A DNA stretch of 55,092 bases from Alphaproteobacteria bacterium (GTDB lineage Bacteria > Pseudomonadota > Alphaproteobacteria > Reyranellales > Reyranellaceae): assembly GCA_016870115.1 (NCBI GenBank), contig VGCH01000020.1, positions 1 through 55,092 of the forward strand. The letters are read 5' to 3'. Below the pieces are notes generated by a model. It was not told where the DNA came from. It made no database searches and saw only the letters and a program-made list of their open reading frames with translations. This document shows, in pieces, positions 1 through 55,092 of the stretch (its first letter is position 1; each line of letters starts with the position of its first letter). Made by a program: the position numbers and the translations under genes.

Positions 1-30
1 GTCATCGTCGGCCCGACCCGCAAGACCTGA
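1..30 (+). CDS. 3' end of upstream gene, probably RND periplasmic adaptor (partial)
   Basis: The window opens in frame with nine codons (VIVGPTRKT) followed by TGA at 28-30, 19 bases before the RND permease start. Membrane-fusion (adaptor) subunits normally precede HAE1-type RND permeases in the same operon, so this tail most likely belongs to one. The assignment rests on context only, because nine residues carry no family signal. Confidence 0.4.
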   Translation, partial: VIVGPTRKT

Positions 31-49
31 ACCGCCGGAGTCCACCGCC

Positions 50-3000
50 ATGAACATGACGCGCATCGCCGTCGACAATCCGGTTTTCGCTACCATGGTG
101 ATGGTGGCGCTGCTGGTGATGGGGCTGTTCTCGTACCGCCAGCTCAGCGTCGAACAGTTCCCCAACGTCGACTTTCCCGTCGTGGTCGTGACCACCGACT
201 ATCCCGGCGCGTCCCCAGAGACGGTAGAGACAGAGATCACCCGGAAGATCGAGGAGGCGATCAATTCGATCTCAGGCCTCAAGTCTCTCTATTCACGCTC
301 CTTCGAGAGCCGCTCGCAAGTGATCGCCGAGTTCGAACTCTCGGTCTCGTCGGTCATCGCCACGCAGGACGTCCGCGAGAAGGTGCAACAAGTCCGCGCC
401 GGCTTCCGCACAGAGATCAAGGAACCGCTGATCCAGCGCTTCAATCCCGACGATCAGCCGGTGCTGTCGATCGCCATCCGCTCTGACATCCGCTCAGTGC
501 GCGATCTCACCACCCTCTCCGACCAGCTGATCGCCAAGCGCCTGCAAACCGTGCGCGACGTGGGCCGCGTCACGATCGTGGGCGGCGTGAAGCGACAGAT
601 CAACATTGAGCTCGATCCGGAACGCATGCAGGCGCTACGCGTGGGCGCCAACGACGTCTTGCGCGCGATCCGCGACGAGAACCAGAACTATCCCGCCGGC
701 AACGTGGCGCGCGGCAACGACGACCGAACCATCGAAATCACCGGCCGGATCGCGGACCCCGCCAGTTTCGGCAACCTGATCGTGGCACGCCGCGGCAACG
801 CGCCGGTCTATCTGCGCCAGGTCGCCACCGTCATCGACGGCGAGCAGGAGCGCGAGACGGCGGCGCTCCTGAACGGGCAGCGCGCGCTCGCGCTCGATGT
901 GGTGAAGACCCAGGGCGCCAACACAATCCAGGTCGCCAACGGCGCGCGGGAAATGGTGGCCGAACTGTTGTCCGGCCAGCTCCCGCCCGACATCAAGATC
1001 GACATCGTCCGGGACAGCTCGCGGGGCATCCAAAACTCGGTCAACAACGTCCAGCAAACAATGGTCGAGGGCGGCATCCTCACCATCCTGATCGTGTTTC
1101 TGTTCCTTCATTCATGGCGCAGCACGGTGATCACCGGCCTCGCGCTGCCGATCTCGGTCCTCGGCGCCTTCATGGTGCTGGCGGCGTTCGGCTTTACACT
1201 GAACGTCCTCACATTGATGGCGCTCAGCCTCGCCATCGGCATCCTGATCGACGATGCCATCGTGGTGCGCGAGAACATCATGCGCCACATCGGATTCGGC
1301 AAGACGCACCGACAGGCGGCCCTCGATGGCACCAACGAAATCGGGCTCGCGGTGCTCGCCACCACCTTCACCATTATCGCGGTGTTCCTGCCCGTGGCCT
1401 TCATGGGCGGGATTATCGGGCGATTCTTCTACCAGTTTGGGATCACCGTCGCGGCGGCCGTGCTGATCTCGCTCGTCGTGTCCTTCACGCTCGACCCCAT
1501 GCTGTCCAGCATCTGGTACGACCCCCAGGCCCATGGGCATAGCCGCTTCGCTCGTACCGTCAATGCCGCTCAGGAGCGCGCCAATCGTGTCTATGCCGCG
1601 GTCCTGAAACTCGCGCTCGGATGGCCCAAGACGACCTTGCTGATCGCCCTCGCCACCTTCGTGGGCTCCTTCCAGTTGCCCCGCTATATCGGCTTCGAGT
1701 TCGTCCCCGAAGCCGATCTCGGCGAGCAAGTGATCCTGGTGGAAGCTCCGGTCGGTTCGTCGCTTGACTACACCATCGCCAAACTGAACCAGATCGATGC
1801 GGCGGTCCGCGAGTTCCCGGAAATTCTCTACACCTACGCCACCGTCAATACCGGTCAGGCGATCGGCAAGAACCAGGGCAGCGTCTATCTCCGCTACAAG
1901 CCCATCAAGGAACGCACGCGCGGTCCGGTGACTCTCGCCCAGCCGATCCGCGACCGTCTGGCCTCAATTCCCGGCGTCATCACGTCTGTGACGTCGATTG
2001 GCGGCCCCGATGGCGGCGCGCAGAAGAAAATCCAGCTCTCCCTGCAGGGTCCCGACACCGCGACGCTCGACCAGCTTTCCCGCGAGGTGATGAGGCAGGC
2101 GCAGCAGATTCCGGGCCTGGTCGATCTCGACCGCAACCTCAAGGCGGCCAAACCGGTCTATTCAGTCCGAGTGCGGCGCGAGCTCGCGTCCGACCTGGGT
2201 CTCGGTTCCGCCCAGATCGCGCAGACGCTCCGCCCACTCTTCGCCGGCGAGGAGGCGAGCATCTGGAAGGCACCGGACGGCGAGAACTACGCAGTCGTGG
2301 TCCGGCTCCCCGCCGACGACCGCACCGGCCGAGCCGACCTAGACCGGATCTGGCTGACCGCCGGGCCCGAGCCGAGCGGTTTGCCGCGCATGATCCAGCT
2401 CTCGCAAGTGGCCGACGTGTCGGCGGATGTCGGTGCCTCGCAGATCAATCGGCGCAACCTCAGTCGTGAAGTCTGGATCACCGCCAACGTCGACGTGACG
2501 GCCACGTCAGCCGGCGAGGTAAGTGCTGCGTTGCAGAAGATCATCGACTCGACGCAGCTGCCGCCCGGCTACCGCTTCTCGTTCGGCGGCTCGACCAAGG
2601 ACATGCGAGAAAGCGCGGCCTACGCCGGCCAGGCGCTGCTGCTGGCGGTAATCCTGATCTACCTGATCCTCGCCTCGCAGTTCGGCAGCTTCCTGCAGCC
2701 GCTCGCCATCATGGTGTCGTTGCCGATGTCGCTGATCGGCGTGTTTCTGGGGCTCCTGATCGCCGGAACGACGCTCAATATTTTCAGCGCCATCGGCTTC
2801 ATCATGCTGATGGGACTGGTCACCAAGAACGCCATCCTTCTGGTCGATTTCTTCAATCAGGCGCGCGCACGCGGTGCTGCGCCGGACGAGGCGCTCCTCG
2901 AGGCCGGCTCGATCCGGTTGCGGCCGATCCTGATCACGACGCTCGCCATGGTGTTCGGCATGGTGCCGCTGGCCCTGGGCCTTGGTGAAGGCGCAAGCCA

Positions 3001-3172
3001 GCGCTCGCCCATGGCGCACGCGGTGATCGGCGGCCTGATCAGCTCGACCCTTCTGACGCTGGTCGTCGTTCCGGTCGTGCTGGTATACCTTGTCCGTGTG
3101 GGTCAATGGGCGACACGGCGCTTCAGCCGTTCCGCCGACGAGGAGGCCCGCGCGCACCAGCCTGCGGAGTGA
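50..3172 (+). CDS. RND efflux transporter permease subunit (HAE1/AcrB-MdtC type)
   Basis: This 1040-residue inner-membrane protein belongs to the RND superfamily of proton-driven drug and solute exporters, which work as trimers with a periplasmic adaptor and an outer-membrane channel. The length is typical. Visible features are the N-terminal TM segment after RIAVDNPVFA, a large periplasmic loop, the TM4 proton-relay pair in ILIDDAIVV (Asp about 401 and 402), a second periplasmic loop, and C-terminal TM helices with FIMLMGLVTKNAILLVDF. The ATG at 50 has GGAG nine bases upstream; ATG 56 is too far from that site. The gene follows a probable adaptor tail and its stop lies one base before the next ATG, so the two are likely cotranscribed. 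The substrate cannot be deduced. Confidence 0.95.
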   Translation: MNMTRIAVDNPVFATMVMVALLVMGLFSYRQLSVEQFPNVDFPVVVVTTDYPGASPETVETEITRKIEEAINSISGLKSLYSRSFESRSQVIAEFELSVSSVIATQDVREKVQQVRAGFRTEIKEPLIQRFNPDDQPVLSIAIRSDIRSVRDLTTLSDQLIAKRLQTVRDVGRVTIVGGVKRQINIELDPERMQALRVGANDVLRAIRDENQNYPAGNVARGNDDRTIEITGRIADPASFGNLIVARRGNAPVYLRQVATVIDGEQERETAALLNGQRALALDVVKTQGANTIQVANGAREMVAELLSGQLPPDIKIDIVRDSSRGIQNSVNNVQQTMVEGGILTILIVFLFLHSWRSTVITGLALPISVLGAFMVLAAFGFTLNVLTLMALSLAIGILIDDAIVVRENIMRHIGFGKTHRQAALDGTNEIGLAVLATTFTIIAVFLPVAFMGGIIGRFFYQFGITVAAAVLISLVVSFTLDPMLSSIWYDPQAHGHSRFARTVNAAQERANRVYAAVLKLALGWPKTTLLIALATFVGSFQLPRYIGFEFVPEADLGEQVILVEAPVGSSLDYTIAKLNQIDAAVREFPEILYTYATVNTGQAIGKNQGSVYLRYKPIKERTRGPVTLAQPIRDRLASIPGVITSVTSIGGPDGGAQKKIQLSLQGPDTATLDQLSREVMRQAQQIPGLVDLDRNLKAAKPVYSVRVRRELASDLGLGSAQIAQTLRPLFAGEEASIWKAPDGENYAVVVRLPADDRTGRADLDRIWLTAGPEPSGLPRMIQLSQVADVSADVGASQINRRNLSREVWITANVDVTATSAGEVSAALQKIIDSTQLPPGYRFSFGGSTKDMRESAAYAGQALLLAVILIYLILASQFGSFLQPLAIMVSLPMSLIGVFLGLLIAGTTLNIFSAIGFIMLMGLVTKNAILLVDFFNQARARGAAPDEALLEAGSIRLRPILITTLAMVFGMVPLALGLGEGASQRSPMAHAVIGGLISSTLLTLVVVPVVLVYLVRVGQWATRRFSRSADEEARAHQPAE

Positions 3173-3173
3173 C

Positions 3174-4355
3174 ATGCCCGACGGCGCCGCCTCGGTCTCC
3201 CTCAGAATTGTCGATAGCCTGGGCGGCGTCGACGCGGCGGCATGGGACGCCTGCGCGCTTGTGCCGGACGCACAGGGCAATCCGTTTGTCTGCCACGCCT
3301 TCCTGAAAGCGCTTGAAGATTCAGGCTCAGTCGGCCGTCGCTCGGGATGGCAGCCGCAATATCTTCTCGCCGAGGGCGCCGACGGCACGCTTTGGGGAGC
3401 CGCCCCTCTCTATCTCAAGGGTCACTCCCAGGGCGAGTACATCTTCGACCACAATTGGGCCCGCGCCTTCGAGCAGGCGGGCGGCAACTACTATCCCAAG
3501 CTCCAGCTCGCGGTACCCTTCACGCCCGTGCCGGGTCCCCGCTTGTTTGCGCGCCCCGGCCCGACCGAAGGCGCGGTTCGGGACGCGTTGATCGACATGC
3601 TGGCCAAGATCGCCGGCGACAATCGCCTCAGCTCGGTGCATGCAACCTTCTGCACGGAGCAGGAGTGGCGGCGCTTCGGAGACCGCGGCTGGCTGCAGCG
3701 GCTGGGGCACCAGTATCACTGGTCGAACGCGGGCTATCGCACGTTTGACGATTTCCTTTCGGCTCTCTCCTCGCGCAAGCGCAAAGCGATTCGCAAGGAG
3801 CGCGATCAGGTTCGACGCGAGGGACTGAACATCCGCACCCTCTCCGGCGCCGAGATCACCTCGGATCACTGGGACGCCTTCTTCGCCTTCTACATGGATA
3901 CCGGTGGCCGCAAATGGGGTTCGCCCTATCTCACCCGGTCGTTCTTCGACATCCTGGGCGCGACCATGGCCGACCGCGTCGTGCTTGTGCTGGCCGAGGC
4001 CGATGGCCGCCCGGTCGGGGGAGCCTTGAACATGCGCGGCGACGACGCGCTGTACGGCCGCTACTGGGGCTGCCTGGAAAGCCACGCGTTCCTGCATTTC
4101 GAGGCCTGCTACTACCGCGCCATCGACTATGCGATCGCGCACGGCCTGGCGCGCGTCGAGGCGGGAGCGCAGGGCGATCACAAGCTGCAGCGCGGCTACC
4201 TGCCCGTCCCGACCTACTCCGCCCACTGGATCGTCGATCCGCGCTTCCGCAGAGCTGTCGCGGACTATCTGGAGCGCGAGCGGCCGGCGGTCGAGAGCGA
4301 GATTCGCGATCTCGCGGCCTTCTCGCCTTTCCGCAAGGACGGCGACGCCGGCTGA
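3174..4355 (+). CDS. GNAT/FemAB-like acyltransferase family protein (DUF482 type)
   Basis: This 393-residue protein resembles the FemAB-like/GNAT family once called DUF482 or 'peptidoglycan biosynthesis/recognition' proteins. Recognisable family segments are NPFVCHAFLKALEDSG near the N-terminus, the basic stretch SSRKRKAIRKERDQVR, FYMDTGGRKWGSPYL, and the C-terminal LARVEAGAQGDHKLQRGY followed by YSAHWI. The reading frame stays open upstream to 3090 inside the RND gene, but the ATG at 3174, one base past the RND stop, is the sensible start. The substrate is unknown; attachment of amino acids or acyl groups to an envelope precursor is a family-based guess. It is probably translated from the efflux operon mRNA. 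Confidence 0.85.
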   Translation: MPDGAASVSLRIVDSLGGVDAAAWDACALVPDAQGNPFVCHAFLKALEDSGSVGRRSGWQPQYLLAEGADGTLWGAAPLYLKGHSQGEYIFDHNWARAFEQAGGNYYPKLQLAVPFTPVPGPRLFARPGPTEGAVRDALIDMLAKIAGDNRLSSVHATFCTEQEWRRFGDRGWLQRLGHQYHWSNAGYRTFDDFLSALSSRKRKAIRKERDQVRREGLNIRTLSGAEITSDHWDAFFAFYMDTGGRKWGSPYLTRSFFDILGATMADRVVLVLAEADGRPVGGALNMRGDDALYGRYWGCLESHAFLHFEACYYRAIDYAIAHGLARVEAGAQGDHKLQRGYLPVPTYSAHWIVDPRFRRAVADYLERERPAVESEIRDLAAFSPFRKDGDAG

Positions 4356-4362
4356 CGTCGTC

Positions 4363-4536
4363 TCAGCGGCTGCCCGCCATCAGAATGCCGAGGAAGAACA
4401 GCACGAAAAAGATCGCCTGCGACGTGAGGCCGTAGGGCGCCTGCCAGCCCGCGCGTTCGACAATGTGCGACACCATCCAGAACACCGCCGTGCCGAGCAC
4501 GGCGGCCCGCAATGCGCGCCCGAGCGATCCGAACAT
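4363..4536 (-). CDS. small membrane protein, 57 residues, unknown function
   Basis: A 58-codon frame lies in the gap between clpA and the convergent acyltransferase gene. It starts MFGSLGRALRAAV and ends FLGILMAGSR. Two hydrophobic stretches (about residues 10-24 and 40-54) flank a short polar loop (HIVERAGWQAP), which suggests a two-helix membrane hairpin. It starts 15 bases after the clpA stop on the same strand, so it could share the clpSA mRNA. I recognise no family. Coding is supported by fit to the gap, sensible composition and the membrane pattern, not by homology. Confidence 0.55.
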   Translation of the reverse strand: MFGSLGRALRAAVLGTAVFWMVSHIVERAGWQAPYGLTSQAIFFVLFFLGILMAGSR

Positions 4537-4551
4537 CCCCGCGCCAGCCGG

Positions 4552-6867
<2,316 letters not shown>

Positions 6868-6896
6868 GGACATGCTCCACCCCGTAATCGGTCGGG

Positions 6897-7361
6897 TTAC
6901 TCTTTCTCCAGCGTGCACTGCAGCGGATGCTGATTCTTGCGCGCATAGTCGACGGTCTGCGTGACCTTGGTTTCGGCGATCTCGTAGGTGTAGACCCCGC
7001 ACACACCCACGCCCTTCTGGTGGACGTGCAGCATGATCTGGGTCGCTTCTTCGCGGTCGCGATGGAAGATGCGCTGCAGAACGTCGACCACGAACTCCAT
7101 CGGCGTGTAGTCGTCGTTCAGCATCAGCACCTTGTACATCGAGGGCTTCTTGGTGCGTGTGCGGGTCAGTGTAAGGGCGCCGGTCCGCCCGTCATCGTCG
7201 CCCCCGTCGCGGCGCGGCGGCTGCGGTGGCTGGCCCGGCCCCCCCGGCCCCTGCGGCGGCTCGCCCGTCCCGCCCGTTCTCTGAAATTCCGTCCGATGCA
7301 CTGCGCTCGATCCCGTCCCGCCCGTATTCCGTCCAAAGTATATAGGCACGAAGCGCGCCAA
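6897..7361 (-). CDS. clpS: ATP-dependent Clp protease adaptor ClpS
   Basis: ClpS binds destabilising N-terminal residues and delivers those proteins to ClpA. The core carries the family signature [17 protein letters not shown], the helix with IMLHVHQKG, and YEIAETKV near the C-terminus. In front is an unusually long Gly/Pro-rich tail ([20 protein letters not shown]) that is probably disordered. The start is uncertain. TTG at 7361 has GAGG five bases upstream and lies two bases from the preceding gene; GTG at 7301 would give 134 residues. A TATACT-like box (7336-7341 region) inside the longer form might favour the shorter one. The gene sits directly upstream of clpA. Confidence 0.93.
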
Positions 7362-7363
7362 AG

Positions 7364-8065
7364 CTACCTCGGGCGAACTCCGTCCCGACCGACCTCCAGC
7401 CGCCAGCGATCCGTGGTTTGGGCGCGGCGCGGATCCCGGTTCGGGTCGCGCCGCAGCTCCGCAGGCTCGAGTGCGCGCGGTCGGTTTACCGGAGTGGCCA
7501 CGGGGTCGAGGTCGAACAGAACCGCCGCGAACGACGCGCGCGCGAAGCCATCCGTCGGGTGATGGTAGGCCTGAAAGCCCCAGCTACCCGCGCGACACGA
7601 CGCGACGCTCCACCAGAAATCGGCGTCATGCAGAGTGAGCTGTGCCGGCGCCGGTCCGAAGGCGGCGCTCTGCTCCAGAGCGGCTGTCAGGCGGCTCATG
7701 TCGGCGGCGGCGAGGAGCCGCGTCCCGCGCTTGGGACGCCACGGCAGGAGCAGATCGCCTGCTGAGGAGACGGAGATCGCCGACGCCGCGCCTTGCTCGC
7801 CCCAGACCATGGATGAGAGATGCGCGGTTCCATCGGCCATTACCTCGAGCTCGTAGGCGCGGACTTGCTCCGCCCAGACGGCGTTGTAGATCAGTCGAAT
7901 TCGAGTCGGGGTCCCGGCCCGACACCCGCTCCGGACGTCCGTACCAGCGGCATGGTCGAACCAGTTGAAGCTGCGCAGAACCGGCTCGGCCACCGCCTGC
8001 GCCGAGGCGGGGCCGCCCAGGCACGAGACCATCGCCAGTCCCAGCATCATCCGACGCAAAGCCAT
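7364..8065 (-). CDS. secreted protein of unknown function upstream of clpS
   Basis: This 233-residue protein begins [18 protein letters not shown] and has a good Sec signal peptide with likely cleavage after PASAQA. The mature part includes [38 protein letters not shown] and a charged Arg-rich tail. Two Cys residues in the mature region could form a disulphide. I recognise no family. The stop is two bases from the clpS start on the same strand, so it probably shares a transcript with clpS-clpA, although a periplasmic protein has no obvious link to that cytoplasmic protease. Conservation of the pairing would show whether the link matters. Confidence 0.7.
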
Positions 8066-8123
8066 TTCGCCCTCCGTTGTCCGACGGTGCCAACCAAAAG
8101 GGGCAGCCGCGCGGCAAGCTGCG

Positions 8124-8152
8124 TTGCATTCTCACAGAGTTTTCAGTACTAT
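8124..8152 (+). promoter_or_regulatory. candidate promoter for the D,D-carboxypeptidase gene
   Basis: TTGCAT (8124-8129) and TACTAT (8147-8152) are separated by 17 bases in the locally AT-richer divergent gap upstream of the ATG at 8198. Each box departs from consensus at two or three positions, so this is a suggestion only. Confidence 0.35.
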
Positions 8153-8197
8153 AGCAAGATTACGCCCTAACCATCTGATTAGGCCTGTGAATTGGAC

Positions 8198-9670
8198 ATG
8201 CGTATTCCTGCCTTTCCAAGCGGATTCCTGCGCTCCTGGGCGGCGGCCTGCGCCCTCGCCGCCTTGGCGCTCGTCCCGTATGCCGCCGAGGCGCAAAGCA
8301 ATGGGAACAAGAGCCGCGCGGGAACGCCGCAAAAAGCGGTTCGTGGGCCGGCCAAAGCCGCTATCGCTGCGCCCGCCGTCTGGGCACCCAATCCGGGCGT
8401 GACGTCACGCGACGCCTTCCTCGCCATCGATGCCGGCACGGGCCGCGATCTCGCATCGGATCGCCCCGACGAACTGCGCCACCCGGCGTCGCTCACCAAG
8501 CTGATGACCCTCTACATGACGTTCTCGGCGCTCGACTCCGGTCGGCTGTCGCCGGGTCAGTCGCTGCCGGTTTCTCTTGCCGCGGTGAACGTACAGCCCA
8601 CCAAGATGGGCGCCGCATTGGGCGGGACACTGAGCGTGCGTGACGCCGCGATGGGACTGATTACCCGCTCGGCCAACGATGCCGCTGTGGTGCTCGCCGA
8701 GGCTCTCGCTGGAAGCGAGGAGGAGTTCGCCCGCGCGATGACCCAGCGCGCCCGCCAGCTCGGCATGCTGCAAACTACTTTCCGCAATGCGTCGGGCCTG
8801 CCGCATCGCGAGCAGGTCACCACGGCGCGCGACATGGCCCGTCTTGGGCAGGCGCTGCTGCGGGACTTCCCGCACTACTACGCTCTGTTCTCGACGCAGA
8901 CCTATCTCTACCGCGGCCGGCCGCTCGAGAATCACAATCGCATGCTCCAGACCTATCCGGGCGCCGACGGCATGAAGACCGGCTACACCATGGCTTCGGG
9001 ATTCAACCTGGTGATGTCGGCCTCCCGCGACGGCCGCCGGGTGATCGGCGTGGTAATGGGTGGCGACAGCGCTTCGCTGCGCGACCGCGACATGGCCGTG
9101 CTCATGGATCGCGGTTTCGCCGCCGCCCAGGCCCAGAGCCTGCCAGCCTGGAGCGCGCCCCGCCCGCCAGCAACCGCCCGCTATTCCGCCGTGAACTTCG
9201 CGCCGGGCATGCCCCTCCCGAAAACCGACCCGCCGGCACGCAGCATCGTTCGCGCTGAACCGCCCGCCGCCCCTGCCCCTCCCGCGTCCGCCACCGCGGC
9301 GGCTCCCCACGACCCCGCCGCGCCGACACCAGGATCCGGTCCGCGTGTCGCGGCGCCGGCCCCCGCGCCACCCGCCCCTGGACCCGCGCCAGCTCAGCTT
9401 GGCGGCTGGGTGATCCAGATCGGGTCTTTCAACGACTCCCGCACGGCCGAGGTGGCTCTGGAACGCGCCAGCGGATCGTTGCCGTCGCTCGCGGGCAAAG
9501 CGGCGCCCACGATCGACGAAATCCAACTCGCCGGAAAGTCCTTCCACCGTGCCCGCCTCGCCAACCTCTCGCAGGACGAAGCGTTGGACGGGTGCAAGCG
9601 ACTGGAGCAGCGAAAGATCTTCTGCGCCGCCCTTCAGGTTACGGCCTGGAATACCGCCGGCGCGCGCTGA
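8198..9670 (+). CDS. D-alanyl-D-alanine carboxypeptidase (peptidase S11) with SPOR domain
   Basis: This periplasmic low-molecular-weight penicillin-binding protein trims the terminal D-Ala of peptidoglycan stem peptides. The 490-residue protein has a signal peptide (LAALALVPYAAEAQS). The three active-site motifs of the family are present: SLTK with nucleophile Ser about 98, SAN at about 158-160, and KTG at about 260. A long Pro/Ala linker (about 325-400) leads to a C-terminal SPOR domain (GGWVIQIGSFND onward), which usually binds denuded septal glycan. The ATG at 8198 is preferred over an in-frame TTG two codons earlier. The 3' end overlaps the convergent cyclotransferase gene by 32 bases. 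Confidence 0.95.
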   Translation: MRIPAFPSGFLRSWAAACALAALALVPYAAEAQSNGNKSRAGTPQKAVRGPAKAAIAAPAVWAPNPGVTSRDAFLAIDAGTGRDLASDRPDELRHPASLTKLMTLYMTFSALDSGRLSPGQSLPVSLAAVNVQPTKMGAALGGTLSVRDAAMGLITRSANDAAVVLAEALAGSEEEFARAMTQRARQLGMLQTTFRNASGLPHREQVTTARDMARLGQALLRDFPHYYALFSTQTYLYRGRPLENHNRMLQTYPGADGMKTGYTMASGFNLVMSASRDGRRVIGVVMGGDSASLRDRDMAVLMDRGFAAAQAQSLPAWSAPRPPATARYSAVNFAPGMPLPKTDPPARSIVRAEPPAAPAPPASATAAAPHDPAAPTPGSGPRVAAPAPAPPAPGPAPAQLGGWVIQIGSFNDSRTAEVALERASGSLPSLAGKAAPTIDEIQLAGKSFHRARLANLSQDEALDGCKRLEQRKIFCAALQVTAWNTAGAR

Positions 9671-10073
9671 GCGCCTCAGTAATCCGCGCGACGAACGCGC
9701 GCTTGTCCATGCGCTGCCAGCGCACGAGGTCCCACGACCTGCGGCTGGGCTTCAGGCGGCTCACGATCGGGTCGAAAACGCGAGCCGGCACGCGGCGGCC
9801 GGCGACCACGACACCCACCACGACCACGCGATAGCCAGGTCCCTCATAGGCGGACAGCGCCGCGACGTCGCGTGCGCTGAGGCCTCGCACAATCGCGCCA
9901 TCGACGTGTCCCTTGCGATCCTCGACCGCCACCGGATAGCTGCCGCCCTGCACCCGCCAGCGCGAACGGCCGTAAAGACGCGCCGGAATGAAGGCAGCGG
10001 GCGGCAACCGATGGCCAAGGACCATCGCTATGACGTCCCGATCGAGCAGGGTGCCATAGAAGAAGAACGTCAC
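9639..10073 (-). CDS. gamma-glutamylcyclotransferase family protein
   Basis: This 144-residue protein has the AIG2/GGCT fold signature FFYGTLLD at the N-terminus and YEGPGYR, which supplies the expected catalytic Glu. Members act on gamma-glutamyl amines or peptides; the actual substrate is not predictable here. The GTG start at 10073 has GAGG six bases upstream and lies eight bases after the phosphomannomutase stop. It is therefore probably the last gene of the galU-ugd-PMM operon, although its activity has no obvious link to nucleotide-sugar synthesis. Confidence 0.85.
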   Translation of the reverse strand: MTFFFYGTLLDRDVIAMVLGHRLPPAAFIPARLYGRSRWRVQGGSYPVAVEDRKGHVDGAIVRGLSARDVAALSAYEGPGYRVVVVGVVVAGRRVPARVFDPIVSRLKPSRRSWDLVRWQRMDKRAFVARITEALSARRRYSRP

Positions 10074-10081
10074 CGCCCGCC

Positions 10082-11485
10082 TCAGTGATGACCTGCGCCA
10101 GCGTCGTCAGGAAGCGTCACGCCGGAAGCAGCAAGCGCCTTCTTCAGATCGCCCATCAGCCGATCGAGCCCGCCCTGATCGGCCGACTCGCATCGTGCCA
10201 CCAGCACTGGCTGCGTGTTCGACGCGCGCAGCAGCCACCATCCGTATGGTGTGTTCACGCGCACGCCATCGATATCCGACATGTTGGTGCCCGCCGCCTT
10301 CAGCCGCGCCTTGACCTCCTCGACGACGCCGAACTTGCGGCGGTCCTCGCAGTCGAACCGCAGCTCGGGCGTATTGATCGGCTGTGGCAGCCCATCTCGC
10401 ATCTCGGCGAGCGACTGCGACCCGGCGGCAACGATGTTGAGCAGGCGCAGTCCGCAATAGAGTGCGTCATCGAAACCGTAGAACGTGTCGGCAAAGAAGA
10501 TGTGCCCGCTCATCTCGCCCGCGAGCGGCGCGCCCAGCTCGGCCATCTTGGTCTTGATGAGCGAGTGCCCGGTCTTCCACATCAGCGGTTTGCCGCCGGC
10601 GCGCGCGACTTCGTCGAAGAGAACCTGACTCGCCTTTACATCCGCGATGATGGTGGCGCCCGGCCGAGTCTTCAGGACGTCGCGGGCCCACAGCACAAGA
10701 AGCTGATCGCCCCAAAGGATGCGGCCCTTGCCGTCGATCGCACCGATGCGATCGCCGTCACCATCGAACGCGATCCCGAGATCGCAACCGCGCCGCGCCA
10801 CCTCGGCCGCGAGCTGTTCCAAGTTCTTCGGAACCGTGGGATCGGGATGGTGCGCGGGGAACGTGCCGTCGACCTTCTCGTTCAGGACGAAATGCTCGCC
10901 CGGCAGCTTGTCCACCACCGCGCGGATGGAGACACCCACGGCGCCGTTGCCCGTGTCCCAGGCGACCTTGAGCTTGCGGCCCGGCTTGACGTCCCGCAGC
11001 AGTCGCGCGGCGTAGTCGGCCAGGACATTTTTCTCCTCGACCTTGCCGGCGCCGCTCTCGAAATCGCCGGCGGCCGCGACACGACCCAGCGTCTGGATGT
11101 CCTCGCCGAAAAAGGACTTGCGGCCCATCATCATCTTGAAGCCGTTGAAGTCCGGCGGATTGTGCGAGCCGGTGATCATGATCCCGCCGTCGGTCTCGAG
11201 ATGCCAGACGGCGAAATAGAGCATCGGCGTGGATACCGTGCCGATATCCACGACGTCGACGCCCGCCGCCTGCAGACCCGCCCGGCAAGCGCCCGACAGC
11301 TCGGGCGAGCTCAGCCGCCCGTCGCGGCCCAGCGCGACGCGCTTGCCGCCCTTGCGCCGCACCAGCGTGCCGAACGCCCGACCGATCGCGCGCGCGTCGG
11401 CGACATGCAGCGTCTTTCCGACGACGCCGCGGATGTCGTACTCGCGCAGGATCGTGGATTCGAAGTGGTGAGATGCAGCACTCAT
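10082..11485 (-). CDS. phosphomannomutase/phosphoglucomutase
   Basis: This alpha-D-phosphohexomutase interconverts hexose 1- and 6-phosphates, feeding UDP-glucose and GDP-mannose routes for polysaccharides and LPS. The 467-residue protein shows all family loops: the phosphoserine loop MITGSHNPP (Ser about 107; Gly replaces the commoner Ala), the metal site DGDGDR at about 241-246, the sugar-binding GEMSGH, and a C-terminal phosphate-binding region near RASNTQP. The ATG at 11485 overlaps the ugd stop as ATGA, which fixes the start and implies translational coupling. It resembles AlgC/ManB-type enzymes. Confidence 0.93.
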   Translation of the reverse strand: MSAASHHFESTILREYDIRGVVGKTLHVADARAIGRAFGTLVRRKGGKRVALGRDGRLSSPELSGACRAGLQAAGVDVVDIGTVSTPMLYFAVWHLETDGGIMITGSHNPPDFNGFKMMMGRKSFFGEDIQTLGRVAAAGDFESGAGKVEEKNVLADYAARLLRDVKPGRKLKVAWDTGNGAVGVSIRAVVDKLPGEHFVLNEKVDGTFPAHHPDPTVPKNLEQLAAEVARRGCDLGIAFDGDGDRIGAIDGKGRILWGDQLLVLWARDVLKTRPGATIIADVKASQVLFDEVARAGGKPLMWKTGHSLIKTKMAELGAPLAGEMSGHIFFADTFYGFDDALYCGLRLLNIVAAGSQSLAEMRDGLPQPINTPELRFDCEDRRKFGVVEEVKARLKAAGTNMSDIDGVRVNTPYGWWLLRASNTQPVLVARCESADQGGLDRLMGDLKKALAASGVTLPDDAGAGHH

Positions 11486-12816
11486 GTCGGAACTCCCTGG
11501 GGCCGCGACACCGCGGGCCGGCCGACGCACTCGTAAGCGAAGCCCAGCCGGTGCATCTCGGCCGGATCGAAAATGTTGCGCAAATCGACGACCCGCGGAA
11601 CCTTCATCGCCTCCTTGAGGCGACGCGGATCGAGGCCGCGGAACTCATGCCACTCGGTGATGACCACCAGCACGTCAGCGTTCGTCGCCGCCTCGTAGGC
11701 CGTGCGCGCGAAGATGACACCCGGCAGCAGCTTGGCGGCTTCTTTCATGCCCTCAGGATCGAACGCGACGACCTTAGCACCCGCCTTCTGCAACGCCGGA
11801 ACGATGTCGAGCGAGGGCGCGTCGCGCATGTCGTCGGTGTTGGGCTTGAAGGTGAGACCCAGCACGCCCACCGTCAGGCCGGCGACCGAACCGCCGCAGA
11901 ACGCCACGACCTTGTCGGCCATGCGCTTCTTGCGCGTGTTGTTCACGTCGATCACCTGCTCGACGATGGTCTGCGGCGCCGCGACCTCGCGCGCCGTGTA
12001 GGCGAGCGCGAGCGTGTCCTTCGGGAAGCATGAACCGCCGAAGCCCGGACCGGGATGCAGGAACTTGCGGCCGATGCGTCCATCCAAGCCGATGCCGCGC
12101 GCCACGTCATGGACGTCCGCGCCGACCTTCTCGCAAAGATCCGCGATCTCGTTGATGAAGGTGATCTTGGTCGCGAGAAAGGCGTTGCCCGCGTACTTGG
12201 TGACCTCAGCGCTCTCGACGTTGGTGAACACCATCGAGGTCTGGATGAGGTTGAGCGGCCGGTAGACTTGCGACATCACCTCGCGCGCGCGCGCGCTCTC
12301 GACGCCGATCACGACGCGATCGGGTTTCATGAAATCCTCGATCGCCGCGCCCTCGCGCAGGAACTCGGGGTTCGACGCGATATCGAACTCTGCGTCGGGG
12401 CGCGCCTGGCGGATGATGCGCTGCACCTCGCGGCCGGTGCCGACCGGCACGGTCGATTTGGTCACGACCACCGTATAGTGCCGCAGCGCCTGGGCGATCT
12501 CACCGGCGGCGGCATAGACATAGGTGAGGTCGGCGTGGCCATCGCCCCGGCGCGTCGGCGTTCCGACCGCGATGAAAACGGCGTCCGCCTTGCCGACCGC
12601 GCCGGCGAGATCGCCGCCGAACTCCAGCCGGCCGGCGCGCACGTTGTCGGCGACCAGCCGGTCGAGGCCGGGCTCGTAGATCAGGATCTCGCCCCGCTTG
12701 AGGCTCTCGATCTTGCGCGCGTCCTTGTCGATGCAGACCACGTCGTGCCCGAACTGGGCGAGACAGGCGCCCGACACCAGGCCGACATAGCCCGAGCCGA
12801 TCATTGCGATCCGCAT
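11482..12816 (-). CDS. ugd: UDP-glucose 6-dehydrogenase
   Basis: The enzyme oxidises UDP-glucose twice with NAD+ to UDP-glucuronate, a precursor of acidic polysaccharides. At 444 residues it has the N-terminal Rossmann motif IGSGYVGLVSG, the central EFLREG segment, and the catalytic Cys (about 263) in GFGGSCFPKD. It starts four bases after galU, which supplies its substrate, and its stop overlaps the start of the hexose-phosphate mutase. The three genes form a tight minus-strand operon. Confidence 0.96.
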   Translation of the reverse strand: MRIAMIGSGYVGLVSGACLAQFGHDVVCIDKDARKIESLKRGEILIYEPGLDRLVADNVRAGRLEFGGDLAGAVGKADAVFIAVGTPTRRGDGHADLTYVYAAAGEIAQALRHYTVVVTKSTVPVGTGREVQRIIRQARPDAEFDIASNPEFLREGAAIEDFMKPDRVVIGVESARAREVMSQVYRPLNLIQTSMVFTNVESAEVTKYAGNAFLATKITFINEIADLCEKVGADVHDVARGIGLDGRIGRKFLHPGPGFGGSCFPKDTLALAYTAREVAAPQTIVEQVIDVNNTRKKRMADKVVAFCGGSVAGLTVGVLGLTFKPNTDDMRDAPSLDIVPALQKAGAKVVAFDPEGMKEAAKLLPGVIFARTAYEAATNADVLVVITEWHEFRGLDPRRLKEAMKVPRVVDLRNIFDPAEMHRLGFAYECVGRPAVSRPQGVPT

Positions 12817-12820
12817 GGCC

Positions 12821-13696
12821 CTATCCTTTCAGCAGGCGGTCGAGCACGGCGCGTGCCTCGGTGCGCGTGTCCGGACGGTGCAGCGCCACCGCGACATTCG
12901 CCTCGAGGAAACCGATACGGCTGCCGCAGTCATAGCGCTGCCCCGCGAAACGGAGCGCATGGAACGGCGAACGGCCGATCATCCTGGCCATCGCGTCGGT
13001 GAGCTGGATCTCGCCGCCGGCACCGGTCTCATGGCGATCCAGGTGCTCGAACACTTCGGGCAGGAGCACGTACCGGCCGATCAGCGCCAGCGTCGAGGGC
13101 GCCTCGGCGGGCTTGGGCTTCTCGACCATGCCCACGATCTCGGAAAGATTGCCGCGCTCGTTCCTGACGGCGGCGATGCCGTAGCTGCCCGTCTGCTCGC
13201 GGGGAACATCCATCACCGCCAGCACCGAGCCGCCGGTACGGCCATGCGCCTCCGCGAGCTGGGCGATGCAACTCGGGCTGTTGAGAGTCAGTTCGTCGGG
13301 TAGCAGCACGGCGAAGGGCTCGGCCCCGATCCAGTGCCGCGCGCACCATACGGCGTGGCCCAGACCGAGCGGCCGTTGCTGGCGTGTGAAGACCGCATTG
13401 CCGGCGCCCAGCGTCGCGTCTTCGCTTTGCGCGAGCTCCTTTTTTTTGCCGCGCCGCTCCAGCGTGGTGTCGAGCTCGTAGGCGTGGTCGAAATGATCCT
13501 CCAGCGCATGCTTGTTGCGGCCGGTGACGAAGACGAACTCCTCGATCCCAGCGGCGCGACACTCCTCGATGGCGTACTGGATCAGCGGCCGATCGACGAT
13601 GGTCAGCATTTCCTTGGGCATCGCCTTGGTCGCCGGCAGAAATCGGGTACCAAGCCCCGCTACCGGCAGGACCGCCTTCCGCACGCGCTGGGCCAT
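12821..13696 (-). CDS. galU: UTP--glucose-1-phosphate uridylyltransferase
   Basis: GalU makes UDP-glucose from glucose 1-phosphate and UTP. The 291-residue sequence begins MAQRVRKAVLPVAGLGTRF and continues with the nucleotide-binding PATKAMPKEML, then RPLIQYAIEE and GLGHAVWCAR, all typical of bacterial GalU. It heads the galU-ugd-PMM-GGCT operon; the 158-base gap before it presumably carries the promoter. The neighbouring genes consume or supply its sugar phosphates, so the operon is a UDP-glucose/UDP-glucuronate module. Confidence 0.96.
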   Translation of the reverse strand: MAQRVRKAVLPVAGLGTRFLPATKAMPKEMLTIVDRPLIQYAIEECRAAGIEEFVFVTGRNKHALEDHFDHAYELDTTLERRGKKKELAQSEDATLGAGNAVFTRQQRPLGLGHAVWCARHWIGAEPFAVLLPDELTLNSPSCIAQLAEAHGRTGGSVLAVMDVPREQTGSYGIAAVRNERGNLSEIVGMVEKPKPAEAPSTLALIGRYVLLPEVFEHLDRHETGAGGEIQLTDAMARMIGRSPFHALRFAGQRYDCGSRIGFLEANVAVALHRPDTRTEARAVLDRLLKG

Positions 13697-13854
13697 GCTG
13701 ATGAACTCCTCGCCAATCGCGGCGGTTTATACAGCAATATCAACAATCTGCCATGACACTTTCAGGCGGTTCCATCTGAACGGATACACACCATTGGCGG
13801 GGCCGCGCACGCTCAGGTTCCCATCCGGCTGAATCCAGCCGAAGCGGACAGACT

Positions 13855-14577
13855 CTACCCCTCCAGCAGGACGTCCTTAGCGCGATTGATCCGGGCCGCG
13901 AGATCGGCCGATCCGCCAGCGTCGGGGTGCACCCGCTGGATCAGCCGTCGATGGGCGGCACGAACCTCTTCGGCGCTCGCGCCTTCCGGCAAGCCCAGAA
14001 TGGCCAATGCCTCGGCCTTCGTCATGTCCTCGCGACGCCCTCGGGGCGGTGGCGCCCCCCGGGTCCGGTTTCGCCACTCCAATCCCAGACGATGGTCGAG
14101 ATAGGCCTCCAGCACGCGCCGCGAGTCGGCGTCGCCGCCGCACTCGTCATGCAACATCATCAGCTCGCCCTCGGCCAGATCCGCGAAGGTCCGCCCGGCA
14201 AAAAGCCCGGTTCGCACGGTGCCGCCCACGTCACCGGTCCCATGATCGACCCAGGCATCGAACCAGGCGGTCTGAGCGTCGGTGCGCGGCCCCGCTCCGG
14301 GAGTGCCGAACCCGCCGCCTGCCGGACCGCTGCTTCGCGAGCGCCGGAACGCGATGATCGCCAGCGCCAGCGCCCCCAGCAGACCGATCATCTCTGGCAG
14401 CACCGCCGGTGCGAATCGCAGTAGCAGCACGGCGACGAAACCCAATCCGATCAAGCCGACGAACATCGAAATGTTGCGCAGCAAGCGTGCGAGACTGGAG
14501 GCCGGCGCGCGCAGGAACCAGGCGACGCCGAATGCCAGCGCCATCAGAAGCAGAAGGGCCGCGACGATCGCTTGCAT
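13855..14577 (-). CDS. membrane-anchored J-domain protein
   Basis: The 240-residue protein has two N-terminal hydrophobic segments (MQAIVAALLLLMALAFGVAW and LIGLGFVAVLLLRF), a Gly-rich middle, and a C-terminal J domain of about 55 residues (EALAILGLPEGA ... HRRLIQRVHPDAGG) with the HPD tripeptide that stimulates DnaK ATPase. A J domain at the extreme C-terminus behind a membrane anchor resembles the TIM14/Pam18 arrangement rather than classic DnaJ. The ATG at 14577 lies seven bases after the mltG stop, so it is probably cotranscribed with the fab-mltG run. Its client is unknown. Confidence 0.85.
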   Translation of the reverse strand: MQAIVAALLLLMALAFGVAWFLRAPASSLARLLRNISMFVGLIGLGFVAVLLLRFAPAVLPEMIGLLGALALAIIAFRRSRSSGPAGGGFGTPGAGPRTDAQTAWFDAWVDHGTGDVGGTVRTGLFAGRTFADLAEGELMMLHDECGGDADSRRVLEAYLDHRLGLEWRNRTRGAPPPRGRREDMTKAEALAILGLPEGASAEEVRAAHRRLIQRVHPDAGGSADLAARINRAKDVLLEG

Positions 14578-14584
14578 GCCGAGG

Positions 14585-15610
14585 CTAGGGTCGGGTGCCG
14601 GCGGGCTGGGCAGCCGGGGCGCCGCCCTGTTCCTGCTTCTGGCGCTGCAGCTCGCGCCGGCGCGCGACATTCCGATTGTGATCAGCCAGCGTCAGGGCAA
14701 ACGCATGTCCACCCTGCCCGTCCGCGACGAAGTAGAGCGCCCGTTCGCGCGCCGGCGCGAGGGCAGCGAAGATGGCGGCCCGGCCGGGATTGCAGATGGG
14801 CCCCGGCGGCAAGCCTGGAGCAACATAGGTGTTGTAGGGCGAGTTCGTCTGCAGGTCGGCGCGCGTGAGTTCGCGTCCCAGAGGCCCGCGCCCGCCGGTA
14901 ACTGCGTAGATCGTCGTCGGGTCGCTCTCCAACCGCATCTTGAGCCGCAGCCGGTTGATGAACACCGCCGCGACCCGGTTGCGCTCGGCAGCGACCCCGG
15001 TCTCCTTCTCGACTATCGAGGCCAGGATCAGCGCGTCGCGCCGGTTCGCGATCGGCAGCCCGGCGGCGCGCTTGCGCCACGCCTCATCGAGCGTCTTCTC
15101 CATCGCCTCCTTCATCCGCAGCGAGACGCTGTCGCGCGTATCGCCGCGCGAATAGAAGTAGGTCTCAGGCAGGAGGTCACCTTCGCCCACCTCAACGGTG
15201 ATCTGGCCGGTCAGCGTCTCGCTCTTGCGCACAAGTTCCAGTACTTCGGCCGTCGTCATGCCCTCGACCACGGTGATGCGGCGCTGCACGAGCTTGCCCG
15301 CCTGAAGGAGTTCGATCAGGGCGCGGATCGAAATGTTGGCCGGTACCTCGTATTCGCCGGCCTTGATGGTCTTGGGCGTTGGATCGACCATCAGCGCGAC
15401 GCGGAAGAGATGCGGGTGCGAGACGACGCCTTCGTCCACCAGTAAGCGTGTCATGGTCGCCGGACCCGCGCCGCGCGGGATCACGATGTTCTTCGGTTTC
15501 TCGAGCGGCCCGTCGCTGCCCATCATGCTGTGGGCGACGTAAAGACCACCGGCACCCACCGTCGCGAACAGGGCAAGGAAGAGCAGAACCCAGCGGAAGA
15601 AGCTGAGCAT
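14585..15610 (-). CDS. mltG: endolytic transglycosylase MltG
   Basis: MltG is an inner-membrane lytic transglycosylase that cuts nascent glycan strands and helps set their length. The 341-residue protein has one N-terminal TM helix (FFRWVLLFLALFATVGAGG), a LysM-like region, and the YceG core with the catalytic Glu in the SIVEKETG motif (about 201-203). Pairing with fatty-acid synthesis genes is common in proteobacteria, and here it starts 16 bases after fabF. A Gln/Pro-rich tail follows the core. Confidence 0.95.
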   Translation of the reverse strand: MLSFFRWVLLFLALFATVGAGGLYVAHSMMGSDGPLEKPKNIVIPRGAGPATMTRLLVDEGVVSHPHLFRVALMVDPTPKTIKAGEYEVPANISIRALIELLQAGKLVQRRITVVEGMTTAEVLELVRKSETLTGQITVEVGEGDLLPETYFYSRGDTRDSVSLRMKEAMEKTLDEAWRKRAAGLPIANRRDALILASIVEKETGVAAERNRVAAVFINRLRLKMRLESDPTTIYAVTGGRGPLGRELTRADLQTNSPYNTYVAPGLPPGPICNPGRAAIFAALAPARERALYFVADGQGGHAFALTLADHNRNVARRRELQRQKQEQGGAPAAQPAGTRP

Positions 15611-15626
15611 GCCCAGCCCCGGTTCG

Positions 15627-16883
15627 TCAGACGGCGCCGACGATCAGCGAGGCGTTGGTGCCGCCGAAGCCGAAGGAGTTGGAGAGCGCGTAGCGAACCT
15701 TGCGCTGCTTGGCCTGCTTGGGCACCAGATCGATGTCGCAGCCCTCGTCCGGCTCGTCGAGATTGAGCGTCGGCGGCACCGCCTGCTCGACCACCGACTT
15801 GATGGCGTAGATCGCCTCGATCGCGCCGGCCGCGCCGAGCAAATGGCCTGTCGCCGACTTGGTGGAGGACATAGACAGACGGTAGGCGTCCTGCCCGAAG
15901 GTCTTCTTGACCGCGCCAAGCTCGATCACGTCGGCCATGGTCGAGGTGCCGTGGGCGTTCACATAGTCGATGCTGTCGGTGCCAAGCCGTGCGCTGCGCA
16001 GCGCCGCGCGCATCGCCCGCTGCGCGCCATCGCCATCCTCCGACGGTGCGGTGATGTGATAAGCGTCGCCCGACAGGCCATAGCCCAGAATCTCGGCGTA
16101 GATGCGTGCGCCGCGCTTCTTGGCGTGCTCGTACTCCTCGAGCACCACGCAGCCCGCGCCCTCGCCCATAACGAAACCGTCGCGCTTGCGATCCCAGGGG
16201 CGCGACGCTCGCGCCGGCGTGTCGTTGTACTCAGTCGAGAGCGCCTTGCAGGCGTTGAACCCGGCGATGCCCAGCCGGCAGATCGCTGCCTCCGCACCGC
16301 CCGCGACCATCACGTCAGCGTCGTCCAACTGAATCAGTCGCGCGGCGTCGCCCAGCGCGTGCGCGCCGGTGGCGCAGGCGGTGACCACGGAGTGGTTGGG
16401 CCCCTTGAAGCCGTACTTGATTGAGACCTGACCCGAGGCGAGGTTGATCAGCGCGGAGGGAATGAAAAACGGGCTCACACGACGCGGGCCGCGTTCCTTC
16501 AGCACCAGCGAGGTTTCGTAGATCGTCGACAGGCCGCCGATGCCGGCACCGATCATCACGCCGGTGCGGCACTGGCCTTCTTCATCCTGCGGCTTCCAGC
16601 CGGAGTCCTCGACCGCCTGTTGAGCCGCGGCGATCCCGAACAGGATGAACTTGTCGAGCTTGCGCTGGTCCTTCGCCGGTACGTACGTGTCGGCGTTGAA
16701 GTGTCCGTTGGCCGCGTCCCCCAACGGAACCTCGCCCGCGATCTTGGTCGCGAGGTCCGATGTGTCGAAGGCCTGGATCGCGCCGATGCCCGACTCCGCC
16801 GCCATCAGGCGACGCCAGTTCACATCAACCCCGTCGCCCAGCGGCGTCACCATGCCGAGGCCGGTCACGACAACTCGCCTCAT
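15627..16883 (-). CDS. fabF: 3-oxoacyl-[acyl-carrier-protein] synthase II (FabF)
   Basis: FabF condenses malonyl-ACP with acyl-ACP in fatty-acid elongation. The 418-residue sequence starts MRRVVVTGLGMVTPLG and carries the Cys-His-His active site: Cys about 170 in VVTACATGA, His in VNAHGTSTM, and His in KSATGHLLGAAG. The ending GFGGTNASLIV is typical. It follows acpP by 34 bases in the order fabD-fabG-acpP-fabF. Confidence 0.97.
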   Translation of the reverse strand: MRRVVVTGLGMVTPLGDGVDVNWRRLMAAESGIGAIQAFDTSDLATKIAGEVPLGDAANGHFNADTYVPAKDQRKLDKFILFGIAAAQQAVEDSGWKPQDEEGQCRTGVMIGAGIGGLSTIYETSLVLKERGPRRVSPFFIPSALINLASGQVSIKYGFKGPNHSVVTACATGAHALGDAARLIQLDDADVMVAGGAEAAICRLGIAGFNACKALSTEYNDTPARASRPWDRKRDGFVMGEGAGCVVLEEYEHAKKRGARIYAEILGYGLSGDAYHITAPSEDGDGAQRAMRAALRSARLGTDSIDYVNAHGTSTMADVIELGAVKKTFGQDAYRLSMSSTKSATGHLLGAAGAIEAIYAIKSVVEQAVPPTLNLDEPDEGCDIDLVPKQAKQRKVRYALSNSFGFGGTNASLIVGAV

Positions 16884-16917
16884 GGGCCGCTCCTTCCGCT
16901 CGGACGCGCCTTGGGCC

Positions 16918-17151
16918 TCAGCCCTTGCTCTTGATGAAGTTGATCGCGTCGCCGACGGTCTGGATCTTCTCCGCCGCGTCGTCCGGAATCTCGATGCTGA
17001 ATTCCTCCTCGAACGCCATCACCAGCTCGACCGTATCGAGGCTGTCGGCGCCGAGATCGTCGATGAACTTCGCGTCTTCCTTGACCTGCGCGGCCTCGAC
17101 GCCGAGGTGCTCGACAACGATCTTCTTAACGCGCTGGGCAATGTCGCTCAT
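16918..17151 (-). CDS. acpP: acyl carrier protein
   Basis: This 77-residue acidic protein carries acyl chains during fatty-acid synthesis. The phosphopantetheine attachment Ser37 lies in [11 protein letters not shown], and the start [16 protein letters not shown] is characteristic. A 137-base gap separates it from fabG and contains a 6-bp stem with a 4-base loop (17198-17213), so acpP may have its own promoter or a processed leader, as often seen for this highly expressed gene. Confidence 0.98.
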
Positions 17152-17288
17152 TTCCCGATCCTTCCCGTCTTCTGTTGGTGTCCTTGCGCCGTGGAGGGCC
17201 CGGCAGACCGGGCTCCTCTAACATAGCTTCCCAAGCATAGCCAGCGCCGGAAAGCCCGCATTATCAGGCAGTTAGCGGCCATCGCCGC

Positions 17289-18026
17289 TCAGATCATCGC
17301 CATCCCGCCATTGATGTGGAGCGTCTGGCCGGTGATGTAGGCCGCCTCGTCGCTGGCGAGATAAACGACGCCGGCGGCGATCTCATCCGGCCGGCCCAGG
17401 CGCTCGGCCGGAACCCGGCCAAGGATCGCCTTCTTCTGCTCGTCGGTCAGCACGTCGGTCATCGGGGTCGCGATGAAGCCGGGCGCGAGGCAATTCACCG
17501 TGATGTTGCGCGAGGCGAGTTCCTGGGCGAGCGACTTGGACATGCCGATCAGGCCTGCCTTGGCGGCCGTGTAGTTGGCCTGCCCGGGATTGCCGGTGAC
17601 ACCCACCACCGAGGTGATGTTGACGATCCGGCCCGACCGCCGCTTCATCATCCCGCGCATCGCTGCGCGGATCAGCCGGAACGCCCCCAGCAGGTTCACA
17701 TCGAGGACCTTCTGGAAGTCCTCGTCCTTCAGGCGCATCGAGATGTTGTCGCGCGTGATTCCGGCGTTGTTCACCAGAATGTCGAGCCCGCCCATCGCGG
17801 CCTCGGACTCCTTGGCGAGCCTGTCGACATCGGCGGCATCGTCCATCCGTGCCGCCACGACATGGGCGCGCTCGCCCAGCGTGGCCTTGAGCGCCTCCAG
17901 CGCGTCGGCCCGGGTGCCCGAGAGCGTCACTGTCGCGCCGCGCGCGTGCAAGGCCGTGGCGATCGCGGCACCCAGACCGCCCGAGGCGCCGGTGACGAGC
18001 GCTTTCTTTCCGCCGAGATCGAACAT
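17289..18026 (-). CDS. fabG: 3-oxoacyl-[acyl-carrier-protein] reductase (FabG)
   Basis: FabG is the NADPH-dependent reductase of fatty-acid elongation. The 245-residue SDR protein has the cofactor motif TGASGGLG near residue 12, the structural NNAG at about 86-89, and the catalytic Ser139, Tyr152 and Lys156 (NYTAAKAG). The ending ITGQTLHINGGMAM is typical of FabG rather than other SDRs. It starts nine bases after fabD. Confidence 0.97.
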   Translation of the reverse strand: MFDLGGKKALVTGASGGLGAAIATALHARGATVTLSGTRADALEALKATLGERAHVVAARMDDAADVDRLAKESEAAMGGLDILVNNAGITRDNISMRLKDEDFQKVLDVNLLGAFRLIRAAMRGMMKRRSGRIVNITSVVGVTGNPGQANYTAAKAGLIGMSKSLAQELASRNITVNCLAPGFIATPMTDVLTDEQKKAILGRVPAERLGRPDEIAAGVVYLASDEAAYITGQTLHINGGMAMI

Positions 18027-18035
18027 CGCCGTCTC

Positions 18036-18977
18036 CTACGCCGTCTTGAGGAATGCCTCGATCTCGGCCGGGGTGCCCAAGGTCTGGCCGGTCATGTCCT
18101 TGTCGATGCGCTTCACCAGACCGGCGAGCACCTTGCCCGACCCGCACTCGACAAGACCGACGACGCCCGCGGCCTTCATGAACTGCACACTCTCGCGCCA
18201 CCGCACCAGCCCGGTCACCTGTTCGATCAGGTGCCGCTTGATGGCTGCTGGATCGACGATCTCGGAGGCGAGCACATTGGCAACCAGCGGGACGTTGGGC
18301 GCGCGCATGGCGACGTCCTTCAACGCGTCCGCCATCGCCTCGGCGGCCGGCGCCATCAGCGGGCAATGGAAGGGAGCGCTCACCGGCAGCGGCATACCGC
18401 GCTTGCAACCGCGCGCCTTGGCGGCCTCGATCGCGCGATCGACGGCCTGCTTGTCGCCGCTGATCACGACCTGACCGCCGCCATTGTCGTTGGCGACCGC
18501 GACGACCCCGCCTTGCGCGGCTTCGCGGCAGGCGTCCTGGGCAGGCTCAAGTTCGATGCCGAGCAGCGCGGCCATCGCACCGACGCCGACCGGAACCGCC
18601 TTCTGCATCGACTGGCCACGCAGCTTCAGAAGGCGCGCCGTGTCGGCAAGGCTAAGCGCGCCGGAGGCCGCCAGGGCCGAGTACTCCCCCAGTGAATGCC
18701 CGGCAACGAACCGCGCCAGACCGGGCAGCGGCTTGCCCCCGTCCTTTTCCAGGACTCGCACCACCGCCACGCTGACGGCCATCAGCGCCGGCTGGGCGTT
18801 CTCGGTCAGGGTCAATTCGGCTTCCGGGCCGGCTTTCATCAGGCCGGACAGGTTCTGCTTCAACGCCTCGTCGACCTCCTGGAAGATGTCGCGGGCGGTG
18901 CGGAACGCCTCGGCAAGGTCTACCCCCATACCGACGGCCTGCGATCCCTGGCCCGGAAAGACAAAAGCACGGTCCAT
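18036..18977 (-). CDS. fabD: malonyl CoA-acyl carrier protein transacylase (FabD)
   Basis: FabD loads malonyl groups onto ACP. The 313-residue protein begins MDRAFVFPGQGSQ and has the nucleophile Ser95 in GHSLGEYSA, followed by the family segments VANDNGGGQVVISG and MPLPVSAPFHCPLM, whose His belongs to the active site. It is the first gene of the fab-mltG run and is divergent from rpsF. A good promoter candidate lies at 19023-19050. Confidence 0.97.
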   Translation of the reverse strand: MDRAFVFPGQGSQAVGMGVDLAEAFRTARDIFQEVDEALKQNLSGLMKAGPEAELTLTENAQPALMAVSVAVVRVLEKDGGKPLPGLARFVAGHSLGEYSALAASGALSLADTARLLKLRGQSMQKAVPVGVGAMAALLGIELEPAQDACREAAQGGVVAVANDNGGGQVVISGDKQAVDRAIEAAKARGCKRGMPLPVSAPFHCPLMAPAAEAMADALKDVAMRAPNVPLVANVLASEIVDPAAIKRHLIEQVTGLVRWRESVQFMKAAGVVGLVECGSGKVLAGLVKRIDKDMTGQTLGTPAEIEAFLKTA

Positions 18978-19022
18978 GCGGCGATTTCCCCCGGTTCTTG
19001 CGCCCGTTCGAAGCGGCCGGCA

Positions 19023-19050
19023 GTCATAGCGGCGGCCCGGGGCCAGTCAA
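19023..19050 (-). promoter_or_regulatory. candidate fabD promoter
   Basis: Read on the minus strand, TTGACT (19045-19050) and TATGAC (19023-19028) are separated by 16 bases. The -35 box matches five of six consensus positions and the -10 box four of six. The site lies 46 bases upstream of the fabD ATG. Confidence 0.55.
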
Positions 19051-19061
19051 GCCGCGCCGCC

Positions 19062-19089
19062 TTGCAATCGGGGCGCCAGCCTGTATAAC
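19062..19089 (+). promoter_or_regulatory. candidate rpsF promoter
   Basis: TTGCAA (19062-19067) and TATAAC (19084-19089) are separated by 16 bases, giving a transcript start near 19096. Only 11 bases separate this -35 box from that of the opposing fabD promoter. Confidence 0.55.
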
Positions 19090-19095
19090 CGCGCT

Positions 19096-19236
19096 CCTTC
19101 GGGGCCATCCGGCCTCGAACTCCTTGCCGGTCCGGGCCTTGCGCCAGGCCGGCTAGACCCGGCCGGTCGCCGGTCGGCCCCGCAAGGGGCGCGACGGACT
19201 CCGGGTCGTCAACAGCCATAAGGAGACTGAGAGACC
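19096..19236 (+). promoter_or_regulatory. structured 5' leader of the rpsF operon
   Basis: About 140 bases separate the predicted transcript start from the rpsF ATG. The stretch holds self-complementary elements, including GGCCT/AGGCC arms at 19135-19139 and 19146-19150, and a 5-bp stem with a GCAA tetraloop at 19177-19190. In other bacteria the S6:S18 complex represses its own mRNA through a leader structure; whether this leader contains that motif was not established. Confidence 0.4.
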
Positions 19237-19692
19237 ATGGCTCTGTACGAGAATGTCTTCATCGCGCGCCAGGATGTGCCGGCGACGCAGGTGGAGGCCC
19301 TGACCAAGCAATTCGCCGACACCGTCACGGGTCTGGGCGGCAAGGTCACCAAGCAGGAATACTGGGGGCTCCGCTCCCTCACCTTCCGCATCAAGAAGAA
19401 CCGCAAGGGGCACTACACCCTTCTCAACATCGAGGCGCCGGCCGCCGCGGTGAAGGAGATGGAGCGCACCATGTCCATCAACGAGGACGTGCTGCGCTAC
19501 CTCACGGTCCGCGTCGATGCGCTCGAGGAAGGCCCGTCCGCGATGATGCTGCGCGGCGAGAAGTCCGATCGTCCGTCCGACCGCGGCGATCGCGGAGACC
19601 GGGGCGATCGCTGGGAGCGGCCCCGTCGCGAGCGGCCGCGCTTCGGCGAAGACGGCGCTCCGAGCAACGAACCCACGGGAGATGAGGCATGA
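19237..19692 (+). CDS. rpsF: 30S ribosomal protein S6
   Basis: S6 binds S18 on the platform of the small subunit. The sequence begins [14 protein letters not shown] and contains [23 protein letters not shown], typical of the family. At 151 residues it has a charged C-terminal extension rich in Arg, Asp and Gly ([19 protein letters not shown]), a common alphaproteobacterial elaboration. ATAAGGAGA upstream supplies a strong ribosome-binding site. Its TGA overlaps the rpsR ATG as ATGA. Confidence 0.97.
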
Positions 19693-19922
19693 GCGCGGTT
19701 CGCAGGCCCTTCACCCGGCGGCGCAAGAGCTGCCCGTTCTCCGGCGCCAACGCGCCGAAGGTCGATTACAAGGACGTCCGGTTGCTGCAGCGCTTCGTGT
19801 CGGAGCGCGGCAAGATCGTGCCGAGCCGCATTTCCGCGGTCTCGTCGAAGAAGCAGCGCGAACTCGCCCAGGCGATCAAGCGCGCCCGCTTCCTCGCACT
19901 CCTTCCCTACGTCCTGCGCTGA
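19689..19922 (+). CDS. rpsR: 30S ribosomal protein S18
   Basis: This 77-residue protein partners S6 in the 30S platform. Family features are RKSCPFSG near the N-terminus, [17 protein letters not shown], and the basic stretch [23 protein letters not shown]. The start overlaps the rpsF stop by four bases, so production of the S6:S18 pair is translationally coupled. Confidence 0.98.
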
Positions 19923-19934
19923 GGGGAGGCCGAC

Positions 19935-20558
19935 ATGACCGTTTCCGTCATCCTGCTGGAGCGCGTGGCCAAGCTTGGCCAGATGGGCGACGTGGTGAAG
20001 GTAAAGCCCGGCTTCGCCCGCAACTACCTGCTGCCCGAGAAGAAGGCGCTGCGCGCGACCAAGGCGAACATCGCGTACTTCGAGACCCAGCGAAAGACGC
20101 TCGAGGCCAACAACCTCGTCCGTCGCCAGGAAGCCGAGGCTGCCGCGGCCAAGATGGCCGACCTCAAGGTCGTCCTGATTCGTCAGGCGTCCGAGGCTCT
20201 TCAGCTCTACGGCTCTGTGACCTCGCGTGACGTCGCCGACGGCGCGGCCACCGCGGGCGTCAAAATCGGTCGCAGCCAGGTCGAACTGGACAAGCCGATC
20301 AAGATGCTGGGCAGCCACAAGATCAAGATCCACCTCCACCCCGAGGTCGCGGTCGAGATCGCGGTGCTGGTCGCGCGTTCCGGCGACGAGGCCGAGTTCC
20401 TCGCCAAGGGCGGCACGCTGATCGCCGAGACCGAACGCGCGGCGCTGGAGGCGGCCGAAGCCGCCCAGCGCGCCGCCGAGCAGGCCCAGGCGCTGTTCGA
20501 CGCCAAGCCCGCGGCCGAGACCGAGGCCCCGGCGGAGGCGCCGGCCGATAAGGCCTGA
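19935..20558 (+). CDS. rplI: 50S ribosomal protein L9
   Basis: L9 binds 23S rRNA and helps maintain reading frame. The 207-residue sequence shows the N-domain VILLERVAKLGQMGDVVKVK and RNYLLPEKKAL, the connecting helix, and the C-domain ending near HLHPEVAVEIAVLV. An Ala/Glu-rich tail of about 50 residues extends past the usual end near residue 150, as in several Alphaproteobacteria. A strong terminator follows 37 bases after the stop. Confidence 0.97.
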   Translation: MTVSVILLERVAKLGQMGDVVKVKPGFARNYLLPEKKALRATKANIAYFETQRKTLEANNLVRRQEAEAAAAKMADLKVVLIRQASEALQLYGSVTSRDVADGAATAGVKIGRSQVELDKPIKMLGSHKIKIHLHPEVAVEIAVLVARSGDEAEFLAKGGTLIAETERAALEAAEAAQRAAEQAQALFDAKPAAETEAPAEAPADKA

Positions 20559-20594
20559 TCCTGGCCATGCCGCCCAAAACGCGGCTCACGATCC

Positions 20595-20633
20595 ACGCAT
20601 GCCCGCGGCCGCCGCGGGCATGCGTTTTCGTTT
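20595..20633 (+). terminator. Rho-independent terminator of rpsF-rpsR-rplI
   Basis: A perfect 14-bp inverted repeat (ACGCATGCCCGCGG at 20595-20608 and its complement at 20612-20625) encloses a 3-base loop and is followed by TTTCGTTT. It is the best-formed terminator in the window. It also shows that the next gene should not start at the ATGs within it (20599, 20620). Confidence 0.9.
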
Positions 20634-20643
20634 GGAGACAGGC

Positions 20644-22281
20644 GTGATCTGGCGGCTGGGCGCGATGGCCGCGGCCCTGCTGGTCGCTTTGCCGCTGTTC
20701 GGCGTGTTGGGGAGCGTCTTCATCTGGCAAGGCGAGGTCTGGCGACACGTCGCCCAGACTCAACTGAGCGCCATCCTGCTCAATAGTGCCATCCTCCTTC
20801 TCGGGGTGGGCATCGGTAGCGTGACCATCGGCGCTGGGTCGGCCTGGTTGGTGACGCTGCATCGCTTTCCCGGCAGTCGCATCCTCGAATGGGCGCTGTT
20901 GCTGCCGCTGGTGATGCCGACCTACATCATCGGATACGCCTACGCGGACCTGCTGGCGTTCGCAGGACCCGTCCAGACCGGGCTGCGAGGCTCCATGGGG
21001 TGGGGTCGCGGCGACTATTGGTTTCCGGACATCCAGAGCGTCTGGGGCGTCGCCGCCCTCTTCACGCTCGTGCTCTACCCCTATGTCTACATCGCCGCTC
21101 GCGCGGCCTTCCTTGCCCAGTCCCTGACGCTCCTTGAGGCGAGCCGGATTCTGGGGCACGGGCCCTGGCGCACGTTCCTGCGCGTCGGTCTGCCGCTCGC
21201 GCGACCCGCCATCGTCGCCGGCGCCGCCCTTGCACTACTGGAAACGTTGGCCGACTTCGGCACCGTCCAGTACTTCGGCGTCACGACCTTCACAACGGCG
21301 ATCTACAATACCTGGTTCGGACTGGGCAGCCGCGACGGCGCGGCGCAACTGGCGCTCGCGCTGCTGGTTCCGGCGCTCCTGCTGGTCTGGGTCGAGCGGC
21401 AATCGCGCGGCCAGGCCCGCTTCTACCGCCTCGCCAACCTCTCCAAGTCGGCGGAAGCCACACCGCTGACACGGGCCGCGGGTTGGGGCGCGACGGCAGT
21501 CTGCGCCCTGCCGATCCTCTTCGGTTTCGCCGTGCCAACGCTGCACCTGCTGCGCTTGGCCCTGCTGGGCGATGGCTCCTTCACCGATCCGCGATTCCTG
21601 CGCGAGGCCGTGAACAGCTTGGCGCTCGCCACACTTGCCGCGCTCGCGATCGTGTCTCTCGCTATCTTCATGGCATACGCGGGCCGGCTGGTGCGCCGCC
21701 GCGCGTTCAACGCAACGCTCGAAGTGGCCTCGATGGGGTATGCGATTCCCGGCACCGTGATCGCGGTCGGAATTCTGGTGCCGCTCGCACTCTTTGATCG
21801 CCACATCGACGCCACGGCGCGAGCCGCCTTTGGCCTCTCGCCCGGGCTCCTCCTCAGCAGCACGATCGCGGCGCTGCTGATCGCCTATGTCGTGCGCTTT
21901 CTCGCGGTGGGAATCGCCAATGTCACGCCGGCACTGGCGGCGATCGATCCGGCCATGGACTGGAGCGCGCGCATCCTGGGCGCCTCCCCACGCGAGGTGC
22001 TGGCCCGCATCCACATGCCAATGCTGCGGGGGCCCGCGCTGGCAGCGGGGCTGATCGTGTTCGTCGAGGTGGTGAAGGAGCTGCCGGCGACGCTGCTCAT
22101 TCGGCCGTTCAACTTCGATACGCTGGCGGTGGGTGTCTACCAGCTCGCCAAGGACGAACGGCTCGCCCAGGCTGCGGTCGGCTCGATCCTGATCGTGGCA
22201 GCCGCAGTGGGTCCCGTGATCCTGCTCAGCCGGGCGATCGCCCGTCGTGACGGCGCTACTTCCAGCCCGCCCGATCCATGA
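20644..22281 (+). CDS. iron(III)-type ABC transporter permease (fused double permease)
   Basis: This 545-residue inner-membrane protein contains two tandem binding-protein-dependent permease domains, the arrangement of FbpB/SfuB/AfuB ferric-iron importers. The first half has LPLVMPTYIIGYAYADLLAF and the second EVASMGYAIPGTVIAVGI; the EAA-like coupling loops are EASRILGHGPWRTFLRVGLP and DWSARILGASPREVLARIHM. The GTG at 20644 has GGAGA five bases upstream. ATGs at 20599 and 20620 keep the frame but lie inside the terminator. The 3' end overlaps the convergent binding-protein gene by 26 bases. No ATPase gene for the system is present nearby. Confidence 0.88.
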   Translation: MIWRLGAMAAALLVALPLFGVLGSVFIWQGEVWRHVAQTQLSAILLNSAILLLGVGIGSVTIGAGSAWLVTLHRFPGSRILEWALLLPLVMPTYIIGYAYADLLAFAGPVQTGLRGSMGWGRGDYWFPDIQSVWGVAALFTLVLYPYVYIAARAAFLAQSLTLLEASRILGHGPWRTFLRVGLPLARPAIVAGAALALLETLADFGTVQYFGVTTFTTAIYNTWFGLGSRDGAAQLALALLVPALLLVWVERQSRGQARFYRLANLSKSAEATPLTRAAGWGATAVCALPILFGFAVPTLHLLRLALLGDGSFTDPRFLREAVNSLALATLAALAIVSLAIFMAYAGRLVRRRAFNATLEVASMGYAIPGTVIAVGILVPLALFDRHIDATARAAFGLSPGLLLSSTIAALLIAYVVRFLAVGIANVTPALAAIDPAMDWSARILGASPREVLARIHMPMLRGPALAAGLIVFVEVVKELPATLLIRPFNFDTLAVGVYQLAKDERLAQAAVGSILIVAAAVGPVILLSRAIARRDGATSSPPDP

Positions 22282-23296
22282 CCCGCAGCGCCTCCGCGTT
22301 GTTGCGGGCGTAGGTCGCCGCGTTCAGCCGATCCTCCCGGAACGCGCCCCAGGCCGACAGCTCCGCAGACGGCTGCACGCCCGAGGTCACCGGATACTCC
22401 GAGTTGCCGTCGGCGAAGTAGCGCTGGGCGTCCGCCGACACGAGATACTCGAGAAACCTCACCGCGCCCTCGCGGTTGGGAGCGTGGCGGGCGACGCCGC
22501 CGCCGCTGATGTTGGTGTGGGTGCCCCGGTCGGCCTGGTTGGGGAAGACCACTGCGATCTTCGCCGCGACCGCGTTGTCCTCGGACTTCTTCGACCGCAA
22601 CAGGTTCACGAGATAGTAGGTGTTGGCGAGGCAGATATCGGCCTCGCCAGCCGCCACCGCGCGGATCTGGTCGGTGTCGCCGCCGCGTGGCGAGCGCGCG
22701 AAGTTCGCCGCCAGCCCGCGGCACCACGCTTCGGCCCGTTCGGGACCGTGCGCCGCCAACACCGACCCGGTCAGCGATTGGCTGTAGATGTTCGCGGAGG
22801 AACGCGACAACACCCGCCCCTTCCACTTCGGATCGGCGAGGTCCTCGTAGCTCGACGGCCGATCACCGCCGATGCGGTCGCGCGCCACCATGATCACGCG
22901 CGCGCGCTTGGAGAATCCAAACCAGTGGCCATCCGGATCGCGCAAATGCGCGGGGACCGCGGCGTCGATGATCGGCGAGCGGATCGCCTGCAACACGCCG
23001 GCCTCGCGGGCCCGGTCGATGCGCCCGGCGTCAACCGACAGGAAAACGTCGCACGGGCTCTTGTCGCCTTCGGCGCGGAGCCGCTCGATCAGCGGATCGC
23101 CCTCAGCCTCGATGCGGTTGATCTTGATACCCGTCGCCGCCGTGAACCGCTCGTAGAGCGCGTTGTCGGTCTGATAGTGCCGGGAGGAATAGAGGTTGAT
23201 CGCCGACGCGGCCTCTGGCCGACGTAGGACCACCACGGCGGCACCGCCAGCGGTGGCGACGCCCAGAAAGACCCGACGTTTCATGGCGAACTTCAT
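22256..23296 (-). CDS. iron(III) ABC transporter substrate-binding protein
   Basis: This 346-residue periplasmic protein resembles FbpA/FutA ferric-binding proteins: INLYSSRHYQTDNALYERFT, GVLQAIRSPIIDAAVPAHLR, and the adjacent Tyr pair in LANTYYLVNLL that coordinates iron in this family. The leader has a twin-arginine motif (KRRVFLG) before a hydrophobic stretch, suggesting Tat export. The start is uncertain: ATG 23296, ATG 23284 and GTG 23314 are all in frame and none has a strong ribosome-binding site. GTG 23314 would lie next to a Fur-like box. It converges with and overlaps the permease gene, which is probably its partner. Confidence 0.88.
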   Translation of the reverse strand: MKFAMKRRVFLGVATAGGAAVVVLRRPEAASAINLYSSRHYQTDNALYERFTAATGIKINRIEAEGDPLIERLRAEGDKSPCDVFLSVDAGRIDRAREAGVLQAIRSPIIDAAVPAHLRDPDGHWFGFSKRARVIMVARDRIGGDRPSSYEDLADPKWKGRVLSRSSANIYSQSLTGSVLAAHGPERAEAWCRGLAANFARSPRGGDTDQIRAVAAGEADICLANTYYLVNLLRSKKSEDNAVAAKIAVVFPNQADRGTHTNISGGGVARHAPNREGAVRFLEYLVSADAQRYFADGNSEYPVTSGVQPSAELSAWGAFREDRLNAATYARNNAEALRVMDRAGWK

Positions 23297-23298
23297 GC

Positions 23299-23359
23299 TG
23301 CGAATCATTCTCACTACGCCAACGGTACCACGCGGCCATGCAATTGCAAGTCATTCTTA
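23299..23359 (-). promoter_or_regulatory. two Fur-like sites at the binding-protein start
   Basis: On the minus strand, 23313-23299 reads TGAGAATGATTCGCA, which agrees with the 7-1-7 Fur pattern TGATAATnATTATCA at 11 of 14 fixed positions. A weaker copy lies at 23359-23345 (TAAGAATGACTTGCA, 9 of 14), next to the palindrome TGCAATTGCA (23339-23348). Position at an iron-transport gene supports iron-responsive control; which regulator acts (Fur, Mur, Irr) cannot be told. Confidence 0.45.
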
Positions 23360-23520
23360 ACTGATGTAGCCCGCCGCGGGCTGGGTCGCCACCTTGGGCG
23401 ACCGCTGCGTAGCTTGCGTTGACCTCGCGCAATCCCCGACGCCTTGCGACAACCGAACGAGTTATCGTTGATCAGGCCGACACGCCCCGCCCCGTCACCC
23501 GGGGCCGTCGATGCTTCTGA

Positions 23521-23721
23521 CAAATACGCTCGCGCGAGCACGTCGACGTCGCCACCCATCGCGCACGCGTGCTGGCGTCGCCCGGCGACGACGACCGTTT
23601 CTGCCGGATGTGGGAGTTCCATTTGGCTGGCTGCGAGGTCGCCTTCCGCCGTAGGGGCCAGATGGTTTTCCAGATCCCGCTCGCGCGCCGGCAAGATGCG
23701 GTTCCGTTGACGCACGACTAA
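23521..23721 (+). pseudogene. 3' remnant of a cyclopropane-fatty-acyl-phospholipid synthase gene
   Basis: One open frame between stops at 23518-23520 and 23719-23721 reads DDDRFCRMWEFHLAGCEV followed by FRRRGQMVFQIPLARRQDA and VPLTHD. This matches the C-terminus of alphaproteobacterial CFA synthases as I know them (RMWEFYLAG..AFR....MVFQ.QLAKRQDAVPLTRDY). No SAM-binding domain, start codon or other CFA sequence is recognisable upstream. It is a relic of about 50 codons, not a functional enzyme. It lies between the iron-transport genes and dnaB. Confidence 0.75.
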
Positions 23722-23826
23722 ATGCTCGAGTCTGAGCTTGCCGTCCCGGGCCCGTGCCCCGCCGCCCGACTTTTCAACGCCACTCAGGTTATGCCCGGGC
23801 TGTTGATGGATCGGGGGCTTTTTGCC

Positions 23827-23851
23827 ATGGTCGGGGTCCCCTCTCGACCAT
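23827..23851. repeat. inverted repeat just upstream of dnaB
   Basis: ATGGTCG (23827-23833) and CGACCAT (23845-23851) form perfect 7-base arms around an 11-base spacer, 15 bases before the dnaB ATG. It could be an operator or an mRNA hairpin. The remaining bases between the cfa remnant and dnaB show no gene. Confidence 0.4.
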
Positions 23852-23865
23852 AACAAAGGCTCTGC

Positions 23866-25398
23866 ATGGAGCCCCAACGAGACACCGCCACTGTCACCCG
23901 CCTGCCCGGCGCCGACGACCCGCGTCTGCGCGAGCCGCCGCACAATTTCGAGGCCGAACAGGCGCTTCTGGGCGCGATCCTGATCAACAACGCGGCCTAC
24001 CAGCGGGTCGCGGAGTTTCTGAAGTCCGAGCACTTTGCCGACCCGCTGCATGGCAAGATTTTCGACGCGCTCACGCGACTGATCGAGCGCGGCCAGGTGG
24101 TGAGCGCACTCACCCTCAAGACCTATGTCGAGCAGGACGAAGCGATGAAGGCGGTGGGCGGCGCGGCCTATCTCGCCCGCCTCGCAGCAGCGTCGGTGCA
24201 TGTGATCGACGCGCAGGCATTCGGCCGCACGGTTCACGATCTCTTCCTGCGCCGTCAGTTGATCGACATCGGCGAAACCGTCGTGAACGGCGCCTTCACG
24301 CCCGATGTGGAGGAGACGGCCCTCGACCAGATCGAGGTGGCCGAGAAGAAGCTGTACGACCTCGCGAGCAGCGGCCAGACCGAGGGCGGTTTTCGGCCCT
24401 TCCGCACGGCGCTCACCGAGGCGACCACGGTGGCGGAGGCGGCCTATCGCCGTGAGGGAAAGCTCACCGGCGTGGCGTCGGGGCTCTTTCAGCTCGATCA
24501 GCTGCTGGGCGGCCTGCACCGCTCGGACCTGCTCATTCTGGCTGGTCGCCCGGCTATGGGAAAGACCGCGCTCGCCACCAACATCGCCTTCCACGCCGCC
24601 AAGAGTTACCGCGAGGAGCACGACGAGAGCGGAAAGCCGGTCGCGGCCGACGGCGCGGTGGTGGGTTTCTTCTCGCTGGAGATGTCGGCCGAGCAGCTCG
24701 CCACCCGCATCGTCTCGGAGCAGTCCGCCATTTCGTCGGAGAAGATCCGCAAGGGTGAGCTCCTCAGTACGGACTTCGACAAGGTCCTGTCGATCAGCCG
24801 GGACCTTGAGCACCTCAACCTCTTCATCGACGACACGCCCGCGCTCACCATCGCCGCGCTGCGCACTCGCGCCCGCCGCCTGAAGCGCACCCATGGGCTG
24901 GGCATGATCGTGGTCGACTATCTCCAGCTGCTTCAGCCCTCGGGCAAGTCGCGCCAGGACAATCGCGTGCAGGAGGTGTCGGAGATCACGCGCGGCCTCA
25001 AGACCCTCGCGAAGGAGCTCGACGTGCCGGTGCTGGCGCTGTCGCAGCTGAGCCGCGCCGTCGAGCAGCGCGAGGACAAGCGCCCCCAGCTCGCCGACTT
25101 GCGCGAGTCCGGTTCGATCGAGCAGGACGCCGACGTCGTGATGTTCGTCTATCGCGAGGAGTACTATCTCACCCGCGCTGAGCCGACGCGCCGCGCCGAT
25201 GAGAGCGACCAGCGCTTCAATGAACGCCACGATGGGTGGCGCCAGCGCTGCGAACAGACCTACGGCAAGGCCGAAGTCATCGTCGCCAAACAGCGGCACG
25301 GCCCGACCGGCATCGTGCGCCTGTCGTTCGAGGGCGCGCTCACCAAGTTCGACAATCTGCCCGCCGACGGCGAGTCGGCGCCGGCGCCGTCCTTCTGA
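23866..25398 (+). CDS. dnaB: replicative DNA helicase
   Basis: DnaB is the hexameric helicase that opens the replication fork. The 510-residue protein has the N-terminal DnaB domain (PPHNFEAEQALLGAIL), the RecA-like core with Walker A AGRPAMGKTALATN, Walker B GLGMIVVDYLQLL, and the C-terminal DLRESGSIEQDADVVMFVYR. There is no intein. AAAGG seven bases before ATG 23866 is the ribosome-binding site. It begins the conserved run dnaB-alr-mlaE-mlaF-radA-cvpA-purF. Confidence 0.97.
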   Translation: MEPQRDTATVTRLPGADDPRLREPPHNFEAEQALLGAILINNAAYQRVAEFLKSEHFADPLHGKIFDALTRLIERGQVVSALTLKTYVEQDEAMKAVGGAAYLARLAAASVHVIDAQAFGRTVHDLFLRRQLIDIGETVVNGAFTPDVEETALDQIEVAEKKLYDLASSGQTEGGFRPFRTALTEATTVAEAAYRREGKLTGVASGLFQLDQLLGGLHRSDLLILAGRPAMGKTALATNIAFHAAKSYREEHDESGKPVAADGAVVGFFSLEMSAEQLATRIVSEQSAISSEKIRKGELLSTDFDKVLSISRDLEHLNLFIDDTPALTIAALRTRARRLKRTHGLGMIVVDYLQLLQPSGKSRQDNRVQEVSEITRGLKTLAKELDVPVLALSQLSRAVEQREDKRPQLADLRESGSIEQDADVVMFVYREEYYLTRAEPTRRADESDQRFNERHDGWRQRCEQTYGKAEVIVAKQRHGPTGIVRLSFEGALTKFDNLPADGESAPAPSF

Positions 25399-25411
25399 CC
25401 GCGTCGCGCGC

Positions 25412-26560
25412 GTGACCGAACCGCCCCTCTCCGACGCCGAGCGCCGCGCGGGCGCTGTGCTTACGGTCGATCTCGGCGCGATCGCCGCCAACTGGGCCGC
25501 GTTGCGCCAGGCGGGCCGCGCGGGCGGTCGTCCGGTCGATTGCGCCGCCGTTCTGAAAGCCGACGCCTATGGCTGCGGCGCGGTCCCTGTCGGCAGGCGC
25601 CTCGCGGAAGCCGGGTGCCGCCATTTCTTTGTCGCGCATCTCGACGAAGGTATCGAGCTGCGCGCGGCGCTGCCCGATGTCGCCATCTACGTCCTGAATG
25701 GCGTCCTCGCCGGCAGCGAAGACGAATTCGTCGCTTATCGCCTTTCCCCGGTCCTCAATCATCTGGGCCAGCTCAATTCTTGGCGCGCGACCGCGCAGCG
25801 CCACGATCGACCGCTGGATGCGGTGGTCCATCTCGACACCGGGATGAATCGCCTCGGCTTCGGGACCGATGAGGCATCGGTGTTGGTGAACGAGCGCGGA
25901 AGATTGCGCGGTCTGCGACTGGCGCTGATCCTGAGCCACCTCGTCACCGCCGAGGATCCCGCCGACCCGATGAATGGCGAGCAGCTGGGCCGCTTCCGTT
26001 CCTTCGTGCGCGCGATGCCGGGCGCGCCGGCGTCGCTCGCCAACTCGTCAGGCATCTTTCTCGGACCGGACTATCACTTCGACCTGCTGCGGCCCGGGGC
26101 CGCGCTCTATGGCATCAACCCAGTACCGGGCCGCGACAATCCGATGTTGCCCAGCGTCCGTCTGATGAGCCGCGTGCTGCAGGTCCGGCGAATTGACGCT
26201 CTGCAGACCGTTGGCTACGGTGGCGCGTGGCGGTCGGCGCGGCCCTCGCGCATCGCCACCATCGCCTTGGGCTATGCCGACGGCTATTTTCGTGCCCTCA
26301 TCAATCGAAGCGTCGTGCACATCGCCGGACAACCCGCCCCCGTCATCGGCCGAATCTCCATGGACCTGGTCACTGTCGACGTGACGGACCTGCCCGAGGC
26401 GGCCGTCCAGGCCGGCACCGAGGTCGAGGTGCTGGGTCCGCATCTGCTGCCCGACGATCTCGCGGAGCGCGCGCGCACCAACGGCTACGAGATCATGACG
26501 GCACTCGGCGGTCGCTACGCGCGGCGCTACGTCGAGGGTGCTGCCGAGGCGCAATCGTGA
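25412..26560 (+). CDS. alr: alanine racemase
   Basis: This PLP enzyme makes D-alanine for peptidoglycan. The 382-residue sequence has the cofactor Lys49 in AAVLKADAYGCG, a Met/Asn-rich region HLDTGMNRLGF, and the second catalytic residue, a Tyr in QTVGYGGAW. Near the C-terminus are GYADGYFRALINR and GRISMDLVTVDVT. The GTG at 25412, 13 bases after dnaB, is chosen because upstream codons in this frame overlap dnaB and add no family sequence. Its stop overlaps the GTG of the next gene. Confidence 0.95.
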   Translation: MTEPPLSDAERRAGAVLTVDLGAIAANWAALRQAGRAGGRPVDCAAVLKADAYGCGAVPVGRRLAEAGCRHFFVAHLDEGIELRAALPDVAIYVLNGVLAGSEDEFVAYRLSPVLNHLGQLNSWRATAQRHDRPLDAVVHLDTGMNRLGFGTDEASVLVNERGRLRGLRLALILSHLVTAEDPADPMNGEQLGRFRSFVRAMPGAPASLANSSGIFLGPDYHFDLLRPGAALYGINPVPGRDNPMLPSVRLMSRVLQVRRIDALQTVGYGGAWRSARPSRIATIALGYADGYFRALINRSVVHIAGQPAPVIGRISMDLVTVDVTDLPEAAVQAGTEVEVLGPHLLPDDLAERARTNGYEIMTALGGRYARRYVEGAAEAQS

Positions 26561-27336
26561 ATTTTCCGCTGGTCACCCTGCTCGGCCGCATGACGATCTC
26601 CTTGCTGACGGAGATCGGTGCCGTCACCTCCTTCGCCTGGACGGCGATCCGGCAGGGTATGCGGCCGCCCTGGTACAGCCGGCAGGTCCTGCGCCAGATG
26701 CTGGAGATCGGCTACTACTCGCTTCCGGTCGTCGGTCTGACGGCGATTTTCACCGGCATGGTGCTGGCGCTGCAGAGCTACACCGGGTTCGCCCGGTTTT
26801 CGGCCGAGAGCGCGATCCCCAACGTGGTCGTGGTCTCGCTGACTCGTGAACTGGGGCCCGTGCTGGCCGGCCTGATGGTCGCGGGGCGCGTGGGCGCCGC
26901 CATGGCGGCCGAGATCGGCACGATGCGGGTCACCGACCAGATCGACGCGCTCACCACGCTTTCCACCGACCCGTTCCGCTACCTCGTGGCGCCACGCCTG
27001 ATCGCAGGGGTGGTCACGCTGCCGCTTCTGGTGTTGGTCGCCGACTCGATCGGGATCCTCGGCGGCTATCTCGTGGGCGTCTACAAGCTCGACTTCAATG
27101 ACGCCGCTTACCTGCGAAACACCATCGAGTTCCTGCAGACGATGGATGTCGTTTCCGGCCTGGTGAAGGCGGCGGTGTTCGGCTTCCTGATCACGCTGAT
27201 GGGCTGCTATCACGGCTACATCTCGCGCGGCGGTGCCGAGGGCGTCGGCAAGGCGACGACCAACGCCGTCGTTTCCGCCTCGATCCTCATTCTCACCTTC
27301 AACTATTTCATCACTGAAGCGTTTTTCTCGCGCTGA
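26557..27336 (+). CDS. MlaE-family lipid ABC transporter permease
   Basis: The 259-residue inner-membrane protein is a member of the MlaE/YrbE permease family, which moves phospholipids or other lipids between membranes. Diagnostic stretches are GYYSLPVVGLTAIFTGMVLA, LTRELGPVLAGLMVAGRVGA and TMRVTDQIDALTTL. The GTG at 26557 overlaps the alr TGA by three bases and gives the usual family length. The frame is open far upstream but only as a shadow of alr. The ATPase gene follows after two bases; no MCE (MlaD) gene is present here. Confidence 0.92.
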   Translation: MNFPLVTLLGRMTISLLTEIGAVTSFAWTAIRQGMRPPWYSRQVLRQMLEIGYYSLPVVGLTAIFTGMVLALQSYTGFARFSAESAIPNVVVVSLTRELGPVLAGLMVAGRVGAAMAAEIGTMRVTDQIDALTTLSTDPFRYLVAPRLIAGVVTLPLLVLVADSIGILGGYLVGVYKLDFNDAAYLRNTIEFLQTMDVVSGLVKAAVFGFLITLMGCYHGYISRGGAEGVGKATTNAVVSASILILTFNYFITEAFFSR

Positions 27337-27338
27337 CC

Positions 27339-28112
27339 ATGGCCGCATCCAAGATCTCACTGCGCGGCGTGGCCAAGTCCTTTGGCCCCAAGAAGGTGCT
27401 TCAGGGCATCGATCTCGACGTCGCGCGGGGCGAGTCGCTCGTGGTCATTGGCGGCTCGGGCAGCGGCAAGTCGGTGCTTCTGAAGTGCATACTCGGACTT
27501 ATCCAACCGGACGCCGGCTCTATCCGGATCGATGGCGAGGAAACCGTTGATCTCAGTGATCGCGGGCGCGCGCGCGTGATGCGCAAGTTCGGCATGCTGT
27601 TCCAGCAGGGCGCGCTCTTTGACTCGCTCAAGGTCTGGGAGAACGTGGCTTTCGGCCCGATCCAGAGCGACGGCATGGACCCCGCCCAAGCCCGCGAAGT
27701 GGCGCTGGCCAAGCTCGGCGCCGTCGGGCTCGGCCCCGACATCGCCGAACTGCGCCCCTCGGAGTTGTCCGGCGGCATGCAGAAGCGCGTCTCGCTCGCC
27801 CGCGCGATCGCCCGCGAGCCGGAAATCATCTTCTTCGACGAGCCGACCACCGGACTCGATCCGATCATGTCGGATGTGATCAACGACCTGATCGTGAAGT
27901 GCGTCCGCGAACTCGGCGCCACCGCCATCTCGATCACTCACGACATGGCGAGCGCGCGCAAGATCGGCGACCGCATCACGATGATCTATGACGGGCGGCT
28001 GATCTGGCAGGGGCCCGTGGCGGAGATCGACCGGTCCGGGAACGAGCATGTGGACCAGTTTATCAACGGCCGTGCTGACGGGCCGATCCGCATGCAGGTC
28101 CGCAAGCTCTAG
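27339..28112 (+). CDS. MlaF-family lipid ABC transporter ATPase
   Basis: This 257-residue ATPase partners the preceding permease. It has Walker A GGSGSGKS, the Q-loop GMLFQQGALFDSLKV typical of MlaF/Ttg2A proteins, signature LSGGMQKRVSLARA, and Walker B IIFFDEPTTGLDP. Together with the permease it forms the cytoplasmic half of an Mla-type transporter; the substrate-binding MCE subunit must be encoded elsewhere if the system is complete. Confidence 0.93.
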   Translation: MAASKISLRGVAKSFGPKKVLQGIDLDVARGESLVVIGGSGSGKSVLLKCILGLIQPDAGSIRIDGEETVDLSDRGRARVMRKFGMLFQQGALFDSLKVWENVAFGPIQSDGMDPAQAREVALAKLGAVGLGPDIAELRPSELSGGMQKRVSLARAIAREPEIIFFDEPTTGLDPIMSDVINDLIVKCVRELGATAISITHDMASARKIGDRITMIYDGRLIWQGPVAEIDRSGNEHVDQFINGRADGPIRMQVRKL

Positions 28113-28123
28113 GCCCGCCGATC

Positions 28124-29569
28124 ATGGCCCGCCCCCAGAAGCGATACGTGTGTCAGGCTTGCGGCGCGGTCAGCACCAAATGGTCCGGTCGCTGCGAGTC
28201 CTGCGGCGAGTGGAACACCATCGTCGAGGAAGCGGCTCCGGCCCCCGGACCGGCCGGAGGCGGGATGGCGCGCGGCGGCAAGGGGCGTCGCATCGATTTC
28301 GCGGGCCTTTCCGGCACGTCGCCTCAGCCGCCGCGCCTCCAGAGCGGTATCGGAGAGTTCGACCGTGTCTGCGGCGGCGGTCTGGTCGTGGGGTCGGCGC
28401 TGCTGATTGGCGGCGATCCCGGGATCGGCAAGTCGACGCTGCTGTTGCAGGTCGCGGCGGCTCTCGCCAAGTCGGGCACGCGCTGCGCCTATGTGTCGGG
28501 CGAGGAGGCGCTTGACCAGGTCCGGCTCCGCGCCGAGCGGCTCGGGCTCGCCGACGCCCCGGTGCAACTGGCCGCCGCCACGTCGGTGCGCGACATCGTG
28601 AGCACGCTGGAACAGGGCGACGCCCCGCGCGTCGCGGTGATCGATTCGATCCAGACCATGTGGCTCGACACGATCGACAGCACTCCAGGCACCGTCACGC
28701 AGGTGCGCGGCTCCGCGCAGGCGTTGGTCGAGCTGGCCAAGCGTCGCGGCATCGCCGTGCTGCTGGTCGGCCACGTCACCAAGGAAGGAACGATCGCCGG
28801 ACCCCGCGTGCTCGAGCACATGGTCGATACCGTGCTCTACTTCGAGGGCGAACGCGGCCACCAGTTCCGCATCTTGCGCACCGTCAAGAATCGCTTCGGC
28901 CCGACCGACGAGATCGGGGTGTTCGAGATGTCGGACCGTGGCCTCACCAACGTCGCGAACCCGTCAGCGCTTTTCCTCGCCGACCGGCGCGGTCATGTTT
29001 CCGGCGCCTGCGTCTTCGCGGGCATTGAGGGCACCCGGCCGGTGCTGGTCGAGATCCAGGCGTTGGTCGCGCCCTCTTCTTTCGCGACGCCGCGCCATGC
29101 AGTGGTCGGATGGGACTCGAGCCGCTTGGCCATGGTGCTGGCGGTCCTCGAAGCCCGCTGCGGCGTCTCCATCGGCGCCAACGATGTGTACCTCAACGTG
29201 GCCGGGGGCCTGCGGATCGCCGAACCGGCGGCCGACCTGGCCGTCGCCGCCGCGCTGGTGTCTTCACTGGCCGACGAACCCGTCCCGGCCGACATGGCGG
29301 TCTTCGGCGAGATTGGCCTCGGCGGCGAGGTCCGCCCGGTCGGCCAACGCGACGCGCGTTTGCGCGAGGCTGCCAAGCTCGGCTTCCGCTCCGCGCTGGT
29401 GCCCAAGGGCCGCGCCGGGGCGGCTGCTCCAGCGCGGGCCTCCGAAGGTGTCGCCATTGACGAAATCGGCTATCTGTCAGACCTTGTGGCGCGCTTCCAG
29501 GCGGCCGGCGGGTCGCTCCGGCGTCCACGTCGCAAGGGCGGTGGGCCGGCGCGCGATGAGATGGACTGA
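28124..29569 (+). CDS. radA: DNA repair protein RadA
   Basis: RadA (Sms) is a RecA-like ATPase that drives branch migration in recombination repair. The 481-residue protein has an N-terminal zinc finger with Cys 10, 13, 24 and 27 (VCQACG ... CESCGEW), Walker A GGDPGIGKST, the RadA-specific KNRFG motif, and a C-terminal Lon-like domain (VYLNVAGGLRIAEPAADLAV). It is 11 bases after the ATPase gene and eight before cvpA. Confidence 0.97.
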   Translation: MARPQKRYVCQACGAVSTKWSGRCESCGEWNTIVEEAAPAPGPAGGGMARGGKGRRIDFAGLSGTSPQPPRLQSGIGEFDRVCGGGLVVGSALLIGGDPGIGKSTLLLQVAAALAKSGTRCAYVSGEEALDQVRLRAERLGLADAPVQLAAATSVRDIVSTLEQGDAPRVAVIDSIQTMWLDTIDSTPGTVTQVRGSAQALVELAKRRGIAVLLVGHVTKEGTIAGPRVLEHMVDTVLYFEGERGHQFRILRTVKNRFGPTDEIGVFEMSDRGLTNVANPSALFLADRRGHVSGACVFAGIEGTRPVLVEIQALVAPSSFATPRHAVVGWDSSRLAMVLAVLEARCGVSIGANDVYLNVAGGLRIAEPAADLAVAAALVSSLADEPVPADMAVFGEIGLGGEVRPVGQRDARLREAAKLGFRSALVPKGRAGAAAPARASEGVAIDEIGYLSDLVARFQAAGGSLRRPRRKGGGPARDEMD

Positions 29570-29577
29570 CAGGCGCT

Positions 29578-30129
29578 ATGGATCAGCTGGGTATCACCGT
29601 TTTCGACGTTGCCGTGATCGCCGTGGCGGTCTTCGGCGCGGCGCTCGGCCTGTCCAGCGGGCTCTCGCACGGGGTGCTCTTCATCGCGTCGTGGTTCGCG
29701 GCCGGGTGGGCGGCGCTGCGCTTCGCCAAGACCGTCCAGCCCGAGATCGAAGGCATCGTGGGCAGCGCCGAGCTGGCCTACTTCCTCGCCCTGCTTGTGG
29801 TGTTCGTGGGAGCGCTCATCGTGCTGGTGATGCTGGCAAGCGCGCTCTCCCGCTCGATCAAGGCAAGCCCGCTGCGCCGCCCCGACCGGCTCCTGGGCGC
29901 GGGTTTCGGCGTGCTCTGCGCGTGGGGGGCGGTGGGAACCGCTTTCTTGTTCTATTCGTACCTCGGGCCGCGCCAGTTGCCCCCGGCCATTGAAGGCGGT
30001 GCGACTTTCCCGCTGGTCCGCGACATGGCGACCTTCGTCGAGCCCCACTTGCCGCCCGGCCTACGGACCCGCCTGCAGCGCCCCGGTCAGGAAGGCAGCG
30101 TCCAGGGGTCAGAACCGCCCAAGGAGTAG
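29578..30129 (+). CDS. cvpA: CvpA family membrane protein
   Basis: The 183-residue inner-membrane protein has four hydrophobic segments (for example DVAVIAVAVFGAALGLSSGL and AYFLALLVVFVGALIVLVML) and the RRPDRLLGAGFGVLCAW loop typical of CvpA. The family is linked to colicin V production and envelope stress, but the mechanism is unclear. The position between radA and purF is conserved in Proteobacteria. Confidence 0.92.
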   Translation: MDQLGITVFDVAVIAVAVFGAALGLSSGLSHGVLFIASWFAAGWAALRFAKTVQPEIEGIVGSAELAYFLALLVVFVGALIVLVMLASALSRSIKASPLRRPDRLLGAGFGVLCAWGAVGTAFLFYSYLGPRQLPPAIEGGATFPLVRDMATFVEPHLPPGLRTRLQRPGQEGSVQGSEPPKE

Positions 30130-30136
30130 TGAGTTT

Positions 30137-30163
30137 CCCCGATGGCGGGGCCTCGACGAGGCC
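30137..30163 (+). promoter_or_regulatory. overlapping hairpins at the purF 5' end
   Basis: CCCCG/CGGGG arms (30137-30141 and 30146-30150) place the ATG in the loop. A second inverted repeat, GGCCTCG/CGAGGCC (30149-30155 and 30157-30163), follows at once. They are mutually exclusive and could regulate or merely hinder initiation at 30142, favouring GTG 30178. Confidence 0.35.
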
Positions 30164-31644
30164 GTTATAAAGCCGCCGTGCCAACCAACCTCCCCTCGCC
30201 TGTCGCTCCCGAAGATGACGACAAGCTGCATGAGGAGTGTGCACTTTTTGCTATCCACGGGACTTCGGACGCTGCGGCCCATACCGCGCTTGGCCTTCAT
30301 GCCCTGCAGCATCGCGGCCAGGAAGCCTCGGGCATCGTCACCTACGACGGCAAGTACTTCCACGATCATCGCGCGCGCGGCCTGGTCGGCGACATTTTCG
30401 GCGACCCGGCGGTCATCGCCCGACTGAAGGGTTACGCCGCGATCGGCCACAACCGCTACGCCACTACCGGCGCCTCGACCGAACGCAACATCCAGCCGAT
30501 CTTCGCCGACTTCGATTTCGGCGGCTTGGCGCTCGCGCACAACGGCAACCTGACCAACGCGGGCCTCCTGCGCGAGGAGTTGGTCCGCATGGGCTGCCTC
30601 TTCCAGTCGACGACCGATACCGAGGTTATCAACCACCTGATCGCGCGGTCGACTTACGCGACGATGGTCGACCGGCTGATCGACGCTCTCCAGAAGGTGA
30701 AGGGCGCCTATTCACTGGTGGTGCTGTCGAATGACGCGATCATGGGTGTGCGCGACCCGATGGGGGTGCGGCCGCTGGTGCTCGGCAGGCTCGACGACGC
30801 CTGGATCCTCTGCTCCGAGACGTGTGCGCTCGACATCCTGGGTGCGCGCTTCGTGCGGGACGTCGAACCCGGCGAGATCGTGATCATCGACGGTCAGGGG
30901 CCGCGATCGATCAAGCCGTTCAATAGGGTCGGCCCGCGCTTCTGCATTTTCGAGCATATCTACTTCGCCCGGCCCGACTCCAAGGTGGAGGGCGTGGGCG
31001 TCTACGACGTGCGCAAGCGCATCGGTGCCGAACTCGCGATCGAGAATGCCGTGCCGGCGGACGTCGTGGTGCCGGTGCCCGACTCCGGCGTTCCGGCCGC
31101 GATCGGCTATGCGCGCCAGTCGGGCCTGCCGTTCGAGCTCGGCATCATTCGCAATCACTATGTCGGTCGCACCTTCATCGAGCCGACCGACACGATCCGC
31201 CATCTCGGCGTACGGCTGAAGCACAATGCGAACCGCGTCCATATCGAGGGCAAGCGGGTGATCCTGGTCGACGACTCGATCGTGCGCGGCACCACCTCCA
31301 AGAAGATCGTCGAGATGGTGCGGCAAGCGGGCGCGCGTGAGGTCCATATGCGGATCGCGGCACCGCCCACGACCCATTCCTGTCACTACGGCATCAACAC
31401 GCCGGAACGCGACAAGCTGCTGGCCTATCGCTACGACGTCGCCGGTATGGCGGCCTTCATCGGGGTCGATTCGCTCGCCTTCGTGTCGATCGACGGGCTT
31501 TATCGCGCGATGGGCCGCCCGGCGCGGGACGCCGCGGCGCCCGGCTTCTGCGACGCCTGCTTCACCGGCGTCTATCCGATCCCGCTCGACGACCTCGAGG
31601 GCGTGCGCGATCGGCAGCTATCTTTCCTCGCCGAGCCCGCTTGA
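30142..31644 (+). CDS. purF: amidophosphoribosyltransferase
   Basis: PurF makes phosphoribosylamine from PRPP and glutamine, the first step of purine synthesis. The N-terminal nucleophile Cys lies in LHEECALFAIHGT and must be exposed by removing the leader. The PRPP loop is RVILVDDSIVRGTTSKKIV. Four Cys positions (FCIFE, SCHYG, and the pair in FCDACF) match the Bacillus-type enzyme that holds a [4Fe-4S] cluster. The start is ambiguous: ATG 30142 sits in a predicted hairpin loop, and GTG 30178 would shorten the leader to about 20 residues. Neither has a strong ribosome-binding site. Confidence 0.95.
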   Translation: MAGPRRGRYKAAVPTNLPSPVAPEDDDKLHEECALFAIHGTSDAAAHTALGLHALQHRGQEASGIVTYDGKYFHDHRARGLVGDIFGDPAVIARLKGYAAIGHNRYATTGASTERNIQPIFADFDFGGLALAHNGNLTNAGLLREELVRMGCLFQSTTDTEVINHLIARSTYATMVDRLIDALQKVKGAYSLVVLSNDAIMGVRDPMGVRPLVLGRLDDAWILCSETCALDILGARFVRDVEPGEIVIIDGQGPRSIKPFNRVGPRFCIFEHIYFARPDSKVEGVGVYDVRKRIGAELAIENAVPADVVVPVPDSGVPAAIGYARQSGLPFELGIIRNHYVGRTFIEPTDTIRHLGVRLKHNANRVHIEGKRVILVDDSIVRGTTSKKIVEMVRQAGAREVHMRIAAPPTTHSCHYGINTPERDKLLAYRYDVAGMAAFIGVDSLAFVSIDGLYRAMGRPARDAAAPGFCDACFTGVYPIPLDDLEGVRDRQLSFLAEPA

Positions 31645-31648
31645 GCTG

Positions 31649-32389
31649 ATGCCAGCTGCGGCCCGCCCGCTCGACGGTCGCGTCGCGCTGGTCGCCGGCG
31701 CGTCACGCGGAATCGGCGCCGCCGCGTCCGTCGCGCTGGCCGAAGCCGGCGCGCATTGCGTGCTGGTGGCCCGCACCGTGGGGGCCCTGGAAGCGCTCGA
31801 CAATCGCGTCAAGGCCGTCGGCGGCGATGCCACCCTAGTCCCGCTCGATCTTTGCGATGGCGCCGGGGTGGACCGTCTCGGAGCGGCCCTGCACGAGCGG
31901 TTCGGACGGCTGGATGCCCTCCTCGGCAACGCCGCGATGCTTGGCGCGCTCACGCCCGCGACCCATACCGAGCCCGCGACCTTCGAACAGACGCTCGCCA
32001 CCAATGTTACGGCCAACTTCCGGCTGATCCGGTCCATGGAGCCGCTGCTGCGTGCCTCGGACGCTGGACGCGCCGTGTTCCTCACCTCGGGCGTCGCGCG
32101 CCGAGTCGTGCCGTTCTGGAGTGCCTATGCTGCGAGCAAGGCGGCGCTCGAGATGCTGGTGCTGACCTGGGCCGCCGAGATCGCGGGCGGCAGCCTGCGC
32201 GTCAATCTCTACAATCCCGGGCCGACCCGTACGGCCATGCGTGCCGGCGCGTTCCCCGGCGAGGACCCGCAATCGCTGCCACCGCCGGAGCGGCATGGCC
32301 CCGCGCTGGTGCGCTTGCTGTCGCCCGCTTGCACGATGCACGGACAGTGGGTGGCGGGCGATCTCGACGCGCCCGCGACGGTGAACTGA
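31649..32389 (+). CDS. SDR family NAD(P)-dependent oxidoreductase
   Basis: This 246-residue short-chain dehydrogenase/reductase has the cofactor loop GASRGIG near residue 20, a GNAAM variant of the usual NNAG, and the catalytic Tyr and Lys in YAASKAA. The substrate is unknown; an SDR in this position after purF recurs in Alphaproteobacteria. ATG 31649 lies four bases after the purF stop. The stop abuts the convergent der stop with no intervening base. Confidence 0.9.
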   Translation: MPAAARPLDGRVALVAGASRGIGAAASVALAEAGAHCVLVARTVGALEALDNRVKAVGGDATLVPLDLCDGAGVDRLGAALHERFGRLDALLGNAAMLGALTPATHTEPATFEQTLATNVTANFRLIRSMEPLLRASDAGRAVFLTSGVARRVVPFWSAYAASKAALEMLVLTWAAEIAGGSLRVNLYNPGPTRTAMRAGAFPGEDPQSLPPPERHGPALVRLLSPACTMHGQWVAGDLDAPATVN

Positions 32390-33796
32390 TCAGCGCTTGG
32401 GGGCGCGGTTGGCGAACGGATTCTTGGGCCGCCGCAAGGTGAGCCGGATCGGCACACCCGGCAGGCCGAAATCCGCGCGCAGCCGGTTCAGGAGAAAGCG
32501 CGTGTAGTCGTCGCCGAGCTCGTCGGCCTGGCTCGCCGACAACACGAACGCGGGCGGACGGGTCTTGATCTGCGACATGAATCGCAGGCGGATGCGTCGC
32601 CCCTTGGCGAGCGGCGGCGGATGAAGCGCCTCGACCTCGCGCAGCCACCTGTTGAGCTTGGGAGTCGGCACGCGCTTGTTCCAGATGGCGTAGGTCTCGA
32701 ACACCGCGGGCATCAGGCGATCGACGCCCCGCCCCGTCAGCGCGGACACGCCGACGGTCGGCACATCGCGCACCTGGGCGAACGACGCCTCCAGCCGGTC
32801 GGAGAGTTTCTTCCAGGCGCGCGTTGCCAACCCGCGATCCGGCGCCAGGAGATCGGTCTTGTTCACCGCGAGCACCAGCGCGCGGCCCTCCTCGATGACG
32901 TGACCGGCCACGGCGAGATCCTGCTTCTCGAGCATGTTCTCGGCATCGAGCACCACCACCACCACGTCGGCCAACCGGATCGTGTCCAGCGTGTCGGCGA
33001 CCGCGGCGGTCTCCAGCTTCTCGTCGATCCGGCTGCGGCGGCGCATGCCTGCGGTATCGACCAGCCGAACCGGCCGGCCCTGCCATGCCCACTCCACCCG
33101 GATCGCGTCGCGGGTGATGCCGGCCTCGGGCCCGGTCAGGACCCGCTCCTCGCCGACCAGGCGATTGAGCAGCGTCGACTTGCCGACATTGGGCCGGCCC
33201 ACAATGGCCAGCAGCAACGGCCGGCTGGGATCGACCTCCTCGATCACAGCATCCGGGTCGGGCTCCGGCTCGTCGGGCATCGGCGCGATGTGGCGCGACA
33301 GCGCCTCGTGCAGGTCGCTCAACCCCTCGCCATGCTCGGCCGAAACTGGCACTGGCTGGCCGAGACCCAGCGCATGGGCCTCGCCGAGGCCGGTCGTGCC
33401 CGCGCGGCCCTCGCACTTGTTGGCGACCAGGACGACCTTGTCGGCGCGCCGCCGCAGCCAGCGGGCAAACGCCTCGTCCATCGGCACGACGCCGGCGCGC
33501 GCATCGATCAGGAAGAGAACCGCGTCGGCGCCCTCGATCGCCCGCTCGGTGAAGCGGCGCATCCGCGCCTCCAGCACTTCGCCGCCAGCGGTCTCCCAGC
33601 CGGCGGTGTCGAGCAGCGTGAAGGCAAGATCACCGAGTTGCGCCGGCGCCTCGCGCACATCGCGCGTGACGCCCGGCGTGTCGTCGACGATGGCGTGACG
33701 CCGGCCGACCAGGCGGTTGAACAGCGTTGACTTGCCGACGTTGGGCCGCCCGACGATCGCGACGCGCGGCCGGGGGGCGGGTTCAGCGGAGGGCAA
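32390..33796 (-). CDS. der: ribosome biogenesis GTPase Der
   Basis: Der (EngA) is an essential double GTPase for assembly of the 50S subunit. The 468-residue protein has two G domains, each with GRPNVGKSTL (near residues 16 and 206), the DTPGVTRD switch in the first, DTAGMRRR in the second, and a C-terminal KH-like domain (APTPKLNRWL form, rich in basic residues). It follows bamB with a 14-base overlap in the operon yfgM-bamB-der. Confidence 0.97.
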   Translation of the reverse strand: MPSAEPAPRPRVAIVGRPNVGKSTLFNRLVGRRHAIVDDTPGVTRDVREAPAQLGDLAFTLLDTAGWETAGGEVLEARMRRFTERAIEGADAVLFLIDARAGVVPMDEAFARWLRRRADKVVLVANKCEGRAGTTGLGEAHALGLGQPVPVSAEHGEGLSDLHEALSRHIAPMPDEPEPDPDAVIEEVDPSRPLLLAIVGRPNVGKSTLLNRLVGEERVLTGPEAGITRDAIRVEWAWQGRPVRLVDTAGMRRRSRIDEKLETAAVADTLDTIRLADVVVVVLDAENMLEKQDLAVAGHVIEEGRALVLAVNKTDLLAPDRGLATRAWKKLSDRLEASFAQVRDVPTVGVSALTGRGVDRLMPAVFETYAIWNKRVPTPKLNRWLREVEALHPPPLAKGRRIRLRFMSQIKTRPPAFVLSASQADELGDDYTRFLLNRLRADFGLPGVPIRLTLRRPKNPFANRAPKR

Positions 33797-35108
33797 TCAG
33801 GCGCCCGGAGTCGGTCAGCACATAGACGGTGCGGTTGGCGATCACCGGGGCGAGCCGCAGCGGCTCGCGCAGGTCGAGCTTGCCCACCACCTCGCCCGTG
33901 TAGGGCGACACCGACAGCAGCTCGCCGGTCGATCCGCCGATCAGCAACCGGTCGCCCGCCAGGACCGGGCCGGCCCACAGGACCGGCCGGCGCGGGTCGT
34001 CATTCACGAACTGGGTGAGCGGCGTCACCCACTTGATCTTGCCGTCGGCCCGGTGGACCGCGGCGATCTCGCTGTTCGCCGTCACGATGAACACGAAACG
34101 GCCTGCCGCCCACGGCGTCTGGTTGCCCGCGATGCCGCGCTCCCACAGGCGCTGACCGGTGCGCAGATCGAGCGCGGCCAACTGGCCCGCCGTGCCGATC
34201 GCCACCACCAGGCCGCGATCGATCACCGGCCGGCCGCGAATGTCGGTAAGGTTTCCGAAGGCCCGCAGCTCGCGGCGCGTGCCGATCAGGCTCTCGTTCC
34301 AGCTCTGCCGGCCATTGTCGACGCGGAGCGCAACCAGCTCGCCCGACGAGAACGGCGCCACCAGCGTCTCGCCCGAGGCCGCAGCGCTGCTGCCGCTGAG
34401 ATAGCCCGCCGCCTCTTGCAGGGCCGCGAACTGCCAGAGTTCCGAACCGTCGACCGCGGCCAGCGCATGCAGGCGATTGTCGATGCTGACGGCAAACACG
34501 CGATCGGCGAACACCGTCGGCGCGCCGCGCACCGGCGCGCTCACCGTCGAGCGCCAGACCTCGCTGCCATCGGCGGGGTCGAGCGAGAACACATGCGCGA
34601 AGCCCGTCGTCACGAACAGGCGCCCGCCATAGTAGGCAAGGCCGCCGCCGAACTCGTCGCCGTCGCGCGCCTTCTCCGGCTTCAGCGTGACCCGCCACAG
34701 CAGCGCGCCGGTGTCGGCGGCGAAGGCCGAGACGGTGCTCTCGGCGTCCTTGGTGAAGACGCGGCCGTCCACCACCACCGGCGGCGTCGTGAGCACGCGG
34801 GAATCGCTGCCGCCGCTGCCGATCTGCGCCGTCCAGGCGATCTGCGGCTCGGGCGCGATCTCGAGATGGTGCATGGCGTGGTGGGCGAAACCGCCCGACT
34901 GCGGCCAGCTCTCGTTCACCGCCGGTTGAGGCAGCACGATCTGGAGAGAGGCGACATCGCGATCCGGCTCAAGGTCGCGACGATCCTGGAATACCCGCAC
35001 CCGCTCGCCAGGCAGCGGATCCTTCTTCTTGTCGAAGATATCGCATGCGGTGAGGGTGAGTGCCGCGCCCAGAAGCAGCGCGATCCTGCCGATCCGACCG
35101 TCCTGCAT
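33783..35108 (-). CDS. bamB: outer-membrane assembly lipoprotein BamB (PQQ-like beta-propeller)
   Basis: BamB is the propeller lipoprotein of the BAM complex that inserts beta-barrel proteins. The 441-residue protein has a lipoprotein signal with lipobox LTAC (Cys about 22), and repeated propeller blades such as DTGALLWRVTL, DGSEVWRSTV, DGSELWQFAAL and TGQRLWERGI. It sits between the YfgM-like gene and der, the usual order. The start MQDGRIGRIALLLGAAL gives a normal signal peptide. Confidence 0.92.
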   Translation of the reverse strand: MQDGRIGRIALLLGAALTLTACDIFDKKKDPLPGERVRVFQDRRDLEPDRDVASLQIVLPQPAVNESWPQSGGFAHHAMHHLEIAPEPQIAWTAQIGSGGSDSRVLTTPPVVVDGRVFTKDAESTVSAFAADTGALLWRVTLKPEKARDGDEFGGGLAYYGGRLFVTTGFAHVFSLDPADGSEVWRSTVSAPVRGAPTVFADRVFAVSIDNRLHALAAVDGSELWQFAALQEAAGYLSGSSAAASGETLVAPFSSGELVALRVDNGRQSWNESLIGTRRELRAFGNLTDIRGRPVIDRGLVVAIGTAGQLAALDLRTGQRLWERGIAGNQTPWAAGRFVFIVTANSEIAAVHRADGKIKWVTPLTQFVNDDPRRPVLWAGPVLAGDRLLIGGSTGELLSVSPYTGEVVGKLDLREPLRLAPVIANRTVYVLTDSGRLIALR

Positions 35109-35112
35109 GGAT

Positions 35113-35754
35113 CTACTTCGCCTCCGCCGGGTGCAGCATCGACATCGCCTGGGCGCGCGCCGCCACGCCCTGGGGAACGGTTTCGTCTTTCACGAGCTCG
35201 GCCCAGATTTCCCGCGCGCGCTTCAGATCGCCCTTGGCGAGCGAGGCCTGTGCGATCAGCTCCAGCGCGCTCGCGCGGAACGGCCGATCCTTGGCGGCCA
35301 ACGGTTCGAGGTCGCGGATCAGCTCGTCGGGCTTGCTGCCATCGGCGGCGCGCATCGCCGCGAGAATGGCGGCGAGATCCTTGAGCTCCACCGAACCGCC
35401 ACCCTGCGCCGCGGCCTGCAGCGCCTTGGCCTGATCGGCGGGAGTCGCCTGATACTGCGCGGCAGCCAACGCCGCGAGGCTCCGGTAGGGCTCGGTCGCC
35501 CCGGCCGCCGCCTGCTGGAGCGCCTCGCGGGCCTTGGCCTGATCGGCGGTCTGGGCCAGCGCCGCCGAGAACGTGGCCCCCGCCGTCGCGCGCTGCGCCG
35601 CGGTGTAGCGCTGCCAGCCGACGCCGCCCGCCACCGCCACGACGACCACGACCGCGACGCCCACGACCCAGCTGCCGTACCGGCTCCACCATTCCTTGGC
35701 GCGATCCTGTCGGACGGCGTCGTCGATTTCCTGCAGGGCGGTCACATCCGACAC
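35113..35754 (-). CDS. YfgM-like tetratricopeptide membrane protein
   Basis: The 213-residue protein has a cytosolic N-terminus, one TM helix (SWVVGVAVVVVVAVAGGVGW), and an Ala-rich TPR-like periplasmic part. It matches the TPR_21/YfgM family, which associates with the SecYEG translocon and periplasmic chaperones. GTG 35754 has GGAG seven bases upstream and is preferred over TTG 35760. It lies four bases before bamB and is the first gene of the operon. Confidence 0.85.
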   Translation of the reverse strand: MSDVTALQEIDDAVRQDRAKEWWSRYGSWVVGVAVVVVVAVAGGVGWQRYTAAQRATAGATFSAALAQTADQAKAREALQQAAAGATEPYRSLAALAAAQYQATPADQAKALQAAAQGGGSVELKDLAAILAAMRAADGSKPDELIRDLEPLAAKDRPFRASALELIAQASLAKGDLKRAREIWAELVKDETVPQGVAARAQAMSMLHPAEAK

Positions 35755-35907
35755 GCGCAAACTCCGGATTTGTCAGGCAATTTCAATCGCTTCGCCCGGG
35801 GTTCATAGCCCTCGCGGCAAGCCTTGGCAAACCGCCGGCAGGACGCTTTACCCCGACCGGCGCTTCTGCAAGACTTGTCCCATGATCGTGCCGGGACCTT
35901 GGGCCGC

Positions 35908-36240
35908 ATGAACAATCTCTACCGACTGCCCGAGGGCCGCCCCGGGCGCCGGATCGTTTCCTTCGACCGTCGTGAATTGCGCGAATTGCTCGGTGTCTAT
36001 TCCAGCCGGGTGGCGAGCGGCGAGTGGCGCGACTACGCGATGGATTTCCGGCCCGGGATCGCGATCTTCTCGATTTTCCGGCACACCGCCGAGCAGCCGC
36101 TGTTTGCCATCGCCAAAGTCGCGGGCGGCAGCCAGCGCGGCTACACCGTGTTCAACGGCCCGCGCAAGCTCGCCCACGGCGACGATCTCACAGACGTGCT
36201 CGCGATCTTCGATCGCAAGCTGCGGCTGCTGCTGGGATAG
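35908..36240 (+). CDS. DUF2794 domain-containing protein
   Basis: This 110-residue cytoplasmic protein contains the segment LLGVYSSRVASGEWRDYAMD and FSIFRHTAEQPLFAIAKV, which I recognise as DUF2794, found largely in Alphaproteobacteria and without known function. ATG 35908 is chosen; the frame is open further upstream without family similarity. It is a single gene between divergent and convergent neighbours. Confidence 0.8.
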   Translation: MNNLYRLPEGRPGRRIVSFDRRELRELLGVYSSRVASGEWRDYAMDFRPGIAIFSIFRHTAEQPLFAIAKVAGGSQRGYTVFNGPRKLAHGDDLTDVLAIFDRKLRLLLG

Positions 36241-36244
36241 AGCC

Positions 36245-36460
36245 TTACTGCTTCTTGTCGGTGGTCGCGGCGCCGACGCCGGCGCCCAGGAGGCCACCAA
36301 CCACAGCCGTGCCGATAATCGGCAAGCCAGTCAGGGCGCCAACCGCCACGCCGGTGCCGGCCCCGATGGCGCCGCCGGTGGCGGCCCGCTGGCCCCAGGT
36401 GTCGCCGCAGGCGGCAAGCGGCAGGGCGAGAAGAACGATCGCGAGAGGCTTCAGCGACAT
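36245..36460 (-). CDS. glycine-zipper lipoprotein, 71 residues
   Basis: A small protein starts MSLKPLAIVLLALPLAACGD, with a lipobox LAAC and then Gly/Ala-rich sequence (GGAIGAGTGVAVGALTGL, GGLLGAGVGAATT) typical of glycine-zipper outer-membrane lipoproteins. AGGGAGA five bases before ATG 36460 is a good ribosome-binding site and fixes this start over upstream codons. Such proteins often respond to envelope stress; no specific role is visible. Confidence 0.85.
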   Translation of the reverse strand: MSLKPLAIVLLALPLAACGDTWGQRAATGGAIGAGTGVAVGALTGLPIIGTAVVGGLLGAGVGAATTDKKQ

Positions 36461-36540
36461 AACCGTCTCCCTAGGAGCTGGGCGCCAATCGCGCCCGCAA
36501 GCCACGTTACGCCCCGCATCGGGGCTGGATGACGGCACCA

Positions 36541-36600
36541 TTAAGGAATTTATGCATCACGTCAATAAATTGTTTTAATTCATTGAAATATAAAAATATT
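36541..36600. other. AT-rich segment
   Basis: Only 11 of 60 bases are G or C, against about two-thirds in the surroundings. It lies between the YeeE-like operon and the glycine-zipper lipoprotein, both on the minus strand, and probably contains the lipoprotein promoter or an UP-like element. A minus-strand TTGACG (36559-36564) is a possible -35 box, but no convincing -10 box follows at 16-18 bases. Confidence 0.5.
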
Positions 36601-37043
36601 CACTGGACTTGCGGGGCTGCGTCCCGCGCAGCTACGACGCGAGCGGCCGCCATGCCGGCCAGCATGGCCGCCACGAACAGGACCGGCTCCCAGCGACCAA
36701 GGCCGAGCGCGGTGAAGGCGGGGCCCGGACAAAACCCGGCGAGCCCCCAGCCCACGCCGAACAAGGCCGCGCCGCCCACCAGCGGCAGGTCCAAGCGACT
36801 GAGCCTCGGCAAATGGAACTGCTCCGCGAGCAGCGGCTGCCCGCGGCGCCAAGCCAGCCGATAGCCGAGGAAGGTCACGGCGACGGCGCCGGCCATCACA
36901 AAGGCGAGGCTGGGGTCCCACCCGCCCCGGGCGATCGCCGCAATATCGAGGAAATTCAGGACCTTGGCCGGATTGGACATACCGGACAGCACGAGCCCCA
37001 ATCCGAAGACGAGTCCGATGCCGAAGGCGATGGCGATGCGCAT
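36600..37043 (-). CDS. YeeE/YedE family transporter half, PmpB-like
   Basis: The 147-residue membrane protein has hydrophobic segments (IAFGIGLVFGLGLVLSGM, AFVMAGAVAVTFLGYRL) and the conserved GWGLAGFCPGPAFTALG, whose Cys lies in the selectivity region of YeeE/YedE sulfur-compound transporters. It corresponds to one half of full-length YeeE. It starts three bases after the gene for the other half. Confidence 0.88.
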   Translation of the reverse strand: MRIAIAFGIGLVFGLGLVLSGMSNPAKVLNFLDIAAIARGGWDPSLAFVMAGAVAVTFLGYRLAWRRGQPLLAEQFHLPRLSRLDLPLVGGAALFGVGWGLAGFCPGPAFTALGLGRWEPVLFVAAMLAGMAAARVVAARDAAPQVQ

Positions 37044-37046
37044 GGC

Positions 37047-37475
37047 TCAGCCTCCCATTCGCGTGACGAAGACGGTGAGCGCCCCCGTCGCCATGAAGGT
37101 CCCGACGGCGACCAGCGAGCGCACGGAGAGGCGCGAGAGCCCGCACACCCCATGCCCCGAGGTGCAGCCCGAGCCCCAGACCGACCCGAACCCGACCAGC
37201 AGACCCGCCGCCACCAGAAGCGGCACGCTCGCCACCATCGTCGCGGCCGGCAGCTTACCCGCGACCAGCGCCCACAAAAGCGGCGCGGCGATCAGACCCG
37301 CGACAAAGGCCAGCCGCTCGCTGTCCCGCCCGTCGCGCGCCGGCGGCAGCAGCGGGGCCGCGATCCCGCTCACCCCCGCGATCCGCCCGCTGGTCAGCAT
37401 CATCGCCGCGGCCGCCAGCCCGATCAGCGCGCCGCCCACCAGCGATGCGAGTGGCGTGAACTCCGTCGGTGCCAT
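37047..37475 (-). CDS. YeeE/YedE family transporter half, PmpA-like
   Basis: This 142-residue membrane protein carries the family signature GSGCTSGHGVCGLSRLSVRS. Full-length YeeE (TsuA) imports thiosulfate through a path lined by conserved Cys; the split PmpA/PmpB form is thought to handle sulfur compounds too. Together with the downstream half it should form one transporter. No sulfurtransferase or regulator gene adjoins it, so the substrate is left open. Confidence 0.88.
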   Translation of the reverse strand: MAPTEFTPLASLVGGALIGLAAAAMMLTSGRIAGVSGIAAPLLPPARDGRDSERLAFVAGLIAAPLLWALVAGKLPAATMVASVPLLVAAGLLVGFGSVWGSGCTSGHGVCGLSRLSVRSLVAVGTFMATGALTVFVTRMGG

Positions 37476-37508
37476 GGCCCCTCTCCCGTTCGTTAGCTGT
37501 GCCGGCGC

Positions 37509-39155
37509 CTAGGACACCGGATGCAGCCCCGGCGCCTCCTGGCCGGTGCGCGCGACATACTCTGTGTAGCCGCCGCCATATTGATGCACGCCCTCGGGCG
37601 TCAGCTCCAGCACGCGATTGGAGAGCGCCGCCAGAAAATGCCGGTCGTGGCTCACGAACAGCATCGTGCCCTCGAACGCCTCAAGGGCCGCGACCAGCAC
37701 TTCCTTGGTCGCCATGTCGAGATGGTTGGTGGGCTCGTCGAGCACCAGGAAGTTGGGCGGATCGAACAGCATCAGCGCCATCACCAGCCGCGCCTTCTCG
37801 CCGCCCGACAGCACGCGGCACGGCTTCTCGACATCGTCGCCGGAGAAACCGAAGCAGCCCGCCAGCGACTTCAGCGCGCCCGTCCCAGCTTGCGGAAACG
37901 CCGCATCCAGCGACTCGAACACCGTCTGGTCGCCGTCCAGCAGATCCATCGAATGCTGGGCGAAGTAGCCCATGCGCACGCTGGCCCCGATAGTCACGCT
38001 GCCCCGGTCCGGCCCGATGCCTTGCGCCGGGTCCGCCGCGCCCGCCACCAGCTTCAGGAGCGTCGACTTGCCCGCCCCGTTGGCGCCCAGCACGCACCAG
38101 CGTTCCTTGCGACGCAGCAGGAAATCGAGCCCGCTATAGATCGGCTGCGCGCCATAGCTCTTGTGCACGTCGCGGAAGCTCGCCACGTCGTCGCCCGAAC
38201 GCGGCGGCTCGCGGAACTCGAACCGCACCGACTGGCGGCGGCGCGGCGGCTCGACCTTCTCGATCTTGTCGAGCTTCTTCACCCGGCTCTGCACTTGCGC
38301 GGCATGGCTCGCCCGCGCCTTGAAGCGCTCGATGAACTTCATCTCCTTGGCGAGCATCGCCTGCTGGCGCTCGAACTGCGCCTGGCGCTGGCGCTCGCCG
38401 ATCGCGCGCTGCGCCTCGTAGAAATCGAAGTTGCCGGAATAGGTCGTGAGGCCGCCGCCATCGATCTCGATCACCTTGCCGACGACGCGGTTCATGAACT
38501 CGCGATCGTGCGAGGTCATCAGCAGCGCGCCCTCGTAGCGCGCGAGAAACGCCTCCAGCCAGATCAGGCTCTCGAGATCGAGATGGTTGGAGGGCTCGTC
38601 GAGCAGCATGCCGTCGGGCCGCATCAGCAGGATGCGCGCGAGCGCCACCCGCATCTTCCAGCCGCCGGACAGCAGACCGACATCGCCGTCCATGCGCTCC
38701 GCGCTGAACGACAGCCCCGCCAGCACCTCGCGCGCGCGGGCCTCCAGCGCATAGCCGTCCAGCTCCTCGAAGCGCCCCTGCACCTCGCCATAGCGCGCGA
38801 CCAACGCATCCATCTCGTCGGCGCGCGCGGGATCGACCATCGCCGCCTCGAGCGTCGCCATCTCGGCCGCGAGCGCGCTCACCGGACCGACACCATCCAT
38901 GACCGCCGCGACCGCGCTCATGCCCGACATCTCGCCGACATCCTGGCTGAAATAGCCGATGGTCATGCCCGGATCGATCGTCACCTGGCCATCGTCGGGC
39001 TGCTCCTGGCCCGCGATCATGCGGAACAGCGTCGTCTTGCCCGCGCCATTGGGCCCGACCAGCCCCGCCTTCTCGCCCTTCTGCAGGCCCATCGAGGCGT
39101 CGATGAGCAGGATCTGATGGCCGTGCTGCTTGCTGATGTTGTCGAGGCGGATCAT
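37509..39155 (-). CDS. ABC-F family ATPase
   Basis: ABC-F proteins lack membrane domains and act on the ribosome, rescuing stalls or giving antibiotic resistance. The 548-residue protein has two ABC cassettes: Walker A GPNGAGKTT and GANGAGKST, signatures LLSGGW and LSGGE, Walker B LLDEPSNHLDLESL and LVLDEPTNHLDMAT, joined by a basic helical linker (AMLAKEMKFIERFKARASHA). Length and layout are closest to the YbiT/Uup group; the exact subfamily is not assigned. Confidence 0.93.
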   Translation of the reverse strand: MIRLDNISKQHGHQILLIDASMGLQKGEKAGLVGPNGAGKTTLFRMIAGQEQPDDGQVTIDPGMTIGYFSQDVGEMSGMSAVAAVMDGVGPVSALAAEMATLEAAMVDPARADEMDALVARYGEVQGRFEELDGYALEARAREVLAGLSFSAERMDGDVGLLSGGWKMRVALARILLMRPDGMLLDEPSNHLDLESLIWLEAFLARYEGALLMTSHDREFMNRVVGKVIEIDGGGLTTYSGNFDFYEAQRAIGERQRQAQFERQQAMLAKEMKFIERFKARASHAAQVQSRVKKLDKIEKVEPPRRRQSVRFEFREPPRSGDDVASFRDVHKSYGAQPIYSGLDFLLRRKERWCVLGANGAGKSTLLKLVAGAADPAQGIGPDRGSVTIGASVRMGYFAQHSMDLLDGDQTVFESLDAAFPQAGTGALKSLAGCFGFSGDDVEKPCRVLSGGEKARLVMALMLFDPPNFLVLDEPTNHLDMATKEVLVAALEAFEGTMLFVSHDRHFLAALSNRVLELTPEGVHQYGGGYTEYVARTGQEAPGLHPVS

Positions 39156-39280
39156 GGGGTCGCGTGGTGGCGGGGAATGGGCCTCGATGCAAGTTGCAGC
39201 TCGACCAAAGTATTGCGGCCGATTGTCCCCTTAACTCCGCTCCCCCGCAGCTCCTGCCCGACGGTAACCAAGCCAGCTTG

Positions 39281-39398
39281 CGGACGGCGGTTCACCAGGT
39301 CGGACGGCAGACCGAGACCGCAGCCTCACGCCCTCAACTCGTCCTAGAAGAGCTCGTGCGAGGGCACGCCCCGCCTCATCTTCGTGCGCGCTGGCAGC
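39281..39398 (-). pseudogene. decayed internal fragment of guaA
   Basis: This stretch aligns without gaps to 41523-41640 inside the intact guaA; over the surrounding 120 columns I count about 95 identities. Read on the minus strand in the guaA frame it gives LPARTKMRRGVPSHELF, a stop, DELRA, a stop, then GCGLGLPSDLVNRRP, against [17 protein letters not shown] ... [11 protein letters not shown] in GuaA (residues about 354-393). Similarity ends abruptly on both sides. The rest of the 298-base gap shows no gene. Confidence 0.8.
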
Positions 39399-39453
39399 CG
39401 AGCCGCGCGGGGGCGCGCGAACCGCAGCGCGTGAGAACGGGAGGCCGTCCCGC

Positions 39454-39978
39454 CTATCTCCAGCCCGTGGCGCGATTGGTGCAACTCTCGATGGCGACGA
39501 ACACGTTCTCCATCGACGCGCCGAGGTTCCACTGGAAGCGCTTGTGGCCGGCATGCACGATGAGCGGCCCCCGGAAGCCCATCATGCGTGCAACAGTCTG
39601 CGTGTCGAGCGGCCGCCATGCTCTGCCGCCCTGGTTCCCATCCGCATCCGCGGTGTAGACGCCCGACCCCGGGGAACTGACCGAGATCGTCAGCGGCAGG
39701 CGAGGCTGCACCTGGATTTCCGGAATGCTGAGGCCGTACGCCCGATCGGCATTGAAAGCGATGCGCAGCATGGCGCGCTCGCCGTCGTAGAAGACGGCGG
39801 AACAGCGACTGAAGCTCCCCTTCTCGAAGATCCGGATGACTTCGCCGTTGCCGACCCGCCCCGCGGCTTCATTGCGATTCTGCGCCTGAGCCGTGCCGAG
39901 GGATGTCGCCGCTATCACGCCGGCGACCAGCACGGCCAGGCCCAGGCGAATCGGCAGAAAGGATACTCGCTCCGCCAT
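39454..39978 (-). CDS. secreted protein of unknown function
   Basis: This 174-residue protein has a Sec signal peptide (LGLAVLVAGVIAATSLGTAQA, cleavage after AQA). The mature part includes GEVIRIFEKGSFSRCSAVFYD, a second Cys near the C-terminus (IESCTNRATGWR), and IPEIQVQPRLPLTISV. The two Cys suggest a disulphide. I recognise no family. It lies between the guaA relic and a methyltransferase gene in a patch of looser coding density, which suggests acquired DNA. Confidence 0.7.
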   Translation of the reverse strand: MAERVSFLPIRLGLAVLVAGVIAATSLGTAQAQNRNEAAGRVGNGEVIRIFEKGSFSRCSAVFYDGERAMLRIAFNADRAYGLSIPEIQVQPRLPLTISVSSPGSGVYTADADGNQGGRAWRPLDTQTVARMMGFRGPLIVHAGHKRFQWNLGASMENVFVAIESCTNRATGWR

Positions 39979-40302
39979 GCAACCTTCTCCATTTCCAAAG
40001 AGGCTTGCCGGGTGGCCAGCCCACCCCGGGGTTCACCAAAACGGTCGCCCCTACCCGCTCCCGTGAAAACGCGACGCTTCGACCTGCCGACCTGCCGGCG
40101 GGTTGGCACGGCCACCTGCGGCAGGGGTGGCAGGACCAACCCGGGAAGTTCCCTGGATTCTGCAAGCTTATGGGCAGACGTTGCGCTACAATCGCCAGAT
40201 ATTGAACAGACGAAGCCAGACGCTTCGAAGCTAGAGCAGGATGGCGCGGACAGACTCCCAGCGCCCACGATGAGCAAGCCCCCCACATCAGGTCCCACGA
40301 CA
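39979..40302. other. 324-base gap without recognisable gene
   Basis: I see no gene on either strand between the divergent secreted-protein and methyltransferase genes. It contains a 6-bp GGGTGG/CCACCC inverted repeat near its left end and a TACAAT box (40187-40192) without a convincing -35 partner. The methyltransferase frame is open through most of it, but the sequence there has no family signal. Confidence 0.5.
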
Positions 40303-41046
40303 ATGAAGAAAATTGTGAAGGCCCTCCTGCCGACGTCGGTGGTGGCCCGAATTCAGACGTTCAGAGAGCGTCAGGTCACAAAGAAGTTCAAGAACCTGGG
40401 CGCGCAGGAGATCTTCTCCGAGATCTACGAAAAGGGATTGTGGGGGAAGTCGGACAACCCGCAGCAACCCTTCTACTCAGGCATCGGGTCGCACGATAAG
40501 GGCGTCACCGAGATCTATCTGGATCGCGTTACGGCCTTCCTCAAGAGCTTGCCCAAGACACCGAGTGTCGTCGATCTCGGCTGCGGCGACTTTTCGGTCG
40601 GAGCGGAGTTGCGCAAGCACTGCGACGGCTACGTGGCGTGTGACATCGTCCCCAAGCTCGTTGAGCACAACAAAGTCCGCTTCAAGGATCTCAACGTCGA
40701 TTTTCGGGTGCTGGACCTGATCGCCGATCCCCTGCCCGCCGGCGATGTCGTCTTCATCAGGCAAGTCCTTCAGCATCTCTCGAACACGCAAATCCAGCAG
40801 CTGATTCCCAAGCTCTCTCCCAGCTACACCTACGTGATCCTGACGGAACACCTGCCGAAATCGGAGACGTTCGTCGCCAATCTCGACAAGTCAGCGGATA
40901 TCGACACACGCATTGGATACGAGAGCGGGATCGTCCTGACGAAGCCGCCGTTCAATCTCAAGGTCGCGGATGAACAGGTGCTCTGTGAGGCGCCGGTCGG
41001 CACGAGCAACACCGTGATTCGCACCACGCTCTATCGGCTCAAGTAG
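40303..41046 (+). CDS. class I SAM-dependent methyltransferase
   Basis: The 247-residue protein has the SAM-binding motif SVVDLGCGDFSVG, the acidic motif CDIVPKLVEHNK, and a post-motif FIRQVLQHLSNTQIQQL that fits class I methyltransferases. The N-terminus MKKIVKALLPTSVVARIQTF is basic and amphipathic. The substrate is unknown; related proteins occur among glycan or secondary-metabolite genes. ATG 40303 is chosen; ATG 40270 is an alternative. Composition is less GC-rich than the neighbours, consistent with transfer. Confidence 0.8.
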   Translation: MKKIVKALLPTSVVARIQTFRERQVTKKFKNLGAQEIFSEIYEKGLWGKSDNPQQPFYSGIGSHDKGVTEIYLDRVTAFLKSLPKTPSVVDLGCGDFSVGAELRKHCDGYVACDIVPKLVEHNKVRFKDLNVDFRVLDLIADPLPAGDVVFIRQVLQHLSNTQIQQLIPKLSPSYTYVILTEHLPKSETFVANLDKSADIDTRIGYESGIVLTKPPFNLKVADEQVLCEAPVGTSNTVIRTTLYRLK

Positions 41047-41100
41047 CCTTCAAACCCACTCATCAACGAGTGGCCGCCAAACACAGGCCGCGTGAGGCCC

Positions 41101-41135
41101 ACGCTCGCTCAGGTTCTTCCAACCTGGCTAAGCGT
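41101..41135. terminator. candidate hairpin between convergent methyltransferase and guaA
   Basis: CAGGTT/AACCTG (41110-41115 and 41121-41126) with a 5-base loop is nested in ACGCT/AGCGT arms. The placement between two convergent stops suits a bidirectional terminator, but neither side has a T-run. Confidence 0.35.
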
Positions 41136-41150
41136 CGTCGCCTGTTGCCC

Positions 41151-42701
41151 TCACTCCCACTCGATCGTCCCCGGCGGCTTTGACGTGATGTCGTAGGTCA
41201 CGCGATTGATGCCCCGCACCTCGTTGATGATGCGGTTGGCGACGCGGCCGAGGAACGCGTGGTCGAACGGGAAGTAATCCGCCGTCATGCCGTCGGTCGA
41301 AGTGACCGCGCGTAGCGCGCAGGCCTGGTCGTAGGTACGGCCATCGCCCATCACGCCCACGGTGCGGACCGGCAGCAGCACGGCGAAGGCCTGCCAGATC
41401 TCGTCATAGAGGCCCGACTTGCGGATCTCGTCGAGATAGACGGCATCGACTTCGCGCAGGAGGTCGAGCTTCTCTCTGGTGATGTCGCCCGGAATGCGGA
41501 TCGCGAGGCCGGGGCCGGGGAACGGATGGCGGTTCACCAGATCAGGCGGCAGGCCGAGCTCGCGGCCCAAGGCCCTCACCTCGTCCTTGAAGAGCTCGCG
41601 CAAGGGTTCGACCAGCTTCATCTTCATGCGTGCGGGCAGCCCGCCGACATTGTGATGGCTCTTGATCGTGACCGAGGGGCCGCCGGTGAATGAGACCGAT
41701 TCGATCACGTCCGGATAGAGCGTGCCCTGGGCCAGGAACTCAGCGCCGCCGATCTTCTTCGCCTCGGCGTCGAAGACGTCGATGAACAGCGCGCCGATGG
41801 TCTTGCGCTTCTGTTCCGGGTCGGTGACGCCGGCCAGCGCCTTCAGGAACTGCTCCGAGGCGTCGGCGTGGATCAGCGGGATGTTGTAGTGGTCGCGGAA
41901 CAGCCGCACGACCTGCTCAGCCTCGTCCTTCCGAAGGAGTCCGTGGTCGACGAACACGCATTGCAGCTGATCGCCGATCGCCTCATGCAGCAGCACGGCC
42001 ACAACGGAGGAATCGACGCCGCCGGACAGGCCGCAGATCACCTTGCCGCGCCCCACCTGGCGGCGGATATCGGCCAGCGCGCGCTCGCGGAACGCCGCCA
42101 TCGTCCAATCGCCGCGCGCACCCACGATGCCGAGCGCGAAATTGCGCAGGAGCTTGGCGCCATCGGGCGTGTGCATCACCTCGGGATGGAACTGCAGCCC
42201 GTAGTAGCGCCGCTTCTCGTCGGCGATGGCGGCGAAGGGCGCGTTGGGGCTCGCCGCGATCACCTCGAAGCCGGCTGGCAGCTTCGTGACGCGATCGCCA
42301 TGGCTCATCCAGACCTGCTTGCGATCGCCCGGCGCCCAGACGCCATCGAACAGGGCGGAGCTTGCCTTGACCTCGACCTCGGCCCGGCCGAACTCGCGAT
42401 GATGGCCGCTCTCGACCGTGCCACCCAGCTGCTGCGCCATGGTCTGCTCGCCGTAGCAGATGCCCAGCACCGGCACGCCGGCGGTGAAGATCGCCGGATG
42501 CGCCGCGGGCGCTGCGCCCTCGGTCACAGAGGCAGGCCCGCCCGACAGGATGATGCCGCGCGGCGCGAATTCCTTGAGACGGGCCGGATCGACCGACTGG
42601 AACGGGTGGATCTCGCAATAGACCCCCGCCTCGCGCACACGCCGTGCGATCAGCTGCGTTACCTGGGAGCCGAAATCGACAATCAGAAGGCGGTCGGTCA
42701 T
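41151..42701 (-). CDS. guaA: GMP synthase (glutamine-hydrolysing)
   Basis: GuaA converts XMP to GMP using glutamine-derived ammonia. The 516-residue protein has the glutamine amidotransferase domain with nucleophile Cys82 in LGICYGEQ, the ATP-pyrophosphatase loop [10 protein letters not shown], and the dimerisation domain ending [13 protein letters not shown]. It ends the minus-strand group guaB / rsmB-GNAT-guaA. A decayed 118-base fragment of its own coding sequence lies about 2.2 kb to the left. Confidence 0.98.
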
Positions 42702-42764
42702 GGGCCGGTATAAGGCCCGGGGCCCCGTCGCTTCAAGCCGCTGGCGGTGTGGACAGTTGGCGAC

Positions 42765-43343
42765 CTACTCGGGCGCGAGACGCCCGCGATTGAGCGGTGC
42801 GCCGAGGTCGCGCCACAACCACGCGACCTCCTCGACCTCGGCCTCTCCCACGCGGTCCGTGCGCTCACCACAGACCACGCCGCCCAACCGTTCGTAGAAA
42901 AAGCGCGAAGGATTGTCGGCCACCATCCACAGCATGGCGGCGTGAAAGCCGTCCGACGTGAGTTGGCCGAAGAGCGCTGCCAGCAGCGCCCGACCCAGCC
43001 CGCGATTCTGGAAATCGGCATCAACATAGAGCGTATAGACCTCGCCCAGCCGCAGCTCGGCGGTATCGAGATCGTCGAGATCGAGCGCGCCGCCCTCCTC
43101 GCGGGCCGGCCCGCAGCTGCCGAACCCCACGATGCCCGCCTCGCGATCCTCGGCCACGAAGACGCCGCGCGCGTGGTCGGGATCGGCGAGCGCGCGCGAC
43201 CACCAGGCCGACTGGCGCACATCAGACATCGATACCAACAGGCTGTCGGGCAACAGTCCGGCATAGGCGCCCTGCCAGGTCTCGACATGGACCCGGCCGA
43301 TCGCCGCGGCATCGCTCGCCCGGGCGCGCCGGATCGTGGTCAC
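42765..43343 (-). CDS. GNAT family N-acetyltransferase
   Basis: The 192-residue protein shows the GNAT acetyl-CoA loop QNRGLGRALLAALF, preceded by the strand GEVYTLYVD and followed by NPSRFFYERLGGVVCGER. The GTG at 43343 overlaps the rsmB TGA (GTGA), which fixes the start and couples translation. The substrate cannot be told. The pairing with a 16S rRNA methyltransferase raises the possibility of a ribosome-related target, but this is a guess. Confidence 0.9.
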   Translation of the reverse strand: MTTIRRARASDAAAIGRVHVETWQGAYAGLLPDSLLVSMSDVRQSAWWSRALADPDHARGVFVAEDREAGIVGFGSCGPAREEGGALDLDDLDTAELRLGEVYTLYVDADFQNRGLGRALLAALFGQLTSDGFHAAMLWMVADNPSRFFYERLGGVVCGERTDRVGEAEVEEVAWLWRDLGAPLNRGRLAPE

Positions 43344-44716
43344 GCGGCGATCTCCGGTTCGGCCGCGGCCTCGCCTCGGCGCTGGAAGACGGCAGCGAAG
43401 AAACCATCGGTGCCATGCTGCCGCGGCGAGAGACGCAGCCAGGGACCTTCGGGCAGGCTGAGCGTCGCGCCCTCGCGCAGCACCTCGCCCAGCAGCGTGC
43501 CCACCGGCACCGCCTCGAAGTCGGGGTGTCGGGACAGGAACGCCTCGGCCTGCCGCTCGTTCTCCGGCGCCAGCACCGAGCAGGTCGCATAGACCAGTCG
43601 CCCGCCCGGCTTCACCAGCCGTTGCGCGGCATCGAGAATCGCGGCCTGCTTGGGCACCAGCTCCTCGAGGTCGACCGGCTGCAGTGACCAGCGGCCATCG
43701 GGATTGCGCCGCCAGGTGCCCGTGCCCGTGCAGGGCGCATCGACGAGGACGCGATCGAACGCCCCGCCGCGCCGCTTCAGCCACTTCCGGCTTTCCTCAT
43801 CGAGCGTGCGTCGCTCGACATTGTGGACGCCCGCGCGACGCAGACGCTGCGCCGAGCGATCGAGCCGCGTCTCCAGCACGTCGAGCGCCACGATGCGGCC
43901 CTTGTTCTCCATACCCGCGGCCATTGCGAGCGTCTTGCCGCCGGCGCCGGCGCAATAGTCGACGACCTGCATGCCCGGCTTGGCGTCGACCAGCGCGGCC
44001 ACGAGCTGCGAGCCCTCGTCCTGGATCTCGACCAGCCCGTCCTCGAAGGCGGGCGACGTCACGATCGAAAGGCGCCGCGCGAGTCGCAAGCCATCGCGCG
44101 CGAAGGGAGTCGGTTCGGTATCGACGCCGGCCTTGGCCAGCATCCCCCGGGCGCGCTCGGTATTCGCCTTGAGGCGATTGACGCGCAGATCGACCGGCGC
44201 GGGGGTCTCGAGGGCGGCGATCTCGCGCGGCCAATCGGGGCCGTAGCTCTCCGCCAGATGCGGCGCGATCCATTCCGGCACATTGGCCGCGACCCAGTCG
44301 GGTTGCTCGGGATGGTCCAGCGTATGGCCGTCCAGCGCGCGCAGGACGGCGTACTCGGCCTCGTCGAAGGTCATCGGCCGGTGGCGGCCACCGTCGAACA
44401 GCGCGTCGAGGTCCGCCAACGCATTGCGTTCGGCCAGAATGAGATGGGCGGCCACCAGCGCGCGCGGCGTCGGCTTGCGCACGCCGGTCCGTGCCAGCCA
44501 CCAGCCGAGCTGGCCGCGGCGGCGCAGAATGTCCCAGACGCGCTCCGACACGGCGCGTCGGTCGCCGCTGCCGATGAAGCGGCGGTTGCGAAAATATGCG
44601 TTGGCTGTGAGATCCGCCGGCCGCTCGGCGCGGCTGACGATCTCCTCCAGGAGTTCTATGGTCGCCTCGATGCGCGCGCCCGGTGTCACGACCCTGTCCG
44701 CTCCCTGCCCCGCCAC
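43340..44716 (-). CDS. RsmB-like rRNA (cytosine-C5)-methyltransferase
   Basis: This NOL1/NOP2/Sun family enzyme methylates cytosine C5, most likely C967 of 16S rRNA as RsmB does. The 458-residue protein has an N-terminal NusB-like helical region, the SAM site VVDYCAGAGGKTLAMAA, and the two catalytic Cys of the family (about 329 in DAPCTGTG and about 379 in YATCSVLAPEN). GTG 44716 lies only three bases from the divergent SGNH start; GTG 44689 is an alternative that would leave more room. It overlaps the following GNAT gene. Confidence 0.9.
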   Translation of the reverse strand: MAGQGADRVVTPGARIEATIELLEEIVSRAERPADLTANAYFRNRRFIGSGDRRAVSERVWDILRRRGQLGWWLARTGVRKPTPRALVAAHLILAERNALADLDALFDGGRHRPMTFDEAEYAVLRALDGHTLDHPEQPDWVAANVPEWIAPHLAESYGPDWPREIAALETPAPVDLRVNRLKANTERARGMLAKAGVDTEPTPFARDGLRLARRLSIVTSPAFEDGLVEIQDEGSQLVAALVDAKPGMQVVDYCAGAGGKTLAMAAGMENKGRIVALDVLETRLDRSAQRLRRAGVHNVERRTLDEESRKWLKRRGGAFDRVLVDAPCTGTGTWRRNPDGRWSLQPVDLEELVPKQAAILDAAQRLVKPGGRLVYATCSVLAPENERQAEAFLSRHPDFEAVPVGTLLGEVLREGATLSLPEGPWLRLSPRQHGTDGFFAAVFQRRGEAAAEPEIAA

Positions 44717-44719
44717 GCC

Positions 44720-45813
44720 ATGACGGCCGCGTCGCCGCGCCGGCCCGCGTCGAGACTGCGCGGGCCGCTCGTCAGTATCGCCACGGTCGCGCTCTGTCTA
44801 TTGGCGGCGGAGCTGACCGGACGGCTGCTCAGTCCCGGGGCGTCGCTTCTCCGTTGGCCCAACTACATCGTGCAGGCGACAGCGCCGGACCCCGAACACG
44901 GACGCGAGATGCGGCATGATCCGGCGCTGGGCCACGTCCCGGTCGCCGGCTTCACCGGCCTCTCGCGAGGGCGTCCCGTCACCTTCGACACCGACGGGCT
45001 GCGCGACCACGGGCGCCTCGGTCGCGGGCCCGTGGTCCTCGCGATGGGCGACTCCTACACCGAAGGCTACCGCGTGGAGGACGACGCGACCTGGCCAGCT
45101 GCCCTCCAGGGTCTCCTCACTCGCGACGTGCGCAATGGCGGCGTGCGCGCCTATGGCGTCGACCAGAGCGTGCTGCGCGCCGAGATCCTGGTGCCGTCAG
45201 TGAAACCTGCGACACTGGTCTTCGCTTTCATCGGCGATGACATCGACCGCACCGAGCTCTCGGTTCGCGACCATGTGCGCAAACCCTGGTTCGAGGTCGC
45301 GGGCGATCGGCTGGAGCTGCACGGCGTGCCAGTGCCGACGACCGACAGCCGGGCCGAGATCGGCCTCTGGCGACGCACGCTGGGGTACTCCTACGTCCTC
45401 GATTCGGTGCTCCGGCGCCTCGGCCGCGACAGCACCGAGACCTGGCTGGGCGCCTCGCGACGCCAACATGGCGATGGCGAGCGCGTGGCCTGCCTCGCGA
45501 TTGCCCGCCTCGCCACCCTCGCCCGCACGCACGCCATGAGCGTCCTGGTGGTCGCGCTTTACGATGACGACACGTGGCGCGACGAGGCCTCGCGCACCCA
45601 CGATCGCGTCGCGCGACCGCCCTGCTGGCCTGCGCGACCCGGCAGGGCCTCGGTGCGCTCGATACGTTCGACACGCTGGCGGCGGCGGGCGTCCCGCTTG
45701 AGCTCGGGCGCTACTACATCGACCGCCATTTCACCCGCGCTGGCAACGCGCTCGTCGCGCGGGCAATCGCCTCGGCGCTGCCTCCTGTTGAAGCGGCCGG
45801 TCCGCCGCGCTAA
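44720..45813 (+). pseudogene. SGNH hydrolase-like gene 1, frameshifted
   Basis: The first part (44720 to about 45605) encodes a membrane-anchored SGNH/GDSL-like protein: TM helix PLVSIATVALCLLAAELTG, GDSYTEGY with Ser about 112, and YGVDQSVL. Near 45607 the frame changes by one base. The continuation lies in the other frame and reads LACATRQGLGALDTFDTL and then YIDRHFTRAGNALVARAIA, which supplies the Asp-x-x-His/GN block of the family. One base appears to be missing between 45605 and 45610. Unshifted translation misses the stop at 45811 and runs in frame into gene 2. This is a pseudogene or a sequence error. It is a tandem paralogue of gene 2. Confidence 0.8.
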
Positions 45814-45826
45814 CTCCGCGCGGCCC

Positions 45827-48483
<2,657 letters not shown>

Positions 48484-48556
48484 TCACGAGAGCTTGCCTT
48501 CGATGTGATCGCACGCTGAGGCAATCACGGGGCGCGTTTCCCTGGAGGCCACCACC

Positions 48557-49033
48557 ATGAACTCCCTCACCACCATCCTGTACGACTGGTCCAAGGCCGT
48601 CGCTGACCGGCTCGACTGGCTCGCCCCGCTCGCCGCCCGCATTGTCGTCGGCTGGGTCTTCCTCTGGGCCGGCTGGGCCAAGCTCAACAATCTGCCCCGC
48701 ATGACGGAAATGTTCGGGTCGTGGGGCATTCCCGCCCCCCAGATCATGACGCCGTTCGTCTCGGGCATGGAGTTCGTGGGCGGTATCCTGCTTCTGCTCG
48801 GCCTGCTGACGCGGTTCACCGCGGTTCCGATGATGATCATCATGGTCGTCGCCACCATTGCGGCGAAGCTGGGGGACGTGGATTCGCTCGCCACCCTGCT
48901 GGGCTTCGAGGAGACCAACTACTTCATCCTGTTCGCCTGGATCGCCATTCGCGGCCCCGGCCCGGTTTCGCTCGACCACCTGCTGCTGCAGCGCCTCCGG
49001 CCAAACCGGTCGCCCGCCACCTACGGCGCCTGA
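48557..49033 (+). CDS. DoxX family membrane protein
   Basis: The 158-residue protein has four hydrophobic segments (AARIVVGWVFLWAGWAKLNN, FVGGILLLLGLLTRF, VPMMIIMVVATIAAKLG, NYFILFAWIAIRGPGPVSLD), matching the DoxX/DUF417-like quinone-related membrane family. The function is unknown for most members; links to sulfur or oxidative metabolism exist in some. GGAGG eight bases before ATG 48557 supports the start. The 3' end overlaps the convergent VOC gene by 13 bases. Confidence 0.88.
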   Translation: MNSLTTILYDWSKAVADRLDWLAPLAARIVVGWVFLWAGWAKLNNLPRMTEMFGSWGIPAPQIMTPFVSGMEFVGGILLLLGLLTRFTAVPMMIIMVVATIAAKLGDVDSLATLLGFEETNYFILFAWIAIRGPGPVSLDHLLLQRLRPNRSPATYGA

Positions 49034-49431
49034 GTCTTCACAATCAGTTCGATCCGGCAGCCATCCGGATCGGAGAGAAACAGCGAGACGCCGTCCCGGC
49101 GTGTCTGGGGCGGTCGATCCGACACCGCGCCTCGGGCCGCGAGGGCGGCGACCAGAGCGTCCATCCCGTCGGGAGCGTCGACCGCGAAGCAGACGTGATC
49201 CAGCCCGACGGGATCGCCGCCGGGCGGCGCGTCGAATCCCGCGCGCGCGAACAGATTGATCTCCTGCCCCCCGCCCACAGCGAGCACCGCGACCTCAAGT
49301 CCGCCCTCGCGGGCAAGCCGGCGCAGGACCGCGAGGCCGAGCCGGTCGCGATAGAAGGCAAGACTGCGGTCCATATCCGTCGCCTTGATGCCGACATGGT
49401 CGATCCCGACGATGCGTGGCGCGGCGGTCAC
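49021..49431 (-). CDS. VOC family (glyoxalase/dioxygenase-like) protein
   Basis: The 136-residue protein has two beta-alpha-beta-beta-beta modules of the VOC fold: GIDHVGIKATDMDRSLAFYR and LDHVCFAVDAPDGMDAL. His in each DHV motif, Glu in GGGQEINLF and Glu in GCRIELIVK can supply the metal site. The substrate is unknown. Its ATG overlaps the rlmE stop as ATGA, so it ends a coupled trio ppx-rlmE-VOC. Confidence 0.88.
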   Translation of the reverse strand: MTAAPRIVGIDHVGIKATDMDRSLAFYRDRLGLAVLRRLAREGGLEVAVLAVGGGQEINLFARAGFDAPPGGDPVGLDHVCFAVDAPDGMDALVAALAARGAVSDRPPQTRRDGVSLFLSDPDGCRIELIVKTQAP

Positions 49432-50153
49432 CGTCCGCCCCGGAAGCCAGTGGCGACGACATACATTTCCGCCGAATCGGCGCGGCTGGCCTCCGGCTTG
49501 ATGTGGCGCACCTTGGCAAAGTCGCGCTTCAGCCGATCTAGCAGCGCCCGCTCGGTCCCGCCGCGCAGAACCTTCGCGACAAAGGCGCCGCCCGGCGCCA
49601 GCACGTCGGCCGCGAAGTCATGGGCCGCCTCGGCGAGCGCCATGATGCGCAGATGGTCAATCTGCGGGTCGCCGGTCGCCGGCGCCGCCATGTCGGACAG
49701 GACCGCGTCGGCCGGCCCGCCCAATGCCGCCTTCAGCGCGTCGGGCGCCGCGTCATCGTAGAAGTCCATTTCCAGGATCGTGGCACCGGGGATCGGCGGG
49801 ATCGCCGTCAGGTCGATGCCCACAACGGCCCCGCCGCGCGGTCCCGGTTTCGCACGTTCCACCGCCACCTGGGTCCAACCGCCGGGCGCCGCGCCCAGAT
49901 CGATCACGCGCGTACCGGGCTTCAGGAACCGAACCGCATCGTCGAGCTGCAACAACTTGAAGGCCGCGCGCGAGCGATAGCCGCGCTTCTTGGCTTCGGC
50001 GACATAGGGATCGTTCAGCTGCCGCTGCAGCCAGCGCGTCTGCGAGACGGTCCGCCCGCGCGCCGTCTTCACCCGCACCGACGCGCGCCGGCCGGTCGGC
50101 AGGCTGGAGGAGCCGCCCTCCCCGCCCTTGGCACCGCGCCCGCGCTTACTCAT
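49428..50153 (-). CDS. rlmE: 23S rRNA (uridine-2'-O-)-methyltransferase RlmE
   Basis: RlmE (FtsJ/RrmJ) methylates U2552 of 23S rRNA in 50S assembly. The 241-residue protein has a basic Gly/Ser-rich N-terminal tail, then RWLQRQLNDPYVAEAKKRGY, YRSRAAFKLLQLDD with the catalytic Lys, the SAM motif VIDLGAAPGGWTQVA, the Asp in VLSDMAAPATGD, and the Lys in FVAKVLRGG. ATG 50153 overlaps the ppx stop (ATGA), which settles the start. Confidence 0.95.
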   Translation of the reverse strand: MSKRGRGAKGGEGGSSSLPTGRRASVRVKTARGRTVSQTRWLQRQLNDPYVAEAKKRGYRSRAAFKLLQLDDAVRFLKPGTRVIDLGAAPGGWTQVAVERAKPGPRGGAVVGIDLTAIPPIPGATILEMDFYDDAAPDALKAALGGPADAVLSDMAAPATGDPQIDHLRIMALAEAAHDFAADVLAPGGAFVAKVLRGGTERALLDRLKRDFAKVRHIKPEASRADSAEMYVVATGFRGGR

Positions 50154-51223
50154 GCGTCGTCGGACGGGCGCCCGACCGGATCGGCGTCGCGATCGGCGCG
50201 ACGCATGAGGTCGACCATCACGCCCTCGCGCAGGCCGCGATCGGCGACGCGAACGCTCTCGACCGCCCATTGCCGGACCACGGCTTCCAAGATCGCGCCG
50301 CCCGCGAGCGCGAGCTCGGCCCGGTCTTCGCCGATGCAGGGTACGCGCGAGAGCTCATCGGTGGAGAGCGGCGCGAGCTTGCCGCAGATCCGCAGGATCG
50401 CCGCGCGATCGAGCGCGCTGCCATCGACCGTCGCGCGGTGATAGCGCGCCAGCCCGAGATTGTGCGCCGACACCGTGGTCACCGTGCCCGACACGCCCAC
50501 CATCTGCACCTCGCCGCGCGCCACCGCGCCGCCGATGCCGTGACGCGCGCAAAACGGTCGCAACTCGGCGGCGATGCGCTCCACCATCGCCGCGTAGCGC
50601 CCCTCCGGGAGCGCGCCCCCGGGTGCGCGATCCGCGGCCATTGCTTCGGTAAGCGTGACCACGCCCCACGGGATCGAGGTGAGGTCGAGCAGTTCCGCGT
50701 CGATCGCACCCGGCCGCTGCGGATGGGGGCGGACCGCGACCCACGCGATTTCCGTCGAGCCGCCTCCGATATCGACCAGCAGCGCGCGCGGACGCGCCGG
50801 ATCGAGGAGGCCCTCGCAGCTCGCAAGCGCCAGGCGCGCCTCCTCGGCCGGTGGGATGACCTCGAAATCGAGCCCGGTGCGCTGGCGCACCAGCGCGAGA
50901 AAATCCTCGCCGTTGCAGGCGCGCCGACAGGCCTCTGTCGCGATATGACGCGCCCGGGTCACGCGATGGCGCGCGATGCGGTTGGCGCAGGCCTCCAGCG
51001 CCGCGAGCGTGCGATCGATCGCCTCGCCGCACAGCGTTCCGGTCGCCGCCACGCCTTCGCCCAGCCGCACCGGTCGCGAGTAAGTATCGATCACATCGAA
51101 CCCCTCGACCGATGCGCGCGCCACGAGCAGCCGGCAATTGTTGGTGCCGAGATCGATGGCGGCGAAAGTGTGGGCGAAGCGACCGCTGTGCCAGCCTCCC
51201 TTCGACGCGGTTTCCCCGGTCAT
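50150..51223 (-). CDS. Ppx/GppA family phosphatase
   Basis: The 357-residue protein belongs to the exopolyphosphatase/guanosine pentaphosphatase family of the actin-like ATPase fold. It shows the phosphate loop AAIDLGTNNCRLLVA, EACRRACNG in the first domain, and the second phosphate motif LLVDIGGGSTEIAW. Members remove phosphate from polyphosphate or pppGpp; short single-domain forms such as this one cannot be assigned to either. It is the first gene of ppx-rlmE-VOC. Confidence 0.9.
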   Translation of the reverse strand: MTGETASKGGWHSGRFAHTFAAIDLGTNNCRLLVARASVEGFDVIDTYSRPVRLGEGVAATGTLCGEAIDRTLAALEACANRIARHRVTRARHIATEACRRACNGEDFLALVRQRTGLDFEVIPPAEEARLALASCEGLLDPARPRALLVDIGGGSTEIAWVAVRPHPQRPGAIDAELLDLTSIPWGVVTLTEAMAADRAPGGALPEGRYAAMVERIAAELRPFCARHGIGGAVARGEVQMVGVSGTVTTVSAHNLGLARYHRATVDGSALDRAAILRICGKLAPLSTDELSRVPCIGEDRAELALAGGAILEAVVRQWAVESVRVADRGLREGVMVDLMRRADRDADPVGRPSDDA

Positions 51224-51283
51224 CCGCCTTCCCGTTCGTTGACCCGCATCCTACTCCGCTCGGGGCCCGCGCGCGAGCGGGGT

Positions 51284-52252
51284 TCAGTTCCGGGTGAAGC
51301 GATCGCGCCACGCGGCCGGGCCGGTACCGACCACCCGCCGGAAGGCGACACGGAAGGTCTCGGGCGAGCGGTAGCCGCACTGGCGCGCGACATCGGCAAG
51401 CGCGAGCGGCGTGCTCTCGAGCAATCCCCGTGCGCGGGCGATCCGTTCACCCTCCAGCCAGCGGCGCGGCGGCGCGCCCAGTGCCTCCTCGAAGCGCCGC
51501 AAGAACGTCCGGCGACTCATGCCGGCCGCGGCCGCGAGGCCCGCGACGGAGACAGGTCGGTGCAGTCGCGCCCGCGCCCAGTCGAGTGCGGGTCCCACAC
51601 TCTGTCCCGGCCGCAGGCTGACCGGCGCCTCGACGAACTGCGCCTGCCCGCCTTCGCGATGCGGCGACATCACCAGGCGGCGCGCCACCTTGTTGGCAAT
51701 CTCCGCGCCATAGTCGACGCGGATCACATGCAGGCCGGCATCGATGCCGGCGGCGCTGCCGGCCGAGGTCACGATGCCGCCATCCTCGACATAGAGCGCG
51801 TCGGCCTCGACGCGGCAGGTCGGGAACGCCGCGCGCAGCCGATCGACCTGCATCCAATGAGTCGTCGCACGCCGCCCGTCGAGCAGCCCGGCGTGCCCCA
51901 GCACGAACGCGCCGCCGCAGATCGAGAAGAACCGCGCGCCGCGACGGGCCGCGGCCCGCAACGCCGCCAGCAGCGGCTCGGGCGGTCGCTCGGCGGTGTC
52001 GCGCCAGCCCGGCATGACGATCAGTCGCGCGCGCGCCAGCGCGTCGAGGCCGGCATCGGCCTGCACGCGCACGCCCCCCGAGCCGGTGAGCGGGCCCGGT
52101 TCCCCCGCGACGATGCGCACGCGATACCACGGCACGCCAAGCTCCGGGCGCTTCAGCAGAAAGAGCTCGGCCGCGATGCCGTACTCAAAGGCGCAGAGTC
52201 CGCGATAGGCGATCAGGGCCACCGGTCCGGGCCGATTCGAACTGTCGGGCAT
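51284..52252 (-). CDS. GlxA-type transcriptional regulator (DJ-1/PfpI domain plus AraC HTH)
   Basis: The 322-residue protein joins an N-terminal DJ-1/PfpI-like domain (IAYRGLCAFEYGIAAELF, and the Cys elbow SICGGAFVLGHAGLLDGR) to a C-terminal AraC/XylS DNA-binding domain (VAGLAAAAGMSRRTFLRRFE, then VARQCGYRSPETFRVAFRR). Such regulators control amine, sulfur or amino-acid catabolic genes in other bacteria. It is divergent from the GST gene, a likely target by position only. Confidence 0.9.
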   Translation of the reverse strand: MPDSSNRPGPVALIAYRGLCAFEYGIAAELFLLKRPELGVPWYRVRIVAGEPGPLTGSGGVRVQADAGLDALARARLIVMPGWRDTAERPPEPLLAALRAAARRGARFFSICGGAFVLGHAGLLDGRRATTHWMQVDRLRAAFPTCRVEADALYVEDGGIVTSAGSAAGIDAGLHVIRVDYGAEIANKVARRLVMSPHREGGQAQFVEAPVSLRPGQSVGPALDWARARLHRPVSVAGLAAAAGMSRRTFLRRFEEALGAPPRRWLEGERIARARGLLESTPLALADVARQCGYRSPETFRVAFRRVVGTGPAAWRDRFTRN

Positions 52253-52338
52253 GGCGCAAACTTACCGCATCTTGGCTTACGGGCCACTGGCAAGTCGGGG
52301 CCGCCCTTGGCAAACCGGACGCCCGCACGGAGTACAGA

Positions 52339-53037
52339 ATGACCGAGACCGCGCCGCAGCTCTTCATCGGCAACCGCAACTATTCGAGTTGGTCGCTCCG
52401 CCCCTGGCTCTGCCTGCGTTGGGCCGGCATCGCCTTCCGCGAGCGGTCGATCGAGTTGGACCAGCCGGGGTATGGCGCCGAGGGCATCGCCGAGATCCTC
52501 GCGATCTCGCCGTCCGCCCGTGTGCCGGTCCTGCTGGCCGACGGCGTCACCATCCACGACAGCGTGGCGATATCGGAGTGGGCCGCCGAAGTGGCGCCCG
52601 CGCCCGGTCTCCTGCCGCCCAACCGCGCGCTGCGCGCGGAGATGCGCAGCGTCGTCGCCGAGATGCATGCCGGGTTCCCTCACCTGCGGCGCGACTTGCC
52701 CATGAACCTCCGCCGTCGCTGCACCGCGCGGGACCTGCCCCCCGAAACGCTGCGCGATATCGCCCGTATCGACACGATGTGGCGAACCGCCCGCAGCCGC
52801 TTCGGCGCGGCGGGCCCGTTCATGTTCGGGCGGCGCAGCATGGCCGATGCGTTCTACCTGCCGGTGGCGACGCGGTTTCGCACCTACGGAGCTCGGCTCT
52901 CGCCCGAGAGTGAGGCCTACGCCGCGACCCTGCTGGCCGATACCGACTTCCACGCCTGGGAAGCCGCGATCGCCGCCGAACCGCATCGGCTGTTCAGTCG
53001 CGCGCCGATCGACAGCCTCTACGCCGATCCCGCGTGA
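52339..53037 (+). CDS. glutathione S-transferase family protein
   Basis: The 232-residue protein has an N-terminal thioredoxin-like domain with NRNYSSWSLRPWLCLRWAGI (a Ser/Cys-containing active-site region), the cis-Pro segment SARVPVLLADG, and GVTIHDSVAISEWAAE, followed by an all-helical C-domain. This pattern is common in bacterial GSTs of unknown substrate. Its stop overlaps the start of the DMT transporter gene, suggesting cotranscription. Confidence 0.9.
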   Translation: MTETAPQLFIGNRNYSSWSLRPWLCLRWAGIAFRERSIELDQPGYGAEGIAEILAISPSARVPVLLADGVTIHDSVAISEWAAEVAPAPGLLPPNRALRAEMRSVVAEMHAGFPHLRRDLPMNLRRRCTARDLPPETLRDIARIDTMWRTARSRFGAAGPFMFGRRSMADAFYLPVATRFRTYGARLSPESEAYAATLLADTDFHAWEAAIAAEPHRLFSRAPIDSLYADPA

Positions 53038-53950
53038 GCGCCGCCAGCCTCGCCCGGCTGGTTCTGCTCGGCGCCATCTGGGGCGGCTCCTTCGCGCTGA
53101 TCGCCCTGGCCGTCCCAGCCTTCGGCCCGGTCGCGCTGATGGCGCTGCGCGTCGGTCTCGCATCCCTATTCCTCGCCGCCGTCGGACTGGCGCTGGGTCA
53201 TCGCCTCGGCTTCGCTCGCCACGCCCGCCACTACGCCTTCGTCGGGCTCGTGAACTCGGCGATCCCGTTCGTGCTCTTCGCTCTTGCCGCCCAGCATCTT
53301 CCGGCTTCGTTGTTGGCGGTCTTCAATTCGCTCGCACCGACCTTCGCCGCGCTCTTGCTAACCCTGTGGCTGGGGGAGCCTGTGGCGCCCCGCGCGCGTC
53401 TTGGCCTTCTGCTCGGTTTTCTGGGCGTGGTCGCTCTGGTCGCCGAGGCGCTCCTCGCGGCATCGCTTGATCGCACGCCCGGCATCCTGGCCGCCGCCGT
53501 CGCGGCCGGGCTTCTCGCGCCGTTCCTCTACGGCGTGTGCGGCGTCTATCTGCGGCGCCATGCCGAACGCTCGCCCCCCGCCTTCGCCAATGCCTGGGGC
53601 AGCATGATCGCCGCCAGCGCCGCGCTCGCTCCGGCGGCGTTCATCCTGCCACCAGCGGCCATACCCGACGCAGTGGCGTGGGGCGCGGCCGGACTGTTGG
53701 GGATCGTCTGCACCGGCGTCGCGTACCTCCTGAACTTCCGGCTGATCGCCGATCTCGGCCGGTGTGGACGATGACCGTCACCTTTCTGATCCCGCTGTTC
53801 GGCGCGCTCTGGTCGGTGCTGCTGCTGGGCGAGCGACTGGGGCCCGGCCTGCTGCTGGGCACCCCGCTGGTACTGGCCGGTACCGCGCTCGCCGCACTGC
53901 CCGCGCCGGCGCGCGCCGATCCGCTTGACAAGCCGCCGCGCGCTGGTTAA
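53034..53950 (+). pseudogene. DMT/EamA family transporter, frameshifted near the 3' end
   Basis: The frame from 53034 encodes a drug/metabolite transporter with paired EamA domains and about ten TM helices (LGAIWGGSFALIALAVPAFG, VGLVNSAIPFVLFALAAQHL, PAFANAWGSMIAASAALAPA). It stops at 53774 after LIADLGRCGR. The expected continuation PVWTMTVTFLIPLFGALW and then LLLGERLGPGLLLGTPLVL lies one frame away and ends at 53950. The join is in GGCC at 53757-53760; one added C would restore PVWTM. This is a single-base deletion or a sequencing error; restored length is about 305 residues, normal for the family. Confidence 0.82.
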
Positions 53951-53969
53951 ATCCGCCCCGCGCCGCCGT

Positions 53970-54043
53970 TGGGGGATAGTTTAACGGTAGAACAACCGGC
54001 TCTGACCCGGTTAGTCTAGGTTCGAATCCTGGTCCCCCAGCCA
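53970..54043 (+). tRNA. tRNA-Gln (anticodon CUG)
   Basis: A 74-base cloverleaf is visible. The acceptor stem is TGGGGGA/TCCCCCA with discriminator G and an encoded CCA, and the anticodon stem is ACCGG/CCGGT around loop CTCTGAC, giving anticodon CUG for codon CAG. The T arm carries GGTTCGAATCC. An integrase relic starts 66 bases downstream on the same strand, so the tRNA 3' end was probably the attachment site of an integrated element. Confidence 0.95.
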
Positions 54044-54109
54044 CGGCAGCTAGTAGGCCCTTGAATTTCAGCGTCTTTCGGCCCCCGAGCAACCTCGGGA
54101 AGGCACGAT

Positions 54110-54815
54110 ATGGTCGAGACGCTCACACAGACGCTCACACGTCGCGACGCCGAATGCGGCGCGCCTCACTCGGAAACGGGGCATCTACTACTATCGGTGC
54201 CGCTTGCCGCCACAACTCGGAACCGATGTCGCGTTGTCGCTGCGAACGCGAAGCTTTAGACGTGCCGAGCACCTTGCCGAACTCCTAGATCCTGTCTTCG
54301 AGCAGTCCGTGACTACCGTTTCGTCGCCCGCGCAGCTCCGTACCATCCTGCGCCAGTACATCGAGGAAGCCCTGTCCGAAGACGCGGAACGGCGGACTTC
54401 GGCCCCGCGCGGGGAGCCGGTCTACGGCCCCTCTTCGCGGATAGGTGACGGCCGGAGCGCAACGGATGTGGATCTTGAAATCTTGAACCTTGTGTTGGCC
54501 GATATCGGCGAGCGCCTGGCGGAGCGCGACTATCGAACCATCGAAGTCCAGGTCACCCAGCTTCTTACGGCCAATGGACTCTCGGAAGCCCATCGCAACA
54601 GCCTGTCGTACGGCGTACTTGAGGCACAAATTCAGATACTCGAAGAGATTCGTCGGAGCGTCCTTGGCGAAGCACCGGTCGTCTTGCTGCCTCCTTCAGT
54701 CGAGTCAGTTCCTGCTGACGCACCCGGGTCGGCAAGCCCGCAGTTCTCTGAAGTACTCCCGCGCTACGTCGACTACGCCGTAAAGGACAAGCGCTGGCGC
54801 GGCCAGTCGAAGGCC
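54110..54815 (+). pseudogene. tyrosine-recombinase integrase, N-terminal part only, broken
   Basis: The central frame reads RKRGIYYYRCRLPPQLG and SLRTRSFRRAEHLAELLD, typical of the N-terminal domain of phage-type integrases, then FSEVLPRYVDYAVKDKRW at the start of the core-binding (SAM-like) region. There it ends at TGA 54816-54818, the first bases of an IS element; the catalytic Arg-His-Arg-Tyr domain is absent. No ATG precedes the domain in that frame. ATG 54110 gives a plausible leader (MVETLTQTLTRRDA) in another frame, so an extra base near 54149-54155 is likely. The gene is dead. Confidence 0.75.
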
Positions 54816-55092
54816 TGATCCACCCCCATTGAATTGGTCCACCTTGAGAGTTGGAATGTTTTGCACGGAGGATCGAGATGGCAAGGAAGCGGTACAAGCC
54901 TGAGGAGATTGTCGCGAAGCTGCGACAGGTCGATGTGCTGCAGTCGCAGGGTCAGAGCACAGGCAAAGCGGTTCGCCAGATCGGGGTGACGGAGACGACG
55001 TACTTCCGGTGGCGCCGCGAGTTCGGCGGCCTTAAGACCGACCAGGTGAAGCGTCTGAAGGAGCTCGAGGCGGAGAACACCCGGCTGCGACG
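54816..55092 (+). mobile_element. IS3-family insertion sequence, left part (runs off the window)
   Basis: The element appears to begin at TGATCCACCCCCATTG (54816 on), where integrase similarity stops, and includes an OrfA transposase gene. IS3-family ends commonly start with TG. The right end, OrfB and the target-site duplication lie outside the window, so the exact boundary is inferred. Confidence 0.65.
54878..55092 (+). CDS. IS3-family transposase OrfA (partial, 3' end beyond window)
   Basis: The 71 visible codons start MARKRYKPEEIVAKLRQVDV and contain an HTH region (GKAVRQIGVTETTYFRWRRE) followed by the start of a leucine-zipper-like helix (VKRLKELEAENTRLR). This is the layout of IS3 OrfA (Transposase_8 type), which is usually joined to OrfB by -1 frameshifting. 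GGAGG six bases upstream supports ATG 54878. Confidence 0.9.
   Translation, partial: MARKRYKPEEIVAKLRQVDVLQSQGQSTGKAVRQIGVTETTYFRWRREFGGLKTDQVKRLKELEAENTRLR

Follow-up and report, generated by a model that had tools for sequence, protein, structure and literature searches.

How does a 119-nt piece of guaA, the gene for GMP synthase, come to lie behind the intact gene? The question is raised by a contig of a Reyranellaceae bacterium (VGCH01000020.1), of which a stretch of 55,092 nucleotides, referred to here as the window, was analysed. Is the piece a chance resemblance? Is it a local duplicate of guaA, a fragment of another species' gene, or something left behind when DNA moved in? And what does it say about the genes around it? 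The parts of the locus are the following (window coordinates):

41151-42701, minus strand: intact guaA (GMP synthase), the near anchor of the hotspot described below; open reading frame with Pfam GATase and GMP_synt_C
40270-41046, plus strand: cargo gene for a class I SAM methyltransferase; 57.7% GC against 67.7% for the contig
39454-39978, minus strand: cargo gene for a 174-aa protein with no Pfam match, its start signal-peptide-like by eye
39281-39399, minus strand: guaA relic (scar), corresponding to guaA nt 1061-1179, codons 354-394, with in-frame TAG and TGA
39228-39280, minus strand: 53-nt stretch from the relic to the conserved block, where the rest of a displaced guaA 3' end would be expected
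39215-39227, minus strand: GACAATCGGCCGC, a block conserved ahead of the ABC-F gene and recognised by eye; presumed start of non-hotspot DNA on this side
37509-39155, minus strand: gene for an ABC-F ATPase, anchor of the hotspot on its far side; open reading frame with Pfam ABC_tran (two stretches) and ABC_tran_Xtn, and orthologues in relatives

The conserved block was noticed among the rows listed of a 26-region alignment, some regions of which lack it. Elsewhere in the window, a long open reading frame at 43823-46885 (plus strand), between an RsmB/F-like gene and guaB, appears by eye to contain two similar SGNH-hydrolase-like stretches in succession (GDSYTEGY..., GDSYTHGD...; 44700-46885).

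The relic and its decay

The original prediction, made from the letters of the window, described a decayed partial guaA on the same strand as the gene, with two in-frame stops, sharp edges and about 95 identities over 120 gap-free columns. A repeat search, BLAST and an exact count bear out the decayed partial copy, its strand and its stops. The largest direct repeat within 36000-44000 pairs 39281-39399 with 41523-41641 (119 nt, 81%), and 39281-39398 matches exactly two places in its own genome at E<=0.001, the second with an E of 3e-25. The match is indeed ungapped and on the same strand, and the count needs only a small correction, to 96 identities in 119. The two copies are spaced 2242 nt from start to start, with a gap of 1751 nt between the relic and the 3' end of guaA. 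Could such a match arise by chance? Dinucleotide shuffles of 39151-39460 (n=200), each scored for its best ungapped 119-nt match to guaA, gave at most 60 identities (mean 54.6, sd 1.7). Against the 96/119 of the real sequence, a maximum of 60/119 rejects chance as the origin of the relic, and the idea that it might score no better than shuffled sequence is clearly set aside.

Is the piece still under selection as a coding sequence? One TGA and one TAG interrupt its guaA frame, and its differences from the genome's own guaA fall 4/10/9 on codon positions 1/2/3. The own guaA differs from three intact relatives by 3/0/9, 2/0/12 and 4/1/9, mostly at the third position. The differences of the relic lack this third-position bias, and it can therefore be regarded as dead, decaying as non-coding DNA; judged by its sequence, it is without function. 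Its edges are sharp in the alignment, as predicted, and were probably shaped by erosion.

The interval between guaA and the ABC-F gene

What kind of place is the relic found in? Of the 36 other family genomes, 13 (G004, G008, G010, G014, G016, G018, G020-G023, G028, G031 and G032) have an orthologue of the ABC-F gene behind guaA on the same contig and strand, with orthologues counted whether complete or shortened by truncation or the end of a contig; the interval between the two genes spans 1.8 to about 100 kb across these 13. The same order is also present in L124, a named Reyranella; in REYR1 (L125), where the genes are 734 bp apart; and in Stella vacuolata (L166), at a distance of 5.5 kb. 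Directly after the guaA stop the sequence changes from one to the next of the 22 guaA ends compared, except within the small groups G006/G016/G036 and G015/G027. When each 1.7-kb flank was aligned to the same side of the other genomes, the mean alignable fraction between 19 genomes was 0.74 before guaA versus 0.03 behind it (G028 stands out with 0.00 before and behind). Gene order and alignability across the family thus show that guaA and the ABC-F gene have long been neighbours and that the content of the interval is replaced between one genome and the next, which is what the comparison of the interval in relatives, proposed with the original prediction, brought out. Conserved anchors with hypervariable content between them are what is expected of a defence hotspot beside guaA.

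What is carried in the interval? Sixteen of 28 hand-picked interval proteins of relatives match PADLOC models at E<1e-20, a count that speaks for presence and not enrichment, because the picks were non-random and had no matched control; a control of longest open reading frames upstream was dropped, since many of these looked like antisense artefacts (low GC3, by eye). The matches include TIR/SIR2 Argonaute partners and short Argonautes (G004, G018, G019, G028), IetS (G008, G017), DpdE and DrmMI (G016), QatC and RmrA (G031), Fic (G010), and type II methyltransferase and helicase models (G015). The interval of G004 holds a TIR-APAZ and short Argonaute pair at L083:2404-5459 (minus strand). SIR2-APAZ models also match L092, L098 and L100; short Argonaute neighbours were tested in L092 and L100.

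The window's own interval is modest by this standard. Open reading frames and Pfam leave the 174-aa gene and the methyltransferase as its only plausible genes, and no integrase. PADLOC recognises neither of the two as a defence gene (0/2), the methyltransferase giving only a weak mad2 match of 28 bits. A search of the 36 other family genomes gave nothing for the methyltransferase at E<=1e-8 and a single distant homologue for the 174-aa protein (E<=0.001; G016, 36%, on a contig other than that of its guaA); neither gene has a counterpart in the other guaA/ABC-F intervals compared. A similar arrangement has been described in Stenotrophomonas maltophilia, whose guaA-pgrR defence island is, in the part of that account drawn on here, a guaA-flanked variable region with the greatest diversity of systems; guaA scars do not come up in that part (PMC11680222). 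The Reyranellaceae interval is likewise a variable region flanked by guaA, but it belongs to another class of bacteria, has another gene on its far side (ABC-F), and in the window carries two cargo genes that are not recognised defence genes.

Pieces of the far anchor also turn up inside the intervals. Fragments of the 5' part of ABC-F lie at L084:5429-5854 and in L086 (G014, guaA-strand coordinates 7704-8115), and the fragments in G008 and G014 are 87.0 and 89.0% identical to the ABC-F gene of other species versus 85.2 and 84.9% to their own. Such nearness to other species is in line with an insertion route, because leftovers of a donor should look so.

Recurrent guaA pieces and two routes of insertion

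Is the relic a solitary accident? A blastn search with pooled family guaA genes over the fetched stretches returned 19 short matches, of which 14, in 11 of 28 genomes (some with partly incomplete intervals), were kept; the five dropped comprised two on the minus strand, one inside ABC-F, one just behind ABC-F and one of 29 nt. The 14 kept pieces and all eight pieces at named loci lie on the guaA strand and come from the last 40% of the gene, several extending to the stop codon. With own guaA as the query (E up to 1e-4, 6 kb behind versus 6 kb before the gene), 5 of 19 family genomes (4 of 18 without the window) have a piece behind the gene and 0 of 21 have one before it. The corresponding numbers at 80 loci of named alphaproteobacteria are 5 of 72 behind versus 0 of 74 before, the five being Reyranella L124, Magnetospirillum L135 and Bradyrhizobium L139, L144 and L148. 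The Bradyrhizobium 3' pieces are located downstream of intact guaA (L139:17009-17278; L144:15413-15553 and 20730-21121; L148) and measure up to about 400 nt. In Reyranella L124 one piece follows another, with 77-84% and 94% identity to the guaA of that genome; G019 has two scars as well, and G010 has a 584-nt piece, 93.7% like its own guaA, behind the Fic gene. Among the 13 testable scars, three match the guaA of their own genome best: one in G010 and two in G019, of which one is a tie. By its position, its strand and the part of guaA that it represents, the relic of the window is one more such scar, apparently eroded at both ends.

Where do the scars begin? The 5' borders of 21 scars are scattered over guaA nt 952-1509, and there is therefore no single crossover point. 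All are within the last 39% of the gene, where they depart slightly from a uniform distribution (KS p=0.048); the list on which this test rests contains borders that are possibly eroded, a G031 border entered as 1380 for which BLAST gives 1393, and three weak scars (G015, G036 and G020, E about 1e-4 to 1e-8). As to why none of the 21 falls in the first 61% of guaA, longer repeats may have been lost by recombination.

The far ends of the scars offer a view of the ancestral arrangement. In G031 the displaced guaA 3' end reaches the stop region and goes on for about 4 nt into GACAATCRGYCGC, the block conserved ahead of ABC-F, and in G022 a guaA end, GATCGAGTGGGAGT, is found 5 nt before the ABC-F block. 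These guaA ends at the block indicate that ABC-F once directly followed guaA. Of 19 places tested for remnants of the guaA terminus before the block, 6 gave a significant result (p<0.02 each). In the window, where the relic is 53 nt from the block, the test for a guaA-terminus trace between them was not significant (p=0.18). And what of the DNA behind the scars? An 827-bp match of 95.5% identity links DNA 334 nt behind a scar in G019 with G009 DNA that begins 114 bp behind guaA, although shared cargo could account for it. The post-scar DNA of G027 and G025 matches other interval DNA of relatives, and that of the proximal L124 scar gives one 100-nt match. No match in relatives was found for the post-scar DNA of G010, G022, G004, the distal L124 scar and the window; for G010 the test is weak, as 675 bp follow guaA on the one G007 contig end used in the comparison.

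Could site-specific integration have produced these pieces? The 3' end of guaA in the window, GATCGAGTGGGAGTGA (41151-41166), contains the integration core GAGTGGGA. In the parts of the literature cited here, GIsul2 inserts at the guaA 3' end with this same core (PMC9376610), and integrative and conjugative elements of Mesorhizobium, an alphaproteobacterium, are found at guaA (PMC8627217). The family has comparable islands: a tyrosine integrase is located directly behind guaA in G006, G016, G018 and G036, whose guaA genes end GAATGA, and all four of these integrase-bearing relatives, when searched, proved to have a second copy of the guaA end, AATCGAGTGGGAGTGA (AATAGAGTGGGAGTGA in G006), on the guaA strand toward the ABC-F side. 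G016 and G018 have this second copy on the contig of guaA, at a distance of 76 and 94 kb, respectively; in G006 and G036 it lies on the contig that carries ABC-F. In G016 the second guaA end is at G016:C53:14396-14411 (L096) and the guaA end itself at G016:C53:90338-90353 (L097), with GAGTGGGA at both. Empty sites are seen as well. From its first base, the sequence after the G016 copy aligns to that behind guaA in G015 (77% over 279 columns), and the sequence after the G036 copy to that behind guaA in G027 (69% over 407 columns); for G018 and G006 none was found among the 23 guaA-downstream stretches compared.

Insertion by the integrase duplicates only about 16 nt, ending at the guaA stop. 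The long scars therefore imply another route, probably one-sided homologous insertion. The same fact bears on the proposal that a tyrosine-integrase island left the relic as an attR-type remnant, site-specific integration at GAGTGGGA having duplicated the 3' end of guaA. Islands, second guaA ends and the G016 and G036 empty sites show that the process operates in the family, yet the relic is an internal piece that stops 372 nt before the end of guaA, the scar 5' borders are spread over nt 952-1509, and the window interval has no second GATCGAGTGGGARTGA at up to 2 mismatches to go with the missing integrase (the genome has one exact copy, at guaA, and four 2-mismatch matches on other contigs). 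An att remnant is disfavoured on all these counts, and we regard it as very improbable. It is these features, an internal relic in place of the terminal 16 nt and the lack of integrase and second att site, that set the window apart from GIsul2 and the Mesorhizobium elements as described in the cited parts, with which the four island-bearing relatives share the integrase and the second guaA end and, for GIsul2, the core.

Origin of the relic and its meaning

Whose guaA did the relic come from? The original prediction had raised the possibility that it is closer to the guaA of another species. This is not clearly so: its best likelihood placement is as sister to its own guaA (AU p 0.80), in a tree that left out the guaA of G012 (L051) and the truncated RBC080. 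Among the best 15 of 63 branches, the 14 others trail by at most 1.5 lnL units, and the test rejects none of them (AU p 0.21-0.64). By plain identity the guaA of G028 comes out marginally ahead, at 81.2% of 117 nt versus 80.7% of 119 nt for own guaA. A sequence of 119 nt is too short to tell an own from a foreign parentage.

These numbers touch on two further explanations. One is that a foreign guaA fragment arrived from another species as part of the cargo. The slight advantage of G028 points this way, as do the ABC-F fragments of G008 and G014 that are nearer other species and the 10 of 13 scars for which own guaA is not the best match, so pieces of the anchors may be donor-derived; for the relic itself, the likelihood favours own guaA and the differences are within noise, which makes a foreign origin quite unlikely. 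The other is a tandem duplication of part or all of guaA in this lineage, with one copy almost wholly deleted and the intervening genes unrelated. The same relic would result if a plain local duplication were followed by deletions, and the sister placement, the shared strand and the nearness to guaA all agree with such a history. The placement is shared with the 14 branches just mentioned, however, and duplication leaves unexplained why pieces recur across genera at one place, behind guaA only, from its 3' part and beside hypervariable cargo. We consider it unlikely. The original prediction took the internal position of the relic as an argument for duplication and deletion, which is not supported as the full answer, since 5'-truncated guaA pieces recur in the same interval elsewhere.

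The best explanation, to which we give a probability of roughly 0.75, is that the relic is a displaced, eroded 3' piece of guaA left when foreign cargo inserted behind the gene. It builds on the guaA/ABC-F neighbourhood, the turnover of the interval, the recurrent 5'-truncated 3' pieces on the guaA strand and the G031 junction, all seen directly in the genomes compared, and from these we infer the insertion route. How might it have happened? In the lineage of the window, an incoming fragment would have recombined by homology in or upstream of guaA, bringing with it an intact guaA 3' end and the cargo. Its far end would have joined without homology inside the recipient guaA, by homology-facilitated illegitimate recombination or through a single crossover of a circle, and the 3' piece of the recipient gene would thereby have been left in front of ABC-F. 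Subsequent deletions would then have taken out guaA nt 1180 to the stop. The low GC content of the methyltransferase and the lack of a counterpart of the window cargo in other intervals support displacement; no relative has this scar or this cargo, so that the sequence of steps given above is a reconstruction. Both guaA as an integration target and an outside origin of the intervening genes, as contained in the original prediction, find support, and its account as a whole is only partly upheld.

Some observations fit displacement by insertion less well. Alone, the insertion model does not predict that scar borders are confined to the last 39% of guaA, nor their slight non-uniformity. A one-sided insertion also predicts scars of the recipient lineage, and the fact that own guaA is best for only three of 13 counts against it. 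Replacement of the guaA 3' ends could be the reason for this mismatch between scars and own guaA.

A comparable process has been proposed for Vibrio, where homology-facilitated illegitimate recombination was put forward for the arrays of T6SS orphan immunity genes and Rhs 3' ends (PMC5361080). As far as the cited part of that work goes, there too a conserved anchor takes on new downstream DNA while the displaced old DNA remains. The Vibrio arrays differ in consisting of toxin-immunity modules of which the immunity genes are kept, whereas in Reyranellaceae a housekeeping gene forms the anchor and dead pieces of it stay behind. The Reyranellaceae locus joins the known guaA integration targets and guaA-flanked defence islands, the recurrent long guaA scars being its less usual part. 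Neither a guaA defence hotspot in Reyranella nor recurrent long guaA 3' scars were recognised among the literature matches listed.

What, then, does the relic tell us? Alone it is an ordinary dead gene fragment, and its value is as a marker of the guaA/ABC-F insertion hotspot, which in relatives holds short Argonaute, IetS, DISARM-like and other defence genes. Two routes of insertion can be separated by what they leave behind, att repeats of 16 nt or long guaA scars. A wider reading, which we put forward tentatively as possible and somewhat short of probable, is that guaA, although essential to the cell, serves as the homologous anchor of a loading site independent of integrases, where incoming fragments replace the 3' end of the gene and stack often anti-viral cargo, each event leaving a datable 5'-truncated scar. 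If this is true, the interval is a readable fossil record of successive acquisitions across Alphaproteobacteria, of which the two stacked scars in L124 and the two in G019 would be examples. Scars of this kind would permit past acquisitions to be counted and ordered, and defence islands to be found through truncated copies of their anchor genes.
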